Shown here piece after piece: positions 1 to 64,000 of a stretch of DNA of 64,000 nt (its first letter is position 1; each line of letters opens with the position of its first letter). The notes beneath the pieces are model-generated. The model saw nothing but the letters and a program-made list of their open reading frames with translations. It searched no databases and was not told the DNA's origin. The position numbers were made by a program, and so were the translations under genes. The DNA is from Woeseiaceae bacterium (lineage in GTDB: Bacteria; Pseudomonadota; Gammaproteobacteria; Steroidobacterales; Woeseiaceae): positions 62,001 through 126,000 of the forward strand of contig JAJFKU010000066.1 in assembly GCA_021773035.1 (NCBI GenBank), written 5' to 3'.

Positions 1-101
1 GGCTTTGGCATCAGTCGGAGGGATAATTGAATCAACCCTGCTCGGCTGGTCTCCTGCAAGCCACATATGACCCGTCAGACTCTACGTCGACAACAAGAAA
101 G

Positions 102-176
102 TGGTGGGGCGTGTAGGGATCGAACCTACGACCAGTCGGTTAAAAGCCGAATGCTCTACCTCTGAGCTAACGCCCC
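102..176 (-). tRNA. tRNA-Lys (UUU anticodon)
   Basis: Read on the minus strand the segment forms a complete cloverleaf. The acceptor stem GGGGCGT pairs with ACGCCCC, the D-arm contains TTAGCTCAG, the anticodon loop is CTTTTAA with anticodon TTT, and the T-arm contains GGTTCGATCC. The terminal CCA is encoded. It lies downstream of cpoB on the same strand, the same order as the E. coli lysT region after ybgF. This is a very secure call. Confidence 0.97.
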
Positions 177-279
177 ATCAGGGTGCCTGATGGCCGGGAT
201 GCCACCAGAATGCCGGCGGCATGATACCCGATAACAACTCAATAAAAAACGCTTTTTACCACGATCGGGCGTGCGTGTA

Positions 280-1053
280 TCAGACGCCCTCTTCCGCCAT
301 CCGCTCCAGCCTCTGAGCCGCCAGGCGCGCCGCCGTGGTGTCGGAGTATTCCTTCTGTACCCGAGCCAGCGAAGCACGTGCCGCATCCCAGCGTTTGAGC
401 TCGTAGTTGCAGTAGCCCATCTTCAGCAAAGCGTCCGGAACCTTACGGGAACCAGAGTATTTGCTGATCACAATCTCGAAAGCGGCCAATGCCGACTCGA
501 ACTGCTGCGTGACATAGTGTGATTCGGCCAGCCAGTACTGGGCATTGTCAGCGAGTTCGCTGTTGGGGAAGGTGACCAGGAACTGCTGAAATGCCAGCGC
601 GGCGGGTTCGTAGCGCTCTTCTTTGAGCAATTCAAACGCCGCCTGGTAGTTATCGCGATCCGACCCCTCCGGCACCGGCAGCTGACCGGGCGGCAGTGTA
701 CCACCGTCCATGACGCTCACCGAGTTGCGTGCCTGAATCGACGCCTCCAGTTCCTGAATGCGCGTGTCGATGTCGACGTACAGCTGGCGTTGGCGCTCGG
801 CCGTGCTTTCCGAACTGTGTTCCAGCTCTTCTACCCGCCCCTGTAACTCGTCGCCGCGACGTTCGACGGTGCCGACCTGCTGTGTCAGGTTGACGAGGCT
901 CTGGTTCTGCACCACGCGCTCGATGCTCTGAATACGGCGCTCCAGCTCGCTGAGCTTGACCAGCACCGGGTCATCGGCGGCGGGCTGCAGCAGCGCACAA
1001 CCGCCGAGAAACAGAGCTGACAGGGCCGGCAGACAAACTTTAGGAATATTCAA
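280..1053 (-). CDS. cpoB: Tol-Pal cell-division coordinator CpoB (YbgF)
   Basis: This is the periplasmic coordinator of the Tol-Pal system; in E. coli CpoB links outer-membrane constriction to PBP1B activity. The N-terminal third is a heptad-rich coiled coil (trimerisation region). The C-terminal half holds TPR-like repeats, for example YQAAFELLKEERYEPAALAF and LADNAQYWLAESHY. I chose a TTG at 1053 (257 residues, close to the 263 of E. coli) because it places a signal peptide at the start; a longer frame begins with TTG at 1089 and overlaps pal. The sequence LFLGGC after the hydrophobic stretch could act as a lipobox, which would be unusual for CpoB. The gene is last in the tol-pal operon. 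Confidence 0.88.
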   Translation of the reverse strand: MNIPKVCLPALSALFLGGCALLQPAADDPVLVKLSELERRIQSIERVVQNQSLVNLTQQVGTVERRGDELQGRVEELEHSSESTAERQRQLYVDIDTRIQELEASIQARNSVSVMDGGTLPPGQLPVPEGSDRDNYQAAFELLKEERYEPAALAFQQFLVTFPNSELADNAQYWLAESHYVTQQFESALAAFEIVISKYSGSRKVPDALLKMGYCNYELKRWDAARASLARVQKEYSDTTAARLAAQRLERMAEEGV

Positions 1054-1066
1054 GATCGTCAGGGCT

Positions 1067-1585
1067 TCAGTTAGTGTACGTAATCTCAACCCGGCGATTC
1101 TGAGCGTAGTCGCTTTCCGAGCTGCCCAGTGCTTCCGGACGTTCTTCGCCGAAACTCACCGTTTGAATCTGCGAAGCACTGACGCCCTGAATCATCAGCG
1201 CCTGCCGTATCGCCTGTGCACGGCGCTCACCCAGACCAATGTTGTACTCGCGAGAGCCGCGCTCGTCGGCATGACCTTCGAGGCGCACGCTGTTAAACGA
1301 GTTTTCGTTGAGCTGGATAGCATGGGCCGCCACCAGGTCCTGGTCCTGGCTGCGTATTTCCGAGGAATCGAACTCGAAGTAGATCACGTTCCCCAGCATT
1401 TCTTCATTGTTACCGCCATAGGCCTCGAGGTCGCCCATCCCGTCCGTACCCGCGCCGCTTGTGTCTGCTCCGCTGTTACCGCCATAAGTGGTATCGGTCG
1501 GCTCCGGATCGGGAATCGTGTTCCCCCCGCAAGCTGCGAGAAATGCGCCCAGCAGCGCGACTGCAAAAATTTTGTGAAAAGACAT
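1067..1585 (-). CDS. pal: Peptidoglycan-associated lipoprotein Pal
   Basis: Pal is an outer-membrane lipoprotein that binds peptidoglycan and TolB. The 172-residue protein starts with a lipoprotein signal whose lipobox LAAC places the lipidated Cys at residue 19. A low-complexity Gly/Asp/Thr linker follows. The C-terminal OmpA-like domain shows the typical FEFDSSEIR and GHADERGSREYNIGLGERRA segments that bind diaminopimelate. It lies between tolB and cpoB on the same strand, 77 bp after tolB, as expected for the second half of the tol-pal cluster. Confidence 0.97.
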   Translation of the reverse strand: MSFHKIFAVALLGAFLAACGGNTIPDPEPTDTTYGGNSGADTSGAGTDGMGDLEAYGGNNEEMLGNVIYFEFDSSEIRSQDQDLVAAHAIQLNENSFNSVRLEGHADERGSREYNIGLGERRAQAIRQALMIQGVSASQIQTVSFGEERPEALGSSESDYAQNRRVEITYTN

Positions 1586-1662
1586 AACAAACCCTCGTGC
1601 CTGTAAGCGAAATAAGTGTTAAAAACCAACAACTAATGGTTGGTATTTAAAGTAATCTAAAA

Positions 1663-2970
1663 TCAAAATCTCGGGAACGGTGACCAAACCGGTTCACGTA
1701 CATCTCCCTGCCCGGATGCCATCTTCTGACGTATCAGGCCATCAGCCGATACCGTCTCGAGCACACCGTCGCCGCGTTGCCGCGTCGCGTAAATCAGGAT
1801 ATCACTGTTCGGAGCAAAGCTCGGCGACTCATCCTGTCGACCGCTCGATAGTATCAGCAGATCTTTACGCTCGATATTCATTACGGCGATACGGTAGTTG
1901 CCGCGATCGTTATGCACCATTGCCAGCCGGGTACCGTCAGGCGACAAACGCGGCCGCGCATTATAGCTCCCTTCGAAGGTAAAGCGCTCGGGAGTTCCAC
2001 CGGTGGCCGATACCCGGTATATCTGCGGGCCGCCACTGCGATCCGACGTGAAGTAGATGTATTTGCCGTCCGGCGACCAGGTTCCTTCCGTATCGATCGC
2101 CCGGTGTGTCGTCAGGCGTTTTGTCTGCCGCGAGTTGATATCGAGTACGTAAATATCGGGGTTGCCGTCGACGCCGCCCAGTGTAATCACCAGCTTGCGA
2201 CCATCTGGGGAAAATGCCGGCGCGCCGTTGATACCCGGCTTGCTGGAGACCTGGAAACGATTGCCGGAGCGCAATGTCTGCACAAAAATGGAGGACTTGG
2301 AGCCCTCGAACGAGACGTAAGCGAGCTGGCGTCCGTCCGGTGACCACGCCGGGGACATGATCGGGTCTTTGCTCTCCATGATCTTGTGTTCATTCTCGCC
2401 ATCCTGATCGGAGACGATCAGCGAATACAAACGGTTGTCCCGCTGCTGCTCCGCCGTGACGTAAGCGACCTTTGTACCAAACACGCCTTTGATGCCGGTC
2501 AGCTTCTCGTAAATCATGTCGGCTGCCCGATGCGCGGCCGCACGCATCGTGCCACGACTCGCCGGCATGCGGTAACCGACGAGTTGGCGACGCCCGAAAG
2601 TATCGAAAAGCTGAAACTGCAGCGTATAGGCGTTGTCGCCGCTCTGAATCACCTTACCGACAACGACCGCCTCAACACCGAGAATGCTCCAGTCGTCGAA
2701 ATCGACGTCATCGCCCTCCGTCGGTTTCTGCAGCATGTCATTCTCGGCAATCGGCGCAAAGCGACCGCTGCGTTTCAGGTCGGCATTGATGACTTCGGCA
2801 ACGTCGAGCGGCACCGCGGCTGAGTTTCCTTCCCAGCCGAACGGCACAATCGCGACCGGTGTCGGTTGCGCAATTCCCTGTACGTCGATGCGCAGCTTCT
2901 GCGCATGGGCAGTACTGGCTATGAAAACGATGGCGCAAATTGCAAATTGCAGTTTCTTAAACACATTCAC
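1663..2970 (-). CDS. tolB: Tol-Pal translocation protein TolB
   Basis: TolB is a periplasmic protein that connects TolA with Pal and outer-membrane proteins. The 435 residues include a Sec signal peptide ending near AHAQ (residues 21-24), an N-terminal alpha/beta domain and a C-terminal six-bladed beta-propeller. The propeller is visible as repeated SPDG-type motifs (PAWSPDGRQLAYVS, PAFSPDGRKLVIT, GTWSPDGKYIYFTSDR, PRLSPDGTRLAMV). Length matches the family. The gene starts 8 bp after tolA. Confidence 0.97.
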   Translation of the reverse strand: MNVFKKLQFAICAIVFIASTAHAQKLRIDVQGIAQPTPVAIVPFGWEGNSAAVPLDVAEVINADLKRSGRFAPIAENDMLQKPTEGDDVDFDDWSILGVEAVVVGKVIQSGDNAYTLQFQLFDTFGRRQLVGYRMPASRGTMRAAAHRAADMIYEKLTGIKGVFGTKVAYVTAEQQRDNRLYSLIVSDQDGENEHKIMESKDPIMSPAWSPDGRQLAYVSFEGSKSSIFVQTLRSGNRFQVSSKPGINGAPAFSPDGRKLVITLGGVDGNPDIYVLDINSRQTKRLTTHRAIDTEGTWSPDGKYIYFTSDRSGGPQIYRVSATGGTPERFTFEGSYNARPRLSPDGTRLAMVHNDRGNYRIAVMNIERKDLLILSSGRQDESPSFAPNSDILIYATRQRGDGVLETVSADGLIRQKMASGQGDVREPVWSPFPRF

Positions 2971-2978
2971 CTCATGGT

Positions 2979-3827
2979 TCAGTTTTGCTGCTCCGGCCGC
3001 AGCGTCAGTTCCAGCAAAGGCCTGAACAGATCCGGGTCGGAAGGCTGCGGCAATGGCGACGACAGGTTTACTGCCGCCTCTACCGACCTTTTTACCGCAT
3101 CGTCGCCGTTACAGCTAAGAATATTAACTCCGACAATCTCTCCGTTGGCAAGTTGCCTGACGGTAACAACACAAACCGTGTCGGCGCCGGCGCTGGCCGG
3201 CATCGACCAGAACCTGCGAATTCTCTGCGCGATAGCGAATTGATAGGCAGCCATCGCGGGCGAGTTATTTGCCGCCAGGCGGCGCTCCTCGCTCTCGATT
3301 TCCGTGGCTCTCTCCTCCGCTTCCATCTCCCTGCGACGCCGCTCGTTTTCCTCACGCTGACGCTTGACATCTTCCTCGCGCTTGCGTTCGGCTTCCTGCC
3401 GCTCACGCTCCTTGCGCTCCTCCTCGGCCTTCTTGCGATCCGCCTCTTCACGCGCCTTGCGTTTGCGATCGGCCTCCTGCTGCTGGCGAATCCGCTCCAG
3501 CCGCTCTTTTTCGATCAGCGCTTCCTGCTCACGCTTCGCATTCTCGGCCGCGCGTCGCAGTTCTTCGGAGTTATCCGGTTCGGGCGGCGGCTCCTCAACC
3601 ACCGGCTCCGGTTCGGGCTCCGGTGTGGGGTCGGGATCCGTTTTTTTCTCGACGACCGGCGGTGCGGCCACTTCGGGAATCTCCGTGACCAGCGTGGCAT
3701 GAATCGCCATCGGCGTTATCGGCGCCGGCCGCGCCCAGTCAAACGCCGCAAACATCGACGCAAACAGCGCCACGTGCAGCAGCACGGCCATGCTGACAGG
3801 AATAAGGTTGTCAGGTCTGTTGGCCAC
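2979..3827 (-). CDS. tolA: Tol-Pal inner-membrane spanning protein TolA
   Basis: TolA is anchored in the inner membrane by one N-terminal helix (about residues 11-29) and spans the periplasm, passing TolQR energy on to TolB and Pal. After the anchor comes a Pro/Glu-rich stretch, then a long charged helix of about 100 residues rich in Arg, Glu and Lys (the rigid domain II). A C-terminal globular domain with a conserved Cys pair (VCVVTVRQL, ILSCNGDDAV) follows. At 282 residues it is shorter than E. coli TolA, mainly in domain II, which varies in length across species. Confidence 0.95.
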   Translation of the reverse strand: MANRPDNLIPVSMAVLLHVALFASMFAAFDWARPAPITPMAIHATLVTEIPEVAAPPVVEKKTDPDPTPEPEPEPVVEEPPPEPDNSEELRRAAENAKREQEALIEKERLERIRQQQEADRKRKAREEADRKKAEEERKERERQEAERKREEDVKRQREENERRRREMEAEERATEIESEERRLAANNSPAMAAYQFAIAQRIRRFWSMPASAGADTVCVVTVRQLANGEIVGVNILSCNGDDAVKRSVEAAVNLSSPLPQPSDPDLFRPLLELTLRPEQQN

Positions 3828-3835
3828 TTGTCGAC

Positions 3836-4279
3836 CTACTCCGGTACCGGGTAACTGTCCAGCGGATCGGTGACGAAGCCGATGTTCAGCGCACCACCCT
3901 GCTGCAGCAACACCATGGCGCCAACGACGTTGCCGTAGGGCACCTCACGATCCGCTTTTACAAGAATAGGGGTATCCGGCCGGTTTCTCAGGACAGCGCC
4001 CACCTTGGCAACAACCTCTTTACCGGATGCCGGCTCGTTTTCGTTCTCGCCCACGTCAAGATAGAGATTGCCCTCGGCGTCCACACTCAATACCAGCGGC
4101 CGGTGGTTCGGCACGTCTTCAATAGGCTCCGAGCTCGCCTGCGGCAGATTGACTTCGATACCCTGCGTCAGCAACGGCGCCGTCACCATAAAAATCACCA
4201 GCAGCACCAACATCACGTCGATATACGGCACGACGTTGATCTCGCCCATCAGCTTGCGCTTTTGCAGCGGAGTGGCCAT
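3836..4279 (-). CDS. tolR: Tol-Pal proton-channel subunit TolR
   Basis: TolR is an ExbD-type protein that pairs with TolQ to harvest the proton motive force. The open frame extends 46 codons upstream, but the family-typical start is the ATG at 4279, giving 147 residues beginning MATPLQKRKLMGEINVVPYI. The single transmembrane helix contains the conserved Asp of the motif YIDVMLVLLVIF, which carries protons. The start codon is immediately next to the tolQ stop, so the two are probably translationally coupled. Confidence 0.95.
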   Translation of the reverse strand: MATPLQKRKLMGEINVVPYIDVMLVLLVIFMVTAPLLTQGIEVNLPQASSEPIEDVPNHRPLVLSVDAEGNLYLDVGENENEPASGKEVVAKVGAVLRNRPDTPILVKADREVPYGNVVGAMVLLQQGGALNIGFVTDPLDSYPVPE

Positions 4280-4280
4280 C

Positions 4281-4967
4281 TCACTCCCCCTGCTTGGCGC
4301 GCGCGTGACGTTGCAGAATACTCGAGAATTCTTCCGTGAAACCGTCGTAACGGTATTCGAGGCGTACCACCTTGTCGGCATAACGGTTGTAGGCAATGAC
4401 GGCCGGGATCGCCGCAAACAGGCCCATCGCGGTCGCGATCAGGGCTTCGGCAATCGGCGGAGCCACGACGGCCAGCGTCGCCGACTGCACGTTGGCGAGC
4501 CCCATGAACGCGCCCATGATGCCCCATACCGTGCCAAACAGGCCGACATAGGGGCTCGTCGAACCGATCGTCGCCAGCGTCGCCAAGCTCTGCTCCAAAC
4601 GGTCGACCTCGCGCATCTGCGCAACTCGCATGCCACGCCGGCATTCTTCGATCAGCTTGTCGTTACTGCTGCCGCCTGCCTGTATCGCACGATTGAATTC
4701 GCGGAAGCCGGCTTCGAATATGCTTGCCATGCCGATGCTGCCGCCCTTCGCGCGCGTGGCGCTGCGGTACAGCGTATTGAGATCGCCACCGGACCAGAAC
4801 GCCGCCTCGAATTCATCGGAGGCGTCCTTCGTGCGGCGGATCAGCCGCCGCTTGGTGAAGATGATGCTCCAGGACATCAGCGATGCACCGATAAGCAGCA
4901 GCATAACCAGCTGCACGGGCAAACTGGCTTCCAGCAGGAGGCTGATAACGGACATATCTGCGGTCAT
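4281..4967 (-). CDS. tolQ: Tol-Pal proton-channel subunit TolQ
   Basis: TolQ is an ExbB/MotA-type inner-membrane channel protein. The 228 residues show an N-terminal transmembrane helix, a cytoplasmic loop with the typical FNRAIQAG segment, and the paired C-terminal helices ending in VWGIMGAFMGLANVQSATLAVVAPPIAEALIATAMGLFAAIPAVIAYN (given here only as the region near residues 148-195). The start overlaps the ybgC stop by four bases (ATGA), which suggests translational coupling. Confidence 0.95.
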   Translation of the reverse strand: MTADMSVISLLLEASLPVQLVMLLLIGASLMSWSIIFTKRRLIRRTKDASDEFEAAFWSGGDLNTLYRSATRAKGGSIGMASIFEAGFREFNRAIQAGGSSNDKLIEECRRGMRVAQMREVDRLEQSLATLATIGSTSPYVGLFGTVWGIMGAFMGLANVQSATLAVVAPPIAEALIATAMGLFAAIPAVIAYNRYADKVVRLEYRYDGFTEEFSSILQRHARAKQGE

Positions 4968-5380
4968 GATGGATTTTCCTCGAAAAGTGTCGGGGGAACG
5001 CGCTTCGGTTTCATCGTGTCTGCATCCAGGTAGGCTGCCTTTACGCCGCCGCGAACCAATAGTTCGCCGTCCAAACCGTTGCGGTAAATGTTCTGTTCGA
5101 TCTCGAAGGTGGCACGCGTCAGCTCCTCCAGCCTGGCCGTCACGACCAGTTGGTCGTTGAGCCTCGCGGGTATCAGGAATTGCGCCTGAGTTTCAGTAAC
5201 CACGAATATTCGCCGCTCCTTCTGCATCATTGCGACCTGATCAACGCCGAGTGCGCGCAGCCATTCCGTACGTGCCCGCTCCATAAAGCGAAAGTAGTTC
5301 GCGTAGTACACGACCGCCTGCGCATCGGTGTCTTCGTAGTAAACGCGAACCGGCCACTCGAAGGGTTTATTCGTCATCAA
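4964..5380 (-). CDS. ybgC: Acyl-CoA thioesterase YbgC, Tol-Pal associated
   Basis: This is a hot-dog-fold thioesterase of the YbgC family; members hydrolyse short-chain or long-chain acyl-CoA in the cytoplasm. The catalytic-site signature [19 protein letters not shown] is present near residues 14-32, with the family's conserved Asp and Tyr. At 138 residues it has the usual length. It is the first gene of the tol cluster, overlaps the end of ruvB by 14 bases and overlaps tolQ by 4. Its physiological role in the Tol system is still unclear. Confidence 0.93.
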
Positions 5381-6413
5381 GCGCTAAATCCTGTGTTGCG
5401 GAAACGGTTGGTGGTCGCAGGCCGAAATGCAAATAGGCGTTTTTGGTTGCCACCCTGCCCCTCGCGGTGCGCATCATAAAACCCTGCTGTATCAGGTATG
5501 GCTCAAGAACGTCCTCAATGGTTCCCCGCTCTTCACCGATCGCCGCGGCGAGGCTCTCGATACCGACGGGACCACCGTCGAATTTCTCAATGATTGTCTG
5601 CAAAAGCCGACGGTCGAGCGCATCGAAACCGTGTGGGTCGACCTGCAGGACGTCCATCGCGCCGACGGCAACCTCACCCGTAACCACGCCATCCCCCTCG
5701 ACTTCGGCGAAATCGCGGACGCGGCGCAGCAGCCGGTTTGCTATCCGCGGTGTGCCGCGTGAGCGCGTAGCTATGGCCTTTGCACCGGCATCCTCGATCG
5801 GCAAATTGAGAATCTCCGCGGATCGATGCGTAATCCCCTCCAGGTCTTCTGCCGTATAGAACTCGAGGCGCTGCACGATGCCGAAACGATCCCTCAGCGG
5901 CGAGGTCAGCAATCCGGCTCGCGTGGTTGCACCGACCAGCGTAAACGGCGGTAGGTCGAGTTTGATTGAGCGGGCGGCCGGTCCCTCGCCGATCATGATA
6001 TCGAGCTGGAAATCTTCCAACGCCGGATACAGAACCTCTTCGACGACCGGGCTGAGACGATGGATTTCATCGACGAACAACACGTCGTTGGGCTCCAGGT
6101 TGGTCAGAATCGCCGCCAGGTCGCCAGGTCGCTCAAGCACCGGCCCTGACGTTTGCCGCAGTGCCACACCCATCTCATTGGCAACGATATGCGCCAGCGT
6201 GGTCTTGCCCAGGCCCGGCGGACCGAAAATCAGCACGTGATCGAGCGCTTCTTCGCGCCTGCGCGCCGCCTCGATAAACACGCGCATCTGCTGATTGACC
6301 GCAGGCTGGCCACGGTAATCCTGCAGAGTCTTCGGTCGAATCGCGCGATCGAAGACCTTGTCGTCACTCGCGGATTCGCCGCTGCTCAGGCGATCGTGCT
6401 TAATATTACTCAT
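5367..6413 (-). CDS. ruvB: Holliday-junction helicase motor RuvB
   Basis: RuvB is the AAA+ hexameric motor that drives branch migration with RuvA. Walker A is GPPGLGKTT near residue 65, Walker B is FVDEIHR near residue 116, and the C-terminal winged helix contains the family-typical [15 protein letters not shown]. The 348 residues match the family. The start codon directly abuts the ruvA stop, so the ruvCAB order and spacing are conventional. Confidence 0.97.
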
Positions 6414-7004
6414 TTACCCGGCAACCTGTTTTAGTGCCAGGCGGATAATGTCCTCGGCCGACTTGTCTTCGACGTCGAGTTTCGCGATCAGGTTGTTCAC
6501 CTCTTTTGGTTTGTAACCGAGGGCAACCAAAGCATCGACGGCTTCGCTGCGCGCACTTGCGGCAACGCTCAGCAGCGCCGCCTTTCCACCGCCCGGCGCG
6601 GCGGCACCGATTCGGTCGCGCATCTCTATAATGAGCCGCTCCGCCGTTTTTTTGCCAACACCGGGGATTTTCGACATCGTCGTCGTGTCTTCGAATTCAA
6701 CACAACGTCGAAAATCGTTAGTCGACATCGCGGACAAAATCCCCAGCGCCATCTTCGCTCCCACTCGGTTCACCTTCAGCAGCGTACGAAACATCAGCCG
6801 TTCGTCTTCGCTTGCAAAGCCGTAAAGTATCTGGGCGTCTTCCCGCACCAGGAGATGGATGTAGAGAAACAGGTCGGTGCCTGCCTCAGGTAAATCCAGA
6901 AATGTCGACATCGGTGTTTCGACTTCGTAACCAACGCCACTACATTCGACGACGACCTGCGGCGCCAGCTTTGACATCAGGCGTCCGCGCAAGGAACCGA
7001 TCAT
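6414..7004 (-). CDS. ruvA: Holliday-junction binding subunit RuvA
   Basis: RuvA binds four-way junctions as a tetramer and loads RuvB. The open frame is longer, but the true start is the ATG at 7004 (196 residues, beginning MIGSLRGRL), which overlaps the ruvC stop by 4 bases. Domain I is an OB fold, domain II has two helix-hairpin-helix motifs (ILSAMST, IPGVGKKTAERLI), and domain III at the C-terminus (VDALVALGYKPKEVNNLI) contacts RuvB. Confidence 0.96.
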   Translation of the reverse strand: MIGSLRGRLMSKLAPQVVVECSGVGYEVETPMSTFLDLPEAGTDLFLYIHLLVREDAQILYGFASEDERLMFRTLLKVNRVGAKMALGILSAMSTNDFRRCVEFEDTTTMSKIPGVGKKTAERLIIEMRDRIGAAAPGGGKAALLSVAASARSEAVDALVALGYKPKEVNNLIAKLDVEDKSAEDIIRLALKQVAG

Positions 7005-7522
7005 CGTGCACCCGCGATGGCCTTGCCCGTGCCAAGCTGAGCCCGCAGTCGTCGCTGGTGACCGTGACACAGTGCCGCTGCCAGGGCGTCCGCTGCATCC
7101 GGCGACGGAACGCCATCGAGGTCCAGTATCGAGACCACCATATGCTGCACCTGCTCCTTGCTGGCGGCGCCGCTGCCGACGACCGCCTGTTTGATTTCGC
7201 GAGGTGCGTACTCGTGCACCTCGACACTGTGCGCAAACGTGGCACAGATGGCCGCAGAACGCGCGTGACCGAGTTTCAGCGCGCTGCCGGCGTTTTTATG
7301 CATGAAGACGCTTTCGATAGCGACCAGGTCGGGGCGGAATTCGCTGACGATGTCACCGATGGATTCGAAAATCTGCCGCAGGCGATCGGCAAAAGCACCG
7401 TCGATGCTCTGCACGGTGCCGCTGCTCACGTAAAGCGCCTTGTCGCCATCGAAATCGACGACACCAAAGCCCGTCAGCCTCGAGCCGGGGTCGATACCGA
7501 GAATGCGTCTGCGGTTCGTCAA
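7001..7522 (-). CDS. ruvC: Holliday-junction resolvase RuvC, TTG start
   Basis: RuvC is a dimeric endonuclease that cuts Holliday junctions. The RNase-H-like fold starts with ILGIDPGSRLTGFG, which contains the first catalytic Asp; the catalytic Glu lies in VAIESVFMHKN, and further acidic residues in SPDAADALAAALCH. The frame could start as far up as 7558. I prefer the TTG at 7522 because GAGG lies five bases upstream of it (overlapping the yebC stop) and because it gives 173 residues, the length of E. coli RuvC. Confidence 0.93.
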   Translation of the reverse strand: MTNRRRILGIDPGSRLTGFGVVDFDGDKALYVSSGTVQSIDGAFADRLRQIFESIGDIVSEFRPDLVAIESVFMHKNAGSALKLGHARSAAICATFAHSVEVHEYAPREIKQAVVGSGAASKEQVQHMVVSILDLDGVPSPDAADALAAALCHGHQRRLRAQLGTGKAIAGAR

Positions 7523-7529
7523 ATCAGCC

Positions 7530-8273
7530 TCAGATCTGTGCAAGGACATCTTCGGCAATGTCCGCGTTGCTATAGACCTCCTGAACGTCGTCCAGGTCCT
7601 CCAACATGTCGAGCATTTTAATCATCGAACTCGCTTCCTTGACGCCGAGTTCCGCACTTGTCGAAGCCCGCATCGTAACCTGCGCAGTCTCAGCAGTGAT
7701 GCCGGAGGCAAGCATTGCGTCGCGAACCTGCTCGAAGTCAGCCGGGGTCGTCAGCACTTCGATGGAACCGTCGTCATCGCTCACGACATCTTCAGCGCCC
7801 GCGTCAATCGCCGCTTCCATAACAACGTCTTCGTCGCATCCGGGCGCGATCATGAGTTGTCCAACATGATTGAACAGGTAATTCACCGAACCGTCGGCGC
7901 CAAGATTACCGCCGAACTTGGTAAATGCGTGGCGAACCTCCGCGACCGTTCGATTGCGGTTGTCCGTCAGGCAGTCGACCATGACCGCAGTACCGCCGGG
8001 CCCGTAACCTTCGTAACGAATCTCGAGATAATCGGCACCGTCAGTTTCGCCCGCACCCCGTTTCACGGCGCGCTCGATATTGTCCTTCGGCATGCTCTGG
8101 GCTTTCGCCTTGTCGACGGCCAGGCGCAACCTGGGGTTGGCATCGAAATCGCTGCCGCCCATTTTTGCCGCAACGCTTATTTCGCGGATCAGCTTGGTAA
8201 AAAGCTTGCCGCGTTTTTTATCCTGGGCACCCTTGCGATGCTGGATATTCGCCCATTTACTGTGTCCTGCCAT
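7530..8273 (-). CDS. yebC: YebC/PmpR-type family protein
   Basis: This is a YebC/TACO1-family protein, described variously as a transcriptional regulator (PmpR) and, more recently, as a factor that relieves ribosome stalling. The open frame has an 85-codon upstream extension; the family start is the ATG at 8273, giving 247 residues that begin [20 protein letters not shown]. The conserved [21 protein letters not shown] segment lies near residue 90 (only the first part is quoted elsewhere). It precedes ruvC as in most proteobacteria, and its stop codon overlaps the ruvC ribosome binding site. Confidence 0.95.
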
Positions 8274-8385
8274 GATGTCCTGCTCAAGATGCCCAATAAA
8301 ACTCCGACCTGAGTAACACGGTCGAAACTGCGCGTATGATAACGGGTATTGAGCAGGCAGGCACACACCGAAAGAGCAACAACGA

Positions 8386-10509
8386 ATGTCAGCAAACGCT
8401 GAAAAACCCGCTGGCACGGCGGATTCCGGGGAGATCATCGCCATCGTGCGCGAATATCTGTCCGCGCTACCCGCGAAAACCGGACTTGATGCCGCCATCG
8501 CCGAAGGTGAGCAACTGGCCGATATCATCGTCCCCCTGGGATTACCGCCAGGGATCGTTGCAGCTGTCCATGCCTACCCGGCATTTCGGGACGGCATACT
8601 TGGGAGTAAATACTTAAAAAACAATGAACTAACAGGTATTTCTCAATTTATTATAGGTTTACAACAGCTCAATCAATTTTCCTTGCCGGACAACTGGAAA
8701 CCGGGAGAAGCGCTGGCGATGCAGCAATCCGAGGCGCTCAGAAAAATGCTGCTCGCGATCGTATCGGACGTACGCCTGGTTCTGGTCCGCATCGCGGAAC
8801 AACTATTCCGCCTGCGAGCGGCGCGGGATGCACCACGAGAGGAGCAGCGTTCACTTGCGCTGGAGACGCGTGAGATCTACGCAGCGCTCGCCAATCGACT
8901 GGGCGTTTGGCAGCTTAAGTGGGAACTTGAGGACTACGCGTTTCGCTACAACGACCCGGAGACCTACGCCAGTATCGCAAAGGCGTTAAAAGAAAAACGG
9001 GTCGAACGCGAGCGCTTTGTCGAAGCCGTCAAAGCGCAGTTACAGCAGGAGCTCGATGCGCATCGGATTAAGGCCGAGATCAGCGGCCGCGCCAAGCACA
9101 TCTACAGTATCTGGCGAAAAATGCGCCGCAAGGACCGCGGTCTGGACTCGCTGTACGACATCCGCGCCGTGCGCGTGTTGGTCGAAGACGTGAACGCCTG
9201 CTATGCAGCGCTGGGCATCGTTCACAATCTCTGGTCCTACATTCCCGGCGAATTCGATGACTACATCGCAAACCCGAAGGAAAACGATTATCGCTCGTTA
9301 CACACAGCGGTCGTCGGACCGGATGGAAAGACGGTAGAAATCCAGATTCGTTCTCACGACATGCACCATCACGCCGAACTCGGTGTAGCTGCTCACTGGC
9401 GCTACAAAGAAGGTGGCGCACCGGCAGCATTTGACCAGAAAATTCGCTTCCTGCGACAGTTGCTGGAACCGGCCGGCGACGGCGCCGATCTGCTGGAACA
9501 GATCCGCGACGATTTCTTCGAAGACCGCATATACGCGGTGAGTCCAAAGGGCGATGTTGTTGAGTTGCCGGCCAGTGCCACGCCTCTGGACTTTGCCTAT
9601 CACGTCCACACGCAGGTCGGGCACCGCTGCCGCGGCGCCAAAATAAACGGTCGCATCGTGCCGCTCACGCACCGCGTAGAAAACGGCGATCAGATTGAGA
9701 TTATTACCGGCAGTCAGCCGCAACCAAGCCGCGACTGGCTGAGTCCCAAGCTCGGTTACCTGGCAGGCGCGCGGGCGCGGGCAAAAGTCCGTAACTGGTT
9801 TCGCCAACAGGACAAAGACCAGCATCTGCGACAAGGGCGGGAAATTCTCGATCGTGAACTGGCGCGCCTGAACGAGAAAGATGTGCCAACGGACAATATT
9901 GCGATCAAGCTCAAGCAAAAAAACACGGCGGCACTGTGCATTTCGCTCGGCGCGGGCGACCTGACTTCGGCATCGATCGCAACAGCGTTGCAAAACCTTC
10001 GCAAAGCGGAGACGCCGTCAATCAAGCCTCGTCGCCAGACAAAACGGAAGAACAGGAAAAAGGACGCTATTGCCATCACCGGTGTAGGTGACCTGCTGTG
10101 CAATTTCGCACGCTGCTGCCGCCCCGTGCCGCCCGAACTCATCGTCGGCTACATCACGCAGGGCCGCGGTGTGACGATACACCGTCAGGACTGTGGCAAT
10201 TTTCTGGGATTAAACCAGCGAAATCCGGAACGTGTCCTCGAGACCAGCTGGGGAGAATCGGATTCGGCCTCTTATCCGGTGGACCTCACGCTGCACGCCT
10301 TCGATCGCGGCGGACTGATCCGGGATATCACGGCCGTCCTCGCGGATGAAGACGCCAATGTCGTCGACCTCAAAAGCCACACCGACAGGAAATCGATGCA
10401 GGTCATTATGGACTTGAGCGTGGAGATCAGAGATTTGCCTACCTTGAGTTCGGCGATGAATCGGCTGGAGCAGCTCCCCAACGTCGTGTCGGTCAGGCGC
10501 AAGGCCTGA
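8386..10509 (+). CDS. relA: (p)ppGpp synthetase RelA
   Basis: This is a long RelA/SpoT homologue of 707 residues. The synthetase domain contains the EFDD acidic motif (residues 279-282) that is typical of RelA rather than the basic motif of SpoT, followed by [23 protein letters not shown]. The N-terminal region where SpoT has a hydrolase HD motif is degenerate, with no HDxxED-type site, so it should make (p)ppGpp but not degrade it. The TGS domain is near residues 385-440, the zinc-finger region has CNFARCC near residue 573, and an ACT domain ends the protein. It diverges from yebC. An AAAGAG sequence precedes the ATG. Confidence 0.94.
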
Positions 10510-10525
10510 CCGACTGACGAGCTTT

Positions 10526-11455
10526 CTACGCGGCGGGTTTTCGTTTCGCGATATCCGTAGCCAGCGCCATCATCGACGTCAGATCCGCCAGGTTTGATGG
10601 CACTACGAAGGTGTTACCTTCCTTGGCCAGGTTGCCAAACTGGGCGATGTACTGCTCGGCGACCCGCAATTGCATGGCTTCCGGGCCACCAGGGTCGATA
10701 ACGGATTTCGCGACTCGGCGTAAGCCTTCCGAGGTTGCCGTTGCAATCGCCAGAATAGCCTCCGCCTCACCCTGCGCTTCGTTGATCTGCTGCGTCTTCA
10801 CCGCCTCGGATTCCTTGATGACGCGCTGCTTTTCGCCCTCAGCTTCGTTGATCTTGGCATCTCGTTCACCTTCCGACGTCAGAATAACGGCACGTTTTTC
10901 ACGTTCAGCACGCATCTGCTTTTCCATCGCACTGAGAACGTCCTGCGGTGGGTTAATGTTCTTGATTTCGTAGCGGAGGACTTTCACGCCCCAGGGATCG
11001 GAGGCTTTGTCCAACTCGGAAACAACGTTTTGATTGATTGTGCCACGCTCTTCGAAGGTCCGGTCGAGCTCGATCTTACCAATCTCCGAACGCAGCGTCG
11101 TTTGCGCAAGTTGCGAGATGGCGAACATGTAGTTACCAATACCGTATGAAGCTCTCGCCGGGTCAAGTACCTGCATATAGAGTACGCCATCAACACCTAC
11201 CTGCACGTTATCCCTGGTAATACAGATCTGCTCGGCAATATCGGCGGCCTGCTCCTTGAGCGTGTGTTTGTAGGCGACCCTGTCGAGAAACGGTATGAGA
11301 ATGTGAAATCCTGCATTCAGAGTCTTGCTGTACTTACCCCATCTTTGTACGACGAACGCGTTCTGCTGCGGGACGACGACCGCGATCTTTGAGATCACGA
11401 CGATGGTCAAAATGACAAGCGCCAGGACCGCAATAGTGCCTGTAGTGAATTCCAT
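10526..11455 (-). CDS. SPFH/band-7 membrane protein (paraslipin, QmcA-like)
   Basis: The 309-residue protein has one N-terminal membrane helix (about residues 6-28), followed by the SPFH domain (VPQQNAFVVQRWGKYSKTL onward) and a long Glu/Ala-rich helix (EGERDAKINEAEGEKQRVIK) that drives oligomerisation. The C-terminal part ends in NLADLTSMMALATDIAK. The family forms large cage-like assemblies at membrane microdomains. The gene follows the NfeD-like gene at 11471-11908 with a 15-bp gap, the standard slipin/NfeD pairing. It is convergent with relA. Confidence 0.92.
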   Translation of the reverse strand: MEFTTGTIAVLALVILTIVVISKIAVVVPQQNAFVVQRWGKYSKTLNAGFHILIPFLDRVAYKHTLKEQAADIAEQICITRDNVQVGVDGVLYMQVLDPARASYGIGNYMFAISQLAQTTLRSEIGKIELDRTFEERGTINQNVVSELDKASDPWGVKVLRYEIKNINPPQDVLSAMEKQMRAEREKRAVILTSEGERDAKINEAEGEKQRVIKESEAVKTQQINEAQGEAEAILAIATATSEGLRRVAKSVIDPGGPEAMQLRVAEQYIAQFGNLAKEGNTFVVPSNLADLTSMMALATDIAKRKPAA

Positions 11456-11470
11456 TCTTCTTCTCCCTTG

Positions 11471-11908
11471 CTAGAGCTGGTCCGATTCTATGTGAAGCGT
11501 AAGACCGTCAACTTTGACGACCTTCGCACGTGACCCGCCGCCGATAGCCGACTCGCCAGTGTTTCGTGCTGTCCATTTCGTGCCGCGGTAGTCGAGTCGT
11601 GTTTCGGCACCCGGCGCCAAATCGACCGCGACGTTTATCGTTTCGCCGGCCAGCGTCTCGCGAAATCCTTCGACACCGCTCTGCATGATTCGATAAATGT
11701 GCTTTCGAATCGTGACCATCAGTACTAGCGACAAGATGCAGAATACAGACCACTGCAGCCACACAGCCATATCTATGCCAAGCAGGCCGGCAAGCCCGAC
11801 CAGTGCCGCAGAGACTCCCAGAAACACAAGATAAAACTGGGTGTCGATCGCGAACATTTCCAAAGCGAGCAACGCCGCACCGCCGATCATCCATTGCCAC
11901 CAAAGCAT
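11471..11908 (-). CDS. NfeD-family membrane protein
   Basis: This 145-residue protein is a short NfeD homologue (YbbK type, without the serine-protease domain). Two or three hydrophobic helices occupy residues 6-75, and a C-terminal OB-like beta domain follows (LDYRGTKWTARNTG ... GSRAKVVKVDGLTLHIES). It is the upstream partner of the SPFH protein at 10526-11455 and is expected to act with it at the inner membrane. Confidence 0.9.
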   Translation of the reverse strand: MLWWQWMIGGAALLALEMFAIDTQFYLVFLGVSAALVGLAGLLGIDMAVWLQWSVFCILSLVLMVTIRKHIYRIMQSGVEGFRETLAGETINVAVDLAPGAETRLDYRGTKWTARNTGESAIGGGSRAKVVKVDGLTLHIESDQL

Positions 11909-12048
11909 CGCTCACCTCCCGAGCTATCGAATTCCGGCTACTATATCGCGAATCCGTCTTGCGCGGCAGCTTGAAAGCGCGTCGCGTCGCCCCAAGATGG
12001 GGTAATATCGCCAGCGCCACTAACAAAAAGTAATAAGAGGGGTTCGGC

Positions 12049-13521
12049 ATGCAGGACATCGTCTCGACGATCAACGGCTATATCTGGAGCGACGCGCTTA
12101 TCTACCTGTGCCTCGGCGCCGGTCTGTTTTTCTCGGTTTTGACACGCTTCGTCCAGGTCCGGATGTTCAGGGAGATGATCCACCTGATTTTCTCCGGCAA
12201 GGAATCCGATCGAGGCATCTCCTCATTCCAGGCTCTCGCGGTTTCGCTCTCCGGGCGGGTCGGTACCGGCAACATCGCCGGTGTCGCCGCGGCGATCGGG
12301 TTTGGTGGCCCTGGCGCGATTTTCTGGATGTGGGTTGTCGCTTTTCTCGGCGCCGCAACCGCCTATATCGAATCGGCGCTTGGACAGATTTATAAAGAAG
12401 AAGACGAAGGTCAGTTTCGCGGCGGACCAGCCTACTACATCGAGAAGGCGATGGGCCAAAAGTGGTACGCATGGATATTCGCCATAGCCACAATTATTGC
12501 CGTCGGTATCCTTCTCCCCGGCGTGCAGTCGAACAGTATCGGCAATGCTGCGGAACTAGCGTTCGGCGGTGAAACGACGGTGAATTTTCTCGGTGACCAG
12601 ATTTCGGCAACAAAACTGTCAGCTGCCGTCATCGTCGTTGCAATTCTCGGCTTTATTATCTTCGGCGGTGTAAAACGAATTGCGCACTTCACTCAGATTG
12701 TAGTGCCATTTATGGCGCTGGGTTACATACTGCTGGCGCTGGGCATCATTGTCATGCACATCGGTGAGCTGCCCGCCATCCTCTCTATGATCTTTTCCGA
12801 TGCGTTTACGCCGATGGCAGGCCTGGGTGCTGCAATCGGATGGGGGGTTAAACGCGGTGTCTATTCCAACGAAGCGGGACAAGGTACCGGTCCTCACGCC
12901 GCGGCGGCAGCAGAGGTCGACCATCCCGCGCAGCAGGGACTCGTGCAGGCCTTCTCTGTCTACATCGACACACTGTTTGTCTGTTCCGCGACGGCGTTCA
13001 TGATTCTGATTACAAATCAGTACTACGTAGACGGCATCGGAAACGCAGTCAGCGGCGGGATGCTGACCACCGGCGTCACCATCAATAGTCCGGCGTTTAC
13101 GCAACTGGCGCTGCAGAGTGTCATGGGTGGTTTCGGCAAGACTTTCGTCGCGGTTGCACTATTCTTCTTCGCTTTTACAACCCTGCTCGCTTACTACTAC
13201 ATCGCTGAGACCAACGTCGCCTACATCCGACGTACGTTTCGCATTCCGTATGAACTGACAATCCTCAAAATCGTTCTCATGGCAGCAGTTTTCTACGGGA
13301 CGGTACGTTCGGCCGATCTCGCCTGGGCGATGGGCGATATCGGTGTCGGCCTGATGGCCTGGCTCAATATCGTCGGCATATTGATTCTGTTCTTTATGGG
13401 TAGTCCCGCCATCAAAGCGCTGCGGGACTACGAGAAACAGAAGAAGGCCGGCGTTGAAAAATACAGCTTCGACCCCGACGCCCTCGGCATCAAAAACGCT
13501 GATTTCTGGAGTAAGAAGTAG
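12049..13521 (+). CDS. Sodium:alanine symporter (AGCS family)
   Basis: This is a polytopic inner-membrane transporter of 490 residues with roughly ten to eleven hydrophobic helices. The AGCS signature is present in SFQALAVSLSGRVGTGNIAGVA (residues about 60-81), followed by GGPGAIFWMW. Family members import alanine or glycine with Na+. The segment GWGVKRGVYSNEAGQGTGPHA in the middle is also typical. A GAGGGG sequence lies nine bases before the ATG. The gene stands alone, diverging from the nfeD-like gene, with lpd facing it tail to tail. Confidence 0.93.
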   Translation: MQDIVSTINGYIWSDALIYLCLGAGLFFSVLTRFVQVRMFREMIHLIFSGKESDRGISSFQALAVSLSGRVGTGNIAGVAAAIGFGGPGAIFWMWVVAFLGAATAYIESALGQIYKEEDEGQFRGGPAYYIEKAMGQKWYAWIFAIATIIAVGILLPGVQSNSIGNAAELAFGGETTVNFLGDQISATKLSAAVIVVAILGFIIFGGVKRIAHFTQIVVPFMALGYILLALGIIVMHIGELPAILSMIFSDAFTPMAGLGAAIGWGVKRGVYSNEAGQGTGPHAAAAAEVDHPAQQGLVQAFSVYIDTLFVCSATAFMILITNQYYVDGIGNAVSGGMLTTGVTINSPAFTQLALQSVMGGFGKTFVAVALFFFAFTTLLAYYYIAETNVAYIRRTFRIPYELTILKIVLMAAVFYGTVRSADLAWAMGDIGVGLMAWLNIVGILILFFMGSPAIKALRDYEKQKKAGVEKYSFDPDALGIKNADFWSKK

Positions 13522-13546
13522 CGAAAGGCTCTGACCCCTTTTTGTC

Positions 13547-14977
<1,431 letters not shown>

Positions 14978-15004
14978 CTATGTAAATCCTATGCTAAGAA
15001 CCGA

Positions 15005-16219
15005 TCAGACCTGCAGCAACAGGCGCGCCGGATCCTCAAGTTGTTCTTTAATCGAAACGAGAAACTGTACGGCTTCCTTGCCATCGATAATTCGATGGTC
15101 ATAAGTCATCGCCAGGTACATCATCGGCCGGGCAACGATTTCTCCGTCGACGACCATTGGACGTTGTTGTATTGAATGCATACCAAGAATAGCGCTCTGC
15201 GGCTGATTCAGAATCGGTGTAGACATCATAGAGCCGAAAATACCGCCATTCGTAATGGTGAATGTGCCACCCGTCAGGTCATCCATACCGATGCTTCCTG
15301 CCTGCGCTTTCGCCGCCATTTCATTAAGCGCGAGTTCAAAGTCGGCAAAACTCATCTGGTCCACATCGCGAATCACGGGCACCATCAAACCACGATCGCT
15401 GGACACCGCGATGCCGATATCGAAGTAATTGTGATAAATGATCTCCTGACCTTCAACGGAGGCGTTGACAACCGGAAACCGCTTTAAGGCTTCCATCGAG
15501 GCCTTAGCAAAAAACGACATGAAACCCAGGCGCACATTGTGTTTTTTCTCGAATGACTCCCGGTAACGTTTACGTAGCGCCATAACTTCAGTCAGATCGA
15601 CTTCGTTAAAAGTCGTCAGCATTGCGGCGGTCTGTTGCGCGTCGACAAGACGTTCAGCGATACGTGCCCGCAACCTGGTCATCGGTACACGCTGTTCCGT
15701 GCGCTCAAGGCCTGTAGCGACACTGTCCTCAACGACCGGTGCCGGATCGCCCGGCGTGACGCTGCTGCTGTCATCTGACTTCAGAAAAGCCATGACGTCG
15801 CCCTTCGTTATGCGTCCCTCTTTGCCCGTGCCGAGAACCATCGTTGCATCGAGATCATGCTCGTCGAGCAAACGTCGAACGGCCGGACTGGTCTTCACCG
15901 GAGCAGCAGACTTCTTTGCAACTGCCGGCGTCTTTTTTTCTGCCGGCGTTTCTTTCAACTCAACCGCAGCGACTGCAGCTTCGCCTTCTTCCAGTATCGC
16001 CAGCACATCGCCAGCCTCCACCGTTGCGCCGTTTTCGACAACGATTTTCGTAATCGTGCCGTTTGCCGGTGCAGGCACCTCAAGCACGACCTTGTCTGTC
16101 TCCAGGTCGACGAGGTTTTCGTCACGCGCCACCGCCTCGCCCGCATTTTTGTGCCAGGCCACCAGGGTCGCGTCACTGACTGATTCCGGCAGAGGCGGAA
16201 CTTTGATCTCTATGCTCAT
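15005..16219 (-). CDS. sucB: 2-oxoglutarate dehydrogenase E2, dihydrolipoyl succinyltransferase
   Basis: E2 transfers the succinyl group from E1 to CoA. The 404 residues contain one lipoyl domain with the modified Lys in [14 protein letters not shown] (Lys43) and an Ala/Lys/Pro-rich linker. A peripheral-subunit-binding domain ([15 protein letters not shown]) follows, and then a catalytic domain ending in [13 protein letters not shown], whose His and Asp are the active-site pair. The start overlaps the sucA stop by four bases. Confidence 0.96.
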
Positions 16220-19098
16220 TTGGTTTTCCGTTTCGTTTTCTGAGGCTTGGTCACTTTACTTGCCTCAGCTTTTACGCCGAGAGCTGCTTCTACAAGTGCC
16301 TGCTGTTGTTGTACGTGGATCTTGAAAATTCCCGATGCCGGCGCGGCAGCACCGGGACGCCCTGCATAATAAATCTGTTGCGTATCCAGCAGTGGTTCCT
16401 GCAGACGATGCTTGATCTGATACCAGGCACCCTGGTTCAGTGGTTCTTCCTGACACCAGACCACCTCTTCGACATGGGCATACGGTTCCAGACAAGCTGC
16501 ATATTCGTCGATAGGGAACGGATACAATTGCTCGACACGAATCAGGGCGACATCGTCAACGTCATGGATCTCGCGCGCTTCGAGCAGGTCGAAATAGACC
16601 TTGCCGCTGCAAAAAACCAGCCGCCGAGTGTTCTTCACCGCTATGTCGCCACTCTCGGCAATAATCGGTTCGAACTGACCGTCGGAAAGATCGCTGATCG
16701 CGGAAACCGACATCTTGTGACGCAGCAAACTCTTCGGCGTCATGACGATAAGCGGTTTTCGGTACTTGCGCAGCTGCTGGCGACGAATCATGTGGAACAT
16801 CTGCGCCGGCGTCGACGGCACACAGACCTGAATGTTGTGCTCGGCGCAGAGCTGCAGAAAACGTTCGAGGCGAGCGGAGGAATGCTCCGGCCCCTGCCCT
16901 TCATAGCCGTGCGGCAGAAACATCGTCAGCCCACACAAGCGGCCCCATTTTGCCTCGCCGGAGCTGATGAACTGATCGATGACCACCTGCGCGCCGTTCG
17001 CGAAGTCACCAAACTGACCTTCCCAGATAACAAGCGTGTTCGGCTCCGTGCTTGCATAACCATACTCGAACCCCAGCACAGCTTCTTCCGATAGAAACGA
17101 GTCGATAACGCGAAACGCGTTCTCCCGATCGACGACGTGCTGCAGCGGTATGTACTCACGATTATTCAGTTGATTGTGGACTACCGCATGGCGGTGAAAA
17201 AACGTACCGCGGCCACTGTCCTGCCCGACGAGGCGAACGTCGTGACCGTCCTGCAACAGGGCGGCATAGGCCATCGTTTCCGCGAATCCCCAGTCCATCG
17301 GCACGGCGCCCGAAACCATTTTCACACGCTCGTCGACGATACGCTGAACACGGCCGTGAGGCTTCACGTCCGGAGGCAGTGTCGTTATCGACGTGCCCAG
17401 ATCTGCAACCGTCTTTGGACTCATTGACGTATCGACAGCCTCGTCCCATTCGGTTCGCAGAAACGGCGTCCAGTCAACGGTGAATTCGTTGCCGATCATA
17501 CCGAGCGAAGCCCGCTGTACAGGCTCCCCGCGATCAAGCCGGTCACGATAGGCATCCTGTAGCTTCGACACACCTGCCGCCGTTGCAACCTGCCTGGCTA
17601 TCAGGCGGTCTGCGTACAGTTGTCGCGTCGTTTTATGTCCCTTGATCTGGCCATACATGATCGGCTGTGTCGCCGCCGGTTCATCGGCTTCGTTATGACC
17701 ATGGCGGCGATAACACACCAGGTCGATAACGACATCTTTCTTGAATTTCTGTCGATACTGCAGCGCAAGGCGGGTCACAAAAATAACGGCTTCCGGATCG
17801 TCACCATTGACGTGGAAAATCGGCGCCTCGATCATTTTTGCGACGTCGCTGCAATAATCGGTTGAGCGAGCATCGGACGGACGGCTGGTTGTAAATCCAA
17901 TCTGATTATTCACGACGATATGTACCGTGCCACCGGTACGAAAACCGTTCGTTTGCGACATCTGAAAGGTCTCTGTAACAACCCCCTGACCGGCGAACGC
18001 CGCGTCACCGTGAATCAGGACCGGAAGCACCTCCTGCCGCTCGGCGTCGCCGCGTCGCTGCTGCCGCGCCCGGACGGACCCTTCGACGACAGGATCGACG
18101 ATTTCCAGATGCGACGGGTTAAACGCAAGCGCGATGTGAACGTTTCCACCGGAGGTCTTCATATCTGCCGAAAAACCCTTGTGATACTTCACATCTCCAG
18201 ACCCCTTCAGTTCCTCAGGGTCATACTTGCCTTCGAATTCTTCGAACAGTTCTTCCGGCGATTTACCGAGAATATTCACCAGCACGTTGATGCGGCCGCG
18301 GTGCGCCATGCCGATGACGATTTCCTCGATACCGGACGCACCACCCTGCTGGATGACATCGTCGAGCATCGGAATCAGGCTCTCACCGCCCTCCAGTGAA
18401 AAGCGTTTCTGGCCGACATAGCGGGTGTGCAGATAACGTTCGATACCTTCCGCGCTGGTCAGTTTATCCAGCACATACAGACGCTCGTCGTCGCTCAGCG
18501 TATCTGCCGCAGCGCCCTGTTCAAAACGCTTGCGTAGCCAGAGTCGTTCCCGCGCACGGGAAATATGGGCGAATTCCGCGCCGATCTTGCCGCAGTAGAT
18601 ACCCTTCAGCAGTTCGAGAATATCGCGCAGCTTCATGCGTTCGTTGCTGGTTCCGGCCAGGCCACCGGTGAAGAATTCCGAGTCCATATCCGACTCGGTA
18701 AGACCCAGGTAATCGAGCTTCAAAACACCCGGCGTCGGCCGCTCCATGAGACCCAGCGGGTCGATATCGGCGATCTGGTGCCCACGAAGGCTGTAGACCT
18801 GGATGAGTCGCGAAACGGCTGCCTGTTTCTCGGCAGACGCCGCCGGCTGACCGCCACTCCGCCTGACAACGCGACCGCCGGGCTTGCGGCCCTCACGCGA
18901 CTCCTGCTGCAAGCGGGCACGAATAGTGGAGTGAGCAATCTCGGTTGAGGAATCGCCCAGCGTGTCGAAATAGTCTCTCCAACCGGGCGCCACGGACTCA
19001 GGTTGCTCGAGATATTGCTCGTACAGCGATTCGACGGCACTCGCATTGGTACCGAACAGTGGCGTTGTCGCCAATTGTTCCTTGACGGAATTACTCAT
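16216..19098 (-). CDS. sucA: 2-oxoglutarate dehydrogenase E1
   Basis: E1 is the thiamine-diphosphate-dependent decarboxylase of the citric-acid-cycle complex. The 960 residues are close to the family length. Typical segments are [44 protein letters not shown] and [17 protein letters not shown] (thiamine-diphosphate site). The N-terminal E2-binding peptide ([20 protein letters not shown]) is also present. It is the first gene of the operon. Neither sucCD nor sdh genes flank it in this window, unlike E. coli. Confidence 0.96.
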
Positions 19099-19221
19099 CT
19101 TTTCAGGGACTTATGTAGCCCAACTTCTCCAGAGTCCAGAGACTCCCAAAGGGGCTCAGGAAAGGGGCGCTAGTTTATCCCAAGCACACAGCAGAAGGAA
19201 TTGCTTGTGTGCGGTTTCCGC

Positions 19222-19695
19222 TTACAGGACTTTGAAAAGACTGACCAGCTCGTAGCAGACAAGGCAGGCGTAGAAAGAGAAAAACACCGTCAGAAAAAGG
19301 CCGGTTCGAATTCGATTCAGGAACCGAGCCTTGGCGAGAAACACGAGTATCAGAATGCCGCAACCCGTCATGGCCAGCTTGGTACTGGCAAACAGCGCGG
19401 TGCCCTGGGACAACAGCGCTCGCATCACGGGATTGGTCTCCATCATCCCCCGCTCCAGCAGCTGCAAGGTCAGAAACGCGTCAGCGCAGGACAGCAGCAT
19501 CGTTCCGGTCGCCAGGAAAAACAGCCACGGATGATGCCAGTCCAGAAATATGACCTCTTCATCCACGGAACGCCGATGCACACGACGCCGTGAACGGGTG
19601 AAACCAAAGAATACGGTTCGCCAGCTGAAATTGCGGCGATCTCGCACGGCGCGGCCGACTATTGGTTTTCTCGAAACTGTCCCGCTTACATCCAT
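19222..19695 (-). CDS. Small membrane protein, DUF5658-like
   Basis: The 157-residue protein has a basic N-terminal tail of about 50 residues, then three predicted membrane helices (around WLFFLATGTMLLSCADAFLTL, ALFASTKLAMTGCGILILVFL and GLFLTVFFSFYACLVCYEL). The motif ADAFLTLQLLERGMMETNPVM resembles the DUF5658 family, whose function is unknown. I chose the ATG at 19695, which has GGAAG ten bases upstream, over a start at 19728. It follows the cytochrome c gene by 33 bp and may be cotranscribed with it. Confidence 0.7.
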   Translation of the reverse strand: MDVSGTVSRKPIVGRAVRDRRNFSWRTVFFGFTRSRRRVHRRSVDEEVIFLDWHHPWLFFLATGTMLLSCADAFLTLQLLERGMMETNPVMRALLSQGTALFASTKLAMTGCGILILVFLAKARFLNRIRTGLFLTVFFSFYACLVCYELVSLFKVL

Positions 19696-19728
19696 GAGGT
19701 CTTGCTTCCTTTGACTACGGTGCTGCAA

Positions 19729-20244
19729 TTATTGTGCGCTAGCTTTCTGGTCAGACGTTGCTTCCAGCAGATAGGCGATAAGGTCGTTTCGATCCTCCGC
19801 CCGCATCACCCCTGCAAACGGCATTCGGTTACCGGGCAGGAAAGGCCCCGGCCGAGCCAGCCATGCATCCAGTGCTCTCGGTGTCCAGGCAAAATCCGCT
19901 TCCTGCATTGCAGGAGAATACGCAAAACCGTCCTGCCCACCAACCCGTCGACTAAAGACGTCGAATAATGCGGGTCCGATCATATTCGGCCCGCCTTTGT
20001 CAAAGCTATGGCAAGACTTGCACATCAACACCAGACGCGCGCCGTTTTCTTTGTCGGCACCGGCGTATGGCGGTGCCGACAGATATTCCGACACCTCGAG
20101 TACGGTCTGTTCGCCAAGCGTCGTCGCCGATAGCTGCGGCGGCAGCTCATCGGATTGGCTGCCTCCCGAATCGTTTCCGCAGGCCGCCAGTAGCGTGCAA
20201 GCCGCTGCAATTGCAATTCGCCCCAACCGTTGTTTCAAAACCAA
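19729..20244 (-). CDS. Lipoprotein c-type cytochrome
   Basis: This 171-residue mono-haem cytochrome c has a lipoprotein signal (lipobox LLAAC, Cys22), so it is probably tethered to a membrane facing the periplasm. The haem site is CKSCH (Cys75, Cys78, His79), and the likely axial Met is in GNRMPFAG (Met141). The spacing and the segment GPNMIGPALFDVFSRRVG are typical of class I cytochromes of the cytochrome c550/c2 type. It diverges from the alkane-monooxygenase gene by about 150 bp; its electron partner cannot be inferred. Confidence 0.9.
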   Translation of the reverse strand: MVLKQRLGRIAIAAACTLLAACGNDSGGSQSDELPPQLSATTLGEQTVLEVSEYLSAPPYAGADKENGARLVLMCKSCHSFDKGGPNMIGPALFDVFSRRVGGQDGFAYSPAMQEADFAWTPRALDAWLARPGPFLPGNRMPFAGVMRAEDRNDLIAYLLEATSDQKASAQ

Positions 20245-20393
20245 CCCTCATAAGCAATGCCAGCATCAAATATAGAGCAATTTCCGGGCCGCCGCCTCAT
20301 CGTTTTGATTTGCTGACCGATTTCGAATTCTCTCCCTTATGCACCGGCTTGTTTTGTATAATTCACCGACACTGTGAGGATAAACCGGGCGCA

Positions 20394-21608
20394 ATGAGAG
20401 GCTACACAGGAACAAACGTCGACGGGCAAGCCATTCACTACGTCGATAAGAAACGCTGGCTATGGCTGTTGTCGGTGGTTTATCCATTGCAACCGATATT
20501 CGTCATCCTGCTTCATGCCCGCAGCGGCAACGAGCTATGGTTTGCCGCTCCGTTCCTGTTCAACTATCTGCTGGCACCCCTGCTCGACTGGATAATCGGC
20601 GAAGATCGCAACAACCCGCCGGAAGAAATCGTCATGCAGCTCGACCGCGACCCCTACTATCGACGCCTGACTTACCTCGTCGTTCCACTACACTTCCTCA
20701 GCCTGGTGATCAGCGCGTGGTATGCCGCAACACAGGCGCTGAGCTGGTGGGCCTTTACGTTGCTTGCGATGTTCGCCGGCATCATCGCGGGCCTTGCGAT
20801 CAATACGGGCCATGAACTCGGCCACAAGAACTCGCGGCTCGAAAAATGGCTTGCGAAGGTCGTACTTGCCGTCCCCGCCTACGGGCATTTCACGATCGAA
20901 CACAATCGTGGACATCATCAGCGTGTTGCGACGTATGACGATCCGGCCAGTGCGCGTATGGGTGAAAACATATACAAGTTCGCAATACGCGAGATTCCGG
21001 GCGCTTTCAAGAACGGCTGGGCCACCGAAAAAGAACGTCTGACCCGGCGCGGCAGGTCAGTCTGGCACCCAAACAACGCGATCCTGCAATCCTACGCCCT
21101 GAGCTTGACTGTCAGCCTGATGCTGCTCTTGTTACTGGGCTGGAAGGCAATACCCTTTCTGCTGTTGCATAACCTGTTGGCCTACTGGCAACTCTCCAGT
21201 GCCAACTACATCGAGCACTACGGCCTGCGGCGAGTAGAGAACGAGCGTGGTCAGCTGGAACGTTGTGAACCCCATCATTCCTGGAACAGCAATCACGTAT
21301 TCAGCAACCTCGTCCTGTTCCACCTGGAGCGCCATTCCGACCACCATTCCCATCCCCTGCGGCGTTACCAGTCGCTGCGTCATTTCGACAATCTGCCACG
21401 CCTGCCAAACGGCTATTTCGGCATGTACGTGCTCGCGTACCTGCCGTTCTTATGGTTCAGGGTTATGGACCCACGACTGATGAAGTTGCCGCACGTTGCC
21501 GGCGATCTGGATAAGGTCAACATCGATCCCTCGGCGCGGGCGGCCATTTTCCTCAAATGGGGACGCGAAAAGATGTCGGAACCCACCTGCCTGGATACTT
21601 CCGAGTAG
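20394..21608 (+). CDS. alkB: AlkB-type membrane di-iron alkane 1-monooxygenase
   Basis: AlkB hydroxylates medium-chain n-alkanes at the terminal carbon, using electrons from rubredoxin. The 404-residue protein has about six membrane helices and all the His boxes that hold the iron centre: NTGHELGHK, EHNRGHHQRV, NYIEHYGLRR and LERHSDHHSHPLRRYQSLR. The AlkB fingerprint is therefore intact. The upstream open frame extends to 19968, but the ATG at 20394 gives the family-like N-terminus. No rubredoxin or rubredoxin reductase gene lies nearby, so electron supply must come from elsewhere. Confidence 0.9.
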   Translation: MRGYTGTNVDGQAIHYVDKKRWLWLLSVVYPLQPIFVILLHARSGNELWFAAPFLFNYLLAPLLDWIIGEDRNNPPEEIVMQLDRDPYYRRLTYLVVPLHFLSLVISAWYAATQALSWWAFTLLAMFAGIIAGLAINTGHELGHKNSRLEKWLAKVVLAVPAYGHFTIEHNRGHHQRVATYDDPASARMGENIYKFAIREIPGAFKNGWATEKERLTRRGRSVWHPNNAILQSYALSLTVSLMLLLLLGWKAIPFLLLHNLLAYWQLSSANYIEHYGLRRVENERGQLERCEPHHSWNSNHVFSNLVLFHLERHSDHHSHPLRRYQSLRHFDNLPRLPNGYFGMYVLAYLPFLWFRVMDPRLMKLPHVAGDLDKVNIDPSARAAIFLKWGREKMSEPTCLDTSE

Positions 21609-21690
21609 TAGCCGTTACTGTTTTCATTTCCGACAGGTTTGCCGAAAAACTCGTCTGTTCTCGCACCAGGCAGCGATCTAGCCTTGGTGA

Positions 21691-22551
21691 ATGGCCGCTA
21701 GTCGCATTCCTGCTTCCACGCTCGTCGCACTACTGACAGCAACTTTCGCTTCGCTCTTTACACGGGCACTGCTGCAGACACACTTCATCAACAACGGAAT
21801 GACCGGGATGCTTGCCGGTGATCTGTCTTATTTGGTCGTTCCACTGATACTTGTCTTGCTGCTCGCACCGCTGTGGCGCCACGAACAACCGTTCCTGGCG
21901 AGGCAGTTTTCGCGTAGCGGCATCGCCTGGCCGGCCCTCGCGAAAGCAGTGGCTATCGGCCTTCTGCTACGCCTGACCTGGTGGTGCCAACTCGTAATCG
22001 GAGTTGCCTTCGGTTTCTACAGCAACGGCCAGGGAACGATTTCAGGGCCGGTATTCAGCTTCCAGTGTCCGCCCCCGGGTGTTGCATTCCTCGGTATTCT
22101 GGTGATGATTGTGCTGCAGCCGCTGATCGAGGAAACCACCCATCGCGGCTACGTTCAGACCGCGCTGCAACGTTACGGGTTCACCATCTCTGCAATGGTC
22201 TCCGCTGCGGCATTCGCAGCCGTTCATCACACGGACTCGATGTTGTTCGCGTTTTTCACCGGCCTGGTTTTCGCAACGCAATACCGTGTTTCCGAGGCAT
22301 TGTGGTCGTCGCTTATCACACACGCAACCGTAAACGGCCTTATTCTGATCGACTGGCGATGCTTGTCCGGTCGGTGGAATCCGCGCGTCGATGAACTCCC
22401 TCTGCTGCTGACCGGCACAATGGCGAGCCTTGTGATGCTGTGTTGCTTGCTGGGTATCGCCTGCCTGCTCCGGGCCATGGCTAACATGGCTACCATGGCT
22501 ACCGAGGCGTCATCGACGCGTCGGCAATGCCCCGGTAGCCGTCGACTATAA
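21691..22551 (+). CDS. CPBP-family intramembrane glutamic protease
   Basis: This CPBP (CAAX protease and bacteriocin-processing) membrane protein has 286 residues and about seven hydrophobic helices. All three family motifs are intact: EETTHR (Glu147, Glu148, Arg152), FAAVH (Phe175, His179) and HATVN (His211, Asn215). Family members cleave within membranes; in Gram-positive bacteria several serve as bacteriocin immunity or processing factors. Its 3' end overlaps, tail to tail, the small bacteriocin-like gene at 22546-22734. The C-terminal tail is Met/Ala/Thr-rich and probably cytoplasmic. Confidence 0.87.
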   Translation: MAASRIPASTLVALLTATFASLFTRALLQTHFINNGMTGMLAGDLSYLVVPLILVLLLAPLWRHEQPFLARQFSRSGIAWPALAKAVAIGLLLRLTWWCQLVIGVAFGFYSNGQGTISGPVFSFQCPPPGVAFLGILVMIVLQPLIEETTHRGYVQTALQRYGFTISAMVSAAAFAAVHHTDSMLFAFFTGLVFATQYRVSEALWSSLITHATVNGLILIDWRCLSGRWNPRVDELPLLLTGTMASLVMLCCLLGIACLLRAMANMATMATEASSTRRQCPGSRRL

Positions 22552-22734
22552 CGCGTTAGCGATGCGCTCGATGATGTGCGAAGTAGCCGCGACCACTCCT
22601 TCGTATATTTCGATCAGATCACTTCCAAGTGAAGAAGTGTCGGTAACGCCACCGTAGTTGTTAGCGCCACCCGAAGAGCAATTGTCGCCAGCACCCGATA
22701 CGAGGCAGATTTCGCTCATTGTTAGTTCTCGCAT
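22546..22734 (-). CDS. Bacteriocin-like secreted peptide with double-glycine-type leader
   Basis: The 62-residue peptide begins MRELTMSEICLVSGAGDNCS. The pattern MRELT-x-x-E-x-x-x-VSG, ending in a small-residue pair, is the leader of class II bacteriocin-like peptides exported by peptidase-containing ABC transporters. The presumed mature part is about 46 residues: a Gly/Ser/Asn-rich N-terminal half (SSGGANNYGGVTD) and an amphipathic helical tail (DLIEIYEGVVAATSHIIERI). The ATG at 22734 is preceded by AAAGGAGA with a seven-base gap, an excellent ribosome binding site. It overlaps the CPBP protease gene by six bases on the opposite strand. No exporter is encoded nearby. It could instead be a signalling or orphan peptide. 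Confidence 0.72.
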   Translation of the reverse strand: MRELTMSEICLVSGAGDNCSSGGANNYGGVTDTSSLGSDLIEIYEGVVAATSHIIERIANAL

Positions 22735-22948
22735 TTTCAATCTCCTTTACTTTCGTTGACAGCACGTCCTGTGCATTACGACTCTAACCTGCGATGGCGA
22801 CCACCGCCGTCTGCAAATGTGCCCGCTTCGTGGAGATTTGACATATTCCGGGCGAGCGGCCGGCCTTGTGATGTGCCGCACAGTCAACTCTGCGACACCG
22901 ATATACCCTAAGCATCGACAATCTCAAATTGACTATTCAGGAATCGTC

Positions 22949-23620
22949 ATGCGTAAAACAACCCTCAAAGCGACGCTGCTAACGCTCGCTCTGGCAGCAT
23001 CCGGTACCGCCAGCGCCGACTTCGGGGCCGGCGTAAAAGTCAGTACCCTGGGACTGGGAGTGGAAGGACGCTGGAACCCCCTGCCATGGGTAGACTTTCG
23101 ACTCGGTGCAAACCGCTACGATTACGATGACAGTGGTTCACAGGCCGGTATCAACTACGATGCCACGTTCGCGCTGGACACCTACTACCTGACCGGCAAT
23201 GTTCGCTTCCCGCTCAGCCCGTTCCGCGTCACCGCAGGTGCATTCTCAAACAACAACGAAGTGCAGCTATCGAGCGCCGAAACCAGCAGCTCACTGTTCA
23301 GCATCGGTGGCCTGACATTTTCCTCGGACGATGTCGGTACACTGCAAAGCATAACGTCCTTCGACAGCACGTCGCCGTATCTCGGATTCGGCTACGACTT
23401 CGAGCTCTTCAACAAAGTCGGCCTGAATTTCGACCTGGGCGTTTTGTGGCAGGGTGACCCGTCGGTAACACTGGAGGCTACCGGCCTGGCCAATGCGCCG
23501 GCTCAGGTACAAATCGACCTTGCGCGTGAACTCGAAGTCGAGCGCCGCGAACTCGAAGACGAAGTCAGCGACTACAAAGCATGGCCTGTGATCTCACTGG
23601 GTTTCGTTTACAACTTCTGA
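22949..23620 (+). CDS. Predicted outer-membrane beta-barrel protein
   Basis: The 223-residue protein starts with a clear Sec signal peptide (MRKTTLKATLLTLALAASG, cleavage near TASA-DFG). The rest alternates hydrophobic and polar residues in beta-strand style (VEGRWNPLPWVDFRLGANRY, TYYLTGNVRFPLSPFRVTAG, YLGFGYDFEL, WPVISLGFVYNF). It ends in a Phe, the usual BAM-recognition residue. A short charged stretch near residues 190-205 may be a loop or coiled coil. I do not recognise a specific family. It ends exactly where the convergent oxidoreductase gene ends. Confidence 0.75.
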   Translation: MRKTTLKATLLTLALAASGTASADFGAGVKVSTLGLGVEGRWNPLPWVDFRLGANRYDYDDSGSQAGINYDATFALDTYYLTGNVRFPLSPFRVTAGAFSNNNEVQLSSAETSSSLFSIGGLTFSSDDVGTLQSITSFDSTSPYLGFGYDFELFNKVGLNFDLGVLWQGDPSVTLEATGLANAPAQVQIDLARELEVERRELEDEVSDYKAWPVISLGFVYNF

Positions 23621-24970
23621 CTAGCGGCGTCGATCCAGCCACAGAGAGAGACCGATTCCGAGCTGCAGATACTTCAGACGCAGCCCGGCCAGCGGGAACC
23701 TGCGTGCCAAACCTTTGACGATTTCCGGCAGCTCTGGCGAGTTGCCGGTACCAATCCAGTCAGCCAGTTGCTTGCCCGTCCAGGTCGCCGTGTTAACGCC
23801 GTTTCCGTGGTATCCGTAGCCGAAGTAAACACTCTCATCTTCGTCGAGGCGACCTAACGACGGGCACATCGAACCGGTCATGCAGATCAGCCCGTGCCAA
23901 CGGTAGTCGATCTCCAGCTTCGACCATGACGGCCACAACGACTTCAGGGTTGTTTCCAGGCGTTCGTAGGTTGCCAGTTCCCCTTCGCGATGACCGGTCG
24001 TATGGCCCCGGCCGCCAAACAGAAAACGACCATCCGGCAGCAGGCGAAAATAGTTCATAACGCGGCGCGAATTAAACGCGAGTTGCTCCGTCAGCCAGGA
24101 ATGCGCCAGCCTGTTCGATTCGGTAAGCGGCTTCGTCACGATAATCGCGCTGATTACAGGCAGCGTTCGCGCGTAGAACTCCGGGCGCAAACCTTCCGGC
24201 AGGAATCCGTTCGTCGAGAAGATGACTTTTCGGGCTTTCAGCGTGCCGCCGGCAGTCGCCAGTTGGTGGATTCCATCATCTGATTTCCTCCACGACAGTA
24301 CCTCGCTGTGTTCGTGCACAACGGCTCCACGTCGAACTGCCGCATTCGCCAGTCCGCGACAATAGCGCAGCGGGTGCAAGCCGAACGCCGGTCGCGACAT
24401 CACGGCACCGTATTGCTCGCTCGAATCGTAGAACCTCTCGCGAAACTCGTCCGCAGTAAACAGCTCAGACGGAAGCTCGAGTTGCTGTGTCGAGATGTCG
24501 TGGTCTTCAACCAGGCGCGCGAACGCCCTCGGTGTATGCGCGACTTCAAGTTCTGCACTACCGTGCCCCTGAAAGTCCAGGCCTTCGCTGTCGCCAAGGC
24601 TGCGCACGAGTTCAACGGCATCCATCTGCGAGCGGTAGTATTCACGGGTGTTGTCGATACCCACCATTTTGATGAGATCCCTGCGCTGCACACCCACGCC
24701 GCCCATACAACAAAAGCCGGCGTTGCGCCCCGAAGCACCCCATCCGATATGACCGGCATCAATCACACGAACGTCGACATCGTAGTCGCGCGCGAGATGC
24801 AGTGCCGCCGACAGTCCTGTGTAGCCACCGCCGATAATCGCGACATCGCAGCTTGCGTCGCCCTGCAACGGCCGTGCATCAACGGCGATGTCTGTTGCAG
24901 TCGCTTCCCAGTAACTGGGCTGCGGCGTATCGAATCGATACAAATTCTCGTCGTAGATTCGGTTCTTCAA
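23621..24970 (-). CDS. FAD-dependent amine oxidase (DAO family, PuuB-like)
   Basis: This 449-residue flavoprotein has a dinucleotide fold near residue 44 (VAIIGGGYTGLSAALHLARD). The GWGASGRNAGFCCMGG segment and the C-terminal YFGYGYHGNGVNTATWTGK are typical of gamma-glutamylputrescine oxidase and related DAO enzymes, which oxidise amines to aldehydes with release of H2O2 and ammonia. It overlaps the decarboxylase gene upstream by four bases, so it probably oxidises the amine that enzyme produces. The true substrate is unknown. Confidence 0.82.
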   Translation of the reverse strand: MKNRIYDENLYRFDTPQPSYWEATATDIAVDARPLQGDASCDVAIIGGGYTGLSAALHLARDYDVDVRVIDAGHIGWGASGRNAGFCCMGGVGVQRRDLIKMVGIDNTREYYRSQMDAVELVRSLGDSEGLDFQGHGSAELEVAHTPRAFARLVEDHDISTQQLELPSELFTADEFRERFYDSSEQYGAVMSRPAFGLHPLRYCRGLANAAVRRGAVVHEHSEVLSWRKSDDGIHQLATAGGTLKARKVIFSTNGFLPEGLRPEFYARTLPVISAIIVTKPLTESNRLAHSWLTEQLAFNSRRVMNYFRLLPDGRFLFGGRGHTTGHREGELATYERLETTLKSLWPSWSKLEIDYRWHGLICMTGSMCPSLGRLDEDESVYFGYGYHGNGVNTATWTGKQLADWIGTGNSPELPEIVKGLARRFPLAGLRLKYLQLGIGLSLWLDRRR

Positions 24971-26340
24971 TAGTTCTGCTGTCTTGCGATAGCAAGAATC
25001 GCGTCCAGACTACGATCAACGTCCTCTGTGGTTGTCGACCAGTTACAAACACTGATTCGCATCGCCGTTCTTCCCTGCCAGACCGTCACGCCACACCAGC
25101 AGGTGCCTTCACGCTGGATCTCATCGATAATCGTCCGGTTTGTTGCATCGTCACCAAACGACACCAGGACCTGGTTCAGAACCACGTCGTTGAGCACTTC
25201 ATAACCGGCTTCGGTCAGCGCGCCGGCAAAACGGCGCGCATTACTGCAACAACGATTGATCATATCCGCAGTGCCTTGTCTGCCCAGTGATCTTAACGCT
25301 GCCCAGACATCAACACCGCGGGCGCGGCGCGACAATTCAGGCGTAAAATCCGACGGATTGCGGGACTCCGTTTCGGTCATCAGATACTCAGCCGTTATCG
25401 CCATCGCCGACTTCAGCGCCTCGTTATCACGAACGAAAGCTACACCACAGTCGTAAGGCACATTCAGCCACTTGTGCGCATCTGTCGCCCATGAGTCCGC
25501 AGCCTGGAACCCGTCACAAAGGTGCTCAAGATCAGGGGATGCCGCAGCCCAAAGACCAAACGCGCCGTCAACGTGTACCCACGCGCCTTTGGGTTTCACC
25601 AGCTCACAGATTTCACCGACCGGATCGAAGGCACCGGTATTGACGTTACCCGCCTGCGTGCACACGATCGTCGGGCCGCCAATGTCTGGAAAGCGCCCGA
25701 TATCGATTCGGCCTTGTTCGTCAACGGCCGCTTTAACAACACGATTGCGACCAAAGCCCAACAAACCCAGCGATTTGAAGACCGTCGGATGAGTTTCCTC
25801 GGATACGATAATCGTCAGCGGCGGCGCTCCTATCAGGCCATCGGCCTCGACGTTCCAGCCGATGTCTGCAAACACCCGATTACGCGCTGCCGCCAGTGCG
25901 CTGAAGTTCGCAACCGTCGCACCGGTAACGAATGATGCTGCAGCGTTTTTCGGTAGCCCGAACAGATCGATCATCCAGTCCATCGCGACGCGCTCAAGCG
26001 TTGCTGTTGCCGGCGTTACTTCATGCATGCCGACGTTTTGGTCCCAGGCTGTTGTCAGCCAGTTCGTAGCTACTGTAACGGGCAGCGAACCGCCGATAAC
26101 GAAACCGAAATAGCGCGGTCCCGTCATGGTCACTGTCGCCGGCGAGCCGATATCGTCGAGCATCGCAAGCACATCGGTATCGTCGCTGCCCGAATCCGGT
26201 AGCGGTTCGACAAAACGCTCAACCGCCACGACTGCTTCAGGAGCAGGAGCCACACGACGCTCAACGCTGTTTTCCCGATAACGTATGCTGCGTTCAGCGG
26301 CCTCGGATAACAACGCCCTGAGTTCAGACTTATCAGGCAT
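24967..26340 (-). CDS. PLP-dependent group II decarboxylase
   Basis: This is a fold-type I PLP enzyme of the aromatic amino acid/glutamate decarboxylase group, 457 residues from the ATG at 26340. That start has AAAGGG eight bases upstream; a GTG at 26349 is the alternative. The PLP Lys is in DAHKWLNVPYDCG near residue 290, and HVDGAFGLWAAASP carries the cofactor-stacking region. The protein probably removes the carboxyl group of an amino acid; which one cannot be read from the sequence. The gene overlaps the transporter upstream and the oxidase downstream. Confidence 0.85.
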   Translation of the reverse strand: MPDKSELRALLSEAAERSIRYRENSVERRVAPAPEAVVAVERFVEPLPDSGSDDTDVLAMLDDIGSPATVTMTGPRYFGFVIGGSLPVTVATNWLTTAWDQNVGMHEVTPATATLERVAMDWMIDLFGLPKNAAASFVTGATVANFSALAAARNRVFADIGWNVEADGLIGAPPLTIIVSEETHPTVFKSLGLLGFGRNRVVKAAVDEQGRIDIGRFPDIGGPTIVCTQAGNVNTGAFDPVGEICELVKPKGAWVHVDGAFGLWAAASPDLEHLCDGFQAADSWATDAHKWLNVPYDCGVAFVRDNEALKSAMAITAEYLMTETESRNPSDFTPELSRRARGVDVWAALRSLGRQGTADMINRCCSNARRFAGALTEAGYEVLNDVVLNQVLVSFGDDATNRTIIDEIQREGTCWCGVTVWQGRTAMRISVCNWSTTTEDVDRSLDAILAIARQQNY

Positions 26341-27526
26341 CAAGAACACCCTTTCCGTGTAACCGGGCGTTCTTTCTTACCGCAATCAGAGCGACAGCAA
26401 TAAACAGCAGGAAAGGCATCGGAATTAACATCAGCGTACTCCAGCCAAAGAAATACATCACGGTACCAGCTGCCAGTGACGCGGTTGCCGAGATACCAAA
26501 TACCAGGAACTCATTCACAGCCTGCGCACGAAACCGTTCCGCCATGCTGTAGCTATACGTCAGCATCGTAGTACCACCGACATAGAGGAAGTTCCAGCCC
26601 ACCCCAAGCAGGACCAGCGCCCACCAGTAGTGCAGTACGGTATGCCCCTGCAACCCAACGATCGACGCTGCGAGCAAACCCATTGCACCCGCAAACATCA
26701 AACGCGTGACGCCGAGTCTTTCGATGAGAAAGCCGGTGACGAGAGACGGCAGGTACATACCCAGTACGTGTGCACGAATAACGCTCGAAGTCTCCTCGAG
26801 AGAGTAGTGGTCGTTCACATGCATACTCAGCGGCGTCGCGGTCATTATCAAAGTCATCAAACCGAAGCCGGTGGTGGCGCCAAGCACTGCGACGATAAAC
26901 ACCGGCTGGCAAACAATCTCACGAAGCGGTCGTTGCGACATACGCCCCTCTTCTTCCACCCGGTCTTTCGCAGCATGCATGGCCAAAAAAAGTAACGCCT
27001 GCAACGCGAACATCGCGGCCAGGACCACCATCGTTCCGGCGTAGGGAATACCGTCAATCCAAAACTGTCCGCGTGTCGCGAGTTCCTTGCCCACGAACGC
27101 TGCACCAATCGAACCAACCAGTACCAGCGAGATAGCGCGCGGCACAAATTTTGCCTCGACGCTTTCAGCCGCCGCGTAGCGGTATTGATACGTAAATGCC
27201 ATGTTGATGCCAAACAGCATTACGGAAATGTTGTACAACAGGAAGCTCGAACTGCGAAGCGCGATGACAGCAACCACCATCGCCACCGCCGCGGATAACG
27301 ACGCGATGCTAAAACTTCGCCGCCTGCCGATCCTGCGCATTAACATCGTTGCAGGAATCGTCGTTGCGGCGACCGCTATTACCATCACGGAAAGTGGCAA
27401 CGTGGCGAGGGCTTTGTTGCTCGCCAACTCAGAACCGATTATTCCGCCCAAGGTCACCATTACGATTGAACCGGTGGTGGAAATCATCTGGCAAACAATG
27501 AGGATGACGATATTGCGAACTTGCAT
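26333..27526 (-). CDS. MFS transporter
   Basis: The 397-residue protein has about twelve hydrophobic segments and the major-facilitator loop 2-3 motif (MLMRRIGRRRSFSIASL). It lacks a signal peptide and sits in the inner membrane. It is the first gene of a three-gene operon with a decarboxylase and an amine oxidase, both overlapping, so it probably imports the amino acid or amine that those enzymes process. It diverges from arfB. Confidence 0.85.
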   Translation of the reverse strand: MQVRNIVILIVCQMISTTGSIVMVTLGGIIGSELASNKALATLPLSVMVIAVAATTIPATMLMRRIGRRRSFSIASLSAAVAMVVAVIALRSSSFLLYNISVMLFGINMAFTYQYRYAAAESVEAKFVPRAISLVLVGSIGAAFVGKELATRGQFWIDGIPYAGTMVVLAAMFALQALLFLAMHAAKDRVEEEGRMSQRPLREIVCQPVFIVAVLGATTGFGLMTLIMTATPLSMHVNDHYSLEETSSVIRAHVLGMYLPSLVTGFLIERLGVTRLMFAGAMGLLAASIVGLQGHTVLHYWWALVLLGVGWNFLYVGGTTMLTYSYSMAERFRAQAVNEFLVFGISATASLAAGTVMYFFGWSTLMLIPMPFLLFIAVALIAVRKNARLHGKGVLDA

Positions 27527-27579
27527 TCAGCACGCCGATAAGGATTATGGAGGCGGCATTCTCACATATTGGAGACAAC

Positions 27580-28005
27580 GTGGACACTCTCGACATTTCG
27601 GACAACATCAGAATTCCGATGTCTGAAATTCAGATGACTGCCGTCCGATCACAGGGCGCCGGTGGCCAGAACGTCAACAAGGTCGCAAGCGCCATTCACC
27701 TGCGCTTCGATACACAGCTGAGCTCGGCGCTGCCCGAGCGCGTCAAGAGCCGCTTGCTGCAGTTATCCGATCACCGCGTCACCGACGACGGCATTATCGT
27801 TATCAAGTCCCAGGCGCACAGAAGCCAGGAACGCAATCGCCAGGCAGCACTCTGCCGCCTGACGGAGCTGATCCGGAGCAGCTTGCGTGAACCGAAGCGC
27901 CGTATCCGCACGAAACCCAGTAAACGCTCCAGGCAAAAACGACTGGACGCGAAGAGCCACCGCGGCAACCTCAAGAAATCCCGCAAAAGCCCGGGGGACG
28001 ATTGA
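27580..28005 (+). CDS. arfB: Alternative ribosome-rescue factor ArfB (YaeJ)
   Basis: ArfB is a peptidyl-tRNA hydrolase that frees ribosomes stalled on truncated mRNA. It carries the release-factor GGQ motif in SQGAGGQNVNKVASAIHLRF, and a basic C-terminal tail rich in Lys and Arg that enters the empty mRNA channel. I chose the GTG at 27580, which has GGAG five bases upstream and gives 141 residues (E. coli 140). An ATG at 27547 would add 11 residues. Confidence 0.92.
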   Translation: MDTLDISDNIRIPMSEIQMTAVRSQGAGGQNVNKVASAIHLRFDTQLSSALPERVKSRLLQLSDHRVTDDGIIVIKSQAHRSQERNRQAALCRLTELIRSSLREPKRRIRTKPSKRSRQKRLDAKSHRGNLKKSRKSPGDD

Positions 28006-28035
28006 TCGAGACGACTTGTCGCTCTGAAGTTATAT

Positions 28036-28058
28036 TGTTACCATGTTACCTGTTTACC
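28036..28058 (+). promoter_or_regulatory. Tandem heptad repeats before an RHH-like gene
   Basis: Three direct copies of TGTTACC (28036-28042 and 28044-28050, then the variant TGTTTACC at 28051-28058) lie just upstream of the ribosome binding site of the gene at 28077. Short tandem heptads are the kind of site bound by some ribbon-helix-helix repressors, such as the streptococcal omega protein. The downstream gene looks RHH-like, so autoregulation is a reasonable inference. The repeats are seen directly; the binding is not. Confidence 0.5.
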
Positions 28059-28076
28059 AACAAAGGAGCAGAAAAC

Positions 28077-28331
28077 ATGGCGAAAACCCTCATCAAGCGA
28101 ACACAAACCGGGGTCCGTATAGAGTCTTCGTTGCTCAAAGTGCTCAAAGGCCTGGCCGAATATGCCGAGATCAGCCTGGGGGATCTCATCGAAGGCATCG
28201 TTCTGCACGCGTTTGAAGGCAAAGCCCCCTTCTCGGCGGAAACGCAGACCGTCATCGAACAGCTAAAGGCCGTTTACGGCTGTCATCTGACAGCGGTCGA
28301 CAGCCACCAGCTGCAGGAGTCGGAATCATGA
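28077..28331 (+). CDS. Small RHH-like protein
   Basis: This 84-residue protein begins at the ATG at 28077, with AAAGGAG eight bases upstream; the open frame extends upstream but without support. The segment TGVRIESSLLKVLKGLAEYA followed by EISLGDLIEGIVLHAFEG reads as a short beta-strand and two helices, the ribbon-helix-helix layout. The exact family is not recognised. It overlaps the next gene by four bases (ATGA), so the two are coupled. Its promoter region holds tandem heptads that may be its own operator. Confidence 0.62.
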   Translation: MAKTLIKRTQTGVRIESSLLKVLKGLAEYAEISLGDLIEGIVLHAFEGKAPFSAETQTVIEQLKAVYGCHLTAVDSHQLQESES

Positions 28332-28741
28332 ACGCGGCTATCGGTCCGGAGATAACCATCGCCGACTTCGAGGCCGGCGACATCGATGCCGAGCATTTCA
28401 ACCACGAGTCGCATGTCTACGTTGGCTGGCTCTACCTCCGCGAATATGCGCTTGCCGAGGCGCTGGCAAAGTTCGACGCCGGTCTGAAACGCCTGGTGAC
28501 CAGCTTGGGCGCCGAAGGCAAATACCATGCAACGCTGACCTGGTTCTTTCTGTTGTTGATCGCCGAGCGGATGGAAGCGGACGAACCCTGGGCAGTGTTC
28601 AAACAACGCAACCCGGACCTCATCAATGACAGCAAAGAAACCCTGTCACGTTACTATAGCGAGCGCTACCTCTTTTCTGATCGCGCCCGGCAACGCTTCG
28701 TGCTCCCGGACAGACTGGCGAACCAGGGCTTAGAGCCCTGA
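28328..28741 (+). CDS. Conserved hypothetical protein
   Basis: The 137-residue protein is probably cytoplasmic and helical. A notable segment is FNHESHVYVGWLYLREYALAE, followed by LKRLVTSLGAEGKYHATLTW and a hydrophobic stretch FFLLLIAERM. I recall similar uncharacterised proteins in proteobacteria but cannot name a function. It is coupled to the RHH-like gene upstream and ends inside the perfect inverted repeat that forms the terminator. Confidence 0.65.
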   Translation: MNAAIGPEITIADFEAGDIDAEHFNHESHVYVGWLYLREYALAEALAKFDAGLKRLVTSLGAEGKYHATLTWFFLLLIAERMEADEPWAVFKQRNPDLINDSKETLSRYYSERYLFSDRARQRFVLPDRLANQGLEP

Positions 28742-28764
28742 AAGGGCTCTAAGCCCTTTATGTT
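28725..28764 (+). terminator. Rho-independent terminator
   Basis: A perfect 15-bp inverted repeat (AGGGCTTAGAGCCCT at 28725-28739 and its complement at 28743-28757) with a three-base loop is followed by a T-rich run. The stem begins inside the last codons of the upstream gene, and the fhs gene on the opposite strand ends just beyond it. Confidence 0.85.
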
Positions 28765-28772
28765 TTTCTGCT

Positions 28773-30449
28773 CTAGAACAGGCCTTCTATACGTCCCTCT
28801 TCGTTGACGCGGATCGCATTCGCTGCCGGAACCCTCGGCAGGCCTGGCATTGTCATGATCGCGCCGCAAACGACGACAACGAATTCCGCGCCAGCTGCAA
28901 GACGAATTTCCCGTATGGGCACGACGTGGCCCGAAGGCGCGCCGAGAAGATTCGGATCTGTCGAAAAACTGTATTGTGTCTTGGCCATGCAGATAGGGTA
29001 GCTGGAGTACCCTTCACGCTCGAACTTCGCAAACTCATCGCGAACCTTCTTGTCCGCAATAATGTCGTCTGCGCCGTAGATTTCCCGAGCGATCGTTGCG
29101 GCCTTGTCCCACAGAGAAAGATCGTCGTTATACAAGGTTCGGAACTGCGCGGCGCCGCTGTCACAAAGTTCGACGATGTGTTCAGCCATCGCGGTCGTAC
29201 CTTTGCCACCGTCCGCCCAATGCGTGCACTTGATCGCCTGGACTCCGTATTTTGTGCAGAACTCCTGCACAACCTGAACTTCGGCATCGGTATCTGCGGT
29301 GAAATGGTTGATGGCTACCGCAACGGGAACACCGAACTTGCCCAGATTCCTCATATGGCGCTCCAGGTTCTTACAACCGTCGCGCAGAGCATCCAGGTTT
29401 TCGCTACCGAGTTCGTCTTTCGCAACACCACCCTGCATCTTCAGAGCCTTGATAGTCGCAACAAGCACGACGGCATCCGGTGACAGACCGGCTTTACGAC
29501 ACTTGATATTGAAGAACTTCTCGGCACCGAGATCAGCACCGAATCCCGCTTCCGTGACGACATAGTCGGCCAGCTTCATCGCTGTACGGGTCGCAATAAC
29601 CGAGTTACAACCGTGTGCGATATTCGCGAACGGGCCGCCGTGCATGAAGGCCGGGTTGTTTTCCATTGTCTGCACCAGGTTTGGCTGAAACGCATCGCGT
29701 AGCAGTGCGGTCATCGCGCCCTGTGCATTCAACTCACGAACGGTTACCGGCTCGTTTTCCCGCGTGTATCCGAGAACGATATTGCCGAGCCGTTTTTCCA
29801 GATCCTGAAGATCCGTTGCCAGGCAGAAAATCGCCATGACTTCCGACGCCACCGTAATGTCGAAACCGGCCTCACGCACTACGCCGTTGTGATAGCCGCC
29901 GAGGCCGGAAGTCACGGTACGCAGGGCCCTGTCATTCATATCGACGACACGCCGCCAGCTAACCCGCCGCGGGTCAATATTGAGCTGATTCTCCCAATGC
30001 ATGTGGTTGTCGATGAGTGCCGCCAGCAGGTTGTTGGCAGCGCCGATCGCGTGAAAATCACCCGTGAAATGCAGGTTGATATCGGTCATCGGCACGACCT
30101 GCGCGTAACCGCCACCAGCGGCACCGCCCTTCATACCAAAACACGGCCCAAGGCTGGGTTCCCGGAGACACATAACCGCTTTCTTGCCGAGGAGATTCAG
30201 ACCATCGCCCAAACCAACCGTCGTCGTCGTTTTGCCCTCTCCTGCCGGTGTCGGCGAAACCGCGGTAACGAGGATCAGCTTGCCGTCCTTCGCCTTACCG
30301 TTTGCGTTGATGAAATCGGCACTGATTTTGGCCTTGTCGTGGCCGTACGGTATCAGTGCATCGCTCGGGATGTTGAGCTTCTCTGCTATTTCCTGGATCG
30401 GACGGACATTCGCCGCCTGCGCGATCTCGATATCACTCTTCACTGCCAC
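28773..30449 (-). CDS. fhs: Formate-tetrahydrofolate ligase
   Basis: This enzyme makes 10-formyl-tetrahydrofolate from formate, ATP and tetrahydrofolate. The 558 residues match the family. The P-loop region [19 protein letters not shown] is near residue 68, and [21 protein letters not shown] near residue 98 is characteristic (the latter lies within the folate and ATP site). It is monocistronic here and diverges from fic, with the repeat array between them. Confidence 0.96.
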
Positions 30450-30650
30450 GACATACCCTCTCTACCAGCGGAATTGGCAGCGAATTCTATAGCAAACCGC
30501 TCGCAAAGGGGCGCGGACGACGCGCTGAACGGCGCTGCCGACAGCAGGCATCGCCTGCGCAGCACAACGGACAGCGTTTGCTTCGAGTGGGTTGCCGGCT
30601 GCGGTTACATATGGTGAACCATCGACGACAGCGATGCGGACGATTGCGCT
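30450..30650. other. fhs-fic intergenic region outside the array
   Basis: This stretch between the fhs start and the repeat array holds no open frame I would accept and no clear terminator or RNA. It presumably contains the fhs promoter and leader, but no convincing -35/-10 pair was read. Confidence 0.5.
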
Positions 30651-30860
30651 TGTCGAAAAAGACCCATTTTCTCGACATATGTCACAAATGCGTTGATGCG
30701 ATCGACATATACTCTGAATCTGTCGATTTTCTTCGCGTTTATCGACATATCGGCGGAACAGGTCGACCGGATCGACATGTTTGATGAATATGTCGAAATT
30801 TTCTGCTTTTATCGACATATTGGCCGAACGTGTCGACGGAATCGACATCGTGCCAAGGCT
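30651..30860 (+). repeat. Three 70-bp tandem units with phased TCGACATAT half-sites
   Basis: The segment between fhs and fic divides into three degenerate 70-bp units starting at 30651, 30721 and 30791. Each opens with TGTCGA and has TCGACA half-sites beginning 21 and 51 bases into the unit. Counting the matches to ATCGACATAT, they start at 30671, 30701, 30741, 30771, 30811 and 30841, giving gaps of 30, 40, 30, 40 and 30 bp. Reverse copies (TGTCGA) begin at 30651, 30721, 30791 and 30831. All spacings are near multiples of the helical turn, and A/T tracts precede the second site. The array ends 17 bp before the fic start codon, so it looks like an operator cluster. Confidence 0.85.
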
Positions 30861-30877
30861 CTCAGGAAGGACAATAA

Positions 30878-32032
30878 GTGACTGATTTTAATCCAGAAAA
30901 ACCCTACAATAGCCTGCCATCGCTGCCGCCGCCCGGCGCTCAGATTGAAACCACCGAGATTCTCAAACGGTGCATCGAATCGCGGGTCGCACTGGCGGAG
31001 CTCAAACAGGCCGCCGAGCTGATTCCGAATTCAGCCGTCCTCGTCAATGCCCTGCCCCTGCTTGAAGCGCGCGCCAGCTCCGAAATCGAAAATATCGTCA
31101 CCACGACCGACAAGCTGTTCGAGTTCGCCGATATCGCCGAGGATCGCGCTGACGCGGCAACCAAAGAGGCCCTGCGTTACCGAACAGCACTTTACGAAGG
31201 CACGAAGATGGTGCAGCGGCGCATGCTGTCGACCGACATGGCGATACAGATATGCAGTACTATCAAAGGTTTAGAACTGGATATCCGCGCAGAACCCGGT
31301 ACAACGCTGAAAAACCGGCTGTCGGGCGAAACCATTTACACACCGCCGGTCGGCCAACAACTGTTGATCGACAAACTCGACAACTGGTCAGACTTCATGC
31401 ATCGCAATACTGACATCGACCCGCTGGTCAGGATGGCAGTGCAGCACTATCAGTTCGAAGCCATTCATCCTTTTGCCGATGGCAACGGCCGGACCGGGCG
31501 TATCCTGAACATTCTGTTCCTGGTTGAACATGGCCTGCTCGATTCACCGATTCTGTACCTCAGTCGTTACATCATCCAGAACAAGGCCGCCTACTACCGC
31601 CTGCTGCAGAAAGTCACCCAGAACGAGGAATGGGCTCCCTGGATAATATTCATTCTCGACGGTGTCGAAGAGACCTGTACCTGGACCACGGACAAGATTA
31701 AGTCGATACGGGAACTCATGCAGCACACGGGGCAGTTCGTGCAGAAACGACTGCCGAAAATCTATTCCTGGGAACTTGTCGAGCTGTTGTTCAAACAGCC
31801 TTACTGTCGCATCGGCAACCTCGTCGAAACCGGTATAGCGAAGCGACAAACCGCCTCCGTCTATCTCAAGCAGCTCTGTGAACTGGGCGTTCTCAAGGAG
31901 GTGAAATCCGGGCGCGAAAACATATTTGTCCACCCGAAATACATCGAGCTACTCAGCGGCGAAGAAAACGTCTGGGTCTACTATGCAGGCGTCGAGACCG
32001 AAAACGCCAACTCTCCTGACCTGGGCAGCTAA
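30878..32032 (+). CDS. Fic-domain AMP-transferase, class II, with C-terminal winged helix
   Basis: The GTG start has GGAAGGA nearby and gives 384 residues. The Fic motif HPFADGNGRTGR lies at residues 197-208, intact for AMPylation (or related nucleotide transfer) of protein targets. An inhibitory helix motif S-x-x-x-E-N is present at residues 67-72 (SSEIEN), the N-terminal arrangement of class II Fic proteins, in which the helix obstructs the active site. After residue 280 the protein appears to have a winged-helix-like region (LVELLFKQPYCRIGNLVETG and TASVYLKQLCELGVLKEV). It could therefore bind DNA, perhaps the array just upstream. The target proteins are unknown. Confidence 0.9.
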   Translation: MTDFNPEKPYNSLPSLPPPGAQIETTEILKRCIESRVALAELKQAAELIPNSAVLVNALPLLEARASSEIENIVTTTDKLFEFADIAEDRADAATKEALRYRTALYEGTKMVQRRMLSTDMAIQICSTIKGLELDIRAEPGTTLKNRLSGETIYTPPVGQQLLIDKLDNWSDFMHRNTDIDPLVRMAVQHYQFEAIHPFADGNGRTGRILNILFLVEHGLLDSPILYLSRYIIQNKAAYYRLLQKVTQNEEWAPWIIFILDGVEETCTWTTDKIKSIRELMQHTGQFVQKRLPKIYSWELVELLFKQPYCRIGNLVETGIAKRQTASVYLKQLCELGVLKEVKSGRENIFVHPKYIELLSGEENVWVYYAGVETENANSPDLGS

Positions 32033-32100
32033 CTACCGAACATTGCCATCGCCGCGGATTAAATCATAGAATCTCCCAACCACGCGACGGGAGCCAGCAC

Positions 32101-32949
32101 TTGAGCACTAGCAAAGATCGGCTGTTTCAGTTCTTCAAGTATGCCGTCTACGCGCTGCTATGCTTCAATATCTACGTATTCTGGCGCGAGGAAGCGCTCG
32201 CAGCGCAGCTGCAGTTTCCGGACGGCGTCGGCACTGCCCAGATCATCGCTTCGTATGCGGCAACGATCGACACGGCCGCGTGGGTCATCCTGTTGCTGAT
32301 GTTCGAACTCGAGACCTACGTCCTCGAGGACCACCACTACAGCCCCACGGTCACCTGGTCACTGCAGGGAGTGCGGCTGCTCTGCTACGGATTTATCATC
32401 TACGCCTTCTACGGCTACGTCACAAAGCTCTTCTTCATTTACGAGGCCTCACATCTGGTCGGAGTCAGCAGTCTCTGTACGCTGGTCGCCGACGGCTGGT
32501 CGTATGCCATCGATCTCGACGAATACACTCAGCTGACCGCCGCTAACTGTCACACGTTTTCCGACGCCGCTTCCTACCTGCGTTTTGAAGCAATGCCCGC
32601 AGTCGTCGACGCGACGGGGCTGCGCGATATCCGCTATCTCGCCTGGGTCGATGTCATTAACGCAGCCGTCTGGCTGCTGATCGTGCTGGTACTCGAATTC
32701 GACGTCTGGCTGCAGGAACGAAATCGCTTCGAGGGTCACGCGCTCCGAGCGAGCCGTGCGATCAAGTGGATTCTGTACCCGATCCTTCTGCTGGCCGCAG
32801 TTTATTGGGGTATCAAAGGCGACTTCGTCGATTTCTGGGACGCCTTCCTGTGGATCGTCGCCTTCGTGTTCATCGAACGCAACGTCTTCGAGTGGCGCGA
32901 GGAGAGCCGTGAATCCGCCGGCGACCGGCCGCTGACAGCAGAGTCGTGA
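32101..32949 (+). CDS. Polytopic membrane protein of unknown function
   Basis: The 282-residue protein starts with TTG, preceded by GGGAG with a seven-base gap. It has about six predicted membrane helices (for example YAVYALLCFNIYVFW, AAWVILLLMFELETYVL, LLCYGFIIYAFYGYVTKLFFI, INAAVWLLIVLVLEFDVWL and ILYPILLLAAVYWGIKG). I do not recognise a named family. It follows fic by 68 bp on the same strand. Confidence 0.65.
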   Translation: MSTSKDRLFQFFKYAVYALLCFNIYVFWREEALAAQLQFPDGVGTAQIIASYAATIDTAAWVILLLMFELETYVLEDHHYSPTVTWSLQGVRLLCYGFIIYAFYGYVTKLFFIYEASHLVGVSSLCTLVADGWSYAIDLDEYTQLTAANCHTFSDAASYLRFEAMPAVVDATGLRDIRYLAWVDVINAAVWLLIVLVLEFDVWLQERNRFEGHALRASRAIKWILYPILLLAAVYWGIKGDFVDFWDAFLWIVAFVFIERNVFEWREESRESAGDRPLTAES

Positions 32950-33060
32950 AAAGGTCATCAAAGGATCAGGCAACGGTCATGTAACCGCCCGCCCGTTCGC
33001 GCAGCATTCGTCTCACCAAATCACGGCGAGACTGTAATAATGACCTGCGACGAACAACAT

Positions 33061-33147
33061 ATGGATATGGACCCTTCGATCATCATCCTGGGGCTCGGCT
33101 ATGCCACTTCGCTGCTGCTGCTCATTGCCTGGGTGGCGATGCTCTAG
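33061..33147 (+). CDS. Possible 28-residue single-span membrane peptide
   Basis: The short frame reads MDMDPSIIILGLGYATSLLL followed by LIAWVAML, one hydrophobic helix with an acidic N-terminus. Such peptides are plausible small membrane proteins. The ribosome binding site is weak, so support rests mainly on the reading frame and its composition. Confidence 0.3.
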   Translation: MDMDPSIIILGLGYATSLLLLIAWVAML

Positions 33148-33258
33148 ACCGGTGCCCCGCCGCCGCAATCGCCGAAAATGAGACATTTGTTCCAGACCGG
33201 GCACCGACCTGCCACTAAACTTGTGCTCTATGAATCGGCAGGTTTTGAGGATTCCGGT

Positions 33259-33981
33259 ATGAGTACTGTGTGGTGTGCGGACGAGACCTTTCTCGATGAG
33301 CTGATATTTCTCAGCGACTCCAACCTCGTAATTGATTCAGCGGACGATAGCAGTGCTGAAGAGATCAAAGCCGCGCTGCTCAGCGGCACGCCGGCAGCGA
33401 AGGTGTTGTCCAGCGATTCCGTCGATGTACCGCTGCTCGCCGTTGTTTCCATTGCGACCGACAGGAACGATGACGAGATCGAGGTCAAATACAGGTCGGG
33501 GAAGGAAATCGAGGAGACCACCCTGCAACTTTCTTCGCAGGAGGTTCGTGACGACGTCTACGAGGCGCTCAAAAGTCGCTTTGGGGACAAGCTGACCGAG
33601 ACCGAGGATGCCTACAGCGTGCCTCAGGCTGCCTACGGCTCGCTATTGTCCCTGACAGTATTTGGCCTGCTAACCTGGGCCGGCGCCGGCTTCGCAAAGC
33701 TCCTTCGCGCCGCGGAAGACTACGACATCAGCGCTGGTCGACAGGGATTGAAAGCACTGATCGCATGGGTGTTCGAATTCCTGGGGCCTGTCGGCGTCTA
33801 CATTATCGGCGGCATAATTTGTCTGCTGTGTGCGATGTCCCTGTATTCGCGCGTCACCCAACCGCAGATCATGCTGGTACTTCAGGAGGCGCCATACAAG
33901 AAGGCCTCAAAATTCGTATTGGGCCTGAAATACCTGGGACTCTTCGCCCTATGGGCTGTAGTTGCGAAAATTCTCTTCTGA
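33259..33981 (+). CDS. Hypothetical protein with C-terminal membrane helices
   Basis: The 240-residue protein begins at ATG 33259, with GAGG eight bases upstream, not at the longer frame start. The N-terminal 125 residues are acidic and soluble (residues 1-125). The C-terminal part has about three hydrophobic helices (YGSLLSLTVFGLLTWAGAGF, FLGPVGVYIIGGIICLLCAM, FVLGLKYLGLFALWAVVAKI). No family recognised. Confidence 0.6.
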   Translation: MSTVWCADETFLDELIFLSDSNLVIDSADDSSAEEIKAALLSGTPAAKVLSSDSVDVPLLAVVSIATDRNDDEIEVKYRSGKEIEETTLQLSSQEVRDDVYEALKSRFGDKLTETEDAYSVPQAAYGSLLSLTVFGLLTWAGAGFAKLLRAAEDYDISAGRQGLKALIAWVFEFLGPVGVYIIGGIICLLCAMSLYSRVTQPQIMLVLQEAPYKKASKFVLGLKYLGLFALWAVVAKILF

Positions 33982-33993
33982 GCAGCCCCGCCG

Positions 33994-34407
33994 CTATTGC
34001 TCGCCCGGTAGTTCGATAGCGTTGTCCGAAGCCGCCCGCTCGAGCAGTTGCGGATCATTGTCCTGGACCTTCAGCGACGTCAGTGCCAACTCAGAATTCA
34101 GCGCCATCAGGTAGGGGTACCAGGGACTTCCATCACCGCGGCGGTAATACCCGGAAACTGCCCAGCCATCGCCTTCCCGGTAAACGTAAGCCTTGCCGAC
34201 CTTGCGATTCGCGGCCAGCGGATCGACAATTTCCAGGGAGTCGCTGGCGGTCACAGCCCTGAGAATCTCACGGGATGCCTGCACAACCTGCTCCTGCAAC
34301 TCCCTTTCGATCCGGCCATCCGGATTTGTGATCCACTGGTAGGAAAGGGCTGCAACAAGCAGCCCGACAAACACCGCAAATACTGTCCGCCCAACGCGAT
34401 GATTCAT
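33994..34407 (-). CDS. Hypothetical membrane-anchored protein after queE
   Basis: This 137-residue protein has one N-terminal membrane anchor (VFAVFVGLLVAALSYQWI) and a periplasmic C-terminal domain without recognisable motifs. It starts two bases after the queE stop, so it is probably cotranscribed. There is no evidence that it takes part in queuosine synthesis. Confidence 0.65.
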   Translation of the reverse strand: MNHRVGRTVFAVFVGLLVAALSYQWITNPDGRIERELQEQVVQASREILRAVTASDSLEIVDPLAANRKVGKAYVYREGDGWAVSGYYRRGDGSPWYPYLMALNSELALTSLKVQDNDPQLLERAASDNAIELPGEQ

Positions 34408-34409
34408 GC

Positions 34410-35054
34410 TCAGTCGATCCCCAGGTATTTATGCGTTTGCAGGCTCAGCTTCCAGCGCGGGTTCTGCAGGCAATAGGCGACCGCCAGCTCGGTGTTTTGC
34501 TCTCTGGCGGGATCGTCCAGCGGTTGCAGGAAAAAGTGCTGAAACGAGAGTTTCTCAAACTCGCCTGGCTGTGCACTCGCTTCGAGCTGCGGATACACCA
34601 GCTTCAACTCATCGCCGCTGGTCTGAACCACCTGAGCGCTTCCTTTCGGACTGATACAAAGCCAATCTATGCCCGCCGGCGCCGTAATCGTACCGTTGCT
34701 TTCAACGCCAATTTCGAACCCTCTGGCATGCATGGCCTCAACGGCAGCGTCGTCGAGTTGCAGCAAAGGCTCTCCGCCGGTGCAGACAACGTAAGGCTTC
34801 ACACCCGGCATTGCCGTCGCCCACGCATCGGCAACCGCTGCCGCCAATGCGTCCGCGGTCTCGAATTTGCCGCCACCTGGACCGTCAACGCCAACGAATT
34901 GCGTATCGCAGAATCGACAGACCGCCTGCGCACGGTGCTCTTCGCGCCCGGACCACAGATTACAGCCGGCGAAGCGCAGAAAAACCGCCGGCCGGCCAGT
35001 CTGTGCACCCTCGCCTTGCAACGTGTAGTAAATTTCCTTGACCGAATACGTCAT
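34410..35054 (-). CDS. queE: 7-carboxy-7-deazaguanine synthase QueE
   Basis: QueE is a radical-SAM enzyme that makes 7-carboxy-7-deazaguanine on the path to queuosine. From the ATG at 35054 (214 residues; the longer frame start is not supported) the protein begins MTYSVKEIYYTLQGEGAQTG. The [4Fe-4S] cysteines lie in CNLWSGREEHRAQAVCRFC, the C-x14-C-x2-C spacing also found in E. coli-type QueE. It overlaps queC by 4 bases. It acts directly on the product of QueD, which is not in this window. Confidence 0.92.
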   Translation of the reverse strand: MTYSVKEIYYTLQGEGAQTGRPAVFLRFAGCNLWSGREEHRAQAVCRFCDTQFVGVDGPGGGKFETADALAAAVADAWATAMPGVKPYVVCTGGEPLLQLDDAAVEAMHARGFEIGVESNGTITAPAGIDWLCISPKGSAQVVQTSGDELKLVYPQLEASAQPGEFEKLSFQHFFLQPLDDPAREQNTELAVAYCLQNPRWKLSLQTHKYLGID

Positions 35055-35719
35055 GGTCGGGATGTTAACGGATCTTCGATACCGGCGGCCGCAAAACCTT
35101 TGGCGCGCAGAACGCAAGCCGGGCAGCTGCCACATGGAGGGCGTTGGCCGTTGTAGCAGGTATGCGTCATCGCCATCGCCGGTAGTGCACCCAACGCTTG
35201 CGCCAACTCCACCGTTGCCTGTTTCGAGCGCCGCATCAGTGGCGTGTGAATTCGTAGCTCGACCTCCATACCCAGGCAGAGCGTCTTCTGCAGCGAGCTT
35301 ATCGTCGTTTCGCGGCAGTCAGGGTAGCCGCTGTAATCGGTTTCGGCGACACCTGTGACGAGATCGGTGATGCCATGTCGATAGGCATAGGCGGCGGCGA
35401 AGGTCAGAAAAATCAGGTTGCGACCGGGTACGAACGTGTTCGGTAACCCGGTCTCGGCAGTGGGCTGTTCCTGAACTTCGATATCGTCGGTCAACGCGTC
35501 GCCACCCAGGGCTGCGAAAGTGTCGATCGGCAGCACTTCGTTCGCGACGCCGGCAAAGGCCGCCACCTCTTTGGCGCATGCCAGCTCAATACGATGGCGC
35601 TGACCGTAGTCGAAGGTCAGGCTCGAGACCTTGTCGACGCCGAAACGATCGATCGCCCAGTACAGACAGGTCGTCGAATCCTGGCCACCGGATAGCACGA
35701 CAAGCGCGCGACCGGTCAT
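35051..35719 (-). CDS. queC: 7-cyano-7-deazaguanine synthase QueC
   Basis: QueC converts the QueE product to preQ0 using ATP and ammonia. The pyrophosphatase-type ATP loop is SGGQDSTTCLYWA near the N-terminus. The C-terminal zinc cluster is CYNGQRPPCGSCPACVLRAKGF (positions about 190-211). The 222 residues match the family. It overlaps queE by 4 bases and the SDR gene upstream by 4 bases. Confidence 0.94.
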   Translation of the reverse strand: MTGRALVVLSGGQDSTTCLYWAIDRFGVDKVSSLTFDYGQRHRIELACAKEVAAFAGVANEVLPIDTFAALGGDALTDDIEVQEQPTAETGLPNTFVPGRNLIFLTFAAAYAYRHGITDLVTGVAETDYSGYPDCRETTISSLQKTLCLGMEVELRIHTPLMRRSKQATVELAQALGALPAMAMTHTCYNGQRPPCGSCPACVLRAKGFAAAGIEDPLTSRP

Positions 35720-36765
35720 CGTTTGAAATCCTCTTTATCGGGAATTTTCTGCTCCACCAGGTAGTCGCTGGTGAGTTCTTCTGAGACCTGCATCAGGCGC
35801 GCAGCCATCGAGCGATCGTACAGATGATGCTCACCACCGATCGTGACGGCATTACAATCTTCGAAAAAAGCGCCACTCGTCGCCCCGAGAGCTTCGGCGG
35901 TCGCCACGTAACAACTGGTCGCGGCGCCTTGCGGGATGGTCTTACCCGCCAGCGCGGCGACCAGCTTTAATCCGAATCGCTGCACCGCGTTCGCGTTTCT
36001 GTCGATGTCCGTATCGATAACCCCGGGGTGCAGCGCATTACTCGTAATTCGCGTGCCGCGCAGCAACTCGGACAGTCGCAGCGAAAACAGTGCATTGGCG
36101 AGTTTCGAATGCGCATAGGCGGGTAAATCGTCGTAGTCGTGCTGAAATCCCAGGTCGTCAAACAGAATGCCCCGTTCGGGCGCATCGGTATAAGCCCTGC
36201 GGCTCGATACCATAACGATCCGGGCCTGCTCTGCAATGAACAGTCTTTGCAGCACGCGATTGACGAGTACAAAATGGCCGAGGTGGTTAATCGCAAAGTG
36301 TTTTTCCACACCGTTGATCAAGCGGCGATCGTTAGCTCCGCCCAGATAGCCCGCGTTGCAGATCAGCATATCAATGGGCGTTCTCATCGCCAGGATCGTT
36401 TCGGCACAGGCCACAACCGAATCCAGGTCGCCAAGATCCAGCTGCACTGGCGATGTCACACCAACCACACCGCGACATGCGTCCTCCGCGCGCCTGATCG
36501 AGCGGCTACTGCCTACAACATACGCGCCGTGAGCAGCAAGGACGCGCATGGTTTCGAGGCCGATACCCGAGCTACAGCCGGTAACCACAGCAACCTTGCC
36601 GCTCAAGTCGATACCCGCCAACACCTCTTCGGCGCTCGAGTCTTCGTCAAAGCGGCTACGCGGGACGCCTGCGGTTGGCTCCAGACTGCGGCCACAGGCA
36701 ACGAGCTGGCTGGCGGTCAGGGCGGCGCCCGAGTAAGCGAGAAACCGCCGTCGATCAGGTTTCAT
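35716..36765 (-). CDS. SDR-family oxidoreductase with Tat/lipoprotein-type signal
   Basis: This 349-residue short-chain dehydrogenase resembles protochlorophyllide-reductase-like SDRs. The Rossmann motif is TGCSSGIG, the NAD(P) region continues with CNAGYLGG, and the catalytic site is YAHSK. The start is the ATG at 36765, eleven bases inside the zinc-ribbon gene. The N-terminus (MKPDRRRFLAYSGAALTASQ) carries a twin-arginine-type RRRFL and a downstream LVAC that looks like a lipobox. An exported SDR is unusual, since the cofactor is made in the cytoplasm; the Tat route would explain folded, cofactor-bound export. The gene runs into queC. Confidence 0.8.
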   Translation of the reverse strand: MKPDRRRFLAYSGAALTASQLVACGRSLEPTAGVPRSRFDEDSSAEEVLAGIDLSGKVAVVTGCSSGIGLETMRVLAAHGAYVVGSSRSIRRAEDACRGVVGVTSPVQLDLGDLDSVVACAETILAMRTPIDMLICNAGYLGGANDRRLINGVEKHFAINHLGHFVLVNRVLQRLFIAEQARIVMVSSRRAYTDAPERGILFDDLGFQHDYDDLPAYAHSKLANALFSLRLSELLRGTRITSNALHPGVIDTDIDRNANAVQRFGLKLVAALAGKTIPQGAATSCYVATAEALGATSGAFFEDCNAVTIGGEHHLYDRSMAARLMQVSEELTSDYLVEQKIPDKEDFKR

Positions 36766-37066
36766 CGGGGTCGCCGAACAGGGCATCCAAAGCGGATCGT
36801 GCAGCATCTGCTTCTGATTTTCGCTGCGTATCGAACGCGGCACTGCCAGGCACGAACCAGTCGCAATAGTTCGGCCGCTCCTTCTCGGTAACGTCCTCCG
36901 CACCGTCCTCGCGACACTGCCGTGGCACGTGTTTGTCGAAGTGAGTGCACATCTTGCAGACGTGCAGATCAACGCTGCACTGCGGACACTGATCGCGCCG
37001 CGACAGGGGCAGCGTCAGCTGCGCCAGCGACTCACCGCAACGAAAACAAACTAGCTCCTCAGACAA
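36755..37066 (-). CDS. Zinc-ribbon protein
   Basis: This small protein of 103 residues uses a TTG start at 37066, which has AGGAGG eight bases upstream and avoids overlap with the DUF885 gene. It holds at least eight cysteines, including CFRCGESL, CPQCSVDLHVCKMC and later single cysteines, so it probably binds one or two zinc ions. The C-terminus is a charged helix. No named family is recognised. It is the first gene of the SDR-queC-queE operon. Confidence 0.65.
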   Translation of the reverse strand: MSEELVCFRCGESLAQLTLPLSRRDQCPQCSVDLHVCKMCTHFDKHVPRQCREDGAEDVTEKERPNYCDWFVPGSAAFDTQRKSEADAARSALDALFGDPDET

Positions 37067-37112
37067 CCGGCTCCCCTCCTTGAGGTATAGGAAGCCGGAG
37101 TATAACGCCTTG

Positions 37113-38867
37113 TCAGTCTGCCTGGTCTGGCACGAATTCACCCATCACGGCTTCTTTCAGAATATGCGGCGGCAGCATTCCCTGGTCGAGAACGAAATCA
37201 TGGAAGGCCTGCTGATCGAACTTGTCGCGCAGCTTCAACTCCGTCTGCGCACGAAGCGACTGCATCTTCGCATAGCCGTAGTAATACGCCGTCGCCTGAC
37301 CGGGCATGCGGTAGGTATAGCGCTCCACTTCGTTTTGCGCCCAGGACTCGCTGATCGCGACGTCCGTCATGATGAGCGCCTTAGCCTCCTCCGGTGTGAT
37401 CAGGCCAAGATTCAGCATGGGGTCCAGAAACATCCGCGCCGCCCGCATCAGGCGATACTGCAAACTGATCAGCTGCCCCTCCAGCGGCAGATAGGGACGA
37501 ACGATAGCCTCGGCGTACAAACCCCAGCCCTCGACGTTAACACTGTTAAAGGCGAACACGGCCCGCGTGATGGAGACTCCGGATTCGACGATGCTGGAAA
37601 ACTGCATCTCGTGCCCCGGGCGCGCCTCATGCGCTGTCAGTGTCCATGCACCCGCTTCATAAGTATCGTCGGTCTGCTGCCAGCTGCCGTCTTCGTTCTG
37701 CGTCAGTAAAGGAATCACGAAAAAAGGGTACTCGCCCGTGTTGCCAATCAACCGCGGTGGCTGCAGGTGCGGTGCCGGCTGCGCGGCTGTTTCGGCGGCC
37801 GACGCGATGCGGATACCGGCATCGCGATTCGGTAATGAAATCAGTTTTTCGCGAACGATAATCTCCTCGATATCGCGCAGTACTGCGTTGTAGTGATCCA
37901 GCAGCTTGTCGCCGTCGATGGCACCGTCGCGCTTCAGGAGCCCGATGACTTCGCGGTAATCCCTTGTGTCATAGCCTTTCTCGGCCGCAACCAGCGGTGC
38001 CAGGGCTTCCATCTCACCGCGAATATCCATGTAACCCTTCGTGGCCTGTTCGATCAGGTCCGTGGGCGACGCGTCGACACCCCAGTTACGCAAGGCGTCT
38101 TCATATAAGTCGATAGGCAGGCGATAATCATCGCGCGTACGCGGCAACACTTCCGCCCGCACCCATTCATTGTAGTCACGCATCTGTCCTGCCAGGACCG
38201 CGTAACTCTCTTCCCAGCCCTGCAGGTCGGTACCCGCCAGTAACTCCTCGACGCCGGTGATCATTGTTTCGGCGCGTTCGATATCCTGCTCAACTTCGCC
38301 ACGATACGGGCCGACCAGTCCTTCGACCTCGAAGCGCTCGCGTGTCCGCTCCTTTGCCAGCTCGGTAAACGGTTTGTGGCCATCGGCGATACCGGCGTAT
38401 TTTTCCAGCCTTGCTATCGCCGCGGGATAACGGTCACGGGAGTTTTGCGGATCGATGATGCCGCGTATGCCAAAAAATACCGTCTGGTTGATGTTGTAGT
38501 ACGGCAGCATCTGTGCGTAATTAAGATCCGAACTGCGAATGCTGTCTTCGATGGCCTGTATCAGAATCCCGATATCCTGGCGGACCTTACTGTCGGTCTC
38601 CGCGCGCAAGCGCCGCTGCAGCTCCGCGAGAACATCCCTCGACATTTCCTGCGATCGTTCGTGTATCCCCGACCGCAGGTCAGAAATCTCTTCGTCGAGA
38701 CCGTCCACACCGATTTGCCCGGCGCCCTCGGGACTCAGCTTCGCCAGTACATCGAGCACAAGCTGTGCGTGTACGTTGCTTTTCTCGACCCAGGATTCGG
38801 CCAGGACCGCCCCCGAAAAAGGTCCGAAAAAAACGGTAATTAGGCTGAATGTAATCAGTTTTCGCAT
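37113..38867 (-). CDS. DUF885 protein, exported
   Basis: The 584-residue protein starts with a Sec signal peptide (MRKLITFSLITVFFGPFSGA). DUF885 proteins are predicted zinc-dependent hydrolases, some shown or presumed to be peptidases. The likely metal site is LTAHEARPGHEMQFS, with two histidines and a glutamate, near the middle of the C-terminal half. A paralogue is encoded at 60264-62048. It points towards peptide scavenging in the periplasm. Confidence 0.85.
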   Translation of the reverse strand: MRKLITFSLITVFFGPFSGAVLAESWVEKSNVHAQLVLDVLAKLSPEGAGQIGVDGLDEEISDLRSGIHERSQEMSRDVLAELQRRLRAETDSKVRQDIGILIQAIEDSIRSSDLNYAQMLPYYNINQTVFFGIRGIIDPQNSRDRYPAAIARLEKYAGIADGHKPFTELAKERTRERFEVEGLVGPYRGEVEQDIERAETMITGVEELLAGTDLQGWEESYAVLAGQMRDYNEWVRAEVLPRTRDDYRLPIDLYEDALRNWGVDASPTDLIEQATKGYMDIRGEMEALAPLVAAEKGYDTRDYREVIGLLKRDGAIDGDKLLDHYNAVLRDIEEIIVREKLISLPNRDAGIRIASAAETAAQPAPHLQPPRLIGNTGEYPFFVIPLLTQNEDGSWQQTDDTYEAGAWTLTAHEARPGHEMQFSSIVESGVSITRAVFAFNSVNVEGWGLYAEAIVRPYLPLEGQLISLQYRLMRAARMFLDPMLNLGLITPEEAKALIMTDVAISESWAQNEVERYTYRMPGQATAYYYGYAKMQSLRAQTELKLRDKFDQQAFHDFVLDQGMLPPHILKEAVMGEFVPDQAD

Positions 38868-38934
38868 GTAATATTCTCCCCTTAGCTGAGTGCACTATCA
38901 TCTAGATGCCGCTGAGGCCTAAAAGGATTCAGGT

Positions 38935-39558
38935 TTGTTGGACTATTTCGAGAATATCCGCCGCTACCGTAGCCTCACGCCAGCCGTACTTGCCGCCGCC
39001 CTCAGCGCGTGTGCAACCGAAACGGTGCTACTCAACAGCGAGCGCATCGAACAGCGTTTCGGCAGTTACGGCATCGACGTACTCGCCAGTGAAGCCGGGC
39101 TGCGGCGCTCCAGCCTTTACAGCATTGAGGGCGACGAACGAATTTGCAGGACCTACGCGGTCGTGCGTTTTACCGACGAGCCCGATAACAGCTACAGCCC
39201 GGAGCACGCCAGGGTACTTGCCGGCAACTCTCTCGGTGAGGTTTTCAAGGCCAACGGCTGGGCAATTCACAAACAGACCCTGCACATTGGTTCTTTCCAT
39301 ATCGATGGCGCGCAGACGCCAATCGGTACACTGATGCAGATCCCGGAAAACAGCGAACTGGCTGTACATATCTACCAGTTGTTGCTGGCCAAAGAAGAGC
39401 AGGTGTTCGAGTACGCGACGATTATCGAGGCACATCATCCCGACTATCTGTCGGCGAAGGATTTACTCGGCATCTATCACTACAACAACTCGGAATCGTT
39501 GTCGGCGGAGTCATTACGTGATTTGATCTCGTTACTTAAGTCTCCGGATCCCGGCTGA
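38935..39558 (+). CDS. Predicted lipoprotein
   Basis: The 207-residue protein starts with TTG (either of two adjacent TTGs) and has a lipoprotein signal (LTPAVLAAALSAC, lipidated Cys near residue 26). The rest is mixed alpha/beta with no recognised motif. The remaining sequence includes RFTDEPDNSYSPEHARVLAG and a hydrophilic C-terminal helix. Function is unknown. Confidence 0.6.
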   Translation: MLDYFENIRRYRSLTPAVLAAALSACATETVLLNSERIEQRFGSYGIDVLASEAGLRRSSLYSIEGDERICRTYAVVRFTDEPDNSYSPEHARVLAGNSLGEVFKANGWAIHKQTLHIGSFHIDGAQTPIGTLMQIPENSELAVHIYQLLLAKEEQVFEYATIIEAHHPDYLSAKDLLGIYHYNNSESLSAESLRDLISLLKSPDPG

Positions 39559-39629
39559 TTATTGTCGTCCCGGCGCATTGTGATTACACTTGGCCGCACT
39601 ACTACCGATACGCCATTGAGGTACAAGCA

Positions 39630-40094
39630 ATGAATAACAAAGAAGTACTCAAACTGGTTCTGACAAGTGTCTTACTACTCGGTTTTACTTCTGCTTTCGC
39701 ACAGGGTTCCGCGGAGGACCACGCGGACGTCTGGGAAGTCGTCGAGGACGAATGGAACTCCGACGAAAAAGGTGACAGGAAATGGCCCGATCGCCTGCTC
39801 AGCGATGACTTTACCGGCTGGGGCAAAGACTCCCCGGCGCCGCGTGACAAAGAGTCGACCAAAATGTGGGATCGCTTTAGTGAACAGACTGGAAAAATGG
39901 TCGCTCATGAACTCTATCCGCTGTCCATCGTCGTGAACAACGATGTCGCCGTCGCGCACTATCTGTACAGCAGCGCGTTCAAGTCGAAAGACGACGATAT
40001 CGAGATGAGCAGCGGTCGTTACACCGACGTCCTGATTCGTACCGAAGACGGCTGGAAGTTTCTCGCCTGGCATGGCGGCGATGACGACGAATAA
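39630..40094 (+). CDS. Exported SnoaL/DUF4440-like protein
   Basis: The 154-residue protein starts with a Sec signal (LKLVLTSVLLLGFTSAFAQ). The mature part looks like an NTF2-like fold: an N-terminal helix, then DDFTGWGKDS and a final strand pair (SSGRYTDVLIRTEDGWKFLAWH). Such folds bind small ligands or act as simple enzymes; here no catalytic residues could be assigned. Confidence 0.65.
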   Translation: MNNKEVLKLVLTSVLLLGFTSAFAQGSAEDHADVWEVVEDEWNSDEKGDRKWPDRLLSDDFTGWGKDSPAPRDKESTKMWDRFSEQTGKMVAHELYPLSIVVNNDVAVAHYLYSSAFKSKDDDIEMSSGRYTDVLIRTEDGWKFLAWHGGDDDE

Positions 40095-40195
40095 GTGGCC
40101 CGCGACAGGCCGCCGTTAAGGGTCGGTTCAGCTACAGCAGGCTATGATCGGCACCAATATCGAAAGGTCCGGGTGTTTCGGACCGCGGAGGCCGT

Positions 40196-41863
40196 ATGAA
40201 AGCTCAACTAAGGACCGCAATTCTCATGCTTGTGCCGGCAATTGGCCTGGCGCAGGTACCTGTTGACGACGACGGCAAGGTCATCGGCGACTACGAGGTT
40301 CAGCCCGACGTCGTGCAGATCGGCGAGGACGGCATTCCCCTGCTGTCGCAGAGCGAACTGCAGGAACTCGTCGGTCCCATCGCGCTGTACCCCGACGACC
40401 TGCTGGCACTGGTGCTGCCGGCATCCGCTTATCCGCTGCAGATCGTCGAGGCGGCCCGCTTTCTTGAAGCACTCGAAGACGATTCAAGCCTGGAACCGGA
40501 CCCGGACTGGGACGACTCCGTCGTTGCACTGACGAACTATCCCGAAGTCATCGAACTGCTGAACGAAGACCTCGACTGGACGCTACGCCTCGGCGAAGCC
40601 ATGGTCGCGCAGCAGGCCGAAGTTGTCGCAGCCGTCGAGGCTTTTCGGGATCGCGCTTACACCGCGGGTAATCTGAAAAGCGACACCTACCAGACGGTAT
40701 CCCGGGACGAAGGGGTTATTTCCATCGAACCGGCCACCGAGGACGTTATCTACGTGCCCTACTACGAACCGGCACGCGTCGTGTACTACCAACCGCGGCC
40801 GGTTTACCACTACTACCCGCGGTCATACCCGGTTTACTACTATCCCTATGCTGCCGGACATCACTTCAGGCACGGCTACTTCTGGGGAGTGACCACGGCT
40901 TTTTCGATCGGCTGGCTGTCCGATAGTCTGCATGTCTATCATCACAGCTACCATGGCCACCCCTACTACGGTCGTTCGTATTACCGCGATTACTGGTACC
41001 GACGCCCCTCCATCAGCGTCTACAACACGCATTACTTTAATAACCGGCGCGTTACCGTCAACCGCTATTCGCGCGGTGACCGCTGGCGTCCGAGCAATAC
41101 ACGCCGCAGCTATGTAAGACGTGAAGGTTATTCACGGTCGGATCGGCGGCGCTCGGAAGATAGACAGGTATCGACTCGACAAGTGTCTAATCAACGGTCG
41201 ACGAGCCGTACCGTGACGAGGGAATCGCAACGCGATCAGATCAGCTTCCGCGAGCGGGATTCGCGGCCAGCCGCGCGAACTCAGGTTGCGCAGACCCGAT
41301 CGACCAACCGTAGTAACGTGAATGGTAGTAATACGAATCGCACGAACACCAGTCGCGAAACCCGGCGCGAGGTGGGCGACGTCCGGGTTCGTGGCAGCCA
41401 GCAGCGCTCCGCTAATCAACAGCGGACAACCGACAATCAGGAACGGTCAACGATTCAGTTTCGCGACCGGACGCAGGAAACCCGGCGCCAGACACCCGCC
41501 GCCCGAACGGAACAACGCCAGCAAGCGACCGTTAACCGGTCACGTGACGCACGCTCCCAGGCAACGGTCAGGCAACCCCAGGTACGCCCCTCTACTCGCG
41601 TGGAGCAGCGGGCACCAGTCGTTGTCAGACAACAGCGGCAACGCTCCGAACCCCGTGAACAACGCCGGCAAACCGTCCGACCGCAGCAGCAGCAGCGTTC
41701 CGAGCCCCGTGAACAGCGCCAACAAACAGCGAGGCCGCAGCAGCCTTCCCGGCAGCAAGCAAGCAGAAGTCAGGAACGCAGCAGTAGCGGTGCTAATGCA
41801 AGCAGGTCCGAGCGTCGTTCCAGCGAAAACCGCGGGCGCGCGAGGGACCGGCAACGTAAGTAA
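40196..41863 (+). CDS. DUF3300 protein with Arg/Gln-rich tail
   Basis: The 555-residue protein has a signal peptide (MKAQLRTAILMLVPAIGLAQ) and an N-terminal DUF3300 domain (LSQSELQELVGPIALYPDDL onwards, including LVLPASAYPLQIVEAARFLE). A Tyr/His-rich middle follows, and then an extremely Arg/Gln/Ser-rich tail of about 270 residues. The tail includes a 54-bp tandem duplication starting at 41639. The domain is widespread in proteobacteria and its role is unknown. The tail is probably disordered and could bind nucleic acids or anionic surfaces. It is convergent with the 41-residue gene beyond its stop. Confidence 0.88.
   Translation: MKAQLRTAILMLVPAIGLAQVPVDDDGKVIGDYEVQPDVVQIGEDGIPLLSQSELQELVGPIALYPDDLLALVLPASAYPLQIVEAARFLEALEDDSSLEPDPDWDDSVVALTNYPEVIELLNEDLDWTLRLGEAMVAQQAEVVAAVEAFRDRAYTAGNLKSDTYQTVSRDEGVISIEPATEDVIYVPYYEPARVVYYQPRPVYHYYPRSYPVYYYPYAAGHHFRHGYFWGVTTAFSIGWLSDSLHVYHHSYHGHPYYGRSYYRDYWYRRPSISVYNTHYFNNRRVTVNRYSRGDRWRPSNTRRSYVRREGYSRSDRRRSEDRQVSTRQVSNQRSTSRTVTRESQRDQISFRERDSRPAARTQVAQTRSTNRSNVNGSNTNRTNTSRETRREVGDVRVRGSQQRSANQQRTTDNQERSTIQFRDRTQETRRQTPAARTEQRQQATVNRSRDARSQATVRQPQVRPSTRVEQRAPVVVRQQRQRSEPREQRRQTVRPQQQQRSEPREQRQQTARPQQPSRQQASRSQERSSSGANASRSERRSSENRGRARDRQRK
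41639..41743 (+). repeat. 54-bp tandem repeat in the DUF3300 tail
   Basis: Two copies of a roughly 54-bp segment, beginning at 41639 and 41693, encode the same Arg/Gln/Glu pattern (QRSEPREQRRQTVRPQQ and QRSEPREQRQQTARPQQ). It is an internal duplication in the low-complexity tail. Confidence 0.75.
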
Positions 41864-41989
41864 TCAGTCGTCGTCGGATGACTCGCCTTCGCGCTCGGCT
41901 TCCTTCGTCAGCTCCGAGGCGATGAAGATGACGCAGGCCGCCGTGAAGATGGCGAGTCCGACGAGGATGAAAGGCAGGTAGGTGCGCAT
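41864..41989 (-). CDS. Possible 41-residue single-span membrane protein
   Basis: The frame reads MRTYLPFILVGLAIFTAACV, continuing IFIASELTKEAEREGESSDDD: one hydrophobic helix and an acidic C-terminal tail. It abuts the end of the DUF3300 gene tail to tail. The ribosome binding site is weak, so it remains a candidate. Confidence 0.42.
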   Translation of the reverse strand: MRTYLPFILVGLAIFTAACVIFIASELTKEAEREGESSDDD

Positions 41990-42010
41990 GATCCCATGCT
42001 AGCACCGTAC

Positions 42011-42190
42011 TCAGTCCTCTGCGTCATCCGACATGTCCGAGATTTTCAACCGTCCTGATTCCCGCAGCGCACTTCGCAACACGAACTCGATCTGCGCATT
42101 CAAACTGCGCAGATCGTCTTTGGCCCAGCGTTGCATCGCCTCCAGCGTTTTGGCGTCGATGCGCAACGCGAATGATTTTCGTGCCGCCAT
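42011..42190 (-). CDS. Arc-type RHH DNA-binding protein
   Basis: The 59-residue protein MAARKSFALRIDAKTLEAMQ... has the Arc-family layout: a short beta-strand KSFALRID, helix 1 (AKTLEAMQRWAKDD), and helix 2 (SLNAQIEFVLRSAL), so it should act as a dimer repressor. It starts 13 bp after the SPFH gene and is probably in the same operon. A perfect 21-bp palindrome in the operon's promoter may be its operator. Confidence 0.78.
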   Translation of the reverse strand: MAARKSFALRIDAKTLEAMQRWAKDDLRSLNAQIEFVLRSALRESGRLKISDMSDDAED

Positions 42191-42203
42191 AAGCGAATCC
42201 GAA

Positions 42204-43073
42204 TCAGGTGTAGAGAGAACCTGTGTTCAATACCGGTTGTGCACTCTCATCGCCGCACAGAACCACCAGCAGGTTGCTGACCATGGCCGCTTTGCGCTCT
42301 TCGTCGAGACTCACAACGTTATTCTCGTCCAGCTCTTCCAGCGCGAGTTGCACCATACCTACGGCGCCGCGAACGATTTGCTGACGCGCTGCAATAATGG
42401 CCGACGCCTGTTGTCGGCGCAGCATGGCGTTCGCAATTTCCGGTGCGTACGCGAGGTGCGTAATACGTGCTTCGACAACCGTCACGCCCGCCTGGCTCAG
42501 CCGATCCTGCACTTCATCAACCAGCGCTTTGGCAATCTCGTTCTGATTGCTGCGCAACGCAACCGTCTCCCCGTCGTGGGGCTCATAGGGATAGGTCGTA
42601 CCCAGGTTGCGTAACGCCGATTCGCTCTGTATTTGCACAAAACCGGCGTAATCATCGACTTCAAACAATGCTTCTGCGGTATCGAAGACTTTCCACACGA
42701 CAACAGCAGCTATTTCGATGGGACTGCCATTGGCATCGTTAACTTTCAAGGTGCTGCTTTCGAAATTGCGGACGCGCGTGGAAACCGAGACCTTCGCATA
42801 AAACGGATTTGCCCAACGCAGACCCGGTTCGTGAGTAGTTCCGACGTACTTACCGAACAACTGCAGCACCTTGGCCTCGTTCGGGTGGACCATCATAAAA
42901 CCGGCCCAGCAAACCAAAACGACGATGGAGGCGAACACCGCCACCAGGAATGTCACGATCGACTCGGTCTGAAGTGCCCTGATCACGACATAGGCAAGAC
43001 CCAGCTGGGCGAACAGCAAAACCGGGATCATCAGATAGCCGGATGGAATATTTCTTTTTATTTCGTGATTCAT
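42204..43073 (-). CDS. SPFH-domain (slipin/stomatin-like) protein
   Basis: From the ATG at 43073, with AGGAGG six bases upstream (itself inside an alternative ATG AGG AGG start at 43088), this is a 289-residue SPFH protein. It has a Sec-type or anchored N-terminus with two hydrophobic helices (residues 12-55), then the SPFH domain ([20 protein letters not shown]) and a helical tail ([20 protein letters not shown]). The promoter region contains a 21-bp palindrome, and an RHH gene follows it. This makes two SPFH proteins in the window. Confidence 0.85.
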
Positions 43074-43089
43074 AATCATCCTCCTCATT

Positions 43090-43110
43090 TTGATATCATA
43101 ATGATATCAA
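43090..43110. promoter_or_regulatory. Perfect 21-bp palindrome, presumed operator
   Basis: TTGATATCAT, a central A, then the exact reverse complement ATGATATCAA. It lies 17 to 37 bp before the SPFH start codon, a position where a repressor would block RNA polymerase. The RHH protein encoded at the end of the operon is the obvious candidate to bind it; that is inference. Confidence 0.65.
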
Positions 43111-43150
43111 TTCATGAAAAGGTCAAGCACGACCGCTTTTTCAATAAGAA

Positions 43151-43807
43151 TCAGTCAGGTACACGCTCTACTGCCGTGAGCCAGGCCTCCAGTTTCTCCC
43201 TGAATCGGGCTGCGAGTGGCGCGTTCAAGAAACGCCGCAGCGTATCCGCGTCGTGACTGCGCACGTAGTTTGAGCGGAATAATTCCAGGATGGAGACATC
43301 GCCTGCATCATCGCCGACGAAGGTCACCGAGTCGCCCGCGCAGATCTCACCACCGTTCAGGACCCGAAAATAAGTGCCCGGACGTTCCGCCCGACGAAAC
43401 TCAAGCCCAAAGCCCGAGTTCTGCATGCGAATTGCGAGGGTGCTGCATGGGATTCGAGGCGCCGTCGCCTCCAGGACCACTTCTCCGATTAACAATCGGT
43501 CACCGACGTTCATATCGGACGGCAGACCCCGGATCGTCAGGTTCTCACCGAACACACCGGGCTCGACGCCATATTCGCTGTGGCCTGCCCACCAGTCGTA
43601 GTCATCGGCACTATAGGCATAGACTGCCTGATCCGGACCACCGTGAGATGCGTCCAGAATCGCGTCCCCGCGGATGCCGAGTTCCTCGACGAACGCCGGG
43701 CCTTTCACCGGAAGTTTGCAGATGCCGCTTTGCAGGGACTTGTCGCCGTGACTGATCGATTCGGCACGCCCTACGTTGATACTCTCCAGCCGCAAAGACT
43801 CGAGCAT
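43151..43807 (-). CDS. MOSC-domain protein (YiiM-like)
   Basis: The 218-residue cytoplasmic protein shows the MOSC fold: HGGPDQAVYAYSADDYDWWA near residue 55, then GVFGENLTIRGLPSDMNVGD and the conserved Cys of PRIPCSTLAIRMQNSGFG. Members bind molybdenum cofactor or act in reduction of N-hydroxylated compounds. Its role here is not clear from context. It begins just before the gene for the 34-residue peptide. Confidence 0.85.
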   Translation of the reverse strand: MLESLRLESINVGRAESISHGDKSLQSGICKLPVKGPAFVEELGIRGDAILDASHGGPDQAVYAYSADDYDWWAGHSEYGVEPGVFGENLTIRGLPSDMNVGDRLLIGEVVLEATAPRIPCSTLAIRMQNSGFGLEFRRAERPGTYFRVLNGGEICAGDSVTFVGDDAGDVSILELFRSNYVRSHDADTLRRFLNAPLAARFREKLEAWLTAVERVPD

Positions 43808-43811
43808 TCAG

Positions 43812-43916
43812 CTAAACGTCAATTTTACCCAGAACGATCATCAGCAGGGTGAAGGCCAACAGGCCCACCGCGGTAATGCCGAGCACCATACTCACCATAA
43901 AAATAGCTTGTTCCAT
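43812..43916 (-). CDS. 34-residue single-span membrane protein
   Basis: The frame reads MEQAIFMVSMVLGITAVGLL, continuing AFTLLMIVLGKIDV: a single hydrophobic helix flanked by charged ends. AGGAG lies nine bases before the ATG, a good ribosome binding site. It is on the minus strand, upstream of the MOSC gene. No family is recognised. Confidence 0.6.
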   Translation of the reverse strand: MEQAIFMVSMVLGITAVGLLAFTLLMIVLGKIDV

Positions 43917-44014
43917 CAGAGACTTCTCCTGAGTGTTGCCCGTGTGTAGACGTTAGTCGCAATGTCTCGATGCAATATACCGGATGCCCACACAGACGCA
44001 AAGTTGCGCAAAGC

Positions 44015-44053
44015 GCGTTACATTTACAACTTATTAGATATACAATGTAACGC
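44015..44053. promoter_or_regulatory. Inverted repeat immediately before an RHH gene
   Basis: GCGTTACATT (44015-44024) and its exact complement AATGTAACGC (44044-44053) flank a 19-bp AT-rich spacer containing TATTAGATAT, which could be the -10 element. The right arm abuts the ATG of the RHH gene. Binding by that RHH protein would cover the promoter. The repeat is seen directly; the regulation is inferred. Confidence 0.65.
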
Positions 44054-44263
44054 ATGGCTAAAACCAAGATCTCAACCCTCAATCTGCGTATCGAGCCCGG
44101 ACTGAAGGAGGCAGTGCGCGAAGCGGCCGCCAAAGAGCATCGCAGCGTCGCCAATATGATCGAAATGCTGATTCGCAGGCACTGCGATCAGAGCGGTATC
44201 ACAATTCCAGAACACGCAATTCCGGAACAAAACGACTACTTCCCGGGGACTCCAAATGGATGA
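44054..44263 (+). CDS. RHH/Arc-like DNA-binding protein
   Basis: The 69-residue protein has the ribbon-helix-helix arrangement: strand ISTLNLRIEPG, helix 1 LKEAVREAAAKEH, helix 2 VANMIEMLIRRHCDQ, then a short tail. It is the first gene of a two-gene operon (the second start overlaps its end by eight bases). The inverted repeat directly upstream suggests autoregulation. Such a regulator plus a small overlapping partner is the typical shape of a toxin-antitoxin or plasmid-maintenance module. Confidence 0.75.
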   Translation: MAKTKISTLNLRIEPGLKEAVREAAAKEHRSVANMIEMLIRRHCDQSGITIPEHAIPEQNDYFPGTPNG

Positions 44264-44510
44264 ACGTATGTTGAGAGCAATGGTTGCAGCCGGCGCTATC
44301 AAGAACATCAACATCATTGCCAGCGGCGCGAAGTTTCACATCGAGGCGAAAACACCGAATGGGCCGATTACGGCCGAAACGCGCAAAGGCAAAGTCCGTA
44401 CCTGGGTGACGCTCGACGCGGCCGCCCGGTGGGTGCGCAGCCTCGGCGTCGGAGCCGCGCACATCAATCTGGCGCACTGGCAACCCAGCCAGCGCGAGCT
44501 ACCCGTGTAG
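44256..44510 (+). CDS. Small hypothetical protein coupled to the RHH gene
   Basis: This 84-residue protein (MDERMLRAMVAAGAIKNINI... and RTWVTLDAAARWVRSLGVGA) resembles, from memory and without a search, the small proteins annotated as ParC-like partition-associated proteins on plasmids. It has no known toxin motif that I can recognise. The start overlaps the RHH gene by eight bases. A plasmid-derived remnant or a TA-like second gene are both possible; a function cannot be stated. Confidence 0.6.
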   Translation: MDERMLRAMVAAGAIKNINIIASGAKFHIEAKTPNGPITAETRKGKVRTWVTLDAAARWVRSLGVGAAHINLAHWQPSQRELPV

Positions 44511-44517
44511 ACAGGCG

Positions 44518-44862
44518 CTACTCGCTGTCGTTGCCCGCCGAGGGCCACGCTCCGCCCAGCGGAAACGGTTTTACATCGCTGTTGAAAGTGAGATAGCGAA
44601 TGATCTCGTAGATATAACTCGCCAGGCTCTGCCCGACCTGTTGTATCTGGCGATTGACTTCACCGGTAAACAAAACCCAGAAAAAGCCAAGCACAACGAC
44701 CAGGCTGCCGACCATACTCGCGACGCTGACGAGTACTGCGCTGATCAACATGAACAGAAACCGCATCCATGTCGCGCCGGACTTCAGGTTCTTCTCAAGC
44801 GGGCTGCCGCTTTCGTTATCGGCAACGTGAGCATCATCTGCCGGTGGGTTGTCGTCGCTCAT
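44518..44862 (-). CDS. DUF4389-like membrane protein
   Basis: The 114-residue protein has an acidic N-terminal tail, then two predicted membrane helices (FLFMLISAVLVSVASMVGSL and VVLGFFWVLFTG) and a conserved-looking C-terminus (YIYEIIRYLTFNSDVKPFPL). The C-terminal pattern resembles the DUF4389 family of unknown function. It diverges from the M19 dipeptidase. Confidence 0.7.
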   Translation of the reverse strand: MSDDNPPADDAHVADNESGSPLEKNLKSGATWMRFLFMLISAVLVSVASMVGSLVVVLGFFWVLFTGEVNRQIQQVGQSLASYIYEIIRYLTFNSDVKPFPLGGAWPSAGNDSE

Positions 44863-44934
44863 CGCATTACTCCTGTACGAATGTCGGCATATTGTTACAA
44901 TCTTCGGCCGTTTGAACCAGTGATATATCCCCTT

Positions 44935-46152
44935 ATGCCGACCAAGAACCTGTTTCTGCTGACCACCGTTTTCGTAGTCGCTGCCTGCAACCAGGCCACA
45001 GAGACCGAAACTGCGCCCGACGCTTCACAGATCGCTCAATCGAGCATCATCGTGGACACACATATCGACGTACCGTATCGGATCGAGTCCAAAGCGGCAG
45101 ATATTTCCCAGGCAACGGATGGCGGCGATTTCGACTACCCGCGTGCGCTCGAGGGTGGGTTGAATGCACCCTTCATGTCCATCTACACACCGGCGTCGCT
45201 GGAAGCCGAGGGCCGCTCCAAAGAAGTCGCCGACGGCCTGATCGATATGGTGGACGGGTTCGCCGAGCAGTGGCCGGACAAGTTCGCAATCGCGCTCTCC
45301 ACTGCCGATGTCCGCGAACAGTTTGCAGCCGGCGTCATGTCGCTGCCGATGGGCATGGAAAACGGCTCACCGATCGAGGGTGACCTCGGCAATCTGAAGT
45401 ACTTCTTCGATCGCGGCATACGCTACATCACGTTGACGCACAGCCTCTCCAACCATATTTCCGATTCCTCGTACGACGAGACGCGGCAGTGGAATGGTCT
45501 TAGCGAATTCGGCGTTGAAGTCGTCGAGGAGATGAACCGGCTCGGCATGATGATCGATATCAGCCATGTTTCGGACGACGCTTTCTGGCAAACCATCAAG
45601 ATAACGAAAGCACCGCTTATCGCGTCACACTCGTCAGCGCGGCATTTCACGCCCGGTTTCGAACGCAATATGAGTGACGAGATGATTGTTGCACTCGCCG
45701 GGAACGGTGGGGTCATCCAGATCAACTTCGGGTCCAGTTTCGTTACGGCCGAAGCACTCGAATACAGCAATGCGCGTTCGGCCGCGCGCGCGCTGTGGCT
45801 CGCCGAAAATCCGCAGTATTCGGAAACCGATGGTTATCGATTGTTTCCGGCACTCTACGCCGAAGAACACGGCCCGCTGCCCTACGCAAGCCTCGATGAT
45901 GTACTCGATCACTTCGACCACGTGGTTGCGTTAACCAGCGTCGATCACGTTGGCATCGGTTCAGATTACGATGGTGTCGGCGACTCGTTACCGACCGGGC
46001 TCAAGGATGTTTCCAGCTATCCAAATCTGATCGACGGGCTGCTGCAGCGCGGCTACAGCGAAGAGGATATTCGTAAGATTCTCGGCGAAAACCTGCTGCG
46101 TGTCTGGAAGGCCGTTGAAGACTACGCGGCTACGACGTCCAGCAGTACATAG
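44935..46152 (+). CDS. M19 membrane dipeptidase, lipoprotein
   Basis: This is a renal-dipeptidase-type (M19) zinc dipeptidase of 405 residues from the ATG at 44935. It carries a lipoprotein signal (lipobox VVAAC) and the metal-site signatures IIVDTHIDVP, ALIASHSSARHF and DHVGIGSDYDGVG. It cleaves dipeptides, probably in the periplasm. The upstream part of the open frame (to 44641) is antisense to the DUF4389-like gene and is not counted. Confidence 0.9.
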   Translation: MPTKNLFLLTTVFVVAACNQATETETAPDASQIAQSSIIVDTHIDVPYRIESKAADISQATDGGDFDYPRALEGGLNAPFMSIYTPASLEAEGRSKEVADGLIDMVDGFAEQWPDKFAIALSTADVREQFAAGVMSLPMGMENGSPIEGDLGNLKYFFDRGIRYITLTHSLSNHISDSSYDETRQWNGLSEFGVEVVEEMNRLGMMIDISHVSDDAFWQTIKITKAPLIASHSSARHFTPGFERNMSDEMIVALAGNGGVIQINFGSSFVTAEALEYSNARSAARALWLAENPQYSETDGYRLFPALYAEEHGPLPYASLDDVLDHFDHVVALTSVDHVGIGSDYDGVGDSLPTGLKDVSSYPNLIDGLLQRGYSEEDIRKILGENLLRVWKAVEDYAATTSSST

Positions 46153-46355
46153 CGCAGCAGGACTTCGTAGCTGCTCGTATCGAGCTTCATACCGTCGGGC
46201 AACTCGAGCGTATGAATGGGCTCGTCGGCGAGACCGCGCATTTCCAGGAAGTGCGTCTCGCCGTCCCTGTAGACCTGGTACTTAACTTCCCGGCGCTCAT
46301 CAAACTTCAACTGCACATTCGCGTCGGTCCAACTCTGAATCGTCGCTCTGTCCAT
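46122..46355 (-). CDS. Small hypothetical protein
   Basis: From the ATG at 46355, with GGAG six bases upstream, the protein has 77 residues and looks like a small beta-rich domain (VQLKFDERREVKYQVYRDG, TLELPDGMKLDTSSYEVLLR). The upstream frame extension is not supported. It overlaps the end of the dipeptidase gene tail to tail. Function unknown. Confidence 0.5.
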   Translation of the reverse strand: MDRATIQSWTDANVQLKFDERREVKYQVYRDGETHFLEMRGLADEPIHTLELPDGMKLDTSSYEVLLRYVLLDVVAA

Positions 46356-46568
46356 GTTCGTCTCCGTCATTAGTCGTAACCTGCAGGTAATGTTGCAAGC
46401 GCTGTGCCAATCCATGGCGCTCGTTGCAGATTCGAATAATTCCTTTCTATTCAATTGACTAACGAAATCGAAAAATGGAGCGAATGATCGAAAGATTATA
46501 AAAATTGTCAGCTTCTGACACCGCCTTCAAGATAATTGCGACAAGCGTTTTACATAAATATGCGACCG

Positions 46569-48341
46569 TCACATAGGCCAGAATGTGATGATTGCGGGCA
46601 CAGATACGGCGATAATCAGAATCTCCAACGGCAAACCCATGCGCCAATAGTCACCAAAATGGTAACCGCCCGGTCCCATTATCAGCGTGTTGTTCTTGTG
46701 TCCGATCGGTGTCAGAAAAGCACAGGATGCGGCGACCGCGACGCCCATCAAAAACGGATCCGGATTCACGTTCAGCCGTAGCGCTATCTCCAGCGCTACC
46801 GGTGCTGCGATAACGGCCGTCGCCGTATTGTTCATGACATCGGACAGCGTCATCGTTACGACAATCAGCAACGTCAATACGAGGACCGGCGAATAGCCGG
46901 CCGACAGATCGACGATGCCGCCGGCGATCAGTGCCGTACCGCCGGTCGACTGCAGGGCACCACCGATGGGGATCATGGAACCAAGCAGAACGATTACCGG
47001 CCATTCCACCGACGTGTACACATCCCGAATCGGCACAATATTGAGCAGTACGTATAACGCCGTCGCGCAACCCAGCGCGATGGGCAGATAAACCAACCCG
47101 AAACTGGCAACGACGATCGCTGCCGCGAAGATACCGACAGCCAGCCAGGCCTTGTCGCGCTGAATGACCCGATTTCCCCGGTCCGCCAGCGGCAGCAAAC
47201 TCAGCCGCCCGGTAATATCGCTCAAACGTTCGTCGGCGCCCAGTAACAACAGCACATCGCCGGGCTGCAAGACGAGCTTGCGAACGTTTTCGCGGAATCG
47301 TTCACCGCGCCGGGAAACACCGACCAGCGCTACCCGGTAACGATAGAGTAAGCGAACCGACATAGCGGAACGACCGGCGAGCCGCGAATCTTCCTGCACC
47401 ACGACTTCGTTGAGTAGCAGATCATCATCGCCCAGCCGCCCCTCCCCTTTGCCAACGTATTCGAGATTTAGATTGCCGAGCGCCTCCTCCAGACTGTCAG
47501 GACTGGCCTCGACGACCAATACGTCATCCGCCCTTATCTCCACTGCACGCGCCAGCCCCGGCATTCGCCGACCACGGCGGATCAGGCCGATGACTTCAAC
47601 ATCGCTGCGTCCTGCCGCCTTGTCCAGATCGCGGACCTGCTTGCCGATCGCCGACGACGCCTCCGGGACGCGTACTTCAGCGATGTAGTCGGCAAGTTCG
47701 AACAGCTCCTTGCCGGCATCGGCGGACTTGCGTTCACTGGGCAACAGCCGCCAGCCAAACAAAGCGACATAAGCAACACCAACAGCCGCGCAAGCGAGGC
47801 CGACGGGCGCGAAATCGAACATCCGATAAGACTCGCCGAGAGCATCGCCGCGAAACTCGGCAACAACGATGTTCGGCGGTGTACCGATTAATGTAATCAT
47901 GCCGCCGAGAATGGAAGCAAACGACAATGGCATCAGCGACAGCGACGGACTGCGACCGGCTTTCTTCGCGGCCTGCATGTCGACAGGCATCAGCAACGCG
48001 AGCGCAGCTACATTGTTCATCAGCGCCGACAATCCGGCCGCGAGCCCCGACATGATAGTGATGTGCGTCGCGAGTTTGCGAGAAGCGTCTACCAGGTAGC
48101 GGGCAACCAGCTCTATCGCACCGGAGTTCGACAGCCCCCGACTGACAACCAGCACCAGCGCTATGATGACGGTCGCCGGGTGGCCGAAGCCCGAAAACGC
48201 AAGCTCCTTCGGAACCAGGCCGGTGAGCAATGCGATCAGCAGCGCTACGAACGCCACCAGATCGTAGCGCCAGCGCCCCCAGATCAGAAAAACAAAAACG
48301 AAAAACAATAGCCCGAACAGCATCAATTGATCTGGTGTCAC
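46569..48341 (-). CDS. SLC13-family permease with two RCK_C domains
   Basis: The 590-residue permease starts at GTG 48341, with AGGAGG six bases upstream; the longer frame is rejected. About a dozen hydrophobic helices surround a central cytoplasmic region with two TrkA-C/RCK_C-type domains (VRVPEASSAIGKQVRDLDKA and EVVVQEDSRLAGRSAMSVRL). The family transports anions such as sulfate or dicarboxylates with Na+ or H+; the substrate is not clear. The gene diverges from a metallopeptidase. Confidence 0.87.
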   Translation of the reverse strand: MTPDQLMLFGLLFFVFVFLIWGRWRYDLVAFVALLIALLTGLVPKELAFSGFGHPATVIIALVLVVSRGLSNSGAIELVARYLVDASRKLATHITIMSGLAAGLSALMNNVAALALLMPVDMQAAKKAGRSPSLSLMPLSFASILGGMITLIGTPPNIVVAEFRGDALGESYRMFDFAPVGLACAAVGVAYVALFGWRLLPSERKSADAGKELFELADYIAEVRVPEASSAIGKQVRDLDKAAGRSDVEVIGLIRRGRRMPGLARAVEIRADDVLVVEASPDSLEEALGNLNLEYVGKGEGRLGDDDLLLNEVVVQEDSRLAGRSAMSVRLLYRYRVALVGVSRRGERFRENVRKLVLQPGDVLLLLGADERLSDITGRLSLLPLADRGNRVIQRDKAWLAVGIFAAAIVVASFGLVYLPIALGCATALYVLLNIVPIRDVYTSVEWPVIVLLGSMIPIGGALQSTGGTALIAGGIVDLSAGYSPVLVLTLLIVVTMTLSDVMNNTATAVIAAPVALEIALRLNVNPDPFLMGVAVAASCAFLTPIGHKNNTLIMGPGGYHFGDYWRMGLPLEILIIAVSVPAIITFWPM

Positions 48342-48407
48342 GTTGCCCCTCCTGCGTAGCCTACGGACCTTACGACAATTCCCCGCAAGCCGCGATATCA
48401 TTGACGT

Positions 48408-49091
48408 GTGATCTATCTGTTTTTTATTGCACTGATTCTGTTGCTGGTGTTTGCGCCCGGCATCTGGGTACAGCGTGTTCTCAGGAAATACAGCGAGCCC
48501 GAAGACCGCTACGCCGGTAGCGGTGCCAATCTCGCCCGCCACCTGCTGGACAGACACGGCCTGCAGTCCGTGACAGTCGAGGTAACCGAGGCAGGCGATC
48601 ACTACGACCCGATCGAAAAAGCGGTGCGGCTGACGCCGGACAAGCATGACGGCCGCTCATTGACGGCAATAACCGTGGCAGCCCACGAAGTCGGTCACGC
48701 CGTCCAGGACCATTTGAGCTATGGCCCCCTGAAGTGGCGCACGCGGCTGGTTCGGGCAACCCGTGGAATTGAGAAAATCGGCGCGGCGGTGCTCGTCGTG
48801 TCGCCATTCCTCGGAATTCTCACCCGCGTACCGGCCCTCAGCCTGCTGACCTTCGCTGCCGGCCTGTTGACACTGGGGACGGCCGCGGTTGTCCACCTGG
48901 TTACATTGCCGACCGAATTTGACGCCAGTTTCAGGCGCGCCCTGCCGATGCTGGACAAGCACAGGATTCTGAAAGCACCGGACCGGCCACACGCCAGGCG
49001 CCTGCTGACCGCCGCTGCGCTCACCTATGTATCGGCATCGCTGATGAGCCTGCTCAATATCGCCCGCTGGATAGCGATTCTCAGACGCTGA
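48408..49091 (+). CDS. YugP-like membrane zinc metallopeptidase
   Basis: This 227-residue membrane protein starts with GTG and has an N-terminal hydrophobic helix, the zinc-protease motif [10 protein letters not shown] (His93, Glu94, His97) and further hydrophobic helices near residues 130-170. It resembles the neutral zinc metallopeptidase family (YugP, DUF2). Substrates are unknown; the active site is predicted at the membrane. Confidence 0.85.
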
Positions 49092-49398
49092 TAAGCTAAC
49101 TGTATCCATTTGTTTTGTTTGCTTTTTTTCACGCTACCCCGGCACTCGGGGACGCGCCCCACATTTTCACTGGTTTAGGGCGCTCCGCACTGTTATTATC
49201 CGCGCCCGAACGCCCGTCCTGCCCGAGTCACAGCGCCCTATCTGCTGTCGGGAAGCTCCTCTAAGGACCGGCAGGGATACGTGTACCCACCTCGTTTTAT
49301 TGCCGGGTTCTCGCTGTAAGAAGGCTATGAGAGCACCTGACGCTATGGCAGTAGATAAGGTCGGTACCAGAAATGGACCAACAGAGCTGATTGAGAAG
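49092..49398 (+). other. Intergenic region upstream of EF-G2
   Basis: About 300 bp between the metallopeptidase and the EF-G2 gene. The frame continues upstream of the chosen ATG to 49300 but codes for a poorly conserved extension. A T-rich run near 49110-49130 and the GC hairpin CCCCG-GCACT-CGGGG just after it were seen. No RNA gene or clear promoter was identified. Confidence 0.5.
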
Positions 49399-51483
49399 AT
49401 GAAAGACCTTAGCACCTACCGAAATATCGGTATCTTTGCCCACGTAGACGCAGGCAAGACAACGACCACCGAGCGTATTCTGAAGCTCACCGGCAAGATT
49501 CATAAGACGGGCGAAGTCCACGACGGCGAAGCCACGACCGACTTCATGGACCAGGAGCAGGAGCGCGGCATTACGATTCAGTCGGCTGCGACCAGCTGCG
49601 AGTGGGACAAGCACCGCATGAACATCATCGATACACCGGGACACGTCGACTTCACGATCGAAGTGTATCGTTCGCTAAAGGTACTCGACGGCGGCGTTGG
49701 TGTTTTCTGTGGCTCCGGTGGTGTGGAGCCCCAGTCCGAAACGACCTGGCGTTATGCCAACGACTCGGAAGTCGCACGTATCATTTTCGTCAACAAGCTT
49801 GATCGTATCGGTGCCGATTTCTATCGCGTCGTACAGCAGGTCAAAGACGTGCTGGCCGCCAACCCGCTGGTCATGGTGCTACCGATCGGCATCGAAGACG
49901 ATTTCGTCGGCGTGGTCGATCTGCTGACGCAGAAGTCGTGGATCTGGAGCGACTCGAACGATCCCGAGTCCTACACGATCGGCGAAGTGCCGGAAGACAT
50001 GCTCGAGAAGGTTGCCGAGTGGCGTGAGAAGCTGATCGAGACGGCCGTTGAGCAGGACGACGATCTGCTTGAAGCCTATCTCGAAGGCAACGAGCCGTCC
50101 GTCGAAGACCTGAAGCGCTGTATCCGTAAGGGTACGATTGCGCTTGACTTCTTCCCAACCTACTGTGGTTCTGCCTTTAAAAACAAGGGTGTACAGAACA
50201 TTCTTAATGCAGTTGTTGACTTTCTGCCGAACCCGACGGAAGTGAAGCCGCAGCCGGAAATCGACCTCGAAGGTAATGAAACCGGCGGCTTTGCCGTTGT
50301 CGATCCCGAGAAGCCGCTGCGTGCTCTCGCGTTCAAAATCATGGACGATCGCTACGGTGCGCTGACCTTTACGCGCATCTATTCGGGCACGCTGAAGAAA
50401 GGCGACAATGTCGTCAACACCTTCACTGGCAAGAACGAGCGTATCGGTCGTATCGTTGAGATGCATGCGGACTCACGCGAAGAGCTTGACTACGCGCAGG
50501 CCGGCGACATCGTTGCTCTGCTCGGTATGAAGAACACTCGCACGGGTCATACGCTGGCAGACGCCGATAACCCGGCGACGCTAGAGCCGATGGTGTTCCC
50601 GGACCCGGTAATCTCTATCGCGATCTCGCCGAAGGACAAAGCGGGCACCGAAAAGATGGGCGTCGCACTGAACAAGATGGTGCAGGAAGATCCTTCGTTC
50701 CAGGTTGCCACCGACGAAGACTCCGGCGAAACGCTGATCAAGGGCATGGGTGAGCTGCACCTCGACATCAAGGTCGACATTCTGCGTCGCACGCACAACG
50801 TGGACGTCGAGATGGGTAAACCGCAGGTTGCCTACCGCGAGACGATCACGCGCAAGATCGAAGATACTTACACGCATAAGAAACAGTCCGGCGGTTCGGG
50901 CCAGTACGGCAAGATCGAATACGGAATCGAGCCGGCCGAGCAGAATGTTGGGTACGAATTCGAATCCAAAGTTACCGGTGGTAACGTGCCGCGCGAATAC
51001 TGGAGTGCGATTGAAAAGGCCTTTGGGTCATGCATGGTAGAAGGCACGATGGCCGGCTATCCGCTGCTCGACGTGAAGTTCACGTTGCTCGACGGTGCGT
51101 TCCATGCCGTTGACTCCTCGGCACTGGCGTTCGAGATTGCGACCAAGGCCGCCTATCGCCAGTCGATTCCGAAAGCGGGACCGCAGCTGCTTGAGCCGAT
51201 CATGAAGGTTGACGTGTTCACACCGGAAGATAACGTCGGTGACGTTATCGGTGACCTGAACCGCCGTCGCGGCATGATCAAATCGCAGGACGCGGGTCCG
51301 ACGGGCGTGCGCGTTAAAGCCGATGCGCCACTGGCCGACATGTTCGGCTATATCGGTCATCTGCGTACCCTGACATCAGGTCGCGGCCAGTTCTCCATGG
51401 AGTTCTCGCACTATGCGCCCTGCCCGCAGAACGTTGCGGATGATGTCATCAAGGAAGCGGCTGAGCGAAAGGCTAAAAAGTAG
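49399..51483 (+). CDS. fusA: Elongation factor G, EF-G2 type
   Basis: This is a translational GTPase of the EF-G family, 694 residues from the ATG at 49399, which starts [20 protein letters not shown]. GTPase motifs are [18 protein letters not shown] and NKLD. The sequence [20 protein letters not shown] is typical of the second EF-G (FusA2-like) of gammaproteobacteria rather than the str-operon copy, which normally sits next to tufA and rpsG. No ribosomal protein genes are nearby. It promotes translocation or ribosome recycling; the division of labour with the main EF-G is unknown. An alternative start at 49327 or 49345 would add residues. Confidence 0.93.
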
Positions 51484-51518
51484 TCTCGATCGACGGCCCG
51501 ATCGACGGACTGAAACCA

Positions 51519-51553
51519 AGCCTCTTCAGATCGTGTCTGAAGAGGCTTTTTTT
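51519..51553. terminator. Bidirectional rho-independent terminator
   Basis: AGCCTCTTCAGA and TCTGAAGAGGCT form a 12-bp stem with a five-base loop, followed by a T run in the plus direction, just after the EF-G2 gene. The rarD stop (51526) lies inside it, so the stem encodes the C-terminal residues of RarD in the other direction. Confidence 0.85.
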
Positions 51554-52431
51554 CTGCCTCCCCGAACAGCGTCGTAGCTGAAGAACGCAACCGCTGTCCA
51601 GATACAGGCAAAGCAGGCAATGTGCGCTGTCGTCAGTGCCTCGCCGTAGTAGATACCGGTCGCGAATTGCATGGAAGGCGCGAGAAACTGCATGAAACCG
51701 ATTGTCGTAAGCGGCAGTCGTCGAGCGGCCAGCGCGAAGAACAGCAGCGGTATTGCAGTGAATGGTCCTGCCATCAGCAACCAGAAAGTCGTGCTCGCGT
51801 CGCCGCTGGCAAACATAGCTTGCCCGGAGATATCGAGCACAACAAACCAGGCAATGGCGAACGGCAGCAACAGCAAAGTTTCGATGAACAAGCCCGGCAT
51901 GCCACCGATGACAACCTTCTTTCTGATAACCGCGTATGCCGTAAAGCTTATCGCCAGGGCCAGGGAGACCCAGGGGATCTGTCCGCCGTTAATGGATAAT
52001 ACCAATACGCCAATGGCTGCCAACGCTACCGCCACGGTCTGTAAACTGCGCAGGCGCTCACCGAAAAACAGAACGCCCACGAGCATATTGGTCAGCGGGT
52101 TTATGTAGTAACCAAGACTCGTTTCGAAGATTCGATTGTCCTGAATCGCCCAGATGTAAATAAACCAGTTAACGCCAATTAGCAAAGCGGACAGCGATAA
52201 CCAACCGAGCATCGAGCGATGCGTCAGCGCACGCCATACTTCCCGCCACTGGTGGCGAAACGCGATGATAATGGCACCGACCGGTATCGCCCATATGACG
52301 CGATGCGTCATCACCTCCGTCGGGTCGACGGCTCCGACAAGCTTGAAGTAGACCGGCAGAACCCCCCACATAAGGTACGCAATCAGCCCGGCAACAACGC
52401 CATCGCGTATGTCTGTCTGCTTGTCAGGCAA
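51526..52431 (-). CDS. rarD: EamA-family transporter RarD
   Basis: The 301-residue protein has ten hydrophobic helices. RarD-specific motifs are GVLPVYFKLVGAVDPTEVMT and HRVIWAIPVG near the N-terminus, and the FETSLGYYINPLTNMLVGVLFFGERL region (about residues 98-123). It is an inner-membrane transporter, substrate unknown (the name comes from chloramphenicol sensitivity). It lies one base after the RND permease stop codon on the same strand. Confidence 0.9.
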   Translation of the reverse strand: MPDKQTDIRDGVVAGLIAYLMWGVLPVYFKLVGAVDPTEVMTHRVIWAIPVGAIIIAFRHQWREVWRALTHRSMLGWLSLSALLIGVNWFIYIWAIQDNRIFETSLGYYINPLTNMLVGVLFFGERLRSLQTVAVALAAIGVLVLSINGGQIPWVSLALAISFTAYAVIRKKVVIGGMPGLFIETLLLLPFAIAWFVVLDISGQAMFASGDASTTFWLLMAGPFTAIPLLFFALAARRLPLTTIGFMQFLAPSMQFATGIYYGEALTTAHIACFACIWTAVAFFSYDAVRGGRKKASSDTI

Positions 52432-52432
52432 T

Positions 52433-55400
52433 CTAGAGCTGCTCGTTCGGCACCGAAGGCCGATTCAACAACCAGTCTCTCGTACTGCGGGCACGCGAGA
52501 AGAAGTCGATCTGCAACATATACAGGGAGGGCACCAGGAACAGAGTAATCACGGTAGCGAATATGATGCCGAAGCTGATCGAAATCGCAGTCGGGATGAC
52601 GTACTGTGCCTGCGAGCTTCTCTCAAATAATATTGGCATGAGACCCGCGGCAGTAGTGAACGACGTCAGGATGATTGCCCTGAAACGCTGTGTTCCCGAT
52701 TCGATGACCGCCTGCCTGACCGGAACTCTCCGCGCCCTCGCCTTGTTAATGAAATCGACCATAATCAGACTGTCATTCACTACGACACCGGCGAGTGCGA
52801 ACAGGCCGAACAGTGAAAACATGCTGATCGCCTTGCCCATTAGTACGTGTCCAAGGATCGCACCGATTGCGCCGAAAGGAATGACAGACATGATCAATAG
52901 TGGCTGGCTGTATGAGTGCAACGGAATTGCGATCAGTGCATAGATCAGGAACAGGGCCACGATCACGGCGAACAACAGCTCGGAGACCAGTTTTGCCTGC
53001 TCCTCGCTGGAGCCTTCCAGCCCGTGACTGACGCCGGGGTGGCGGGCCAGTAACTCAGGGATGAAATTCTCCGACAGACTCTTGATGATCTCCTGCGGCT
53101 CGACCAGTTCCGGGTCGATGTCAGCGGACACGGTGACGGTGCGTTCACGATCGAGGCGCGAGATTCTCGAGTAACCTTTCTCGAAGGATATCTCGGCAAC
53201 CGACGCAAACGGTACTTCGTCACCGCCGGGCGTACGAATCCGCATATTCTCCAGATCGGCGATCGATTTTCGCTCGTCCTCCGGGTAGCGCACCATGACA
53301 CGCAGTTCGTCTTTGCCGCGCTGAATGCGCTGCGCCTCCTCGCCGTAGAACGCCTGACGAACCTGCCGCCCCAGGGACGCAAGGTTCAGACCCAGCGCTT
53401 CGGCCTGCGGTTTGATCTTGAGCCGGATTTCGTCACCGCCCGCGAAGGCCGAATTCTCGATATCGAACACGCCGTCAAAGGTCGCCAGCTCGACCTCCAG
53501 TTCTGCGGCGGCATTTTCGAGCGCTTCGTAGTTCGCCCCACTGAGCCGCAGGCTAATCGGCAGACCGCCGCCGATATGACCGGCATCGCTGAACTTCAGT
53601 TCCTTCATACCGGGAATTTCGCCAACCCGGTCACGCCACATCGCCGTGATCTCCGACATGGCATAGGGACGGTCCTCTGTCATGGGAATCTCGACAAACA
53701 TTACCGCACCGGTATCACCGCGCGTAAACACACCCAGATGCTGGATCATAGGCAGCGCATCCGGGTTTTCACGACTATGTTCGGCATTCATCTCCAGCAG
53801 CTGCGCCTCGATAAACTCCAGCGCCTCGTCCCGCGACTGCGGGGCGGTGCCCGCCTCCATATCGAACGTAACGCGGATGAAGTCGGCCGCGACCTCCGGA
53901 AACAAAACGACGCGGGCGACACCGCTGAACATCAGTCCAACCGTCAGAATCAGTATGGACACGAAGATCGAGAGCGTCAGCCCGCGGTTATCAACCGCCT
54001 TCTCGAGCCAGGGCCGGTAAACATTGTTGATGAAGCGGTGCAGTCCATGCTGCACGTGGCGTTGAATTTTCAGAAAGAAACGAGGAGCTTTCTCGGCAAA
54101 CGCAATGTGCCGCTGTGGGCGAAACAGATCGTCCTCGTCGATATCCGGGATTTTCGCGTGCACCAGGTGCGCCGGCAGAATCAGTTTCGATTCAATCAAG
54201 GAGAAAAACAGGCAGAGAATAATGACGAAACTCATGGCTTCGAAGAAAGACCCTGCCGGACCGCTGATGAACATCATCGGTGCGAATGCCGCGATAGTCG
54301 TCAGGACACCGAAAGTTGCGGGAATAGCGACCTTGTGCGATCCCTGTATAACGTTATCCAGAGACTGGCCGTCCGCACGAATTTTGGTATAGACACTTTC
54401 GCCAATGATGATCGCATCATCGACCACAATGCCGAGAACGATGATGAAGCCGAACAGACTCAGCGTATTAATCGTCACCGGCCAGACAGGCATCAGCCAC
54501 AAGGCGCCCAAAAAAGTCACCGGCAGACCGACGATGACCCAAAAAGCGACTTTCATTCGGAGAAACAGAGACAGAACGAGAAAGACCAGAATCGCGCCGC
54601 TGATCATGTTCCAGTTCATCATCTCAAGGCGGCCTTCCAGGTATTGCGGCAGGTCGATCCAGGTATCCATCCTGACACCGGCCGGCAACGATTCGGACTT
54701 CTTCGCGAGGTAAGCCTTTACATCTTTCGCCGTCTCGATTTCGTTTTGCTGTCCGCCGGCAACCACCTGCAGTGTGATGGACGGGCGACCGTCAAATCGG
54801 CCGTAGCCGGTCGATTCAACAAAACCGTCCTTGATCGTCGCGACGTCCGCCAGCGTCAACCGCGTACCGTCCGCAAAGGTGCGCAGGACGAGCTGCGAAA
54901 ACTCCGCGCCGGTGTATACCTGTCCGTTGGTGCGCAATAGGATGTCGCCGCCGTCCGTTCTTATCGTGCCGCCCGGCATATCAACAGACGAGTTCTTCAC
55001 CGCCTGCGAAATCTCGCTCATCGTAAGTCCGTACTGACGCAGTGTGTGCTCCGAAACTTCGATGCTTATTTCATATGGACGATCGCCAAAATTATTCACC
55101 CTGTTGACGGATGGTATCTGCATCAACTCGTCCCGCACCTGTTGCGAGATCGTTTTTCTCGAAAATGGATCCAGGTCGCCGTGAATCGCGATCATAACTA
55201 CCGGGTTTTCGACTTCGATCCTGGAGATGACCGGCTTTTCCGTGAGCGCCGGAAAGGTCGAGATCGCATCGACCCGTGTTTTGACCTCGCTCATGACCTC
55301 GTTGAGATCCGCATCGATCGCAACTTCGATCGTCACCTGCCCGGAACCCTCGCTTGAAGTCGAGCGAATCGTCTTTATGCCGCTGACATCCTGGATGGCC

Positions 55401-55633
55401 TCCTCGATCTTGATAACCACCCCTTCTTCGACCTCTTCGGGTCCGGCGCCGAGATACGGTACCTGGACCTCGATCATATTGAGCTCGAATTCCGGCTGGG
55501 TTTCCTTGCGAATGGAAAACGCGGATATCAGGCCCGCGACAATGATCAGGAACATCAACAGGTTCGCAGCCACGTGGTTCGCGGCAAACCACGCGATTAT
55601 CCCCTTTTCCTCTGTTTGACCCGGTAGTCGCAT
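52433..55633 (-). CDS. RND efflux transporter permease
   Basis: The inner-membrane pump of a tripartite efflux system, 1066 residues, with twelve membrane helices in two halves and two large periplasmic loops. The first TM cluster contains IVVDDAIIIGESVYTKI with conserved acidic residues of the proton path, and the second contains LAGVVVNDSLIMVDFINKAR. It works with the adaptor upstream; no outer-membrane channel gene is present, so a shared TolC homologue is likely. The substrate cannot be read from the sequence. Confidence 0.93.
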   Translation of the reverse strand: MRLPGQTEEKGIIAWFAANHVAANLLMFLIIVAGLISAFSIRKETQPEFELNMIEVQVPYLGAGPEEVEEGVVIKIEEAIQDVSGIKTIRSTSSEGSGQVTIEVAIDADLNEVMSEVKTRVDAISTFPALTEKPVISRIEVENPVVMIAIHGDLDPFSRKTISQQVRDELMQIPSVNRVNNFGDRPYEISIEVSEHTLRQYGLTMSEISQAVKNSSVDMPGGTIRTDGGDILLRTNGQVYTGAEFSQLVLRTFADGTRLTLADVATIKDGFVESTGYGRFDGRPSITLQVVAGGQQNEIETAKDVKAYLAKKSESLPAGVRMDTWIDLPQYLEGRLEMMNWNMISGAILVFLVLSLFLRMKVAFWVIVGLPVTFLGALWLMPVWPVTINTLSLFGFIIVLGIVVDDAIIIGESVYTKIRADGQSLDNVIQGSHKVAIPATFGVLTTIAAFAPMMFISGPAGSFFEAMSFVIILCLFFSLIESKLILPAHLVHAKIPDIDEDDLFRPQRHIAFAEKAPRFFLKIQRHVQHGLHRFINNVYRPWLEKAVDNRGLTLSIFVSILILTVGLMFSGVARVVLFPEVAADFIRVTFDMEAGTAPQSRDEALEFIEAQLLEMNAEHSRENPDALPMIQHLGVFTRGDTGAVMFVEIPMTEDRPYAMSEITAMWRDRVGEIPGMKELKFSDAGHIGGGLPISLRLSGANYEALENAAAELEVELATFDGVFDIENSAFAGGDEIRLKIKPQAEALGLNLASLGRQVRQAFYGEEAQRIQRGKDELRVMVRYPEDERKSIADLENMRIRTPGGDEVPFASVAEISFEKGYSRISRLDRERTVTVSADIDPELVEPQEIIKSLSENFIPELLARHPGVSHGLEGSSEEQAKLVSELLFAVIVALFLIYALIAIPLHSYSQPLLIMSVIPFGAIGAILGHVLMGKAISMFSLFGLFALAGVVVNDSLIMVDFINKARARRVPVRQAVIESGTQRFRAIILTSFTTAAGLMPILFERSSQAQYVIPTAISISFGIIFATVITLFLVPSLYMLQIDFFSRARSTRDWLLNRPSVPNEQL

Positions 55634-55635
55634 CG

Positions 55636-56766
55636 CTAGTCAGAGGCCCCGGAAATCACGGTTTCGGCACCGGACACACGAACGCTCATACCGTTCACCG
55701 GCGCTTCAAGCGCCGTCGCGACAATGCGCTCGCCGGGGCTCGCGCCGTTGCTGACGTAAACATAGTCGGAGTCCGAACGAATGATATCGACCTTTCTGAT
55801 GGCCAGTTTGTTGTCACGTTCGACGAACACCAGCTCGTCGGAACCACGTACATAGACTCGCGGGATGCGAATGACATTCGCCGCGCTCGCACCGTCTATC
55901 GTAGCGGCGACGAACGTCCCGACAGGCAGGACCGGCCCTTCGCCGTGCAAGCTGTAGGGGTCGTCAACACGTGCCACCGCGTGCGTAACACGGCTGGCTT
56001 CGTCCACTACACCTTCGGTCCGGACGATGGTCGCTGCCCACTCCGTACGCGCACCTTTTTGAATGGCCGACAGCGTCACCGCCGGTCCCTTCGCGCCACC
56101 GCTGGCAGCGACTTCCGTCGCCGTGGGCAAATCGACGAAAGCCAGGTCCCGGTCTGTCAGCGGCAGTCGGATCTCCGCAAACTCCGTCGAAAAAACCACG
56201 CCGAGCCGCGTTCCCTGACTGACATACTGTCCCAGGTCTGCCTCTTTGGCACGCACCATTCCGTCATACGGGGGACGAATGAATGTACGTTCGAGATCGT
56301 GCCTGGCACGTACCAGGTCCGCCTTCGAACTCGCCAGCGCTGCCGCGGCCGACGCGTATTCAGACTCGGCGCGATAGCCCTGACTACGCAGTTTGCTCGC
56401 ACCGTCATATTCGATCTGCCGCTGATTGAGCAACGCTTCCGCCTGCTCGACGGCCATAGCGAAATTGGTTGGGTCAATACGCATCAGAACTTCGTTTGCC
56501 TCGAATACACCGCCGGCGACAAACTTGGGAGACAGGCTGGTGATCGTACCCGATACCACCGAACTCAGGACCGTCTCCGTACGCGGTAACACGGTACCCT
56601 GACTGCTAACCTCGAAGTTCGCCGTCATCGTTTGCAACTCGATCACGTCAACAATCGGATCGAGATCTAACTGCTCTTTCTTCGGTGGCTCGGAGCGGCT
56701 GGCAATCATTGCAAAAACAGCAACAATGGCGAGAGCCGGCAAACCGAAGACGAAGAGGATTCGCAT
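55636..56766 (-). CDS. RND periplasmic adaptor (MFP)
   Basis: The 376-residue membrane-fusion protein has an N-terminal hydrophobic anchor (VFGLPALAIVAVFAMIAS), then a lipoyl-like hairpin (VLPRTETVLSSVVSGTITSL), a helical hairpin (NQRQIEYDGASKLRSQGYRA) and a beta-barrel domain. It links the inner-membrane pump to an outer-membrane channel. Its stop lies two bases before the permease start. Confidence 0.92.
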   Translation of the reverse strand: MRILFVFGLPALAIVAVFAMIASRSEPPKKEQLDLDPIVDVIELQTMTANFEVSSQGTVLPRTETVLSSVVSGTITSLSPKFVAGGVFEANEVLMRIDPTNFAMAVEQAEALLNQRQIEYDGASKLRSQGYRAESEYASAAAALASSKADLVRARHDLERTFIRPPYDGMVRAKEADLGQYVSQGTRLGVVFSTEFAEIRLPLTDRDLAFVDLPTATEVAASGGAKGPAVTLSAIQKGARTEWAATIVRTEGVVDEASRVTHAVARVDDPYSLHGEGPVLPVGTFVAATIDGASAANVIRIPRVYVRGSDELVFVERDNKLAIRKVDIIRSDSDYVYVSNGASPGERIVATALEAPVNGMSVRVSGAETVISGASD

Positions 56767-56975
56767 TCTGGTGTTTCCTTTTACGTGTGGGGAGTTGCCA
56801 CGGCCAGGTGCGTAGTCTGAAGGTTTTTGCGGCGAAAATCAGTCGTTTGTTCAAATTCGGCAAAAATGCCGCCGATCCCGCAAGAAAGCCGTTTCGTAAG
56901 CCGTTTTTGTGACATAAACCCTGAAATCGGACGGCAATGAACCCAAACTGACCATCCGGTAAGACCGAGCCGTTT

Positions 56976-59114
56976 ATGAGCATGTACTTACAACACTTTG
57001 GTTTTCAGAAACGTCCTTTTCACGCCACCGTAACCGGTAGCAATGTTTTCGTCGGGCCGCAGATTGCGGCAACGATGGCAGGACTAAAGAAATCGCTGGC
57101 CTCGAAGGACGCCATTGTGACCGTCCGCGGGCCGGTAGGTTCGGGCAAGACAACGCTGGTAACGCGCGCGCTGGAGTCGGTCGGGGAAACCCGCCACATC
57201 GTCGCCGTTGCGCGCATGCGCCTGGATAGCGACGATGTTCTCGAGCTGCTGCTCGATGAGCTGGGAGTCGAAGACAGACCCACCGGCACCATCCGTAAGT
57301 TCGCCGCCTTCAGACATCGACTCAAGGAACTGGAAGACGACAATTGCCGGGTATTCGTGAGCGTCGAGGATGGCGTCAGACTCGGTGCTGACACGCTGGC
57401 AGAGATCGAAGCGCTGACATCGGCCGATGCCGGCGTATCGGAAGGTGCCAGTGTTGTGATTATGGGCGACGAACGACTTGACGACGTGCTTCTCGAAGCA
57501 CAGATGGCGCGCATCCAGCAACGCATTCGCCAGCGATACACGGCTGAACCGTTGTGTGCCGCTGAGCTTCGCGGCTACCTGAGACATTGTTTCCGTCTTG
57601 CCGGTGCTGATTTTGAACGACTTTTCGAGGTCAACGGAGCGCCGCTACTCCACCACCTGTGTGACGGCATACCGCGGGTCGCCAACAACCTCGTTGAGTC
57701 CGCGCTAAGCGCTGCGGCGGAACAAGGGCTGCAACAGGTACCCTCTGCGTTGCTGGCGAGCGTTGCCGAAGGCGAGTACGGCCTGAGCGCAGCAGGATTC
57801 GACATGACGCCGGCGGCGGTCCCGCAGACAGAAACCCCGACCGCGCCAGTCCCGGCAGCGCCGTCGGCGGGCGTTCCTGAACCCACTGCCGAGGTCGCTC
57901 CTGAGATCGTTCCTGAACCCGCTGCCGAGGTCGCTCCAGAGGTGCTTCCTGAGCCCGTTCCTGACCTCCTTCCAGAGCCAACTCCTGCACTTGCTTCCGG
58001 CGTAGCTCCTGAGTCAGTTCCTCAGCGAGCTGTCGAAACGGTCGCGGCAACAAAGGCAGCAGAACCTGCGCCCGAAACCGATCCGCTGCCGGAACTGATT
58101 CAGGACACGCTGCCCGATCTCGAAATTCTCGCACCCGAACTCACCCTGAGTGATCCTGAGCAGGAAGCTGAGCACGAATCAGAACCCGCAAGCGCGTCGG
58201 AGCCGGACTTCGACCCTGCTCCCGTCGCTGATATCGAAACGCAGGCAGAAACGAAGCAGGAGAGCCCTGAGGTGCCCGCATGGGATCGCGACCCGACCAT
58301 GGCCGAACTCAAGCCGGACCTCGACGCGCTCGAGCAGGCGCTGGCCCTTGCGCAGAGCGACGCGCCGGAGCCACCAGGCGCTGCCGAAACAAAAGATGCG
58401 GACATACCGGAGCTGATCCCGGAAATCACGCTCGATCACGCGATCAATCAACGTATTGCGAACAAGGTTATCGACGAACCCGGTGAAGTAAGTCCGACGA
58501 CTCCGGCCGGCACAGCCAAAACGCAGCAGACCGACACGGACAAACCCGCGGTCAGCACGCCCCCGGCGAGGGACAGAAAAGCAGATTCGGAAGTCGACAA
58601 GATCGCCGCCGAACTGGCCAAAGCGAAATCGATTGAAGACGTCGACGACAGGATGGCGGAAACATTATTCGGCGGCGAACTCAGTCTGGCCGCTTCGCAG
58701 GTGTTCGCGAAACCACCGCTTCCGGACCCGGCAAACGAGGATATAGACAAGGCCGTTACCGAAGAACCACAGCAAAGCACGCCGAGTAATGACGGGGTAG
58801 ACATCGAGGTAACGCTCGAAGCTCCGGGCAAACTCGACGACGGCGGCCTGGACCTCTCCGCGTCACAGAGACTGAAAACCGTTCGAGCATTGAATGCGGA
58901 CCTGCACCCGTCGCTACGCGAGCCAAAAAGTAAGGCCGAAGTCAATGAGCTCTCACCGCCAACACCGGAGTCGATAGAGGATCAGATCAATATCTCGATG
59001 ACGCAGACTCTGAAAGCCCTGAACGTGAAGCCACCGGTTAGCGCCGATGATGACGACTACGATGAGGAAGGTGAATCCCGAAGTGGTTTCTTCAGTCGCT
59101 TCAAGCGCTCCTGA
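56976..59114 (+). CDS. ExeA-like AAA ATPase with long acidic/proline-rich tail
   Basis: The N-terminal 260 residues are a GspA/ExeA-type AAA domain (MSMYLQHFGFQKRPFHATVT..., Walker A GPVGSGKT at 52-59, a Walker-B-like VFVSVED near residue 128, and a lid with GIPRVANNLVESAL). From about residue 280 to 712 the sequence becomes rich in Pro, Glu, Asp and Ala, with a 36-bp tandem repeat starting at 57876. The C-terminal 50 residues again look structured (DQINISMTQTLKALNVKPP) and end in a basic tail (FFSRFKRS). In Aeromonas ExeA remodels peptidoglycan for secretion; no secretion genes are near, and no peptidoglycan-binding or membrane segment is visible. Confidence 0.82.
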   Translation: MSMYLQHFGFQKRPFHATVTGSNVFVGPQIAATMAGLKKSLASKDAIVTVRGPVGSGKTTLVTRALESVGETRHIVAVARMRLDSDDVLELLLDELGVEDRPTGTIRKFAAFRHRLKELEDDNCRVFVSVEDGVRLGADTLAEIEALTSADAGVSEGASVVIMGDERLDDVLLEAQMARIQQRIRQRYTAEPLCAAELRGYLRHCFRLAGADFERLFEVNGAPLLHHLCDGIPRVANNLVESALSAAAEQGLQQVPSALLASVAEGEYGLSAAGFDMTPAAVPQTETPTAPVPAAPSAGVPEPTAEVAPEIVPEPAAEVAPEVLPEPVPDLLPEPTPALASGVAPESVPQRAVETVAATKAAEPAPETDPLPELIQDTLPDLEILAPELTLSDPEQEAEHESEPASASEPDFDPAPVADIETQAETKQESPEVPAWDRDPTMAELKPDLDALEQALALAQSDAPEPPGAAETKDADIPELIPEITLDHAINQRIANKVIDEPGEVSPTTPAGTAKTQQTDTDKPAVSTPPARDRKADSEVDKIAAELAKAKSIEDVDDRMAETLFGGELSLAASQVFAKPPLPDPANEDIDKAVTEEPQQSTPSNDGVDIEVTLEAPGKLDDGGLDLSASQRLKTVRALNADLHPSLREPKSKAEVNELSPPTPESIEDQINISMTQTLKALNVKPPVSADDDDYDEEGESRSGFFSRFKRS
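57876..57965 (+). repeat. 36-bp tandem repeat in the ATPase tail
   Basis: Copies begin at 57876 and 57912, with a partial third at 57948. They encode Pro/Glu-rich units of the type PEPAAEVAPEVL. The unit is a multiple of three, so the frame stays open. Confidence 0.7.
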
Positions 59115-59172
59115 CGACGGGCACTCCCCGATCGAGCCCCGCACTCATCATCGACTCCCTTCGGTGGCGCGA

Positions 59173-59204
59173 CGATCTGTCGAAAAGGTACTTTTGACAG
59201 ATCG
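59173..59204. promoter_or_regulatory. Strong inverted repeat before the diguanylate cyclase
   Basis: CGATCTGTC pairs with GACAGATCG, and inside it AAAAG pairs with CTTTT around a GTA loop, with one bulged G on the left arm. There is no T run, so it is not a terminator. It lies 44 bp before the GTG of the cyclase and could be an operator or an mRNA leader hairpin. Confidence 0.6.
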
Positions 59205-59247
59205 CTCGAATTCAGGCAGTTTTGCCGCCCTTTAGGAGAAGCGGAGA

Positions 59248-60267
59248 GTGAAGGATCTTTACTCAGGGCTGGACGCTTGGCGCCACATTGCCGAGTCGAC
59301 ATCGCGACGGGAATCAGTCGAGAGCTACCTGCCCTTAATCCTCAGTGCGGCCGGCGCATTCGGCGTGTTGCCGTTCATGGTTCTGCGGTATATGCAGGGC
59401 TCGTGGATCGCTGCAGTCGTCGATACGGTTATTGTCGTCGGCTTCACCGCTCTGGGCATCTACGTTTATCGAACGCGCCGGGTACGATTCGCCAGTATCG
59501 CCATCTCCATATTCTGCATCGCCGGTGTCCTCACCACGGTGTATATTATTGGGCCACAGCAGATTTACTGGGTGTATCCGGGCCTGATCGCTGTCTTCTA
59601 CCTGCTGCGCCCGCAAGAAGCCATCGTACTCGTCATGATTACTACCGGAGCGCTGTTTCCGAAGTTGATCGGACATGTCGATTCGCACTCCTCGATTACG
59701 ATACTGATCACGATCACGGTAATGAGCGCTTTCGCTTTCGCATTCTCGCTGGTCACCAGCCGACAACGGGAGCAGTTGATCCTGCTCGCCACCAAGGACC
59801 CGTTGACCGGAGCCGGTAACCGTCGCCATTTCGACAACAAACTAACGGAAATGGTGCGCACCAAACAGCGGACGCAGACGCCGGCGTCGATAATCCTGTT
59901 GGACCTGGATCATTTCAAGATGGTCAACGATGTGCACGGGCACGCGGTTGGCGATCAGATACTGCGCAGCGTCACCGAAATCATCAACCTGAGAATCCGC
60001 GTCACCGACAGCCTGTACCGTATCGGCGGCGAAGAATTCGTTGTCGCCCTGGAAGGACAGGATATCAACGACGCAGCCCATCTCGCTGAGCAATTGAGAA
60101 CGCTGGTCGAAGCAAACGAACTCGCACCCGACCAGTCCGTCACGATCTCGTCGGGCGTCGCTGAACTCAAGGCCGATGAGTCATGGAAAGAATGGCTTCA
60201 TCGTGCGGACCAGGCGCTGTACGAGGCGAAGCGTAGTGGCCGCAATTCGACACATGTCTCAGATTAG
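59248..60267 (+). CDS. Diguanylate cyclase (GGDEF)
   Basis: The 339-residue protein starts with GTG and has five to six hydrophobic helices in the N-terminal half, then a GGDEF domain. The active motif is GGEEF at residues 260-264, competent for c-di-GMP synthesis, and an RVTD I-site at residues 251-254 supplies product inhibition. The membrane part is a sensor of unknown input. The gene follows the ExeA-like ATPase by 133 bp on the same strand. It is convergent with the second DUF885 gene. Confidence 0.93.
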   Translation: MKDLYSGLDAWRHIAESTSRRESVESYLPLILSAAGAFGVLPFMVLRYMQGSWIAAVVDTVIVVGFTALGIYVYRTRRVRFASIAISIFCIAGVLTTVYIIGPQQIYWVYPGLIAVFYLLRPQEAIVLVMITTGALFPKLIGHVDSHSSITILITITVMSAFAFAFSLVTSRQREQLILLATKDPLTGAGNRRHFDNKLTEMVRTKQRTQTPASIILLDLDHFKMVNDVHGHAVGDQILRSVTEIINLRIRVTDSLYRIGGEEFVVALEGQDINDAAHLAEQLRTLVEANELAPDQSVTISSGVAELKADESWKEWLHRADQALYEAKRSGRNSTHVSD

Positions 60268-62048
60268 GAGTCTGCAGACAGTTTCGTTTCTATCCAGCGC
60301 AAAATAACGTCTTCGAGCATCGCCAGCGGCACCGCACCATTTCCCAGCACGACATCATGAAACTCGCGCAGGTCGAACCGGTCGCCGAGATCGTGCTCCG
60401 CAATACGTCGTAACTCCCATATTTTCAATTCACCTAACTTGTAGGCAAGCGCCTGACCCGGCCAGGAAATATAGCGATCGACTTCAGCGCGAATATTGCC
60501 CTCTGACAACGATGTGTTGGCGAAGAAAAAATCCTGCGCCTGTTGTCTCGTCCAACCCTGCGAATGCAGACCGGTATCTACCACCAGTCGACAGGCACGC
60601 CACATTTCGTAACTCAGGCGCCCGAAGTGCTCGTAGGGAGTCTGGTAGATATCCATTTCCACGCCAAGTTTCTCGGTATACAACGCCCAGCCTTCGCCGA
60701 ACGCGCTGAAATACAGATTCCGTCGAAACTCGGGAACGTCCTCCAGTTCCGCCGACAGGGCATTTTGGTGATGATGGCCCGGAGCCGCCTCATGCAGGGT
60801 CAGCGCGGGGAGCTCATAAAGCGGCCGTTGGTCAAGCGCGTAAGTATTGATCCAGAATGCACCGCCATGGCGAGCACCGGGCGGCGCACCGTAGTACGCG
60901 CCGGTGGTGTAGTTTGGCGCTATTTCATCGGGTACCGGTACGATGCCGTACGGTTGCCGCGGCAACTTGCCGAAGAAACCCGGCATCTTGTAGTCAATAC
61001 GCTTTGCAATGTACGCGGTCTCTTTCAGCAGTTGTTCCTTACTATCGGCGTAAAATTGCGGGTCGTTACGAAGGAACTCCCCAAACGCCGCGAAATCACC
61101 TTCAAACTCAAGCTCTTCGATAATGGCGTCCATATCCGCACGAATCCGTTTGACCTCGGCAAGCCCGATCTTATGAATCTCGGCAGCGCCGGTATCCGTC
61201 AACGTCGTGTAGCGCTTGATGCTGAACGCGTAGTATTCCTTTCCCTGTCGCAGCTGCTCCGCACCCAGCGTTTCACTGGCCCGGTACTCGTCATGAAAAA
61301 ACCGGGCAAGTGCGGCGAATGCCGGCAACACTTCGTCGCGAATAACCGCACGGCCGCGCTCGCGTAGTCTCTCCTGATCGGCTGCAGACAGGCGATCGCT
61401 CATATCGGCAAACAGTTCGAAGAAACTGCTGTCCTCCGGATCGTCCTTGACCTGCGCTTCAATGGTCGGCAACACGCCGTCGATGACGATTTGCGGAAGT
61501 ACAAAACCGTCTGCAGCACCGCTTCGCATGTTCTCGATATTCTCCTCGAAATAGCGCGGGATATCTGACATCCGGGCGATGTAATCTTCGTAGTCGCCCG
61601 CGCTCGACATCAAAACGCCATTACTTGCCGTCAACGCGTTCATGAAGAATCCCGAGAAGGTGTTGAACGGGATTCGCGACAGGTTCAGTTCGTAGGCACC
61701 AATGGAGTCTTCGAGTATCCACTGAAACAACGCGGCGTTTGCCTTGCCGTTGATGCCCAACGATTCGGTATCGATATCCTGCAGGCGCCGCAGAAAGGCC
61801 TGCTCCGCCGCCAGCCGCCGGCCCTGGTCTTCACGAGATACACGAGGCATTCGATCGTTGAAGTCGTTAACGCCGACGGCCGTTGCAGCCGTCGGGTCCT
61901 CACGTAACGAGTAGTCCCAGTGTTCGGCAATCACGGCGTCGAGCGTTTGCTCCGCAGCCGATGTTTCAGCGAACCCCGGACTCGCAACGAGCGTACAGAC
62001 GACAGCCAGCAGTGAAACTGCGACGCGATGACCGCTTCTCGTGATCAT
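60264..62048 (-). CDS. DUF885 protein, exported (second copy)
   Basis: The 594-residue protein has a Sec signal (AVSLLAVVCTLVASPGFAET) and the DUF885 metal motif LTLHEAAPGHHHQNALS. It is a paralogue of the protein at 37113-38867; the two differ along most of their length. The catalytic histidines and glutamate are intact. Together with the M28 peptidase upstream it points to extracellular peptide use. Confidence 0.87.
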   Translation of the reverse strand: MITRSGHRVAVSLLAVVCTLVASPGFAETSAAEQTLDAVIAEHWDYSLREDPTAATAVGVNDFNDRMPRVSREDQGRRLAAEQAFLRRLQDIDTESLGINGKANAALFQWILEDSIGAYELNLSRIPFNTFSGFFMNALTASNGVLMSSAGDYEDYIARMSDIPRYFEENIENMRSGAADGFVLPQIVIDGVLPTIEAQVKDDPEDSSFFELFADMSDRLSAADQERLRERGRAVIRDEVLPAFAALARFFHDEYRASETLGAEQLRQGKEYYAFSIKRYTTLTDTGAAEIHKIGLAEVKRIRADMDAIIEELEFEGDFAAFGEFLRNDPQFYADSKEQLLKETAYIAKRIDYKMPGFFGKLPRQPYGIVPVPDEIAPNYTTGAYYGAPPGARHGGAFWINTYALDQRPLYELPALTLHEAAPGHHHQNALSAELEDVPEFRRNLYFSAFGEGWALYTEKLGVEMDIYQTPYEHFGRLSYEMWRACRLVVDTGLHSQGWTRQQAQDFFFANTSLSEGNIRAEVDRYISWPGQALAYKLGELKIWELRRIAEHDLGDRFDLREFHDVVLGNGAVPLAMLEDVILRWIETKLSADS

Positions 62049-62057
62049 AGTGCGCGC

Positions 62058-63764
62058 CTATTCAGTTTGCGAAAGCGCTTCGAGCCGAGCCGCCTCGAAC
62101 TCGTCACCGGGATTCCAGTTCGGCATGTCGTCAGCGTTGGCGATAGCCAGGCCGGTCCAGTAACCAAGCAGCGCGTCTTCGATCATGCCCTCGAGATTCC
62201 AGCTCGGGTCATACTCGTCGCTGGGCTGGTGGTAGTTGTGCTCGGTGTAGTTGTTCTGCTGTTCGCGTCCCCATTCGGGTGGGCGATCGATAAAGTCGGT
62301 ACCGGTATCGAGATACATAGCCGGAACACCGATCTTCGCGAAACTGAACTGATCCGAGCGATAAAAATAGCCCTTGTCAGCAAACTGGTCGGCCTTGACG
62401 ACCCTGCCCTGCTCGCCGGCGATCATGGTTACGATCTGGTCGATCGACGACTTGCCAAGACCGACGTAAGTCACATCGTGTGTATGGCCCCAGATGTTGC
62501 CACCGTCGTAGTTGAGGTTGGCCGCGATCTTGCCCGGGGCGAAGGTAGGGTTCGCCGCGTAATACTTGGAGCCGAGCAAACCCTGCTCCTCTGCTCCCAC
62601 CAGCGCGATAAGAACCGAACGCCGTGGCGCCTCGGGAAGCGCTTTGATCGCTTTAGCTATCGCGAGAACCTGCGCAACACCGGTCGCATTGTCAAAGGCA
62701 CCGTTGTAAATCGCGTCACCGTCTGCGTTAGGCGTCGCAATACCGAGGTGATCGTGATGCGCCGTGTAAATGACCGCCTCGTCTTTCAGCTCAGGGTCGC
62801 TACCCGGAATCAGGCCCAGTACGTTAGCAGACTGCACACGCTCAACATCGACGTCCATGGCAATCGATGTGGTGATCCCCAGCGGCACCGGCTCGAAGTC
62901 GCGGTTGTAGGCCTGCTCGCGAAGCTCGTCGAGATCCATACCTGCCATCGCGATCAGCTCACGTGCGGTATCCTCGGTAACCCAGGCCGATACCTCGCTC
63001 CGAGGTTCATCGCCGGCCGGCAACTCGAACTGCACTCCTGTCCAGGACGTTTGTACGACCTGGAACGGGTAACCCGCCGAAGGTCCGGTGTGAATAATAA
63101 TCGCACCGACTGCGCCCTGGCGCGCGGCACTGAGGTATTTGTAATCCCAGCGACCGTACCAAAGACGAGTCTCACCAGCGAACAACTCGGGATCCCAGTC
63201 GGGGTCGTTGTTCATCATCAGCAAAACCTTGCCTTTGAGGTCCACGCCCTTGTAATCGTCCCAGCCAAATTCGGGCGCCTGAATGCCGTAGCCGACAAAT
63301 ACAAGCTCCGCGTCTGCGAATTCAGCACGTTCTTTTTGCACACCGCTGCCAACGATGAACTGATCCCATTGCTTGAGTGTCATGTCCTTGCCGTGACCGG
63401 TGAACAGCCATTCGTCGGGCTGCGTTGCGTTCACGCCGACCAGTTCGAAGGGTTGCTCCCAGCTACCGTCCGCGGCGCCAGGCTCCAGGCCCAGCTCGGC
63501 CATGCGTTGCTGCAGATACTTGCGGGCTTTTTCGTCGCCGCGACTACCGGGCCCCCGGCCTTCGTAGTCATCGAGAGAAATCTCCTTGATGATCTCACGC
63601 ATGTATTCGTCCTGAATCTGCAGTGATGCCTGCTCTGCTGCCGGGTTACCGCTTTCTGCCTCTGCAGTCACCGGCGCCGCAGCTTCCGGTGTGGGTTCCT
63701 GTTTACCGCAAGCGACCAGAAGGCCGCTGACAGTGCAAAGTACGACGATGAAAAATTGCTTCAC
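62058..63764 (-). CDS. M28-family zinc peptidase, lipoprotein
   Basis: The start is GTG 63764, with TGGAG eight bases upstream. The 568-residue protein has a lipoprotein signal (lipobox SGLLVAC), a PA-like insert (KGVDLKGKVLLMMNNDPDWD) and a C-terminal M28 aminopeptidase domain. The metal-site segments are AVIYTAHHDHLGI, GAFDNATGVAQVL and ALVGAEEQGLLGS, all intact. It probably releases amino acids from peptides at the cell surface or in the periplasm. It starts 19 bp after the dienelactone-hydrolase remnant. Confidence 0.92.
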   Translation of the reverse strand: MKQFFIVVLCTVSGLLVACGKQEPTPEAAAPVTAEAESGNPAAEQASLQIQDEYMREIIKEISLDDYEGRGPGSRGDEKARKYLQQRMAELGLEPGAADGSWEQPFELVGVNATQPDEWLFTGHGKDMTLKQWDQFIVGSGVQKERAEFADAELVFVGYGIQAPEFGWDDYKGVDLKGKVLLMMNNDPDWDPELFAGETRLWYGRWDYKYLSAARQGAVGAIIIHTGPSAGYPFQVVQTSWTGVQFELPAGDEPRSEVSAWVTEDTARELIAMAGMDLDELREQAYNRDFEPVPLGITTSIAMDVDVERVQSANVLGLIPGSDPELKDEAVIYTAHHDHLGIATPNADGDAIYNGAFDNATGVAQVLAIAKAIKALPEAPRRSVLIALVGAEEQGLLGSKYYAANPTFAPGKIAANLNYDGGNIWGHTHDVTYVGLGKSSIDQIVTMIAGEQGRVVKADQFADKGYFYRSDQFSFAKIGVPAMYLDTGTDFIDRPPEWGREQQNNYTEHNYHQPSDEYDPSWNLEGMIEDALLGYWTGLAIANADDMPNWNPGDEFEAARLEALSQTE

Positions 63765-63783
63765 TTGAGTCACTCCAGATGGA

Positions 63784-64000
63784 TTATTCAAATAGTTCGG
63801 ACAGGAAATTTCGCATGGCGATCCAGGACCGCCGATCCGCAACGGCATCATAAACAGTGCCGCGCCCGGTGTCATTCGCTGCCGGGTTGGTAAATGCATG
63901 AGCTGTGCCGCCATAGCCGCGCAGCTGCCAGTCAGCGCCGTAGACATCCAGGGCAAAGGCGACATAGCCCAGACCCGCCAAATCCCTGGCCTTCCCTTCT
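63784..64000 (-). pseudogene. Dienelactone hydrolase remnant with internal deletion, cut by window edge
   Basis: Read on the minus strand the frame starts outside the window. It gives EGKARDLAGLGYVAFALDVY directly followed by GADWQLRGYGGTAHAFTNP and RRSWIAMRNFLSELFE. In intact dienelactone hydrolases these two parts are separated by roughly 130-150 residues that contain the nucleophile Cys and the catalytic Asp. Here they are joined in frame, leaving only the His. The gene therefore looks like a decayed or deleted copy. The upstream half lies beyond the window. Confidence 0.65.

Follow-up and report, generated by a model that had tools for sequence, protein, structure and literature searches.

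A conserved operator-like array of paired half-sites precedes SoFic-type fic genes and may serve their self-repression

Results

A three-unit array lies upstream of a SoFic-type fic gene

We analyzed a 64,000-nucleotide stretch of Woeseiaceae bacterium DNA (the window) and examined a repetitive region between a fic gene and a divergent formate-tetrahydrofolate ligase gene (ORF start 30449). The region and the gene contain the following features:

30651..30860, + strand: whole array, three 70-bp units at 30651-30720, 30721-30790 and 30791-30860 (sequence, TRF, shuffles, relatives)
Plan of each unit: pair15 (27 bp), 13 bp, pair5 (17 bp), 13 bp (sequence)
30651..30677, no strand: pair15 no. 1, TGTCGA-N15-TCGACA (sequence)
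30691..30707, no strand: pair5 no. 1, CGTTGA-N5-TCGACA, with a degenerate left half (sequence)
30721..30747, no strand: pair15 no. 2, TGTCGA-N15-TCGACA (sequence)
30761..30777, no strand: pair5 no. 2, GGTCGA-N5-TCGACA (sequence)
30791..30817, no strand: pair15 no. 3, TGTCGA-N15-TCGACA, TATGTCGA...TCGACATA at 0 mismatches (sequence)
30831..30847, no strand: pair5 no. 3, TGTCGA-N5-TCGACA (sequence)
30878..32032, + strand: fic, GTG start, 384 aa, SoFic-type protein adenylyltransferase (ORF, profile matches)
31715..31942, + strand: SoFic-like C-terminal domain (PF21248), winged helix, codons 280-355 (Pfam, model)

With TGTCGA abbreviated R and TCGACA abbreviated F, each unit reads R-N15-F-N13-R-N5-F-N13, so that arms in the window array lie 15, 13 and 5 bp apart. 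Two R half-sites depart from the consensus (CGTTGA at 30691 and GGTCGA at 30761), and the one at 30831 is TGTCGA. The same region can alternatively be viewed as a row of 25-bp palindromes, TCGACATAT-N7-ATATGTCGA, starting at 30672, 30702, 30742, 30772 and 30812 in steps of 30, 40, 30 and 40 bp, with a half-site left over at either end. TRF recovered the 70-bp period independently. Palindromes with at most 3 mismatches number five in the window, all within the array, against 0.03 expected from shuffles, and the rest of the genome (5.38 Mb, 76 contigs) holds one lone 3-mismatch palindrome. A promoter scan recognized no sigma-70 promoter in the window.

The initial annotation had described six sites at regular gaps, and the forward half-sites indeed begin (T of TCGACA) at 30672, 30702, 30742, 30772, 30812 and 30842, with gaps of 30, 40, 30, 40 and 30 bp; the inverted TGTCGA half-sites that it placed at the start of each 70-bp unit are present at 30651, 30721 and 30791. 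The six sites are not uniform as it had them, the first reading CTCGACATAT and the last ATCGACATCG. Its distance of 17 bp between array and start codon is true only when measured from where the third 70-bp unit stops; the last half-site, 9 bp long, extends to 30850 and leaves 27 bp to the GTG at 30878. The proposal that all sites occupy the same face of the DNA holds within pairs, where core centers are 11 and 21 bp apart, and fails between units: with a helical repeat of 10.5 bp, distances of 30, 40 and 70 bp correspond to 2.86, 3.81 and 6.67 turns, so successive units are rotated, each against the next by roughly one third of a turn.

The fic product contains Fic_N, Fic and SoFic-like_C domains by Pfam, and its translation carries an intact HPFxDGNGR motif (HPFADGNGR). 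It scores 596.8 bits against the SoFic model NF046030, above the curated cut-off of 550, matches SoFic in PADLOC with an E-value of 2.2e-122, and its closest solved chains in the PDB sequence list are SoFic. That list also contains the SoFic entries 9tb0, 9tc4, 9tch, 9tcl and 9vjc. An AlphaFold2 model built from 21 rows (pLDDT 80.3, pTM 0.81) matches the solved SoFic structures 3zec, 3zcn and 3eqx with Z-scores of 39.8-39.9 over about 350 residues and places helix 323-335 in the recognition position of the C-terminal winged helix. A winged-helix-like C-terminal region had been suggested from the translation, and the PF21248 match, the model and the SoFic identity of the closest solved structures all agree with it. 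By score, domains and fold, we assign the product to SoFic, an anti-phage family. Downstream of fic, an ORF at 32101-32949 matches no Pfam family, and a relative of it follows fic in all five loci compared from the Woeseiaceae set described below.

The array accompanies SoFic genes across genomes and plasmids

The Woeseiaceae set comprises relatives at 77-91% identity in MAGs titled Woeseiaceae, Gammaproteobacteria, Chromatiales or Proteobacteria, 56 related loci in total, from which L053 and L059 were left out of the counts because their contigs start at, or 2 bases before, the match. All 54 loci with upstream DNA, which were obtained in a single scan and do not count as independent, carry the array, with 3 to 10 palindromes of at most 4 mismatches. 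Across the window and these 54 relatives, 226 of 231 steps between palindromes of at most 5 mismatches are exactly 30 or 40 bp; the five exceptions measure 49, 70, 71, 71 and 155 bp, the last in L016 across a run of N. Such near-exact spacing is what would be expected of a docked protein. The 15-bp linker of the Woeseiaceae set has a TAAAAT-NNN-ATTTTA-like consensus that is itself symmetric. The sixth base of the half-site matches across the arms in 126 of 132 N15 pairs versus 39 of 94 N5 pairs, indicating that N15 pairs are the stricter of the two. In 27 of 55 layouts an R-N5-F pair opens the longest chain, in 20 such a pair closes it, and 9 layouts have both; terminal half-sites outside any 25-bp palindrome are thus often kept, which mildly favors R..F pairs as the bound unit.

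We then applied a uniform count, defined as the longest chain of degenerate half-sites in canonical spacing within 420 bp upstream, to SoFic loci from Woeseiaceae, other Pseudomonadota, alphaproteobacterial and Cedecea plasmids and E. coli. Chains of at least four half-sites precede 76 of 78 SoFic loci versus 0 of 61 sister Fic genes, and the longest chain among 6,950 shuffles is 3. The positive loci are the window, 54/54 of the Woeseiaceae set, 10/12 in other genomes, 9/9 plasmid loci and both E. coli loci, which are near-identical to each other. A chain of this length is missing at L062 (chain 3) and at L092 (chain 2), the latter being the clearest miss, with a SoFic of 575 bits in phylum-sample genome G718. 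The tally leaves out L072, which scores 482 bits and is out of frame in its start part, and L073, whose contig is as long as that of L055 and which is apparently the same locus; the protein alignment was made without L056 (a stop in the range taken), L096 and L099, and the upstream DNA of the last two was counted. The expectation that the same motif and spacing would recur before other fic homologs was therefore borne out at these 76 loci, and the description of the array as operator-like is upheld.

Matches above the SoFic cut-off occur in 11 of 369 class-sample and 3 of 398 phylum-sample genomes, the window's own genome being in both. Searching in the opposite direction, from motif to gene, a four-half-site unit with at most 1 mismatch was found in 3 of 398 genomes: the own genome, G706 and G571. 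The unit sits at SoFic in the own genome and in G706 (L091), and is absent from G718, the third SoFic genome of the phylum sample. No fic was seen in the adjoining DNA examined around the G571 unit (L291, G571:C47, 1 mismatch), which has short Cys-rich ORFs nearby.

The E. coli array extends from about -591 to -7 relative to fic, spanning about 600 bp, and alternates TCGACA-type and TAAACA-type palindromes, with some arms mismatched at one position. The fic ATG lies inside the last half-site, as it does in Cedecea L102 and in alphaproteobacterial L094, L095, L097 and L098 and does not in L099-L101. Among 5,426 E. coli genomes the fic gene was matched in 278 and the array query in 233, with at least 80% coverage in 216; because the last 20 bases of the array query fall within fic, the fic annotation at the 25 places listed adds no independent support. 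In some E. coli strains the match is limited to bases 162-631 of that query (L103 2390-3020), suggesting that units may be lost, gained or diverged. Alphaproteobacterial plasmids have a -10-like hexamer immediately after the first TGTCGA and a -35-like element 16-17 bp further up, an arrangement found by a strict scan at 5 of 8 alphaproteobacterial loci, a scan that 38 of 1,520 random positions also pass. Overall, 19 of 76 loci have a sigma-70-like promoter at a pair15, and the arrangement was consistent only on the alphaproteobacterial plasmids. In alphaproteobacterial plasmid loci L094, L097 and L101, fic is followed directly by a recombinase gene and then by repC, a plasmid setting of SoFic that thus recurs.

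Some sister Fic genes have palindromes of other sequence

Inspection by eye of the DNA before 32 close sister Fic genes revealed single palindromes of similar build and other words before at least 8, and none such before 24. These read TGTATAG-N13/14-CTATACA (L083, L108, L109 and L112), TGTTCA-N14-TGAACA (L110 and L116), TGTTAA-N15-TTAACA (L081) and TGTATA-N15-TATACA (L147), and can be summarized as TGTNNA-N13-16-TNNACA-like. Only tier-A examples were used, the tier-B row L127 containing a run of N, and inverted-repeat counts score one long palindrome at several inner gaps; a word-count scan of the sister promoters stayed near its null for most loci. The recognition helix is of AKRQ type in most SoFic versus V(S/T)R.TA-like in most listed sisters. 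Helix type appears to track the upstream word in these sequences, as a correlation rather than proof, with L093 as a counter-example in which the recognition helix is IAKRQTAS and the array is absent. Before a more distant Fic gene on an Ilyobacter plasmid (L105), we noted by eye an ATGGTA-N15-TACCAT sequence together with a 25-bp TACCAT..GTGGTA palindrome; here the geometry of the array is kept and the word is different.

Single units occur in viral contigs

The exact one-unit pattern R-N15-F-N13-R-N5-F, with 24 fixed bases, is present in 28 viral contigs, including L148, L149, L150, L153, L159, L163, L173, L177, L199 and L220, and a control pattern with N14 in place of N15 is present in none. 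A test for SoFic domains covered 31 records, made up of the 28 exact-unit contigs, two further records and L185. The SoFic-like C-terminal family was found in two of the 31 (L197 and L185), with SoFic beside the site in both, and no such domain was detected in 27 of the 28 exact-unit contigs, many contigs being fragments. All 20 records tested contain the N15 pair: 18 have a single copy, and two have an additional 1-mismatch pair. Within one phage group, the unit (at most 6 mismatches) lies at the same intergenic place in 22 of 68 related loci, a number that includes two with little or no upstream DNA, and is oriented 7 times one way and 15 times the other. Variant pairs in this group are complementary in 8 cases versus 21 not under nested pairing and in 0 of 39 under tandem pairing; the nested complementary cases suggest that, in contrast to SoFic arrays, some of the behavior of the phage copies may be that of hairpins.

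A shorter three-half-site pattern matches at least 120 viral stretches, with SoFic at 2 of 120 loci, and these matches are probably mostly noise. Named-phage regions that match the DNA beside phage units contained no unit in the stretch read, the best sites having 9 and 11 mismatches of 24, and one protein searched for in this context had no match. At L382, the match beside the phage unit falls on a tRNA gene.

Discussion

SoFic as the probable binder of its own operator

We propose that the array is probably the operator of the downstream SoFic, bound by SoFic dimers through their winged helices such that the protein represses its own gene. Neighboring dimers would line up along the alternating pair15 and pair5 sites and, once in place, silence the toxic gene that encodes them; repetition of the unit would make repression cooperative and steep and keep the toxin very low, and release would occur when SoFic is drawn off or reshaped, for instance on phage infection. 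On the alphaproteobacterial plasmids, protein on the first pair, where the -10-like box lies, would block RNA polymerase. More speculatively, the one-turn (11 bp) and the two-turn (21 bp) pairs could each accommodate a different shape of the dimer. SoFic as the binder, repression and cooperativity are steps that we infer, as would be any link between binding and AMPylation; the switch by AMPylation raised in the initial annotation is speculative. The array travels with SoFic, is absent from the examined sisters and has no neighboring gene common to the SoFic loci compared, which together make SoFic the best candidate binder. Demonstrated DNA binding by SoFic was lacking as of 2023 according to a study on CbFic2 (PMC10628234).

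By analogy, a distant Fic protein provides a precedent in print for SoFic self-repression. By means of a C-terminal HTH, CccR of Yersinia pseudotuberculosis binds an inverted repeat within the promoter of its own gene and represses itself, in a manner that needs the dimer (PMC9755527). It has in common with the window a Fic protein with a C-terminal HTH and an inverted repeat in its own promoter, here a predicted winged helix and upstream palindromes. The CccR operator, as described in that account, is one site with 10-bp arms 26 bp apart and a different word, whereas the window has alternating pairs in 70-bp units, and CccR is a secreted effector whereas the window gene is of the anti-phage SoFic type (PMC9755527). 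With its arms 15, 13 and 5 bp apart, the window array would thus work like that of CccR without sharing the CccR operator.

SoFic/EcSofic is reported as a single-gene anti-phage system (PMC12249575), and the sections consulted on these proteins describe no operator array (PMC12249575, PMC3667792), in contrast to the window fic, which has one. EcSofic is paired with a 47-aa antitoxin, AS1 (PMC12249575), whereas the window has no room for an AS1-like ORF between the end of fic at 32032 and the next same-strand ORF at 32101. The sections on EcSofic further describe a dimer, leaky expression that is a problem owing to toxicity and a C-terminal domain turned outward relative to ATP-bound Shewanella SoFic (PMC12249575). 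CbFic2 has a C-terminal HTH that binds DNA, and, going by the title of the corresponding paper, (de)AMPylation is induced when DNA is bound; the binding described there used random DNA, with no operator known (PMC10628234). CbFic2 (8cil) and the window model are 16% identical. The AbiEi antitoxin repressors are proteins unrelated to SoFic and belong to a two-gene system in which the antitoxin is the binder, whereas SoFic is a single-gene system. AbiEi nonetheless represents a described case of cooperative toxin-locus autoregulation on multiple inverted repeats (PMC7319586). We recognized no report of the array in literature on SoFic, CccR and Fic operators, with subscription journals and preprints outside the scope of the search.

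Alternative explanations of the array

Another DNA-binding protein, encoded elsewhere, could bind the array and leave SoFic as merely the regulated gene. The units in phage contigs with no detected SoFic domain, the G571 unit with no SoFic seen and the pair15-like sites that precede two paralogous genes of the own genome are all consistent with such a protein. We nevertheless consider it unlikely, because the array accompanies SoFic across classes and onto plasmids, the Fic protein has its own predicted DNA-binding domain, some sister fic genes have words of their own, and no gene is common to the neighborhoods of 31 SoFic loci. In that comparison of 31 diverse loci, the widest real neighbor cluster spans 6, namely the window and five loci of the Woeseiaceae set. 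Other candidates for a shared neighboring regulator were rejected: clusters of 21, 19 and 9 loci and one of 6 that includes the E. coli loci are frames wholly inside fic, and a 26-locus cluster has 44 of 63 members in fic, with the outside members shown in or near the array.

Repeats placed directly before a toxic gene also recall RNA-based control. Type III toxin-antitoxin systems use repeated RNA antitoxins, and transcribed stem-loops could in this manner hold the toxin or its mRNA in check; folding is conceivable for the 25-bp palindromes, the array contains two terminator-like stems against 0.7 expected, and variant arms of the unit stay complementary under nested pairing in one phage group. 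Arms in SoFic arrays, however, match at 1997 of 2574 positions compared with 2044.5 in within-locus shuffles (z -4.6), and agreement below the shuffles gives no sign of compensatory pairing. The 5- and 15-bp linkers are base-exact, which hairpins do not need, and E. coli arms carry a mismatch at one position. In place of the conserved stems of a type III system, the arms do not co-vary; we rejected the stem model for SoFic arrays and regard an RNA function as very improbable. Similarly slight is the probability that the array is a site of recombination, partition or a mobile element, for example of a serine recombinase, that lies before fic by chance. A recombinase gene directly after fic in three annotated alphaproteobacterial plasmid loci and single phage units in both orientations at one site would fit such a role, but fic has no recombinase gene as its immediate neighbor in the window or at either E. 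coli locus, and the array is within 420 bp upstream of fic in all 76 positive loci. As a general partner, a serine recombinase was rejected when a tblastn search with the plasmid recombinase found no match in the DNA examined from 31 viral loci.

Implications for SoFic control and phage encounters

Silencing and release of SoFic are called open in the discussion of a 2025 structure paper (PMC12249575). As the probable operator, the conserved array names a likely control element of SoFic that is directly testable in laboratory E. coli. It also offers a model for the way in which tightly packed dimers might recognize site pairs that alternate between one turn and two turns. Requiring at least four half-sites in a chain yields, in addition, a sequence rule that told SoFic apart from sister Fic genes at the loci examined (76/78 versus 0/61).

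There is a small chance that the array instead stores the toxin, with SoFic dimers held on DNA until infection and phages that carry a single unit interfering through docking sites of their own. Dimers might be inactive on such a filament-like array, and host DNA would then serve as the antitoxin. If this were true, the phage unit would act as decoy DNA that counters an abortive-infection protein or else triggers it unintentionally.

Two pair15-like palindromes in the own genome, at C22:89589-89619 (L271) and C10:36334-36364 (L270), each precede a gene, at about 330-380 bp from the ORF start; the two genes look paralogous, and the palindromes possibly represent second SoFic targets or shared ancestry of the upstream DNA.
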